Below are positions 1-23,754 of a DNA stretch of 23,754 nt, piece by piece. Numbering within the stretch: the first letter of the stretch is position 1; every line of letters begins with the position of its first letter. The stretch is taken from the IMG/VR virus record IMGVR_UViG_3300019742_000013, positions 1-23,754 of that record; one strand, given 5' to 3'. Source of the DNA: a virus. A model generated the notes under the pieces. It saw only the letters and a program-made list of their open reading frames with translations. It made no database searches and had not been told where the DNA came from. The translations under genes were made by a program, and so were the position numbers.

Positions 1-123
1 ATAAATGTTATGAAAGAAGTTTCTGACGAATTTAATCTTGGTGTTGATAGTGGTTATGATTTATGGGGTAAAGATAAGGCACACTATCAATGTACTAATA
101 CTGATTATGATATTAGAGACTAT
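1..123. repeat. Terminal direct repeat, copy 1 (circular overlap)
   Basis: Bases 1-123 are identical to 23632-23754. The repeat lies inside one coding gene and restores a complete reading frame when the ends are joined. This is the signature of a circular or circularly permuted molecule opened at an arbitrary point by assembly. A true packaged terminal repeat is possible but less likely inside an endolysin gene. Confidence 0.95.
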
Positions 124-126
124 TAG
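1..126 (+). CDS. 3' end of M15 endolysin (continues from 23341)
   Basis: This is the C-terminal part of the endolysin that starts at 23341. Bases 1-123 repeat the last 123 bases of the window in the same codon phase, and the TAG stop at 124-126 lies just beyond the repeat. Rejoined across the circle the protein has 138 residues. This part carries the third predicted zinc ligand, the His of the KAHYQ motif (residue 125). The TAG stop directly abuts the stop codon (TTA on the + strand, 127-129) of the convergent HNH gene, with no base between them. Confidence 0.9.
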   Translation: MNVMKEVSDEFNLGVDSGYDLWGKDKAHYQCTNTDYDIRDY

Positions 127-603
127 TTATATAAGTATCTTACTCCAAATGTATCCACCTGCTTTAGCTAATCTATTATTAGCACAGTTAGATATAGCAG
201 TCTTATCTATGTTAGTCTCTATAGAAGCTTTTAGCATAGATGGGTAAGTAGCTATTAACTCATTATCTAAAGTGTACTGATGAACTGTTTTAATGTTACC
301 CAAATATTGGTTCTCTTTCCAATCCATTAGTCTTATGTTACTTAATGTGTAGCTAATATCATTATCTATTCTATCTATACTAGGCTTTAATGCTTTACTA
401 TAACCACTCTCTACCCATTTGTTATATAACATATCATACTTCTCATCTTGTTTATTAAACCATTCTATTAACTCATTTACTGTATAACTTGGCATATCCA
501 TACCTCTACTCTTACTATTACTTCTTTGGTTTCTATAAGCCATTCTAATAAGACCCTCTTTAGTTCTATTCTTCTTTTGTTGTATTTTATATTCCTTTGT
601 CAT
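127..603 (-). CDS. HNH homing-type endonuclease with NUMOD1-like DNA-binding region
   Basis: A 158-residue protein, probably a free-standing homing endonuclease. Residues about 73-99 hold the core KPSIDRIDND...YTLSNIRLMDW...N typical of phage HNH homing enzymes. Residues about 106-154 (VHQYTLDNELIATYPS, then AISNCANNR and AGGYIW) look like a NUMOD1 modular DNA-binding repeat. It is read against all neighbouring genes and is convergent with the endolysin; the two stop codons touch. Its leader on the minus strand has TATATAAATA (635-626) and then the strong SD sequence ACAAGGAG. The string ACAAGGAGAGTAACAATG also precedes the 74-residue gene at 4149. The position beside the lysis gene and the private promoter suggest a mobile cassette. 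The family call is confident; activity is inferred. Confidence 0.82.
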   Translation of the reverse strand: MTKEYKIQQKKNRTKEGLIRMAYRNQRSNSKSRGMDMPSYTVNELIEWFNKQDEKYDMLYNKWVESGYSKALKPSIDRIDNDISYTLSNIRLMDWKENQYLGNIKTVHQYTLDNELIATYPSMLKASIETNIDKTAISNCANNRLAKAGGYIWSKILI

Positions 604-625
604 TGTTACTCTCCTTGTTTTATTT

Positions 626-635
626 TATTTATATA
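626..635 (-). promoter_or_regulatory. TATATAAATA promoter-like motif for the HNH gene
   Basis: The decamer TATATAAATA on the minus strand ends 22 bases before the ATG at 603-601. It has the same spacing and sequence as the copies in front of the virion genes. Confidence 0.6.
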
Positions 636-1001
636 TTAATTATTTTGTGAATTATAGAGTTATGAGTATGAATATTAGCTATATGATAGAATAGTGTTTA
701 AAAGCATAGAATAGGCTATATAAGGGCTTTTAGTATGTTTAGCTATAGATACTATTAATAAAGATTTTAAATGGATTTATAAAGAATTGGTGTTTAAATC
801 ATCATAAAGGTATTGTAAAGGCTTATGAGTAGATTTAAGGTATCTATCCATTGATTTAGCTATATATTGGATTAAATGGGCTACTCTATGCTTTTAAAGG
901 CTATATATGAGTATCTATTGATTTATATATATTTAAGCTTATTTTAAGTAGATTTATGATGATATATCAATAATTATTCAAAAAAAATAGGCAATTATCT
1001 G

Positions 1002-1020
1002 TACAAGTCCCCGGCACAAC
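1002..1020. other. GC-rich patch, candidate cos or packaging site
   Basis: GTCCCCGGCAC (1007-1017) has 9 G/C in 11 bases, inside a region that is otherwise nearly all A/T. It lies about 120 bp before terS. Cohesive-end sites are often GC-rich and sit here, and the HNH gene after terL is of the type that assists cos cleavage. Function is inferred from position and composition only. Confidence 0.35.
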
Positions 1021-1062
1021 ATTTTTAACTATCTAAATATATTTCAAAAAATCTCAAATGAC

Positions 1063-1068
1063 TATAAT
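1063..1068 (+). promoter_or_regulatory. Possible TATAAT -10 hexamer upstream of terS
   Basis: A perfect TATAAT hexamer 70 bp before the terS ATG, with no clear -35 partner. It could be a host-type promoter, but A/T richness makes chance matches common. Confidence 0.3.
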
Positions 1069-1107
1069 CCATTATTATATAAATATAAACTTTTCAAATT
1101 AACTAAT

Positions 1108-1117
1108 TATATAAATA
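1108..1117 (+). promoter_or_regulatory. TATATAAATA promoter-like motif for the terminase operon
   Basis: The decamer ends 21 bases before the terS ATG and is followed by the SD-like AACAAGG. An extra TATAAATA lies at 1078-1085. Confidence 0.6.
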
Positions 1118-1138
1118 AAATAAAACAAGGAATTAAAA

Positions 1139-1501
1139 ATGAAATTAAATGAAGTTGGGAAAAGTATTAAAAAAGGAATAATAGATTATCTTAAAGAAAT
1201 AGATGAATATAGAAAAGTAGAAGAAATAATCCTAATTGACTCTACAGCAAAAAGTTATGAGTTATATATTAAATATCAGGATTTAGCAGAAGCTGAAATG
1301 AATAATGATGATGATGATGAAAAGTTACTAGCTTTAAAATATCACGCGTTATCTTCTAAACAATATGTAATGTACACAACTAATTTAAAAACTTTAGGAG
1401 TAACAGCTATTCAAAGAGCTAAGATTAAAATAGTTCAAGATGAGGAAGAAGATGAAGATAACATATTAAGTGTTATTAAAAATGGTTTAAAAGAAGATTA
1501 A
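1139..1501 (+). CDS. terS: Terminase small subunit (P27-like)
   Basis: A 120-residue protein just upstream of the large terminase, separated by 2 bases. It should bind the packaging site and load the large subunit. Residues about 65-97 (KYHALSSKQYVMYTTNLKTLGVTAIQRAKIK) follow the P27-family C-terminal pattern of a helix, then LGVT and a basic R.K stretch. A run of acidic residues (NDDDDE, about 55-60) lies in the middle and the C-terminus is also acidic (DEEEDED). The SD is ACAAGGA with ATG at 1139. The leader, including AACAAGGAATTAAAAATG, is nearly identical to that of the tail chaperone gene at 12723. The family call rests on the C-terminal pattern, length and position. Confidence 0.7.
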   Translation: MKLNEVGKSIKKGIIDYLKEIDEYRKVEEIILIDSTAKSYELYIKYQDLAEAEMNNDDDDEKLLALKYHALSSKQYVMYTTNLKTLGVTAIQRAKIKIVQDEEEDEDNILSVIKNGLKED

Positions 1502-1503
1502 AT

Positions 1504-3177
1504 ATGGATATTAAAAAACTATGTGAGGAGTTAATCAAAGAGAAACCTGATTATCAGTATACAAAAACTTTTAAAAGGCATTTGAGGGATTTAGAAAACT
1601 TAGATAAAGATAAGTATAGATTTAATAAAAAAATGGCAAATATGTATATAGTTGTTTTAGAATCTTTAAAACATAGTACAGGAACTTTAGCAGGACAAAA
1701 TATTAAATTAGAAAAATGGCAAATAGCTACTTTTTCAATTTCTATGGGTTGGGAACAAAAAAATAAAAATGGTATTTGGATTAGAAGATTTAGTACGCAA
1801 TTATATTTTATGGGTAGAAAAAACGGTAAGACATTAATCGCGGCAGGTTTAAGTCTAGCAGATACTTTAATTAGACAAGAAGCAAAAGGAGAATTAGTTT
1901 GTATAGCTACTAAATCAGACCAAAGTCTATTGGCTTTAAATCAAGTTGTTAGTATGATTAAAGCAGATAAAAAGCTAAGTAAAATATATAAAAAAAGAGG
2001 TAATAAATATACATCATCGCTTGACGAAACTACATTATATAATCTAGGAAGTGACTCTACAAAACAAGATGGATTAAATATATCTGTTTTAATTTCTGAT
2101 GAAGCACACGCGATGAGAGATAGTTCTTTGATGGATGTTTGTACTAGTTCTATGGGAGCAAGATTACAACCTTTACATATTATTATTAGTACAGCAGGAT
2201 TTAACTTAGCTAGTCCTTTAGTATCAGAAATTGAATATAGTAGAAAAATATTAGATGAAGAGTTAGAAGATGAAAATTACTTTTGTTTTTTAGCAGAACC
2301 AAATGAAAAAGACGATAGTTATACATTAGAAACATTAAAAAAATCTAATCCTAATCTAGGTGTAAGTATTAGTGAAGAGTTTTTAATAAAAGAAATGGAA
2401 ACAGCTATAGAGAGAAATGATAAAAAAGCTAATTACTTAACTAAATATGTTAATAAGTTTGTCAATAGTTCTGAAGAGTTTATATCTATAGAAGATTGGA
2501 AGAACTGTAGAAATGATGATTATGTAGTAGATTATTCTAATATTAAAAGTATTTTAATAGGAGCAGATTTAAGTGTCAGTGAGGATTTATCTAGCTTAGT
2601 AATAGGTTATTTAACTAAAGAAAATGATTTATATATAAAAGCACTTACTTATATGCCTTTTGATAAGGTTATAGCCAATTCTAAGAACTTTAAAGCACCA
2701 TTACAAGTTTGGATAGATAGAGGTTATTTAACTACTACAAAAGGCAAGTATATAGATTATAATATAATATATGAGGATATGAAAGAGGTTATAGATGAGG
2801 GATATGAAGAGGGTATAAATGTAGAGGTTTACTATGATGCTTATAAGTTTAGAGCTATTAAAGAAAGATTAGAAAATGAATTAAACTTTACTCAATCTTT
2901 TAGTGTTAATCAAAACTTTAGAACTCTATCAGAACCTCTAAATCTTATGTCTAATCATATTCAGCAACATAAAATAATCTATAAGAATAATGCTATTTTC
3001 AATTGGGCTATTAGTAATGTAGTAGTAGTTAGAGATAAAGATGGTAATATAAAAATAGATAAATCTTCTCGACAAAATAAGATAGACCCTGTAGCAAGTT
3101 TAGGGAATATTTTCTATGGGTTATTAGATAAGTTAGATAATGTTGAAGAAGAAGTACAAGGATTATTTTATGTCTAA
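1504..3177 (+). CDS. terL: Terminase large subunit, packaging ATPase and nuclease
   Basis: A 557-residue motor protein of the HK97/Terminase_1 type that drives DNA into the prohead and cuts it. Walker A is GRKNGKT (residues 104-110) and Walker B is VLISDEAH (195-202), with the DE pair positioned for catalysis. The coupling motif STAG follows near residue 230. The nuclease domain begins with the acidic motif ILIGADLSVSEDLSSLV around Asp355, as expected for the RNase H-like fold. The length is normal for the family. It overlaps the next gene by 8 bases. Unlike most HK97-like phages, the portal gene does not follow; it lies 4.4 kb further on. Confidence 0.95.
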   Translation: MDIKKLCEELIKEKPDYQYTKTFKRHLRDLENLDKDKYRFNKKMANMYIVVLESLKHSTGTLAGQNIKLEKWQIATFSISMGWEQKNKNGIWIRRFSTQLYFMGRKNGKTLIAAGLSLADTLIRQEAKGELVCIATKSDQSLLALNQVVSMIKADKKLSKIYKKRGNKYTSSLDETTLYNLGSDSTKQDGLNISVLISDEAHAMRDSSLMDVCTSSMGARLQPLHIIISTAGFNLASPLVSEIEYSRKILDEELEDENYFCFLAEPNEKDDSYTLETLKKSNPNLGVSISEEFLIKEMETAIERNDKKANYLTKYVNKFVNSSEEFISIEDWKNCRNDDYVVDYSNIKSILIGADLSVSEDLSSLVIGYLTKENDLYIKALTYMPFDKVIANSKNFKAPLQVWIDRGYLTTTKGKYIDYNIIYEDMKEVIDEGYEEGINVEVYYDAYKFRAIKERLENELNFTQSFSVNQNFRTLSEPLNLMSNHIQQHKIIYKNNAIFNWAISNVVVVRDKDGNIKIDKSSRQNKIDPVASLGNIFYGLLDKLDNVEEEVQGLFYV

Positions 3178-3499
3178 AAAGAATATATATAATAATAGAA
3201 AATGGAGGAAATTAAGATTATATCATATCTCTAATAATCCTCTATGTGCTTATTGTTATCCTAAGATAGTAGAAGCAACACAAGTAGACCATTGTATTCC
3301 TTTTGATTTAGAAGATAAAGAAAGTATAGATAGGTTGTTTTTAGAAGAAGATAATCTTATTTCTACTTGTTCTACTTGCCACGGTTTAATTACTTTTATA
3401 CAGCAGGGTTTAGATTTTAAAAATATGAGTTTTGAAGAGGCTAAAAGATTTAAAATAAGCAAAATGGTTAAGAAAGTAGGAATAGATGGATTTTATTAA
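3170..3499 (+). CDS. HNH endonuclease, packaging-associated type
   Basis: A 109-residue HNH nuclease. The frame is open from 3140, but ATG 3170 is chosen because AAGGA sits 7 bases upstream and the protein then starts MSKKNIYNNRKWRKLR, as usual in this family. Cys26 and Cys29 (PLCAYC) with Cys67 and Cys70 (CSTC) form the structural zinc site. The active-site motif has Asp40-His41 (VDH), Asn62 (DNL) and His71 (CH). Small HNH proteins next to terminase genes are known to work with terminase in cos-type packaging (HK97 gp74 is the model), so this gene argues for cohesive ends. It overlaps terL by 8 bases, indicating co-translation. Confidence 0.88.
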   Translation: MSKKNIYNNRKWRKLRLYHISNNPLCAYCYPKIVEATQVDHCIPFDLEDKESIDRLFLEEDNLISTCSTCHGLITFIQQGLDFKNMSFEEAKRFKISKMVKKVGIDGFY

Positions 3500-3534
3500 A
3501 AATAATCTAAAAAGTGGATTAGAAATAAAATAAG

Positions 3535-3587
3535 GCTAAAAGTGAGTATTAATTAGTTATTCTTTATATAAAAACACCACTTTTAGC
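3535..3587 (+). repeat. 53-bp hairpin repeat, copy 1
   Basis: Identical to 3871-3923. The ends GCTAAAAGTG and CACTTTTAGC pair, and flanking bases extend the stem to 14 bp (3531-3544 with 3578-3591) around a 33-base loop. Here the pair just outside the repeat is G3534-C3588. Confidence 0.9.
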
Positions 3588-3634
3588 CTTAATAATAAAA
3601 TAGAGAAAAAATAAAAAATAAAGTATATTCTTTT

Positions 3635-3640
3635 TATAAT
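3635..3640 (+). promoter_or_regulatory. TATAAT -10 reading into the inner inverted repeat
   Basis: TTCTTTTTATAATAG ends just before the inner arm AGTGTAGTG at 3641. A start about 7 bases downstream would produce an RNA beginning within the left arm. No clear -35 box. The right arm also carries a TATAGT hexamer in the opposite direction (3820-3815). Confidence 0.4.
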
Positions 3641-3817
3641 AGTGTAGTGTAACGGAACTGTTATAAAATTAATATATGTCTCTAATATAGCTTTAGCTAT
3701 GTTAGTAAATGAGGACTTCTAAATAGTAAATATAATCTTTTAATATGTTTTATTACTTACAGAGCTAACGCTCTATAAGATGTGTACATTTATTTTTATA
3801 GTTCGTTACACTACACT
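3641..3817 (+). ncRNA. Candidate structured RNA or origin core
   Basis: The closing stem (3641-3658 with 3801-3817) encloses about 140 bases with no open frame but two neat hairpins: ATAGC-TTTA-GCTAT (3687-3700) and AGAGC-TAAC-GCTCT (3761-3774). A TATAAT hexamer lies just upstream. This could be a folded RNA of about 180 bases or a DNA cruciform for initiator binding. No known RNA family is recognised. Confidence 0.35.
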
Positions 3818-3870
3818 ATAAAAACAACTATACGACATAATATTTATTTTTTCTCTATTATATTAATAAA

Positions 3871-3923
3871 GCTAAAAGTGAGTATTAATTAGTTATTCTT
3901 TATATAAAAACACCACTTTTAGC
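3871..3923 (+). repeat. 53-bp hairpin repeat, copy 2
   Basis: Identical to 3535-3587 and in the same orientation. Flanking bases extend the stem to 16 bp (3865-3880 with 3914-3929). The flanking pair is A3870-T3924, a compensatory change relative to copy 1, which favours the local hairpin as the selected form. Confidence 0.9.
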
Positions 3924-4017
3924 TTTATTTTATTTCTAATCCACTTTTAGCTTTATTTTATTTTTTCTCTATTATAGTTTTTTAGACTTTCTTCTCTTAA
4001 TTTAGCTTAAAAATAAA

Positions 4018-4027
4018 TATATAAATA
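4018..4027 (+). promoter_or_regulatory. TATATAAATA motif left of the 74-aa gene
   Basis: An additional copy upstream of the 4050-4116 hairpin. A second TATAAATA (4086-4093) lies inside that hairpin loop. The start point for the 74-aa gene is uncertain. Confidence 0.4.
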
Positions 4028-4049
4028 ACTATATAAAAAGGTTATTTAA

Positions 4050-4116
4050 TTTAAGTCTAATATGAAAACACTCCTTGTTTTAAAATATAAATAAAATTAT
4101 ACATATTAGACTTAAA
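4050..4116 (+). promoter_or_regulatory. 15-bp hairpin with anti-SD in its loop, leader of the 74-aa gene
   Basis: TTTAAGTCTAATATG (4050-4064) pairs perfectly with CATATTAGACTTAAA (4102-4116). The loop contains CTCCTTGT (4071-4078), an exact complement of ACAAGGAG (4134-4141), which includes the SD of the gene at 4149. If transcribed, the two pairings could compete and control translation. It may instead be a relic of an inverted gene leader. Confidence 0.45.
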
Positions 4117-4148
4117 CTAGATAAAACTAAAACACAAGGAGAGTAACA

Positions 4149-4373
4149 ATGTATAGTAAAACAAATAAATTAATAAATTCTTTTTTAGAAATAGAGTCTA
4201 TAAAAACAAATAGAGATATGATGAATGAAAATGAATTAGTTACTTATTTAAGATATGTAAATACTGTTTTAAAAATAGACTTAGATATAGTTAAATTTCT
4301 TTTGATGACTAACATAGAGTTAGATATATTAATTAATAAATCGGATAAAAATAGCTTATTAAAAAGAATTTAA
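4149..4373 (+). CDS. Small protein of unknown function (74 aa)
   Basis: I do not recognise this protein. It is mostly helical and charged, with Lys/Asn/Ile-rich segments (SFLEIESIKTNRDMMNENELVTYLRYVNTVLK) and no cysteines or membrane segment. The ATG at 4149 has the strong SD AAGGAGAGTAACA. Its last 18 leader bases ACAAGGAGAGTAACAATG are identical to the start of the minus-strand HNH gene at 603. It stands alone between non-coding blocks in the replication island and is followed at once by a hairpin. A regulatory or replication-accessory role is plausible from position only. Confidence 0.65.
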   Translation: MYSKTNKLINSFLEIESIKTNRDMMNENELVTYLRYVNTVLKIDLDIVKFLLMTNIELDILINKSDKNSLLKRI

Positions 4374-4376
4374 ATC

Positions 4377-4395
4377 TTTCCTTATCATAAGGAAA
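4377..4395 (+). terminator. Hairpin after the 74-aa gene
   Basis: TTTCCTTA-TCA-TAAGGAAA begins 4 bases after the stop codon. It is a perfect 8-bp stem with a 3-base loop. There is only a weak T tract, so termination is uncertain. Confidence 0.5.
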
Positions 4396-4415
4396 CGATT
4401 TTCAAAGAATTTCAC

Positions 4416-4451
4416 TTTTTTCACTAAAATAAGCCATTTTTAGCGAAAAAA
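4416..4451. terminator. Bidirectional intrinsic terminator
   Basis: TTTTTTCACTAAAA (4416-4429) and TTTTAGCGAAAAAA (4438-4451) pair over 14 positions with one A-C mismatch and an 8-base loop. With A and T runs at both edges it fits an intrinsic terminator working in either direction. Confidence 0.55.
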
Positions 4452-4471
4452 TATATAAATATATATAAATA
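4452..4471 (+). repeat. Two overlapping-phase TATATAAATA copies, iteron-like
   Basis: Two decamers back to back, the second followed by GTTATAGATA. TATATAAATAGTTATAGATA (4462-4481) recurs at 4600-4619 and, with two changes, at 5127-5146. Three such 20-mers around the helicase gene could serve as promoter elements or as origin iterons. Confidence 0.5.
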
Positions 4472-4525
4472 GTTATAGATAGTTTTTGATTAAATTAAAA
4501 GAATTTCATTTATTTAAGCTTTTTT

Positions 4526-4566
4526 TAAGTAAAACCCTTTACATTTAGCTTTAATTTGGGTATAAT
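4526..4566 (+). promoter_or_regulatory. Host-type promoter (TTTGGGTATAAT)
   Basis: TATAAT at 4561-4566 is preceded by TTTGGG, matching the extended -10 of Campylobacterota housekeeping promoters, where a periodic T-rich region replaces a strict -35. TTTTAAGT lies at about 4523-4530 and T clusters follow at roughly helical spacing. It would drive the 85-aa gene and helicase, with a leader of nearly 300 bases containing the 90-bp repeat. It is the best candidate for the early promoter. Confidence 0.6.
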
Positions 4567-4599
4567 AAGGTATAGATAAAAAGAAGTAACTTTTTAAAA

Positions 4600-4619
4600 T
4601 ATATAAATAGTTATAGATA
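4600..4619 (+). repeat. 20-bp repeat TATATAAATAGTTATAGATA, second copy
   Basis: Exact match to 4462-4481 over 20 bases. It lies 33 bases after the TATAAT promoter, inside the predicted early leader. Confidence 0.6.
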
Positions 4620-4646
4620 AAGACATTAAATAATAAGAATTTTAAG

Positions 4647-4808
4647 AGGAGTACCAAACTTTCTTTTTAAATCAGAGAATTAACATTTTGTTAGTTTTCT
4701 TAAAGTTCTTTTATATGATATATGGCAACATCTTTTATTAGAGATAAATAGTTAAGTTTTAATTATTTACTTCTTATAAGGGATTTTGAAGAATGGTTTG
4801 GTACTCCT
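4647..4808 (+). promoter_or_regulatory. Long-range 13-bp inverted repeat in the early leader
   Basis: AGGAGTACCAAAC (4647-4659) is the exact reverse complement of GTTTGGTACTCCT at 4796-4808 inside the first 90-bp repeat, and again of 5215-5227 inside the second copy. One left arm can thus pair with either of two right arms in a transcript from the promoter at 4561. Confidence 0.6.
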
Positions 4809-4816
4809 TTCTTCTT
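4727..4816 (+). repeat. 90-bp direct repeat, copy 1 (leader of the 85-aa gene)
   Basis: Identical over all 90 bases to 5146-5235. It ends 49 bases before the ATG of the 85-aa gene. It contains TTAAGTTTT (4752-4760), then TATAAGG (4775-4781), which resembles a Campylobacterota promoter, and at its right end the arm GTTTGGTACTCCT. The duplicated position before two genes suggests a leader or promoter cassette. Confidence 0.95.
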
Positions 4817-4865
4817 AATATAAATCTTCTTAAAATTAAAATATTACCAAAATAGGAATAAAAAA

Positions 4866-5123
4866 ATGGATGAATTAATGATAATGGCACACGAAAAACA
4901 GTTAGAGAATTTAGTTAATATATTAGAGGATGTTTCTAATAATAAAATAAAAAATGATTTAGCTAACTTTTTAGATAAAGAAGTTGAAGGATATTTATTT
5001 TTTATAGATAATTTAGATTATACTACTTTTAAATCAAATTCATTCTATTTAGTTATAGAACAGTTAGCTAAGTTGATAGATGTTAATAAAACAACAAAAG
5101 ACTATCTAATTAAGTATAAATAA
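4866..5123 (+). CDS. Small protein of unknown function (85 aa)
   Basis: No family is recognised. The sequence is helical and acidic (MAHEKQLENLVNILEDVSNN, later EVEGYLFFIDNLDYTTF), with no membrane segment or metal motif. The SD is weak (AGGAAT, 8 bases before ATG). It lies 143 bases ahead of the helicase gene, and both genes carry an identical 90-bp leader, which suggests common control and perhaps a shared role in replication or early regulation. Expression is supported by context and codon use only. Confidence 0.6.
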   Translation: MDELMIMAHEKQLENLVNILEDVSNNKIKNDLANFLDKEVEGYLFFIDNLDYTTFKSNSFYLVIEQLAKLIDVNKTTKDYLIKYK

Positions 5124-5126
5124 AAT

Positions 5127-5136
5127 TATATAAATA
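5127..5136 (+). promoter_or_regulatory. TATATAAATA motif before the second 90-bp repeat
   Basis: The decamer is followed by AGTATAGATA, close to the GTTATAGATA that follows the copies at 4462 and 4600. It lies 10 bases before the 90-bp repeat. It could be a promoter or an iteron. Confidence 0.45.
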
Positions 5137-5145
5137 AGTATAGAT

Positions 5146-5235
5146 AACATCTTTTATTAGAGATAAATAGTTAAGTTTTAATTATTTACTTCTTATAAGG
5201 GATTTTGAAGAATGGTTTGGTACTCCTTTCTTCTT
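5146..5235 (+). repeat. 90-bp direct repeat, copy 2 (leader of the helicase gene)
   Basis: Identical to 4727-4816, offset 419 bp, and ends 31 bases before the helicase ATG. The absence of any mismatch indicates recent duplication or ongoing conversion. Confidence 0.95.
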
Positions 5236-5266
5236 TAATCTCTAATTTAAAAATTAGGAATACAAA

Positions 5267-7243
5267 ATGAAAAACAAATTTACAACAACAGAGTTGAAAG
5301 AGAGTAAAATTTCTTTTAATACACAAGCCAAAGAAACAAATATAACACTAGAAAAAGGTATATATTTATCCAATCTAAAAGAGTTTAAAAGTAAAGATTT
5401 ATTTATAGATAATGGAGTTAATCTATTAGACTCTCCTACAAATTCAGGTAAATCTCATTATGTTTTAAATGACTATATTAACAATATTAAAAGTGATGAA
5501 TATATTATTTTAATAGCCCCAACTCTAGTTTTAGTTGATGATTTATCAAGTGATGATAATGCTTATGGATTTAAAGGAAACTTTGATAGAAAAGAGTTAG
5601 AAAAAAAGAGAATATTAGTATGTGTTTATGATAAGTTAAAAGATTTAGTTAAACATCAAGATGATAATTTCAATCTAAAAAAAGCTCATATATTTATTGA
5701 TGAAGCTCATAATATATACTCTTCTTTTAACTATAGAAGTAAAGTAATGATTGAAATTGATAATCTTTTATTTAAAAAGAAACAATATAAAAAACTAATA
5801 TTAATGAGTGGAACTTTTGATAACACTCTAATTGAAATTAATAATATTGTTAAAGTAAAAAGAGATTTTAAAATCACTAAAAAATGCAATCTTATATATG
5901 TAGCAAAAAATAAAACTCTTAGAAATAGTTGTCTATCTTTAGTTATAGATACTTATAAAGAAGATAATACTAGATTACAAGTTATATATCAAAAAAGTAA
6001 ACCTAGATTAGAAGAGTTAGCTTTAACTTTAGAAAAAAAAGGTATTAAATGTTTAGTATTAACAGCAGATACTAAACTAAATGAAGAAGTACAAGGTTTA
6101 CTTAAAAATAACTATGTAGATAAAGATATTAAAGTTTTATTAATGACTAATATAGGTGAAGAGGGTATATCTATATTGAATGAAAACTTATATTGTACCC
6201 ATACAGTAGGTAAAATTAATTCGGCATCTGCTGAACAGTTAGGTAATAGAGGTAGAAGAGTTGAACCTGTTTTAAATGTACATCTAAAATTAGAAGATGA
6301 AAACAAGATAATACCTATATTTATGGATGTAGAGAAAAATAGAAGTTTATTTTTGGGTAGAACTAATCTTTTTAATCAAGGTATTAAAAATGGTTTATTT
6401 AGATTTGAAGATAGACATACACAAGATTTTATGAATTATTGTACTTGGGATAATGAAAATAGTTTATTAGAATTTAGTAATTTAACAATAGCGTTTGATG
6501 TACATTATAACAATAATAAAAATGAAGAAAATTTATATAGAACTATTTTTATGGATAATATGGAGAAGTATGGTTGGGAATTTGAAAGTTACGGTACTAA
6601 AGAAGATAATAAATTTGAAATATCTAAAGTTGAAATAACAGATAAAGATTTGATATTAGAAATCTTTGAAGCATATACTAAAAATAGAGATATAAAAGGC
6701 AATAAAAAAGATTTTATAGATACCAATAAAGAGTTGTGTAATATAGCTTTACTTGATAAAATGTATCATAAGTTTACTTTTATATCTTTTTATATATTTG
6801 ATGATAAGATTATAGAACAAATTAAAAGAATGACAAGACAAAATAATACTATTGATAGATTAGAAGAGTATATTAAAGTATCTATTCTAAAAGAAAGAAA
6901 TAATGCCACTAAATGGTTATTTGAAAATATAGAAGCTGATACTTTATATGATAATGAACAATTAGAAATTTTAACTAAATCTTATAATATTGAAAGTAAA
7001 AATGATAGATTTAGAACTGATAAACATAAAGAAATAGATGTAAAAATGTTTAAAAAGATTATTAAAAAGTTTTTTATCACTAAAGATGTAAATGTTAATA
7101 AAAGTAAAACAGTTGAAAAGTCATATAAAAAATTTAAAGTAGTTGGACTTATTAAATATGCAAATAAAAGAGAGAATAATACTAAAAAAATAATTCAACT
7201 CAAAACTGAAACAATAGAAGATTTAGACTTTCTAAAACTATAA
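5267..7243 (+). CDS. SF2 DEAD/DEAH-box helicase, likely phage replication protein
   Basis: A 658-residue superfamily 2 helicase and the only clear replication gene. Motif I is SPTNSGKS (56-63), Ia APTLVLVDDL (84-93), II IDEAH (144-148), III SGTF (181-184), IV QVIYQKSK (238-245), V MTNIGEEGISI (293-303) and VI QLGNRGRR (324-331). The arrangement resembles phage and herpes-type origin-binding helicases, in which an SF2 motor opens the origin. The C-terminal 320 residues are Lys/Asn-rich with no recognised domain; they may bind DNA, and the last 40 residues are very basic. The SD is weak (AGGAA). Flanking repeats and hairpins fit an adjacent origin. No primase or polymerase is encoded, so host enzymes are probably used. 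The helicase call is firm; the origin role is inferred. Confidence 0.85.
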   Translation: MKNKFTTTELKESKISFNTQAKETNITLEKGIYLSNLKEFKSKDLFIDNGVNLLDSPTNSGKSHYVLNDYINNIKSDEYIILIAPTLVLVDDLSSDDNAYGFKGNFDRKELEKKRILVCVYDKLKDLVKHQDDNFNLKKAHIFIDEAHNIYSSFNYRSKVMIEIDNLLFKKKQYKKLILMSGTFDNTLIEINNIVKVKRDFKITKKCNLIYVAKNKTLRNSCLSLVIDTYKEDNTRLQVIYQKSKPRLEELALTLEKKGIKCLVLTADTKLNEEVQGLLKNNYVDKDIKVLLMTNIGEEGISILNENLYCTHTVGKINSASAEQLGNRGRRVEPVLNVHLKLEDENKIIPIFMDVEKNRSLFLGRTNLFNQGIKNGLFRFEDRHTQDFMNYCTWDNENSLLEFSNLTIAFDVHYNNNKNEENLYRTIFMDNMEKYGWEFESYGTKEDNKFEISKVEITDKDLILEIFEAYTKNRDIKGNKKDFIDTNKELCNIALLDKMYHKFTFISFYIFDDKIIEQIKRMTRQNNTIDRLEEYIKVSILKERNNATKWLFENIEADTLYDNEQLEILTKSYNIESKNDRFRTDKHKEIDVKMFKKIIKKFFITKDVNVNKSKTVEKSYKKFKVVGLIKYANKRENNTKKIIQLKTETIEDLDFLKL

Positions 7244-7247
7244 AATA

Positions 7248-7282
7248 ATGGAGGTAGATATACATTGTCTATAAACCTCCAT
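7248..7282. terminator. Hairpin after the helicase gene
   Basis: ATGGAGGT (7248-7255) pairs with ACCTCCAT (7275-7282), with a short inner TAGA/TCTA pairing. It starts 5 bases after the helicase stop codon. There is no T run after it on the + strand, so it may be a weak or factor-dependent terminator. Confidence 0.4.
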
Positions 7283-7397
7283 CTAAAAAACTCAATTACT
7301 TTTACCTCCTATATAAAGGCTGTATGAGGTTATACATTAATCTCTTTATACTACGAAGCCTAAATCTATACATAACTAATATTACTCCAACTCTAAT

Positions 7398-7412
7398 TAA
7401 TAACCATTATCA
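7398..7412. promoter_or_regulatory. Operator-like palindrome 1
   Basis: TAATAACCATTATCA matches consensus TRATAACCATTATYA, half-sites TGATAA/TTATCA around a 3-base centre. It is the most diverged copy of the three. Confidence 0.5.
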
Positions 7413-7466
7413 AATACTCCTCCCTATTATACTATATATAAACCTAAATTAACTCTATTATAACTA

Positions 7467-7491
7467 CTAATCATATTGATAACCATTATTA
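7467..7491. promoter_or_regulatory. Operator-like palindrome 2
   Basis: TGATAACCATTATTA (7477-7491) preceded by CTAATCATAT, a longer block shared with copy 3. It lies 13 bases after a TATAAC hexamer (7459-7464) and 19 bases before TATAAT (7510-7515), so a bound protein could affect either promoter. Confidence 0.55.
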
Positions 7492-7554
7492 AAAAAACTA
7501 CTTAATAACTATAATACCTCTTAAATAATCATCTTTCATAGTATAACAAACCCA

Positions 7555-7579
7555 CTAATCATATTGATAACCATTATCA
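7555..7579. promoter_or_regulatory. Operator-like palindrome 3
   Basis: TGATAACCATTATCA (7565-7579) is a near-perfect palindrome (TGATAA-CCA-TTATCA), again preceded by CTAATCATAT. It lies only 4 bases before the TATATAAATA motif of the portal gene, a good place to repress or activate it. It resembles a Fur box, but a phage regulator is at least as likely. Confidence 0.55.
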
Positions 7580-7582
7580 TTT

Positions 7583-7592
7583 TATATAAATA
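7583..7592 (+). promoter_or_regulatory. TATATAAATA promoter-like motif for portal and protease
   Basis: Ends 23 bases before the portal ATG, with SD AAAAAGGAG between them. Confidence 0.6.
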
Positions 7593-7615
7593 ACTCTAAA
7601 AAGGAGTATTAAAAT

Positions 7616-8770
7616 ATGGAAGAAATAAGAAGTGTTGATAATATTTTTGGAAGTACATCTATAACTAATAACACTAATGTAGAGGGTATTTCAGCAGTAT
7701 ATGCTTGTGTTAAACTATTAGCTCAATCTATAGCATCAACTGATTTAATACATAGAGATAACGATAGAGAAGTTTTGAGTTCTTCAATAATTTCTAAGAG
7801 ATTAAAAGAACCTCAAAAAAATAAAACTTTTTATGGTTGGATGAGTTCACTAGCTTATGATTTAGTATTAAAAGGGAACGCTTATGCAATTATTTTAGAC
7901 GATGAATTATTATATGTAGAGAGTGAGAAAGTACAGGTATATCTAACTAATCAACAGGAAAATCCTTACTATTATCAAATTAACCACTATGGTAAATCTT
8001 TTCAATTATTCCCTGATAGTATTCTACATTTTAAGAATATAAGTAGTAATGGAATAATAGGAGTTAATCCAATTCATACCCATTCTAGTACATTTAATAG
8101 TTCTTTAGCTATGCAAGAATACCAAACTAAATTTGTAGATAACTCTGCTCAAATTAGTGGTGTTTTGAATATTACAGGTGTACTAAATAAAAAAACACAA
8201 TTAGAGTTAAAAGATAATTTTGGTGTTAAGTTTGGAGGAAGTCAAAATGCAGGTAAGATACCTGTTTTACCTGATAATGTGGAGTTTAAACAACTCAATA
8301 GAATAAGTCCTTTAGATATGGATTATATTAATTCTGCTAAGTTAAATAAAACACAAATAGCAGAGATATTTCAAGTCCCTTTATCTTTTTTAGGTACTGA
8401 AATGACTTATAATAATGCAGAAGTAGAGAGTTTAAGATTTAACAATTATACATTACAACCTTTGTTTAAATCTATAGAACAAGAGATGAGTTTAAAACTT
8501 TTAGATACACAAGATAGTAAATTAGAGTTTATAGTAGATAGTATTAAAATGGCTTCAACTAAAGAGAAATCAGACTCACTATCTTTACTCAAAAACACAG
8601 GAATTATAACACCTAACGAAGCTAGAAAACACTTTGGTTATCCTGCTATTAAAGGTGGAGATGAATTAACTAAAGAAGAGAATTTAAAAGGTGAAGCATT
8701 AGCTCAACCTAAAAATACAGATGATACTAATCCAACGGCTGAAAAAATCACACCACCATCAAAACAATAA
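7616..8770 (+). CDS. Portal protein (HK97 family)
   Basis: A 384-residue portal that forms the dodecameric vertex ring through which DNA enters and leaves and to which terminase docks. The N-terminal GISAVYACVKLLAQSIAS (about 24-41) is the hallmark start of HK97-type portals. It is followed by WMSSLAYDLVLKGNAYAII (about 76-94), FKNISSNGIIGVNPI (about 140-154), and AEIFQVPLSFLG...NNAEVESLRF (about 247-275). The C-terminus is Pro/Thr-rich and disordered. The length is normal. ATG 7616 has SD AAAGGAG 8 bases upstream. It begins the head operon with the protease gene 14 bases downstream. Confidence 0.95.
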   Translation: MEEIRSVDNIFGSTSITNNTNVEGISAVYACVKLLAQSIASTDLIHRDNDREVLSSSIISKRLKEPQKNKTFYGWMSSLAYDLVLKGNAYAIILDDELLYVESEKVQVYLTNQQENPYYYQINHYGKSFQLFPDSILHFKNISSNGIIGVNPIHTHSSTFNSSLAMQEYQTKFVDNSAQISGVLNITGVLNKKTQLELKDNFGVKFGGSQNAGKIPVLPDNVEFKQLNRISPLDMDYINSAKLNKTQIAEIFQVPLSFLGTEMTYNNAEVESLRFNNYTLQPLFKSIEQEMSLKLLDTQDSKLEFIVDSIKMASTKEKSDSLSLLKNTGIITPNEARKHFGYPAIKGGDELTKEENLKGEALAQPKNTDDTNPTAEKITPPSKQ

Positions 8771-8784
8771 AAGGAGTATATTAA

Positions 8785-9357
8785 ATGGATGAAATAGAAG
8801 TAAGAAGTATAGATATTGAGTTAAGAAGTGAGGATACTAAAGATATGATTATTAGTGGATATGCTATAACTTTTAATAAAGAGAGTGAGGACTTAGGAGG
8901 GTTTAAAGAGATTATAGATAAGAGAGCATTAGATAATTTAGATTTATCTGATGTAGCACTTCTTTATCAACACAAAACTGATGATATTTTAGCATCTTCT
9001 AACTCTAAAACGATGACTTTACAAGTAACTGAAAAAGGTTTATATTTTAGAGCAGAATTAGCCAATACACAACTTGGTAGAGATACCTATGAATTAATAA
9101 AAAGAGGTGACTTAAAATCAATGAGTTTTGGGTTTAATGTAGAAAAGGATGATTGGAATGTAAGAACTACACCTCATACTAGAAATATTAGAAAAATTAA
9201 AAGTTTAAAAGAGATAAGTATAGTTACTTTCCCTGCTTATAAATCATCTTCTGTAGCTAAAAGAATGCTAACAAATTGTACAGATTTAAATAAATGTATG
9301 CAAAAAGAAGTTAATCAAAATTTAGTTGAAGCTAAAGAGCTTTTAAAAAATATATAA
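8785..9357 (+). CDS. Prohead maturation protease (HK97 family, S78)
   Basis: A 190-residue serine protease that trims the capsid delta domain and scaffold within the prohead. Visible are IISGYAITFN (22-31), the putative catalytic His63 in YQHK, the serine motif SMSFGF (112-117) and LKEISIVTFPAY (141-152), which supplies the acidic member of the triad. Length, order (portal, protease, capsid) and motifs all fit. The SD is AAAAGGAG before ATG 8785. The last few codons run into the TATATAAATA motif of the capsid gene: the decamer at 9351 overlaps the stop codon. Confidence 0.93.
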   Translation: MDEIEVRSIDIELRSEDTKDMIISGYAITFNKESEDLGGFKEIIDKRALDNLDLSDVALLYQHKTDDILASSNSKTMTLQVTEKGLYFRAELANTQLGRDTYELIKRGDLKSMSFGFNVEKDDWNVRTTPHTRNIRKIKSLKEISIVTFPAYKSSSVAKRMLTNCTDLNKCMQKEVNQNLVEAKELLKNI

Positions 9358-9360
9358 ATA
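9351..9360 (+). promoter_or_regulatory. TATATAAATA promoter-like motif for the capsid gene
   Basis: Begins within the last codon of the protease gene and ends 27 bases before the capsid ATG. A near copy, ATATAAATC, follows. This would allow capsid expression above that of portal and protease. Confidence 0.55.
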
Positions 9361-9387
9361 ATATAAATCAAAATAAGGAATAAAACA

Positions 9388-10548
9388 ATGAACATAAAAG
9401 AGCTAATGGCACTAAGAAAAGAAAAAGAGGACGCTATGAAAAATATAGTTGAAACTAGAGGTGAAGCAATGGATGAACAAGCCCTTGAAACACTTAAAAC
9501 ATTTAAAGCAGAAATTGGTGATATTGATATGAAAATTGAAGGTATTAATGAACTTAGAAGTGTAGCACTTAAACAATCAGCACCTTTGGAAGTTAGACAA
9601 TCTAATAAAGAAGATGAACTTAGAAGTGAGTTTAGAAACTATGTAACAGGTGTATATACTACAAGAGAATTTGAACAAAGAGCATCTACTTTGGTTGATA
9701 ATGGTGCTAATATCGTTCCTGATGTATTTGTAAGAGATTTACAAGAGAAAGTTCTTGAATATGGTTCTCTATATAATGCTACTTCTAAAATGCAAACAGC
9801 AGATAATGGTTCTGTTCAAATCCCAACTATTAATGATACAGCTAACGCTGGAGCTTGGACTGATGAGGGTGGAGATTATGATATTAGTGAGTTTAGTACA
9901 GGTTCTATAACTATGGATGCTTATAAAATTACAACAGGTATTCAAGTTTCTAAAGAGCTATTGAAAGACTCATTTTTTCCTATTGAAAGTTACCTATCTA
10001 AAGCATTTGCTACTAGATTAGCTAGAACGATAGAAACAGCTATACTAAACGGTGATGGTGTTAAAAAACCAGAGGGTATCATAGGAGATGCTTCTACTAA
10101 ATCTTATACTTCTGTAGCAAGTGCTAGTGTAACAAGTACTGATATACTAACAGCTATTTATGAATTACAGCCATCAGCTCGTAAAGGTGCAGTTATATAT
10201 GTTAGTGATGATTTAATGAAAGATTTGTCTCTTGAAAAAGATACAACAGGAAGACTTCTATTACAAACTAATGCTAACTCAACTAATGCTGATGGTATTA
10301 AAACAACTATTGGTGGGTATCCTATCGAGGTTAATTATAGTCTTGACGCAGTTGCGGCCGGTTCTGTTTCTTGTATTATAGGAGACCCAAAAGCTTATAT
10401 GATTAGAAATGTACAAAGTGTAGAAGTTATGAGAGATGATTTCACTAATATGGGTTCAGGTATGGTTAATTTCTATTGTCACGCTAGACTAGACGGTAAG
10501 ATTGTTAATACTAATGATAGCTTTGTAAAAATCGTAACAGCAGTATAA
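9388..10548 (+). CDS. Major capsid protein (HK97 gp5 fold)
   Basis: A 386-residue capsid subunit. Residues 1 to about 90 form a charged, helical delta domain (NIKELMALRKEKEDAMKNI...EIGDIDMKIEGINELR), expected to act as internal scaffold and be removed by the upstream protease. The mature part starts near FVRDLQEKVLEYGSLYN and continues with VQIPTIND, WTDEGGDYDISE, KITTGIQVSKELLKDSFFPIESYL and LARTIETAILNGDGVKKPEGI, all typical of HK97-type capsids. The size is usual. SD AAGGAATAAAACAATG. It stands behind its own promoter-like motif, in keeping with the most abundant virion protein. Confidence 0.95.
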   Translation: MNIKELMALRKEKEDAMKNIVETRGEAMDEQALETLKTFKAEIGDIDMKIEGINELRSVALKQSAPLEVRQSNKEDELRSEFRNYVTGVYTTREFEQRASTLVDNGANIVPDVFVRDLQEKVLEYGSLYNATSKMQTADNGSVQIPTINDTANAGAWTDEGGDYDISEFSTGSITMDAYKITTGIQVSKELLKDSFFPIESYLSKAFATRLARTIETAILNGDGVKKPEGIIGDASTKSYTSVASASVTSTDILTAIYELQPSARKGAVIYVSDDLMKDLSLEKDTTGRLLLQTNANSTNADGIKTTIGGYPIEVNYSLDAVAAGSVSCIIGDPKAYMIRNVQSVEVMRDDFTNMGSGMVNFYCHARLDGKIVNTNDSFVKIVTAV

Positions 10549-10569
10549 GAGGATAAAAGGAGGTTTTAG

Positions 10570-11058
10570 ATGAAAATGATATTAGAAAGTAAAGGCTTAG
10601 ATACATTAACTCTAAGCCTTACTAAAAATCACTTGGTTGTTGAACATATTTTAGATGATGTATTAATTCAACACTATATGGACTCTTCTTTAGAAACGGT
10701 GGAAGATTATATTAGGCTACCTATTACGCAAGAGATTTATAGCTCTATAATAGCTGAAAGTTATGAAATAAAATATAAACCCTCTAAAGTTGAATTATAT
10801 CTATCTGATGTATTTGTTAAGCAAGTAGATTTTACTTACTTAGATACTTGTTTAATACCTATCTTAGATGGAACTGAAATATATGATGAGGTTAAAGCAA
10901 CTGTAGATAGTGCTAATAAAAACAATATAATACAAGCTAGACTTTTAATGATAGGAAGTCACTACAAAGTAAGAGAGAATGAAGATTATTCTAATATGAA
11001 AAGCATACCAATAGGTGTTAAGTTTTTGTTAGATATGAATAAAGGTTGGATACTATGA
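10570..11058 (+). CDS. Head-tail connector, gp6-like adaptor
   Basis: A 162-residue protein matching HK97 gp6-type connectors that form the ring below the portal. The C-terminal pattern (NIIQARLLMIGSHYKVRENED...SIPIGVKFLLD, about 118-156) matches the family's conserved helix plus NRE and LP.GV..LL features. The N-terminal half (LTLSLTKNHLVVEH, LEDYIRLPITQEIY) is also as expected. SD AAAGGAGG at good spacing. Its stop overlaps the next start as ATGA (11055-11058), indicating translational coupling. Confidence 0.8.
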   Translation: MKMILESKGLDTLTLSLTKNHLVVEHILDDVLIQHYMDSSLETVEDYIRLPITQEIYSSIIAESYEIKYKPSKVELYLSDVFVKQVDFTYLDTCLIPILDGTEIYDEVKATVDSANKNNIIQARLLMIGSHYKVRENEDYSNMKSIPIGVKFLLDMNKGWIL

Positions 11059-11378
11059 GAGCAGGACAATTATATAATGTTATCTCTATAGAAAGATATA
11101 CAACTGTAGAAAATGCTTATGGAGAACTAACTAAAACTTGGACTAATTTACATACTTTAAGAGCTAATGTAAAACAATTAACTTCAAAAGAAAAGTATTC
11201 ATCTAATGAAAAATATTCTTTATCTACTCATTCAATAGCTATTAGATATATAGCAGATTTAAAAGAAACTGATAGAGTTTTATATAGAGATAATTACTAT
11301 GATATAGATGGTATTTTTAATGTTGAAGAGAGAAATAGAGATTTAATTATTCTAACAAAGGAGTATGGTAATGAGTAA
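11055..11378 (+). CDS. Head closure / head-tail joining protein
   Basis: 107 residues from ATG 11055. A frame from TTG 11046 exists, but MRAGQLYNVISIERY is the typical start of this family and the ATG overlaps the upstream stop (ATGA). Conserved features are YGELTKTWTNLHTLRANVKQL, then IRYIADLKETDRVLYRDNYYDIDGI and the C-terminal LIILTKE. These match the SPP1 gp16 / HK97 head-tail adaptor fold that closes the filled head and joins it to the tail. It is flanked by the gp6-like and gp10-like genes in the canonical order. Confidence 0.85.
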   Translation: MRAGQLYNVISIERYTTVENAYGELTKTWTNLHTLRANVKQLTSKEKYSSNEKYSLSTHSIAIRYIADLKETDRVLYRDNYYDIDGIFNVEERNRDLIILTKEYGNE

Positions 11379-11775
11379 TAATATGACAGCTGAATTTGAA
11401 GCCATTAGAAGAAGATTATCTTTACTACCTAATGTTATTCAAAAGCGAGTAGTTAGAGGTGCGACAAGAGCCGCAGGTGTAGCTGTAAAAAAAGAGATAC
11501 AAAAGAATGTACCTGTTGATAAATCTAAACTAAAAAAATCAATAAGTGTAAAATCTCAAAGAAGAGGATTAATACCTCAGGGACACGAACAAGTTATTAT
11601 TTATCCAAAAAAAGCTTATTATAGTTGGTTTATAGAGTTTGGAACTTCTAAGATGTCACCCCAACCCTTTATGAGACCTGCTTTTTTAAATTCAAGAGTT
11701 TTAGCTGTACAGGCGTTTCAAGACTACGCTTTTAGAAGAATACAAAAAGAAATAGAAAAGTTGAGTAGACAATGA
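11371..11775 (+). CDS. HK97 gp10-like tail completion protein
   Basis: 134 residues from ATG 11371, chosen over ATG 11365 because AAAGGAG then has 7-base spacing. Residues about 25-60 are basic (RAAGVAVKKEIQKNVPVDKSKLKKSI), followed by YYSWFIEFGTSKMSPQPFMRPAF (about 87-110), the diagnostic HK97 gp10 motif (.W.EFGT....PQPFMRPA). It is thought to complete the tail or neck. It overlaps the previous gene by 8 bases and the next by 4 (ATGA), so the four connector genes are tightly coupled. Confidence 0.9.
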   Translation: MSNNMTAEFEAIRRRLSLLPNVIQKRVVRGATRAAGVAVKKEIQKNVPVDKSKLKKSISVKSQRRGLIPQGHEQVIIYPKKAYYSWFIEFGTSKMSPQPFMRPAFLNSRVLAVQAFQDYAFRRIQKEIEKLSRQ

Positions 11776-12113
11776 TAATAATAGATTTAGTTAATCACAT
11801 TAAAACAAATGTAAATAGTAACTTTTATCCTCTATTAATGCCACAAGATGCTATTAAACCGTCTTTGGTTTATACAGTAGTAAATAATAGAGATAATCAA
11901 GGTGTAGATGGTTGTGTTAGTTCTAGCTTAGTTACTTTTCAAATCGATATATATAGTACATCATATATAGAGGTAAAAGAACAATTAGAACTACTAAAAA
12001 CAAGTCTATATGATTTTAGTGTATATCCATTAAACTTAAATTCAAGAGATAATTTTGAAGAAGAGACTGGATTATATAGACAAATAGTTTCTTTTGATAT
12101 GAGAGAGAAATAA
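11772..12113 (+). CDS. Tail terminator-like protein (DUF3168 / gp11 type)
   Basis: A 113-residue protein in the tail-terminator slot after the gp10-like gene. It begins MIIIDLVNHIKTNVNSNFYPLLMPQDAIKPSLVYTVV, then has an IDIYSTSYIEVKEQLELLKTSLYDF segment, resembling DUF3168 proteins that cap the tail tube. The start overlaps the upstream stop (ATGA). The family assignment rests on pattern, length and position, so another connector role is possible. It ends the capsid/connector operon just before a TATATAAATA copy. Confidence 0.65.
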   Translation: MIIIDLVNHIKTNVNSNFYPLLMPQDAIKPSLVYTVVNNRDNQGVDGCVSSSLVTFQIDIYSTSYIEVKEQLELLKTSLYDFSVYPLNLNSRDNFEEETGLYRQIVSFDMREK

Positions 12114-12123
12114 TATATAAATA
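12114..12123 (+). promoter_or_regulatory. TATATAAATA promoter-like motif for the tail tube gene
   Basis: Starts at the edge of the preceding stop codon and ends 24 bases before the ATG at 12148, with SD TAGGAGAG between. Confidence 0.6.
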
Positions 12124-12147
12124 AATACAAAAATAGGAGAGTAAAAA

Positions 12148-12567
12148 ATGGCAATTAATGTAACAGACACACAAGGAATAACAGTAAAAGTAGATGGTAA
12201 CTTAGTAGGATGTCTTCAAACAATAGGTTCTTTAGAAGAAACTAGAAGTGTAAAAGAATATACTTGTATGAGTTCAAATGAGAGTGCTAAATCACTTGGT
12301 TCAATTAGTAGAGGTGCTATGGATATAGGACTCTTACTTGATGAAAGTGATACTCTAGGTCAAAAAGGTCTTAGAGATGCGTTTAATAGTAATACACCAG
12401 TTGTAATGGCTATTGAAACAAGTGATAGTCTTGGAGTAAATGGTACTATATATACATTTACAGGTAAGGTATCTAAGGTAAGTAGAAGTTTCCCTACAGA
12501 TGAAGGTCTTATGATAGATTTTACGGTAGAAGTAGCTAGTGAAACAGTAATTACACCTGCGGCGTAA
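12148..12567 (+). CDS. Major tail tube protein
   Basis: A 139-residue protein with the beta-rich pattern of siphophage tail tube subunits: VKVDGNLVGCLQTIGSLEETRSVKEYTCMSSNESAKSLGS, a central DIGLLLDESD, then GTIYTFTGKVSKVSRSFPTDEGLMIDFTVEV. Length and place, between tail terminator and tail chaperones, fit. The gene is insulated, with its own TATATAAATA in front and two strong hairpins after, as suits a protein needed in many copies. It is GC-richer at the third position than the tail tip genes, in line with high expression. Confidence 0.85.
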   Translation: MAINVTDTQGITVKVDGNLVGCLQTIGSLEETRSVKEYTCMSSNESAKSLGSISRGAMDIGLLLDESDTLGQKGLRDAFNSNTPVVMAIETSDSLGVNGTIYTFTGKVSKVSRSFPTDEGLMIDFTVEVASETVITPAA

Positions 12568-12574
12568 TAAATTT

Positions 12575-12608
12575 AAAAGTAGAGGATATTAATACTTCTT
12601 CTACTTTT
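12575..12608 (+). terminator. Terminator hairpin after the tail tube gene
   Basis: AAAAGTAGA (12575-12583) pairs with TCTACTTTT (12600-12608) and is followed by TTA. It lies 7 bases after the stop codon and fits an intrinsic terminator that is A/T-rich throughout. Confidence 0.6.
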
Positions 12609-12612
12609 TATC

Positions 12613-12687
12613 TAATTCTAAAAACTCAAACATTATATATCAAATATTTGATAAATTTATCTAAGAAGATACGAGTTTTTAGAATTA
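12613..12687. terminator. Second large hairpin, 15-bp stem
   Basis: TAATTCTAAAAACTC (12613-12627) and GAGTTTTTAGAATTA (12673-12687) pair perfectly. The loop holds a further perfect palindrome ATCAAATATTTGAT (12639-12652). The right arm overlaps by two bases the TATATAAATA motif of the next gene (12686-12695), so folding and promoter use could interact. Confidence 0.6.
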
Positions 12688-12695
12688 TATAAATA
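12686..12695 (+). promoter_or_regulatory. TATATAAATA promoter-like motif for the tail chaperones
   Basis: Ends 27 bases before the ATG at 12723. The downstream leader ACAAGGAATTAAAAATG is the same as that of terS. Confidence 0.6.
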
Positions 12696-12722
12696 ATATA
12701 AATTAAAAACAAGGAATTAAAA

Positions 12723-13055
12723 ATGACAAAACTAGAACTATTAAACTTCGGTAAAGAGACAAAAGAGATTGAGATTGAGGCTTGGGATAACACAAAAGTA
12801 ACTATTAAAAAACTAACAATCGGTGAACAAGCAAAGGTTCAAGCTGTGCTATTAAAAGATAGAGATTTAGCTAATGCAAAAGAAGGACAAGTATCTATAG
12901 ACTCATATAATAAAAGTGTTCAATTAATTGTTTCTTTATGTTTAGTAGAACCTAAATTTACAGTAAAAGAAATTCAAGATATGAGTTCTGATATAGCTGA
13001 GGGTATTATGGAAATAAATAATAAAATATCGGAGTGGTCTACACCAAAAAAGTAG
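12723..13055 (+). CDS. Tail assembly chaperone (G protein)
   Basis: A 110-residue protein in the lambda gpG slot just before the tape measure. It is a small acidic/helical protein (FGKETKEIEIEAWDNTKVTIKKLTIGEQAKVQAVLLKDR) that should bind the tape measure during tail assembly and not enter the virion. It ends ...WSTPKK, and the last two Lys codons are part of the slippery heptamer A AAA AAG. A fraction of ribosomes should shift to give a G-T fusion of about 203 residues (12723-13333). Sequence similarity to named families is not obvious; position and frameshift make the call. Confidence 0.82.
   Translation: MTKLELLNFGKETKEIEIEAWDNTKVTIKKLTIGEQAKVQAVLLKDRDLANAKEGQVSIDSYNKSVQLIVSLCLVEPKFTVKEIQDMSSDIAEGIMEINNKISEWSTPKK
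13046..13052 (+). other. Programmed -1 frameshift site A AAA AAG
   Basis: The heptamer AAAAAAG sits exactly in zero-frame phase X XXY YYZ, directly before the TAG stop (13053-13055). A -1 slip gives ...TPKKVEGREFTFKLALK, joining the downstream frame cleanly. A modest 5-bp stem (GAGAG 13062-13066 with CTCTC 13083-13087) lies 9 bases downstream. This is the classic G/T tail chaperone arrangement. Confidence 0.85.
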
Positions 13056-13333
13056 AAGGCAGAGAGTTTACTTTTAAGTTAGCTCTCAAATTAGGTAAAA
13101 CGGTTGAAGAGTTAGAAAATACAATGACTTTTCAAGAATATCAAGAATGGCAAGAATATATAAGTATTCATCCATTTTCAGAAGACATAACAGAACTACA
13201 ACTAGCAATGATAGGATTACTTAATTCTAACACAAAAAATGCTAAAGTTTCTGATTTTATGATAAGTAACAAAAAACAAAAACCTCAAAAAATAACAAAC
13301 TCACAAGTGCATTCCTTCTTTAATAATATATAA
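13052..13333 (+). CDS. Tail assembly chaperone T domain, made by -1 frameshift
   Basis: About 93 residues (VEGREFTFKLALKLGKTVEELENTMTFQEYQEWQEYI...) expressed as the C-terminal part of the G-T fusion. The frame is open back to 13034, but that start lacks a Shine-Dalgarno sequence and lies within the G coding end. KTVEELENTMTFQEYQEW is typical of lambda T-like segments (a residue pattern of LG.TV.EL...M...E...W). It ends 21 bases before the tape measure ATG. Confidence 0.82.
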   Translation, partial: VEGREFTFKLALKLGKTVEELENTMTFQEYQEWQEYISIHPFSEDITELQLAMIGLLNSNTKNAKVSDFMISNKKQKPQKITNSQVHSFFNNI

Positions 13334-13336
13334 ATA
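13327..13336 (+). promoter_or_regulatory. TATATAAATA promoter-like motif for the tape measure operon
   Basis: Overlaps the last codons and stop of the T frame and ends 18 bases before the tape measure ATG, with SD AAAGGGGGA between. The unit could extend through the tail fibre and spanin genes to 21818. Confidence 0.55.
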
Positions 13337-13354
13337 TTAAATAAAGGGGGATTT

Positions 13355-16300
13355 ATGCCACAAAATGGAAATATAGGACAATTAAATATAATTTTAGATG
13401 CAAGTATAGCTGGTCTCGTATCAGGAGTAAATACAGCTAATGCTCAATTAACTTCACTTCAAACACAGGCAAATAACGCAACTAATGCTTTAAAGAATAT
13501 GATAGCTGGTGCTATAGGTATATATGCAGTTAGTTCAGCTTTTAAAGAATTACTTACATCAGGTATGGAAGCTAACAGAATGATGGAAAATAGTGAGGGT
13601 AAACTATTCGCTATGATTAATTCATCTAAAGATTATGTAGATATACAAGGTAATCAATTAACGGCTAATGAAAGATTAGGTGCTGTTAATAGAGAAACAG
13701 CTATGACTATGGACTTACTTACTAAAGCTAACGCAGAGACATCTATGGGTATGACAGAATTGATTGATGTATATGCTCTAATGAAACCAGGTATGGATAG
13801 AAATAAGGTAGCTATACAAGACCAAATACAAATCTTAAAAATGGTTACTAATACAGCTGCAAACTTTGGAGTAGGAGCAGATGAGTTATCTAATGGTATA
13901 GATGATTTAGCTGATGGTACTTGGAAGTCCAATAGTGGATTTGGTAAGATGATGAAGTCTCTACAACTTACACAAGATGAAGTAAAAAATACAGATAACT
14001 TACTAGCTTTACTTAATAATAGAATGGCTGAGACTGGAGCCGCAAGTGATAATATGGATACAGCATTATCTAACTTAGATGTTGCTTGGGGAAACATAAC
14101 AGGAACACTAACTAAAGATATATTTGGAGCTACTAAAGAGTCTATAAAAGTTTTAACAAATATGATGGGTACAGATGGAGTATTAGCAAGTCAGGCCTAT
14201 GCTCAATCGTTTAAGAGCTTAGCTAATTTCGCTGTAACATCTATAGGTTTTATTATTAAAGCAATTAATCAAATGATTACATTAATGCAAGTAGCTTATA
14301 AAGGTTATCAACAGTTAGGTAACTATGTAGCAACACAAGGTGATAAAGTAGGTGTAGCTTGGAACAAAGCCGCAGTAGCAGTAGGAGAGTTTGTAGGTTT
14401 AGATGTAACAGAGGATAAAAAAGACCTAGCTGATTATAATAAAGCTATAACTGAAAGAGTTGGTATTACAAAGAAGCTTACAGAAGAGTCTAACAGAATT
14501 ATAAATGCTAATGATAATATCAATAATAGTGTAAACACTATGGTAGCTTCATTTACTACCTACAAAGCCGTTGTTAAAGAGACTAATGATATACAAGTTA
14601 ATAATAAGTCCGTAGTTAAAGCTATAGATGAGGTAGAGAAAAAGGTAGCTAAAGGTACTAAAGCACATAAAAAAGCTATTAGTGATATAGAAAAAGCACA
14701 AAAAAAAGCCAATAAAGATGCTATCAAAGATATGGAAGATTTAGCTAATAGACAAGCTGAAATATTTAGTGATATGTTTAAGAATATATTAGATGGTGAT
14801 ATAAGTGGAGCTTTTAGTGGTTTTTTTAAAAGTGTAGGAAATGATATGATGAGTCCAATGATTGATAGTATGAGTGAAAAAATGGGTTCTATGTTATCAG
14901 GTTTGACTAATGGATTAGGTTCAATAGGAGGTTTTTTAACAGGAGGTTTATTATCTTTTGGAGGTAGTGTTATTGGAGGTTTATTAAATGGTTTTTTGAA
15001 TACAGAAGAAGTAGCACCTGATTTAGGTTCTGATGGTTCAAAAGGTTCGGAGTCTTTAAGTAATGCTTTAAATAATATGAATAAAGTTATGTATGAGAAC
15101 TTAAAATACACTAAGAGAATGACAGCTAGTCTTAGCTCTATAGATAAAGCATTCGGAGGATTAGGTAATGAATTAGCAGGTATGAATTTATCAGCTAGTG
15201 GATTTAAAGATTCTTCATCAAGTGGCTTCTTGGGGTTTAGTAGTAAATCAACAGAGTTACAAGGTACAAGTATAAAAATAGCACCTGCTAGTATAGATAA
15301 GATGATAAATGGACAAATAAAAGCTACATCTGATGTAGTTACTAAAGTATCTAAATCAAGTTTCTTTGGTTTATCTTCTAGCGTTAGTTATGATACTACA
15401 ACTACAGATATTAGTGCTAGTATGAACGAGTATTTTACAGAAGCTACTAAAGGATTAGTAAATACATTCAAAGTTGCAGGAGATATACTTAATGTAAGTT
15501 TAAGTGGATTAGGAACTAACAAACTAGATATAGGTAAATTTGATACATCAGGTAAAAGTGGTGAAGAGATAGCTAAATTAGTAGAGGGTGGATTTAGTGC
15601 AGAAGCTGATAGATTAGCTCAAAACTATTTTCCTATGGTTCAACAGTTTGTACAAGCAGGTGAAAAGTATGTAGAAGCATTAGTTAGAACATCTATTAAT
15701 TTTGAACAAATAGGTTATCAAATAGGTCAAATGGGTAAGAAAGTTACCTATGAATCATCACAAGCTATTATAGGTGTATTTGGTACTTTAGAAGATGCTC
15801 AATCAGGTATATCAAGTTATATAGATTTATTTTATTCATCACAAGAAAAAGCTGATTTACAAATAAAAGATATGCAAAATACATTTAATACTTTAGGTGT
15901 TACAATGCCTAAAACTAACGCAGAGTTTAGGAAATTAGTTGATAGTATAGATACTACTACAGAAGCAGGTGCTACTATGTATGGAGAATTAACTAAATTA
16001 GCACCTCAATTTAGTGATATGACACAAACACAAAAAGACTTAGCACAAGCTGAAATAGATAGATTAGATGAAGTTAATTCAAAGATAGTATCTATGTATA
16101 CAGGTTCTTTAAGTTACTTAAATTCTCTTGAAAAATCTAAGTTTTTAGAGGGTAGTACAGATATAAACTCATTAGAGGATAAACTGGCTTTAGATAAAAA
16201 ACTATCTACAAGTAGGGAAGAATATGCGATTGATTTTGATACTTTTATAAATAATTTAAGTAATAAAGAAGAGGAAAAAACAACAACAGATGTAGTTAAT

Positions 16301-16372
16301 TCTTTGGCAGAACTTAAAATACAAAATGAAAGAATTGAAGAGGCTATAACAAAAGCGTCTTTTCAATCATAA
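13355..16372 (+). CDS. Tail tape measure protein
   Basis: A 1005-residue protein, the longest gene. It sets tail length; by the usual 0.15 nm per residue the tail would be near 150 nm, consistent with a siphovirus. Features include an N-terminal start typical of tape measures (IGQLNIILDASIAGLVSGVNTANAQLTSLQTQANNA), a hydrophobic stretch at about 49-63 and one at about 288-312, then a Lys-rich coiled coil (about 425-475). A strongly hydrophobic, glycine-rich segment at about 514-548 may insert into the host membrane during DNA entry. The C-terminal 450 residues are helical. No lysozyme or peptidase motif is seen. The gene follows the frameshifted chaperones as expected. Confidence 0.93.
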   Translation: MPQNGNIGQLNIILDASIAGLVSGVNTANAQLTSLQTQANNATNALKNMIAGAIGIYAVSSAFKELLTSGMEANRMMENSEGKLFAMINSSKDYVDIQGNQLTANERLGAVNRETAMTMDLLTKANAETSMGMTELIDVYALMKPGMDRNKVAIQDQIQILKMVTNTAANFGVGADELSNGIDDLADGTWKSNSGFGKMMKSLQLTQDEVKNTDNLLALLNNRMAETGAASDNMDTALSNLDVAWGNITGTLTKDIFGATKESIKVLTNMMGTDGVLASQAYAQSFKSLANFAVTSIGFIIKAINQMITLMQVAYKGYQQLGNYVATQGDKVGVAWNKAAVAVGEFVGLDVTEDKKDLADYNKAITERVGITKKLTEESNRIINANDNINNSVNTMVASFTTYKAVVKETNDIQVNNKSVVKAIDEVEKKVAKGTKAHKKAISDIEKAQKKANKDAIKDMEDLANRQAEIFSDMFKNILDGDISGAFSGFFKSVGNDMMSPMIDSMSEKMGSMLSGLTNGLGSIGGFLTGGLLSFGGSVIGGLLNGFLNTEEVAPDLGSDGSKGSESLSNALNNMNKVMYENLKYTKRMTASLSSIDKAFGGLGNELAGMNLSASGFKDSSSSGFLGFSSKSTELQGTSIKIAPASIDKMINGQIKATSDVVTKVSKSSFFGLSSSVSYDTTTTDISASMNEYFTEATKGLVNTFKVAGDILNVSLSGLGTNKLDIGKFDTSGKSGEEIAKLVEGGFSAEADRLAQNYFPMVQQFVQAGEKYVEALVRTSINFEQIGYQIGQMGKKVTYESSQAIIGVFGTLEDAQSGISSYIDLFYSSQEKADLQIKDMQNTFNTLGVTMPKTNAEFRKLVDSIDTTTEAGATMYGELTKLAPQFSDMTQTQKDLAQAEIDRLDEVNSKIVSMYTGSLSYLNSLEKSKFLEGSTDINSLEDKLALDKKLSTSREEYAIDFDTFINNLSNKEEEKTTTDVVNSLAELKIQNERIEEAITKASFQS

Positions 16373-16383
16373 AGGAGATATAA

Positions 16384-17787
16384 ATGGAAATATCAATACC
16401 AGTAGAGACAGTTTTTGTCTCTTCTAATGTAACAGACAACACACCATTATTTGATAATACAAACCAAAGAGAATACCTTAATGGTGAAACATTACAAGAT
16501 AATAACTATACCTACACTAGAACAGGTGCAGACTTTACACCAAAAGATTATACAGTAATAGATGAAATTGAATATGAAGTTGGTGATATAATATTTAAAG
16601 ATGGCTTTATACAAAGAGTAACAAGTAGAGGTGAGGTAAAGCATAAGAAAATGCCTAATGATTATACATCCACTAAAGTTACATTAGATACTACAGAGTC
16701 TAGTAGATATGTAGAGTTAGGAGATATAACATCACCGTACGCTACAATATTTGAAAAAACACAAGATGGATATAGATACTCTCTAAGAAGAGAAGAGTCT
16801 TCTCCAACTGATTATGTTTTTGATGTTGAAGAGGTTGCCAATCCAAGTAATATAACATCGTCTAATCCTATTCTGCTTACAAGCTTGTTTGACAATCCAA
16901 TAGAGAGTTTAACAACTTGTTTTGGTACGGTAGAATTAGAATGTAGCTTTAAATGGAGTCCAAATACGGTTATAGTACAAAATGGTAAATTATATACTCT
17001 TACTCAAACAGCTGTAGAATTAGAATATTATAGTACATATCACCCTACCTATGAAGTAGTTACATTAGATACTTTTGATGGTTGGACTAAACAATATCCT
17101 ATAAATCCATATAAGCCATTTGATGGTAAGAACTATACAGCTATAGAGACTAATACAACTGTTACAACTACTTGTTCTAGTGCAGAGGTATTTGATACTA
17201 TAGCTATAAGTGGAGTAATAGGAGATACAGTTAATGTAGCTTATAGTGGAGGTTCTATAGATTATACAATAGATAATAAGTTAGATGTTAATAATAGACT
17301 ACCTGTTGCCAGAACTAATGTAATCCTATATTTTCCTACAGATATAACAGGGCAAGTTACAGTAACAATAACACCTAAAAATGGAATAGTTAGAATTGGA
17401 GAGATACTATTAGGATTAAGTGTTAATGCAGGATTTACTAATCTAACATTTAGTAATAGATTTATAGATTATAGCCCTACAGAAACAGACCAATGGGGTA
17501 ACACTCTATATATAGAGGGTACAAAAGTTAATGTACATTCAGGAACTGTAGATATTTTAGTAGGTAATTACGATATGAATTTAAGACTAATAACTAGTTT
17601 AGGTGGTTCTGTTGTAATCTTAAATGGTTCAGGTAGTAAAGATAATTTACCTACTTCTGATACAGATATATTTAGTTCTACTATGTTAGTTGGTAGATTA
17701 AAAGATTTTGACCAAAGAACTAAAATAAAAAATGATGATTTGGATAGAATGGCATCATACACATTCAAGATTGAGGAGTTAGTATGA
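16384..17787 (+). CDS. Tail tip / distal tail structural protein
   Basis: A 467-residue, beta-rich, Thr/Ser/Asn-rich protein right after the tape measure, where distal tail or hub proteins lie. Segments such as YTVIDEIEYEVGDIIFKDGFIQRVTSRG and WTKQYPINPYKPFDGKNYTAIETN suggest beta-barrel and carbohydrate-binding-like folds. The C-terminal part (LTFSNRFIDYSPTETDQWGNTLYIEGTKVNVHSGTVDI...MLVGRLKDFDQRTK) resembles a region seen in several phage tail proteins. I cannot name the family. SD AAAGGAG before ATG 16384. It overlaps the next gene by 4 bases (ATGA). Confidence 0.65.
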   Translation: MEISIPVETVFVSSNVTDNTPLFDNTNQREYLNGETLQDNNYTYTRTGADFTPKDYTVIDEIEYEVGDIIFKDGFIQRVTSRGEVKHKKMPNDYTSTKVTLDTTESSRYVELGDITSPYATIFEKTQDGYRYSLRREESSPTDYVFDVEEVANPSNITSSNPILLTSLFDNPIESLTTCFGTVELECSFKWSPNTVIVQNGKLYTLTQTAVELEYYSTYHPTYEVVTLDTFDGWTKQYPINPYKPFDGKNYTAIETNTTVTTTCSSAEVFDTIAISGVIGDTVNVAYSGGSIDYTIDNKLDVNNRLPVARTNVILYFPTDITGQVTVTITPKNGIVRIGEILLGLSVNAGFTNLTFSNRFIDYSPTETDQWGNTLYIEGTKVNVHSGTVDILVGNYDMNLRLITSLGGSVVILNGSGSKDNLPTSDTDIFSSTMLVGRLKDFDQRTKIKNDDLDRMASYTFKIEELV

Positions 17788-18203
17788 TTTACTTTAATGA
17801 TTATAACTTACCTTGTGTTAATCTAAAAGCAACACATACACAAGAAGTTAGTAAGCGATATTTAGGTGGTAAAGCTATTAAAGGAGATATGAGTCTTGAT
17901 GTTGTCTTTACTATAGAGACGGATGAAGAGGCTTTAGCTTTATATGAGTTTTATAATACAGAGCTTAAAGGTGGTATAAGTGAGTTTTATATAGACTTAA
18001 CTTTGTTTGGTTTAGTTGGGTTATATGTAGTAAAGTTTGTAGGTAATTTTGTAATGACTAGAGATGATATTACATATAATGCTAGTATAAAATTGAATAT
18101 ATTGAGTGAGAATGTTGGTTATGTAGTAGATGATAACTTAGTAAAAATAACAGATGATAGTGGAGCTTATATTACAGTACCTCCAACATCTGTAAATAAT
18201 TAA
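17784..18203 (+). CDS. Small tail tip protein
   Basis: A 139-residue protein translated from an ATGA overlap with the preceding tail gene. Beta-rich: FNDYNLPCVNLKATHTQEVS, ISEFYIDLTLFGLVGLYVVKFVGNF and ITYNASIKLNILSE. The pattern of a short domain with a G.Y.VKFVG strand near the end occurs in small phage tail-tip or tail assembly proteins, but I do not recognise a named family. Its coupling to the 467-residue protein suggests they form one baseplate complex. The C-terminal tail (DDSGAYITVPPTSVNN) looks disordered. Confidence 0.6.
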   Translation: MIYFNDYNLPCVNLKATHTQEVSKRYLGGKAIKGDMSLDVVFTIETDEEALALYEFYNTELKGGISEFYIDLTLFGLVGLYVVKFVGNFVMTRDDITYNASIKLNILSENVGYVVDDNLVKITDDSGAYITVPPTSVNN

Positions 18204-18215
18204 AAGGAGATATAA

Positions 18216-19907
18216 ATGGCAATAGTGAATTTAACAAGTGTTTTAGAAAATGAGGATAAACAGACTATATTGGATATAGTAGAAGCCCCTGTTTTAGCTT
18301 ATACGGTTAATACTATAGAAGCTATGTTATTAGTTGATAGTAATAAACACACTACCGTAATAGTAAATCAGAACACAGACCAAAGAGGCGGTACATTTGT
18401 GTATGATGCTACTCAAAGTGCTAATTCAGATGGTGGTACTATTTTTAATGGTTGGATTAGACAATTTGATGGAGATGTAGACCCTCAATGGTTTGGTGCA
18501 AAACCATACGACAATACTTTTGATAACGCCACTATTTTACAAAGTATTATAACCCTTTATGATGAGCTTGATTTACATGGAAACCACTACTATTCTACAA
18601 CAATCAGTACAGCAGGAAAAACTATTAAAAATGGAGGTTTACTAAGTTTTAATGGGACGACTACCCTTTTAACTTTTGATGCTAGTGGTACTAAACTTAT
18701 AGATTTAAATATGGTTGGTTGGAAGCTAAATGACGAAACTCTAGCAACAAATACTTGTATAAATGCTAATTCAGATGGTTTTTCTATAGTAAGATGTTCT
18801 ATTTCAAACTTCGCATATTTTGGGATTAATGTAACAGCTGCAGGAACTTCAGAGAGACCTTCTTACATTACAGATTGTGAGATTTTTCTAAATGGCTCTG
18901 GCATAAACACAGGTGACGGAGAATATATTAATATTCGAGGTAATAAGATATATAGAAACGGTTGGAGTAACGCTAGAACTGACAGAAGTCCTATTTTTGT
19001 AGGGACAGATAATGGATGGGGTATTATAGGTAAATTTTCTAACACTACAATAGTTAATAACCATATTTTAGAAAATGTTATAGGATGTGCTTTAGAAGCA
19101 GGTGGAGGATTAAATCCTGACCATAATATGTTGTCAAACAATACAATTAACCATAATGGTACAGTTGGGTTAATCTTAAACGGATTTAAGAATAACGAAC
19201 AAGTAGTTGGTAATATTATTTTATCTAATATTATTAAGCCTTATGCGGCAGGAACTGTTTGGAGTCCTATAGGAAGTGCTTGTGATGTAGTTATAATTGA
19301 TTGTGTCAATATGCAGTTCACGAATAACACATTAGGTGGTGGGACACTAGGGCAAGTACCTGTATTTGGACACGCTTCTTGTGTATATACAAACAACATT
19401 ATGTATTCACCATTTGTAGAGTTGAGAGTTCCACAAGTAGGAAAACCTATTGTAGATATATATGGTTATACTGTAAACTCTAATAATATCTTTAAGAATA
19501 ATATTTATAGAGGGTTTACCCAGCATACTTTTTTACCAACTACAATAAATGTCAAATCTTCTGACAATATAGAAAATGGTGTAGTAGTCGATGGTGTAAT
19601 ACAGTCACTAACTCTAGCGTCAGGCTGGGTATTTCCTATATCAGCAGGAGATCCAGATACTCAACCTATCGAATGTTGGAGAGAGGGAGGTAATAAAGTA
19701 ACTCTCTCAGGGGGAGTAGTACTGGATGGAGGAGGAACAATAGCTTTAACATTACCAGTTGGATTTAGACCAGCAGGAGATATATCTGTTCCTTGTGTAA
19801 GCAATGGAACAATACAATATGTAAAGATTTATAAGAGTGGAGATGTTCAGCCTACTAGTGCTACAAGTGGATTACCTTTTAATATAAATGTTACATATAG
19901 GGTGTAG
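18216..19907 (+). CDS. Tailspike, parallel beta-helix receptor-binding protein
   Basis: 563 residues. The N-terminal part has RGGTFVYDATQSANSDGGTIFNGWIRQF and DPQWFGAK (about 57-96), a widespread phage tailspike N-terminal signature. From about 100 to 440 the protein is a run of short N/G/I-rich repeats (SIVRCSISNF, TIVNNHILEN, MLSNNTINHN, MQFTNNTLGG, VNSNNIFKNN), the pectate lyase-like parallel beta-helix. The C-terminal domain (LASGWVFP...GGNKVTLSGGVVLDGGGTIALTLPVGFRPAG) is a trimerisation or receptor domain seen in many tail fibres. It probably binds, and may cleave, host surface glycan. It has more GC-rich codons than its neighbours, especially at 19600-19760, suggesting horizontal exchange. 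Confidence 0.87.
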   Translation: MAIVNLTSVLENEDKQTILDIVEAPVLAYTVNTIEAMLLVDSNKHTTVIVNQNTDQRGGTFVYDATQSANSDGGTIFNGWIRQFDGDVDPQWFGAKPYDNTFDNATILQSIITLYDELDLHGNHYYSTTISTAGKTIKNGGLLSFNGTTTLLTFDASGTKLIDLNMVGWKLNDETLATNTCINANSDGFSIVRCSISNFAYFGINVTAAGTSERPSYITDCEIFLNGSGINTGDGEYINIRGNKIYRNGWSNARTDRSPIFVGTDNGWGIIGKFSNTTIVNNHILENVIGCALEAGGGLNPDHNMLSNNTINHNGTVGLILNGFKNNEQVVGNIILSNIIKPYAAGTVWSPIGSACDVVIIDCVNMQFTNNTLGGGTLGQVPVFGHASCVYTNNIMYSPFVELRVPQVGKPIVDIYGYTVNSNNIFKNNIYRGFTQHTFLPTTINVKSSDNIENGVVVDGVIQSLTLASGWVFPISAGDPDTQPIECWREGGNKVTLSGGVVLDGGGTIALTLPVGFRPAGDISVPCVSNGTIQYVKIYKSGDVQPTSATSGLPFNINVTYRV

Positions 19908-19910
19908 GGT

Positions 19911-20897
19911 ATGCTTAAACTAGAACTAACAACAAATTGGCAAAATATAGGTAATACAGAGTTAGAGGTACAAATCTCTTCTAACTCTAAATGTAGGCTA
20001 TATTATGGTATAACAGCACCTATAGAGGATAAAGATGGATTTATAATACAACTTATAAGTTCAGAATTTAAGACTCTTAAAGCACCATCAGAAGGATTTA
20101 TATGGATTAAAAAGATGGATACAGAAGATACTGTTTATATTAAATATAGACAAATAGTAGAAACTAAGAACTACTATACAGAAGTAGCTAAAGGTAATGT
20201 ATCAGGTACAAAAGTAATACATAAATTTGGTAGAAATACTGATGTATCTACAACTACTTTTGAAGCAATATGGAATGGTGGAGGAAGATATACAGGTTTT
20301 GATGCAGTTGATGCTCAATTGGTTACTATAGTATCTAGTGTAGCTACAGATACAGTGGATGGAACTGGTCTTAGAACTCTTAGATTATATGGTTTAGATG
20401 CTAATTTAGAGGAGCAAATAGAAGATGTTGTACTTAATGGTACTACTCCAGTCACTTCTACACTAGCCTATAAGAGATTAGATAGAGCTAAAGGATTAAC
20501 AGCAGGTGTAGACCACTATAATAATGGAGATATAACTATTAGACAAAGTGTTACAACAGCTAATATATTTGCAGTTATACCTGCTACTTACAACACAACT
20601 ATGATAGCTTGTTATACAATACCATCTAATATGACAGGTTATATACTTAGTCAGAGAGCCGCTATAGCTAACAAACAATCAGCAAGTGTAGAAGTAAGGA
20701 TACAAGTTAAAAGTCCAGGGGATGTATTTACAATCAATGGTGAGTCTGCTTTAAACAGTATTGGAACAGGCTTTATATATGTAGATTTTAAAGTACCTAT
20801 TAAGCTAGAAAGTGGAACAGATATATTTATAGACGCTAAAGCATCATCTTCTGTAGCTGTATCAGCATTTTTTGATATTATGTTAGTAGAAAATTAA
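19911..20897 (+). CDS. Virion structural protein (tail-fibre associated)
   Basis: A 328-residue protein 3 bases after the tailspike. Residues about 104-328 match a widespread phage virion family with the order HKFGRNTDVSTTTFEAIWNGGG, TIVSSVATDTVDGTGLRTLRLYGLD, DVVLNGTTPVTSTLAYKRLDRAKG, YNNGDITIRQ and a final FDIMLVEN. This family occurs in marine and enteric phages as a structural or fibre protein of unsettled function. The N-terminal 100 residues are different and may attach it to the tail. The SD is poor (TAGGGT), so translation may be coupled to the tailspike. Confidence 0.75.
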   Translation: MLKLELTTNWQNIGNTELEVQISSNSKCRLYYGITAPIEDKDGFIIQLISSEFKTLKAPSEGFIWIKKMDTEDTVYIKYRQIVETKNYYTEVAKGNVSGTKVIHKFGRNTDVSTTTFEAIWNGGGRYTGFDAVDAQLVTIVSSVATDTVDGTGLRTLRLYGLDANLEEQIEDVVLNGTTPVTSTLAYKRLDRAKGLTAGVDHYNNGDITIRQSVTTANIFAVIPATYNTTMIACYTIPSNMTGYILSQRAAIANKQSASVEVRIQVKSPGDVFTINGESALNSIGTGFIYVDFKVPIKLESGTDIFIDAKASSSVAVSAFFDIMLVEN

Positions 20898-20915
20898 AAA
20901 AGGAGGAAAAAGGGA

Positions 20916-21317
20916 ATGGAATTAGATGACAATTTAACTTTATTTATTAGTGAAGTTGGGAAAGGAGAAGTTGGTTTAGCAAGTGTAGATGTAGGTGTTA
21001 TAGATAGAATGGTAGGGTTAGGTATAGATGTAGCAGGACTACCATCCTCTGTTTTAAATACTCTTTTATTTATAGGAGCTATCGGAGTATTAGGATATAT
21101 AGTATATAGAGGTGTTAAAGAATTTCTACTCATTATAGAGGAAAGGCATTTAAGTAATACTAATAGAATTACTAAATTAGAAGAGATTAATACTATGACA
21201 AAAGTTGAAAAAAATACTTGTTTAGCTGAATTAAGATTAACAAATGATGAGTTAAAAAACACTAATAGAAAGTTTGAGGATTGTATGAAAAGGTTATTGG
21301 AGTCAAAAGATGGGTAA
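20916..21317 (+). CDS. Membrane protein with coiled coil, possible holin
   Basis: 133 residues. One membrane segment (VLNTLLFIGAIGVLGYIVYRGV, about 46-67) follows an N-terminal part of 45 residues with several Gly/Val-rich turns. After it come a basic-acidic stretch and a coiled coil (RITKLEEINTMTKVEKNTCLAELRLTNDELKNTNRKFE). This looks like a single-span holin-type protein or another lysis factor, encoded directly before the spanins. The SD AAAGGAGG is one of the strongest in the window. Its end overlaps the i-spanin start by 8 bases. The holin role is inferred from topology and position. Confidence 0.6.
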   Translation: MELDDNLTLFISEVGKGEVGLASVDVGVIDRMVGLGIDVAGLPSSVLNTLLFIGAIGVLGYIVYRGVKEFLLIIEERHLSNTNRITKLEEINTMTKVEKNTCLAELRLTNDELKNTNRKFEDCMKRLLESKDG

Positions 21318-21570
21318 ATATTCATTATATGCTTTATATGTATTGATATTGATAGTTGTCACTTGGGTTTATTCTCACTTTAACAACTATCAAAAGATGA
21401 AAATAAAGCTTGATAAAATAGAAAATAACTCTAAAGTAGTAGTAGATAAGGTTGATACTACTAATAAAAAGTTAAGAGAGTCAGCATACAGATATAAAAA
21501 GGAGATGAAAGATGTTAAATATAAAGAAGTTAATACCACTTTTGGTAGTCATAGTATTACTTTTAACTAG
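21310..21570 (+). CDS. i-spanin (inner-membrane spanin subunit)
   Basis: 86 residues with an N-terminal membrane anchor (YALYVLILIVVTWVYSHF, about 7-24) followed by a long charged coiled coil (KMKIKLDKIENNSKVVVDKVDTTNKKLRESAYRYKKEMKD), the topology of Rz. With the outer-membrane partner encoded in another frame inside its 3' end, it should bridge the periplasm and fuse the membranes in the last step of lysis. It overlaps the upstream membrane protein by 8 bases. Spanins occur only in phages of diderm hosts. Confidence 0.82.
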   Translation: MGKYSLYALYVLILIVVTWVYSHFNNYQKMKIKLDKIENNSKVVVDKVDTTNKKLRESAYRYKKEMKDVKYKEVNTTFGSHSITFN

Positions 21571-21688
21571 TTGTACTAAAGAGGTATATGTAACAACTCC
21601 TTTACCTACTTTAAGTTATTTTAAAGTACCTAAAGAAACATTTAATAAATTGGAGGTAGATTATGTCATCAAAAATAGTAGAGATTAG
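21512..21688 (+). CDS. o-spanin lipoprotein, overlapping the i-spanin out of frame
   Basis: 58 residues, starting inside the i-spanin gene in the +1 frame and running 118 bases past its end. The N-terminus MLNIKKLIPLLVVIVLLLTSC is a lipoprotein signal with lipobox LLTSC; Cys21 would be acylated and the mature part (TKEVYVTTPLPTLSYFKVP...) is short and Pro-containing, as in Rz1. SD AAAAAGGAG lies 8 bases before ATG 21512, within i-spanin codons. The embedded Rz/Rz1 layout and lipobox make this secure, though it is small. It overlaps the next gene by 26 bases. Confidence 0.88.
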   Translation: MLNIKKLIPLLVVIVLLLTSCTKEVYVTTPLPTLSYFKVPKETFNKLEVDYVIKNSRD

Positions 21689-21818
21689 TTTAGAAGATTT
21701 TGAGAAGCTTGTTAAGTTAAGTCAAGATAAAGATAGATATATAGCTAAGTTAGAAAAAAGTAATAAGGCGTATGAAGAACAAATTAAGATATACAAAGAG
21801 TTAAGTAAAGTTCTTTAA
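21663..21818 (+). CDS. Small coiled-coil protein (51 aa)
   Basis: MSSKIVEISLEDFEKLVKLSQDKDRYIAKLEKSNKAYEEQIKIYKELSKVL is almost entirely helical, with heptad hydrophobic spacing and high Lys/Glu content. The SD TGGAGG is strong and lies 6 bases before ATG 21663, inside the o-spanin gene. The stop overlaps the end of the minus-strand GIY-YIG-like gene by 4 bases. Its function is unknown; as last gene of the lysis string it may be a lysis regulator or simply a host-interaction factor. Confidence 0.65.
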   Translation: MSSKIVEISLEDFEKLVKLSQDKDRYIAKLEKSNKAYEEQIKIYKELSKVL

Positions 21819-22183
21819 TAACTTTTAAAGAACTTTCCACTTATATTTTTATTAACAAATGAATTATCTATATTTAAAACATCATATTCAAATAATAATT
21901 TAGTTTCAATATAGGTAGCTTCACCTACAAATTCACAAGCTCTTAATATCTCTTTAGTAACATTACCCCACTTTTTAACATCATCACTAGAACTTTGATA
22001 ATCTCTCCATTTAGTCTCTTTAATAGTCCATTTTTTATTAACTCTATTTTTAACTTTTTTAGATGTTTTACTAAATAAATTCTTTTTACCTATATACTTT
22101 TCATTAGTTATATTATTAGTTATTAGATACACAATAGCTTTATGTTTAGTTATATCTACTATTTCTTCATTAATCCAACTCAT
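21815..22183 (-). CDS. GIY-YIG-like endonuclease (T4 Seg-like)
   Basis: 122 residues. The N-terminal AIVYLITNNITNEKYIGKKNLF (about 16-37) has the YLI...YIG pattern of GIY-YIG nucleases. It continues with KETKWRDYQSSSDDVKKWG (about 55-73), then EILRACEFVGEATYIETKLLFEYDVL (about 79-104), with Glu92 in the position of the conserved catalytic acid region. This order, including W..Y..SS and EA.Y.E....., matches Seg-type phage proteins. It is on the opposite strand to the virion and lysis genes, converges on the small coiled-coil gene and overlaps the upstream 90-residue gene by 4 bases. A mobile-element origin is likely; activity is unproven. Confidence 0.72.
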   Translation of the reverse strand: MSWINEEIVDITKHKAIVYLITNNITNEKYIGKKNLFSKTSKKVKNRVNKKWTIKETKWRDYQSSSDDVKKWGNVTKEILRACEFVGEATYIETKLLFEYDVLNIDNSFVNKNISGKFFKSY

Positions 22184-22452
22184 TTATTATTCTCTTTACA
22201 TTTATTAAAATGAAATCTTTTTAGTACATTCTCTTTTAAGCAATAAGGACAAGTATTATAGAAATCTATAACAGTACACTTCATTTGTTTTTTAATATAA
22301 CCTAATTGTCTCTTACACTCCATTTCATTGTTTAATTCTCTTAGTTTATTAAATGTGTACCCTGTACTCTCTTTAAAATCTTCTAAAGAATTTGTATATC
22401 CTATAAATTTATTATTCTCTTTATCTGTTATTATATATGTATAGTAAATCAT
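22180..22452 (-). CDS. GIY-YIG remnant or partner with C-terminal zinc motif
   Basis: 90 residues. The start YYTYIITDKENNKFIGYTNSLEDF copies the YTYIIT...FIGYT beta-hairpin of a GIY-YIG domain, but the catalytic continuation is missing. The C-terminus CPYCLKENVLKRFHFNKC (about 68-85) is a zinc-binding motif common at the ends of phage homing nucleases, where it grips DNA. The protein may be a DNA-binding partner of the nuclease translated next (ATGA overlap) or a decayed nuclease. SD AAAAGGAG, 9 bases before the start codon. Confidence 0.65.
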   Translation of the reverse strand: MIYYTYIITDKENNKFIGYTNSLEDFKESTGYTFNKLRELNNEMECKRQLGYIKKQMKCTVIDFYNTCPYCLKENVLKRFHFNKCKENNK

Positions 22453-22463
22453 TCATATCTCCT

Positions 22464-22481
22464 TTTATAAATATTTATAAA
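22464..22481. promoter_or_regulatory. 18-bp palindrome with divergent TATAAATA motifs
   Basis: TTTATAAATATTTATAAA is a perfect palindrome. TATAAATA reads right at 22466-22473 (22 bases before the ATG at 22496) and left at 22479-22472 (19 bases before the minus-strand ATG at 22452). SD sequences follow on both sides. It fits a divergent promoter for the nuclease pair and the pre-endolysin operon. Confidence 0.6.
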
Positions 22482-22495
22482 CAAGGAAGTAAAAG

Positions 22496-22654
22496 ATGAA
22501 CCAACAATGGCAAACTAAAGCAAGTAAAGAAATACTATCAGAGCTAATGAGTAAAGAGGGTGTATATTTTGGTATAGAAATGGATAATGAGTTAGAGCAA
22601 CTTAGAGCTGATATAGTAGAGTTTGAATTAAGACCTACAAAGGAGATAGTATAA
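22496..22654 (+). CDS. Small protein of unknown function (52 aa)
   Basis: MNQQWQTKASKEILSELMSKEGVYFGIEMDNELEQLRADIVEFELRPTKEIV is acidic and helical, with no family recognised. SD AAGGAAG lies 7 bases before ATG 22496. The stop codon shares one base with the next start (TAATG), so the two genes are probably co-translated. It opens the short operon that leads to the endolysin. Confidence 0.65.
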   Translation: MNQQWQTKASKEILSELMSKEGVYFGIEMDNELEQLRADIVEFELRPTKEIV

Positions 22655-23181
22655 TGTTAAGTGATAAATTAGAGTACGGTAAAGTACAAGATAATGTATA
22701 CTTTAATAAAGGATTTAATTTAGAGTTTAGTATGAGTAACTATCAAGATGATAAAATGCTTAAAGAATTATCTAATACACTAAAAGAACAATTTGGTGAG
22801 GATAGAATTAAAAAAGCATTTGATTTTAAGACTTTAGAAGATGTTGAAGTAGATAGATGTAAAGAATATTATAATAGTATGAATTGTAACTTACAAGAAG
22901 TAGGTGAAGATGTTGAAGTAGATAGATGTAAAGAATATTATAATAGTATGAATTGTAACTTACAAGAAGTAGGTGAAGATGTTTGGTTGATGAATAATAA
23001 TAAACCAACTTCAGGTAAGATATATGAGAGAAATACTGAACTAAATAGAGCTGATAGTAAGACTGTTATTATTACTTATACTGTTAAGCTACCGAGTGGT
23101 GAATATGTAAAGACTAAAGAAGTATTTAAAACTAAAGATGATTTATTTGTAGCTTTATCTAAGGAGTTATATAATGTTTGA
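22654..23181 (+). CDS. Unknown protein with a tandem 23-residue duplication (175 aa)
   Basis: 175 residues of unknown family. Residues about 62-107 are two identical copies of a 23-residue unit (EDVEVDRCKEYYNSMNCNLQ + EVG), followed by the first three residues of a third. Each unit carries two cysteines 11 residues apart. The C-terminal part (GKIYERNTELNRADSKTVIITYTVKLPSGEYVKTKEVFKTKDDLFVAL) looks like a small beta domain. SD AAGGAG lies 10 bases before ATG 22654. It overlaps the next gene by 8 bases. The repeat is in frame and identical in DNA, so it is young. Confidence 0.75.
   Translation: MLSDKLEYGKVQDNVYFNKGFNLEFSMSNYQDDKMLKELSNTLKEQFGEDRIKKAFDFKTLEDVEVDRCKEYYNSMNCNLQEVGEDVEVDRCKEYYNSMNCNLQEVGEDVWLMNNNKPTSGKIYERNTELNRADSKTVIITYTVKLPSGEYVKTKEVFKTKDDLFVALSKELYNV
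22837..22983 (+). repeat. 69-bp perfect tandem duplication in a coding gene
   Basis: Unit 22837-22905 is repeated exactly at 22906-22974, followed by the first 9 bases of the unit again (22975-22983). The period of 69 keeps the frame. Slippage between the 9-base GAAGATGTT copies could have created it. Confidence 0.95.
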
Positions 23182-23317
23182 GTTTTTTTTGATAGTTATA
23201 ACTATAGGTATTTTAGCTTTATTATTAGATAAATTAGACCCACAAACTAAGGAGGAGTATGATAAATATCATTATCCTTCAAGTGGTTGTTATGAAAGTG
23301 AACCTGATGAATATTAA
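23174..23317 (+). CDS. Small single-span membrane protein (47 aa), holin-like
   Basis: MFEFFLIVITIGILALLLDK is one membrane segment near the N-terminus, followed by a short charged tail (PQTKEEYDKYHYPSSGCYESEPDEY). It is the gene directly before the endolysin and would be a natural pinholin-like or antiholin partner to the membrane protein at 20916. The leader AAGGAGTTATATAATG (23161-23176) recurs exactly before the endolysin (23328-23343). Function is inferred from position and topology. Confidence 0.65.
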   Translation: MFEFFLIVITIGILALLLDKLDPQTKEEYDKYHYPSSGCYESEPDEY

Positions 23318-23340
23318 AATAAGAAATAAGGAGTTATATA

Positions 23341-23754
23341 ATGTATAAACTAGGTAAAAGAAGTAGAAAAAATATGATAGGTATGTATCCTCCATTGGCA
23401 TATTGTGTGGAGATAGCTATTCAAAGAACTAAGCAGGACTTTTGTATATTAAATTCAGGAGGTGTTAGAACATTAAAACAACAAAAAGACTTGTATGCTA
23501 AGGGTAGAACAAAAAAAGGTAAAAAAGTTACTTGGACTATGAACTCTTTACATTTAAAAGGTACAGCAGTTGATTTGGTGGCTTATGTAGATGGTAAACC
23601 TACTTGGGATGATAAGTATTATACAGAGATTATAAATGTTATGAAAGAAGTTTCTGACGAATTTAATCTTGGTGTTGATAGTGGTTATGATTTATGGGGT
23701 AAAGATAAGGCACACTATCAATGTACTAATACTGATTATGATATTAGAGACTAT
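23341..23754 (+). CDS. Endolysin, M15C L-alanoyl-D-glutamate peptidase (runs over the join)
   Basis: 138 codons are present; the stop follows at 124-126 across the circular join. It is a zinc peptidase of the T5-endolysin / VanY group that cuts stem peptides of peptidoglycan. Zinc ligands are His71 and Asp78 in SLHLKGTAVDL (the S.H..G.A.D motif, 69-79) and His125 in KAHYQ. ILNSGGVRTLKQQKDLYAKGRTKKGKKVT is the usual family lead-in. The length is close to other single-domain members. No signal peptide, so it needs a holin. SD AAGGAG lies 7 bases before ATG 23341. Confidence 0.93.
   Translation, partial: MYKLGKRSRKNMIGMYPPLAYCVEIAIQRTKQDFCILNSGGVRTLKQQKDLYAKGRTKKGKKVTWTMNSLHLKGTAVDLVAYVDGKPTWDDKYYTEIINVMKEVSDEFNLGVDSGYDLWGKDKAHYQCTNTDYDIRDY
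23632..23754. repeat. Terminal direct repeat, copy 2 (circular overlap)
   Basis: Identical to 1-123. Counted once, the genome is 23,631 bp. Confidence 0.95.

Follow-up and report, generated by a model that had tools for sequence, protein, structure and literature searches.

The window, the whole 23,754-nt stretch of IMG/VR record IMGVR_UViG_3300019742_000013, carries at about 3500-3959 two copies of a ~230-bp non-coding unit, one inverted relative to the other (an inverted duplication). Both units have kept three local hairpins (H1, H2, and H3) while about 21% of the aligned positions diverged. Kept hairpins in drifted sequence suggest a switch for replication, or an RNA. We are confident of the anatomy: the unit is duplicated in inverted orientation, one loop is itself inverted, and local hairpins have been kept. 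As to function, we tentatively read the element as an origin or replication-control region, built of two inverted structured units beside the phage helicase gene, with a probability of about 0.4.

Layout of the inverted duplication

When the window was compared with itself, 3499-3959 matched its own reverse complement over 474 columns with 73% identity (E about 1e-58), in agreement with the inverted surroundings described in the first-pass annotation. The left unit (3500-3728) is read on the + strand and the right unit (about 3729-3959) on the - strand. The left half was aligned to the reverse complement of the right half after the right-hand H1 loop had been turned round, and 179 of 226 positions were identical (79%), with 47 differences and a single 3-column internal gap. 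Only 4 differences fall in 3510-3615, and two of them make up the G-C/A-T pair of H1 discussed below. From 3616 inward the differences are frequent, and the inner part is far more diverged than the outer part. The first-pass annotation had described three layers of arms around a 140-base core, but there is one continuous inverted duplication, which runs through the supposed core too. It was right that no reading frame is present, since the ORF list is empty for 3500-4148.

Folding of the region gave a z of about -14 both as RNA and as DNA, and none of 100 shuffles was equal. The next-largest fold-back, among the rest of the window and 174 other loci (2.26 Mb, from phages and prophages plus a few contigs picked up by chance pattern matches), was 117 bp. 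An assembly or amplification artefact was ruled out because the arms differ by ~4% in the outer part and by much more inside.

Two kinds of short repeat accompany the units. An A-rich box in the left copy (3591-3616, + strand, with AATAGAGAAAAAATA at 3599-3613) contains the -10-like sequence TAAAAT pointing inward and may be a promoter. The right copy has a corresponding inward-pointing A-rich box (TATAATAGAGAAAAAATAAA, 3843-3862, - strand), and a partial third copy of arm and box (3941-3976, - strand, direct repeats D2 and D4) lies at and just outside the right end. The half-site CACTTTTAG occurs five times exactly within 3508-3950, at 3536 (-), 3578 (+), 3872 (-), 3914 (+), and 3942 (+), and a variant one base longer is at 3508. 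Five exact copies compare with 0.5 expected (0 of 100 shuffles), the copies being related through duplication. No exact copy was found elsewhere in the genome.

Local hairpins and the flipped loop

The identical 53-nt blocks reported earlier are present in direct orientation at 3535-3587 and 3871-3923, and each consists of GCTAAAAGTG, a 33-nt loop, and CACTTTTAGC. Immediately outside the block, the left copy has the pair G3534-C3588 and the right copy A3870-T3924. Every base that had been named is correct. H1 left (3531-3591, + strand) has a 14-bp stem (3531-3544/3578-3591) around loop 3545-3577, and H1 right (3865-3929, + strand) has a 16-bp stem (3865-3880/3914-3929) around loop 3881-3913. 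The only same-direction sequence in both copies is the 33-nt loop; the right loop is identical to the left one and is direct, not inverted.

From the exchanged base pair the first-pass annotation had argued for selection on two local hairpins. When the left copy was mutated at random toward the right one, an equally good H1 was kept in 45% of trials, against 2.6% in the reverse direction, and a single G-C/A-T swap is weak evidence for selection. In two reports (PMC8604942, PMC8794818), template switching between hairpin arms or inverted repeats is described as inverting the spacer and making the arms match. H1 shows both a loop inversion between perfect stem arms and paired stem changes. This combination is the signature described for template switching, and thus the earlier argument for selection is weak. 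A template switch can produce the same-direction loop as well as the compensated pair, and the flipped loop is not evidence of selection by itself. The simplest account of it would be a single template switch, or a recombination event, involving both arms of the H1 stem, and it need not be functional. The 33/33 identity of the loops was dropped as a sign of selection or gene conversion, since the adjoining arm itself is ~96% identical. The hairpins in those two reports likewise combine matched changes in both stem arms with a loop that is inverted as a whole, but they come from genes of cellular organisms, whereas H1 is nested in a larger inverted duplication in a phage.

The flipped region does break the large-scale inverted pairing, as had been proposed. 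With the flip, long-range pairing is weaker by about 50 kcal/mol (from -194 to -144 as RNA). The long-range RNA fold is favoured by 53 kcal/mol in a loop-symmetric version and by only 6 kcal/mol in the real sequence; with the local hairpins so close behind the extended form, the loop flip shifts the balance toward local folding.

H2 left (3632-3668, + strand) has the stem TTTTATAATAGT/ACTGTTATAAAA and the loop GTAGTGTAACGGA, and H2 right (3793-3824, - strand) has the stem TTTTTATAGT/ACTATAAAAA and the loop GTAGTGTAACGA. The right stem is shorter by a paired 2-bp indel, and the loop GTAGTGTAACG(G)A is kept. H3 left (3682-3705, + strand) is CTAATATAGC-TTTA-GCTATGTTAG, a 10-bp stem with one G-U, and H3 right (3756-3779, - strand) is CTTATAGAGC-GTTA-GCTCTGTAAG, in which two stem pairs are changed on both sides. 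Compared between the two copies in this genome, the four stem substitutions of H3 thus fall into two compensated pairs, one changed from A-T to T-A and the other from T-A to G-C. Controls with five random substitutions in H3 were equally stable in 0.02% (left to right) and 2.1% (right to left) of cases, H2 and H3 having been selected after inspection of the data. Both hairpins are more stable on the inward strand in four of four cases (-9.2/-3.3 kcal/mol for H2 left, + against - strand, and -10.0/-5.7, -6.4/-5.6, and -13.4/-8.2 for the others). The difference comes mainly from G-U pairs, which are A-C on the opposite strand.

A whole-unit test was not built on the chosen hairpins, although its window and span settings were the analyst's choice. 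The observed substitutions were moved to random nearby sites with the same starting base, and the unit was refolded with a pairing span of 70 nt. On the inward strand, the right copy reached -51.9 (control mean -29.8, z -4.8) and the left copy -47.9 (control mean -29.7, z -4.5), with 0 of 600 controls as good for either. The outward strand gave z -3.1 and -3.4. When H1 was excluded and only the inner part was used, z was -5.7 and -3.0 on the inward strand and -3.2 and -1.6 on the outward strand. The hairpins behind the signal of kept folding are H2 and H3.

Pairs made by template switching are Watson-Crick pairs and favour neither strand. The G-U bias therefore leans toward selection acting on nucleic acid in single-stranded form, but with about two independent events behind it this is no more than suggestive. 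Of the claim that two local hairpins are under selection, one part stands: hairpins appear to be kept, by the whole-unit test and H3. The G-C/A-T swap on which the claim was built is weak, and template switching suffices for it.

Genomic context and searches for relatives

The window is a complete circular tailed-phage genome of 23,631 unique bases. Its first 123 bp are repeated at the end as a terminal direct repeat, which confirms the circle assumed in the first-pass annotation. The genome encodes TerS, TerL, HNH, portal, protease, capsid, tail, tape measure, and endolysin proteins, nearly all on the same strand. The palindrome, two small ORFs, and a helicase gene form a module between the TerS-TerL-HNH genes (end 3499) and the portal gene (7616). 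The element starts at the stop codon of the HNH endonuclease gene of the packaging cassette (3140-3499, + strand). A 74-aa ORF (4149-4373, + strand) matched no known family, and an 85-aa ORF (4866-5123, + strand) matched no confident family. The 658-aa SF2 helicase (DEAD/ResIII-like; 5267-7243, + strand) is the sole recognisable replication-type gene product. The lowest-GC 461-bp stretch of the genome (17% G+C) begins at 3837.

The nearest terminase relatives of this phage include Campylobacterota prophages, and judging from these relatives the host is probably a Campylobacterota bacterium. In five such prophages (L202-L206; TerL 37-40% identical) the portal gene directly follows TerL and the helicase module is absent from that place. 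The closest relative found was L208 (IMGVR_UViG_3300028534_000095; TerS 51%, TerL 54%, HNH 53%), which retains the endolysin-TerS-TerL-HNH block, while its replication and tail genes are arranged otherwise. L208 encodes at 970-3750 a 926-aa protein with a weak DEAD-helicase match. This protein is not detectably of the family of the window helicase, and thus replication genes differ between phages with a common packaging cassette. At the place of the element, after the same HNH gene, L208 has a simple terminator-like hairpin (7379-7431), and no large palindrome was found within 17 kb.

Searches for DNA homologues of the element in phages, plasmids, IMG/VR (patterns), and 397 + 347 Campylobacterota genomes gave only A+T-rich chance matches. 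The 50 IMG/VR matches to AGTGTAGTGTAACG had unrelated flanks, and Rfam 15 gave no match to the element at the gathering score. Relatives of the helicase were not found in phages, plasmids, IMG/VR, or a one-genome-per-species collection. Among 397 Campylobacterota genomes there were only weak matches (~25% over ~200 aa) resembling general DEAD-box helicases. An AlphaFold model made with no alignment supplied had a pLDDT of 32, and no family model recognised the protein as an initiator.

Several other features were seen in this genome. A 94-bp direct repeat (4727-4819 and 5146-5239, 98.9% identical) lies just upstream of the 85-aa ORF and the helicase gene and looks like a duplicated leader or operator element. 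Both copies fold into stable hairpins; in the first, GUUUGGUACUCCU is additionally paired to GAGGAGUACCAAAC near 4647, and 4640-4830 has a folding energy of -54.7 kcal/mol. A near-consensus promoter (TTTACA-17-TATAAT, 4538-4566) is also upstream of these two genes. The leader of the 74-aa ORF (4042-4148) has a hairpin loop with ACTCCTTG, the complement of a ribosome-binding site (CAAGGAG) shortly downstream of it, and is a possible translational switch. The palindromic box GATAACCATTATC occurs three times with 0-1 mismatch (7399-7411, 7478-7490, and 7566-7578) in the non-coding 370 bp ahead of the portal gene; genome-wide it has 8 matches at up to 2 mismatches against 1 expected, and it is operator-like. 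A lone G/C-rich patch, GTCCCCGGCAC (1007-1017), in the A+T-rich non-coding region before terS is a candidate cos site. A 78-bp tandem duplication (22837-22983) within a 175-aa ORF (22654-23181) repeats a peptide in frame. Two homing-type endonuclease genes, NUMOD1/HNH (127-603, -) and a SegE-like GIY-YIG (21815-22183, -), are oriented against nearly all other genes.

Possible functions of the element

An origin or replication-control region fits best with the position of the element, its base composition, its unique half-sites, and the neighbouring helicase gene. That gene lies 1.3 kb downstream, the lowest-GC stretch of the genome adjoins the element, and the candidate protein-binding half-sites are unique to the region. 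The kept local folding, the compensated pairs of H3, and the paired indel of H2 were also counted in favour, as was the place between the packaging cassette and an ORF/helicase module missing in the five prophages. Phage or host initiators would bind or open the CACTTTTAG half-sites and the hairpins, together with the helicase. Through the inverted pairing of its units, the element would offer a symmetric site of entry, or else control by structured RNAs read inward. On the other side, there are no exact DnaA boxes. Cumulative GC skew, in which the first-pass annotation had proposed to look for an origin, gave no origin signal and is positive almost all round the circle. No homologue of the element appeared in any of the searches described above. 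Moreover, L208 has only the terminator-like hairpin despite its related TerL, the helicase is not recognised as an initiator, and short-range template switching could by itself preserve paired stems that serve no function.

A phage-satellite origin of semi-palindromic repeats in a non-coding region is known from the PLE of Vibrio cholerae (PMC7145576). Like the present element, the PLE origin with RepA is non-coding and has direct and inverted repeats, which are needed there for replicating a small phage-related element. The PLE repeats are iterons of a RepA_N initiator, whereas no RepA_N gene was recognised here, only an SF2 helicase, and the phage region is one large inverted duplication. 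Two further resemblances are to plasmid and mobile DNA. Single-strand origins (sso) of rolling-circle plasmids are long imperfect palindromic non-coding regions that fold as single strands, much as this element does. Here the replicon is a tailed double-stranded DNA phage, and a rolling-circle origin was rejected as no Rep gene was recognised in the genome. A packaging signal is less likely, because the terminase genes have a single G/C-rich patch in their vicinity (1007-1017), and it precedes terS; that patch would be the better cos candidate, and cos/pac was rejected as the main reading.

It is possible but rather unlikely that the units encode two convergent small structured RNAs, each transcribed inward from its -10-like box and carrying H2 and H3. 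Since the units are inverted copies, the two transcripts would be partly mutual antisense, possibly a replication-control device. The greater inward-strand stability of H2 and H3 in all four cases, the stronger whole-unit test on that strand, and the -10-like box in both copies and in the third partial copy agree with such RNAs. But -10-like matches mean little in 80% A+T DNA (3300-7700 has 47 promoter-like sites against 39 expected), Rfam gave no match, and H1 departs from the inward orientation. A more specific version, in which near-complementary transcripts of an inverted RNA gene pair fold locally and exert self-antisense control of phage replication, is improbable.

A neutral or mobile fold-back relic is unlikely. 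Its source would be strand switching at a replication fork, or insertion of a MITE-like element, and recurrent short switches of template would have kept the stems paired and flipped the H1 loop in functionless DNA. Template switching homogenises arms and inverts spacers, as described in PMC8604942 and PMC8794818, and both features had been read as selection in the first-pass annotation. The large palindrome is also absent from the nearest relative. The kept hairpins nevertheless carry inward-strand G-U pairs, which template switching does not predict. Long palindromes are usually lost unless useful, and this was counted against a neutral relic. Fold-back and MITE elements have long inverted arms round a short core without coding capacity, which the element resembles. 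However, it is single-copy, and no other copies were found in 397 Campylobacterota genomes or pattern scans, which speaks against a mobile element. No target-site duplication was seen by eye at 3499/3959, where A+T-rich flanks make short ones unreadable. A terminator or insulator between the packaging operon and the replication module, with the H1 hairpins stopping outgoing transcription in both directions, is quite unlikely. Going outward, a T-rich run follows H1 on each side (TTATTTTATTT-type sequence after H1 right, TTTTATTTC on the - strand after H1 left), and L208 bears its compact terminator-like hairpin at the matching place. Intrinsic terminators are G+C-rich hairpins that are short, have loops of 3-8 nt, and are followed by a T run; loops of 33 nt and stems rich in A-T make poor terminators, and a terminator scan of 3300-7700 found none. 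Such a function would also leave H2, H3, and the duplication unexplained.

If functional, the element would be a replication-control element of a phage without a close relative in the collections searched. Its build would be unusual, an inverted duplication in which small hairpins are retained and some of the long-range pairing is lost. Were the units a self-antisense RNA pair, the loop inversion would have been retained as a bar to H1-H1 pairing. The two copies in one genome also offer a case for separating selection on hairpins from template-switch repair, through the strand that carries the G-U pairs.
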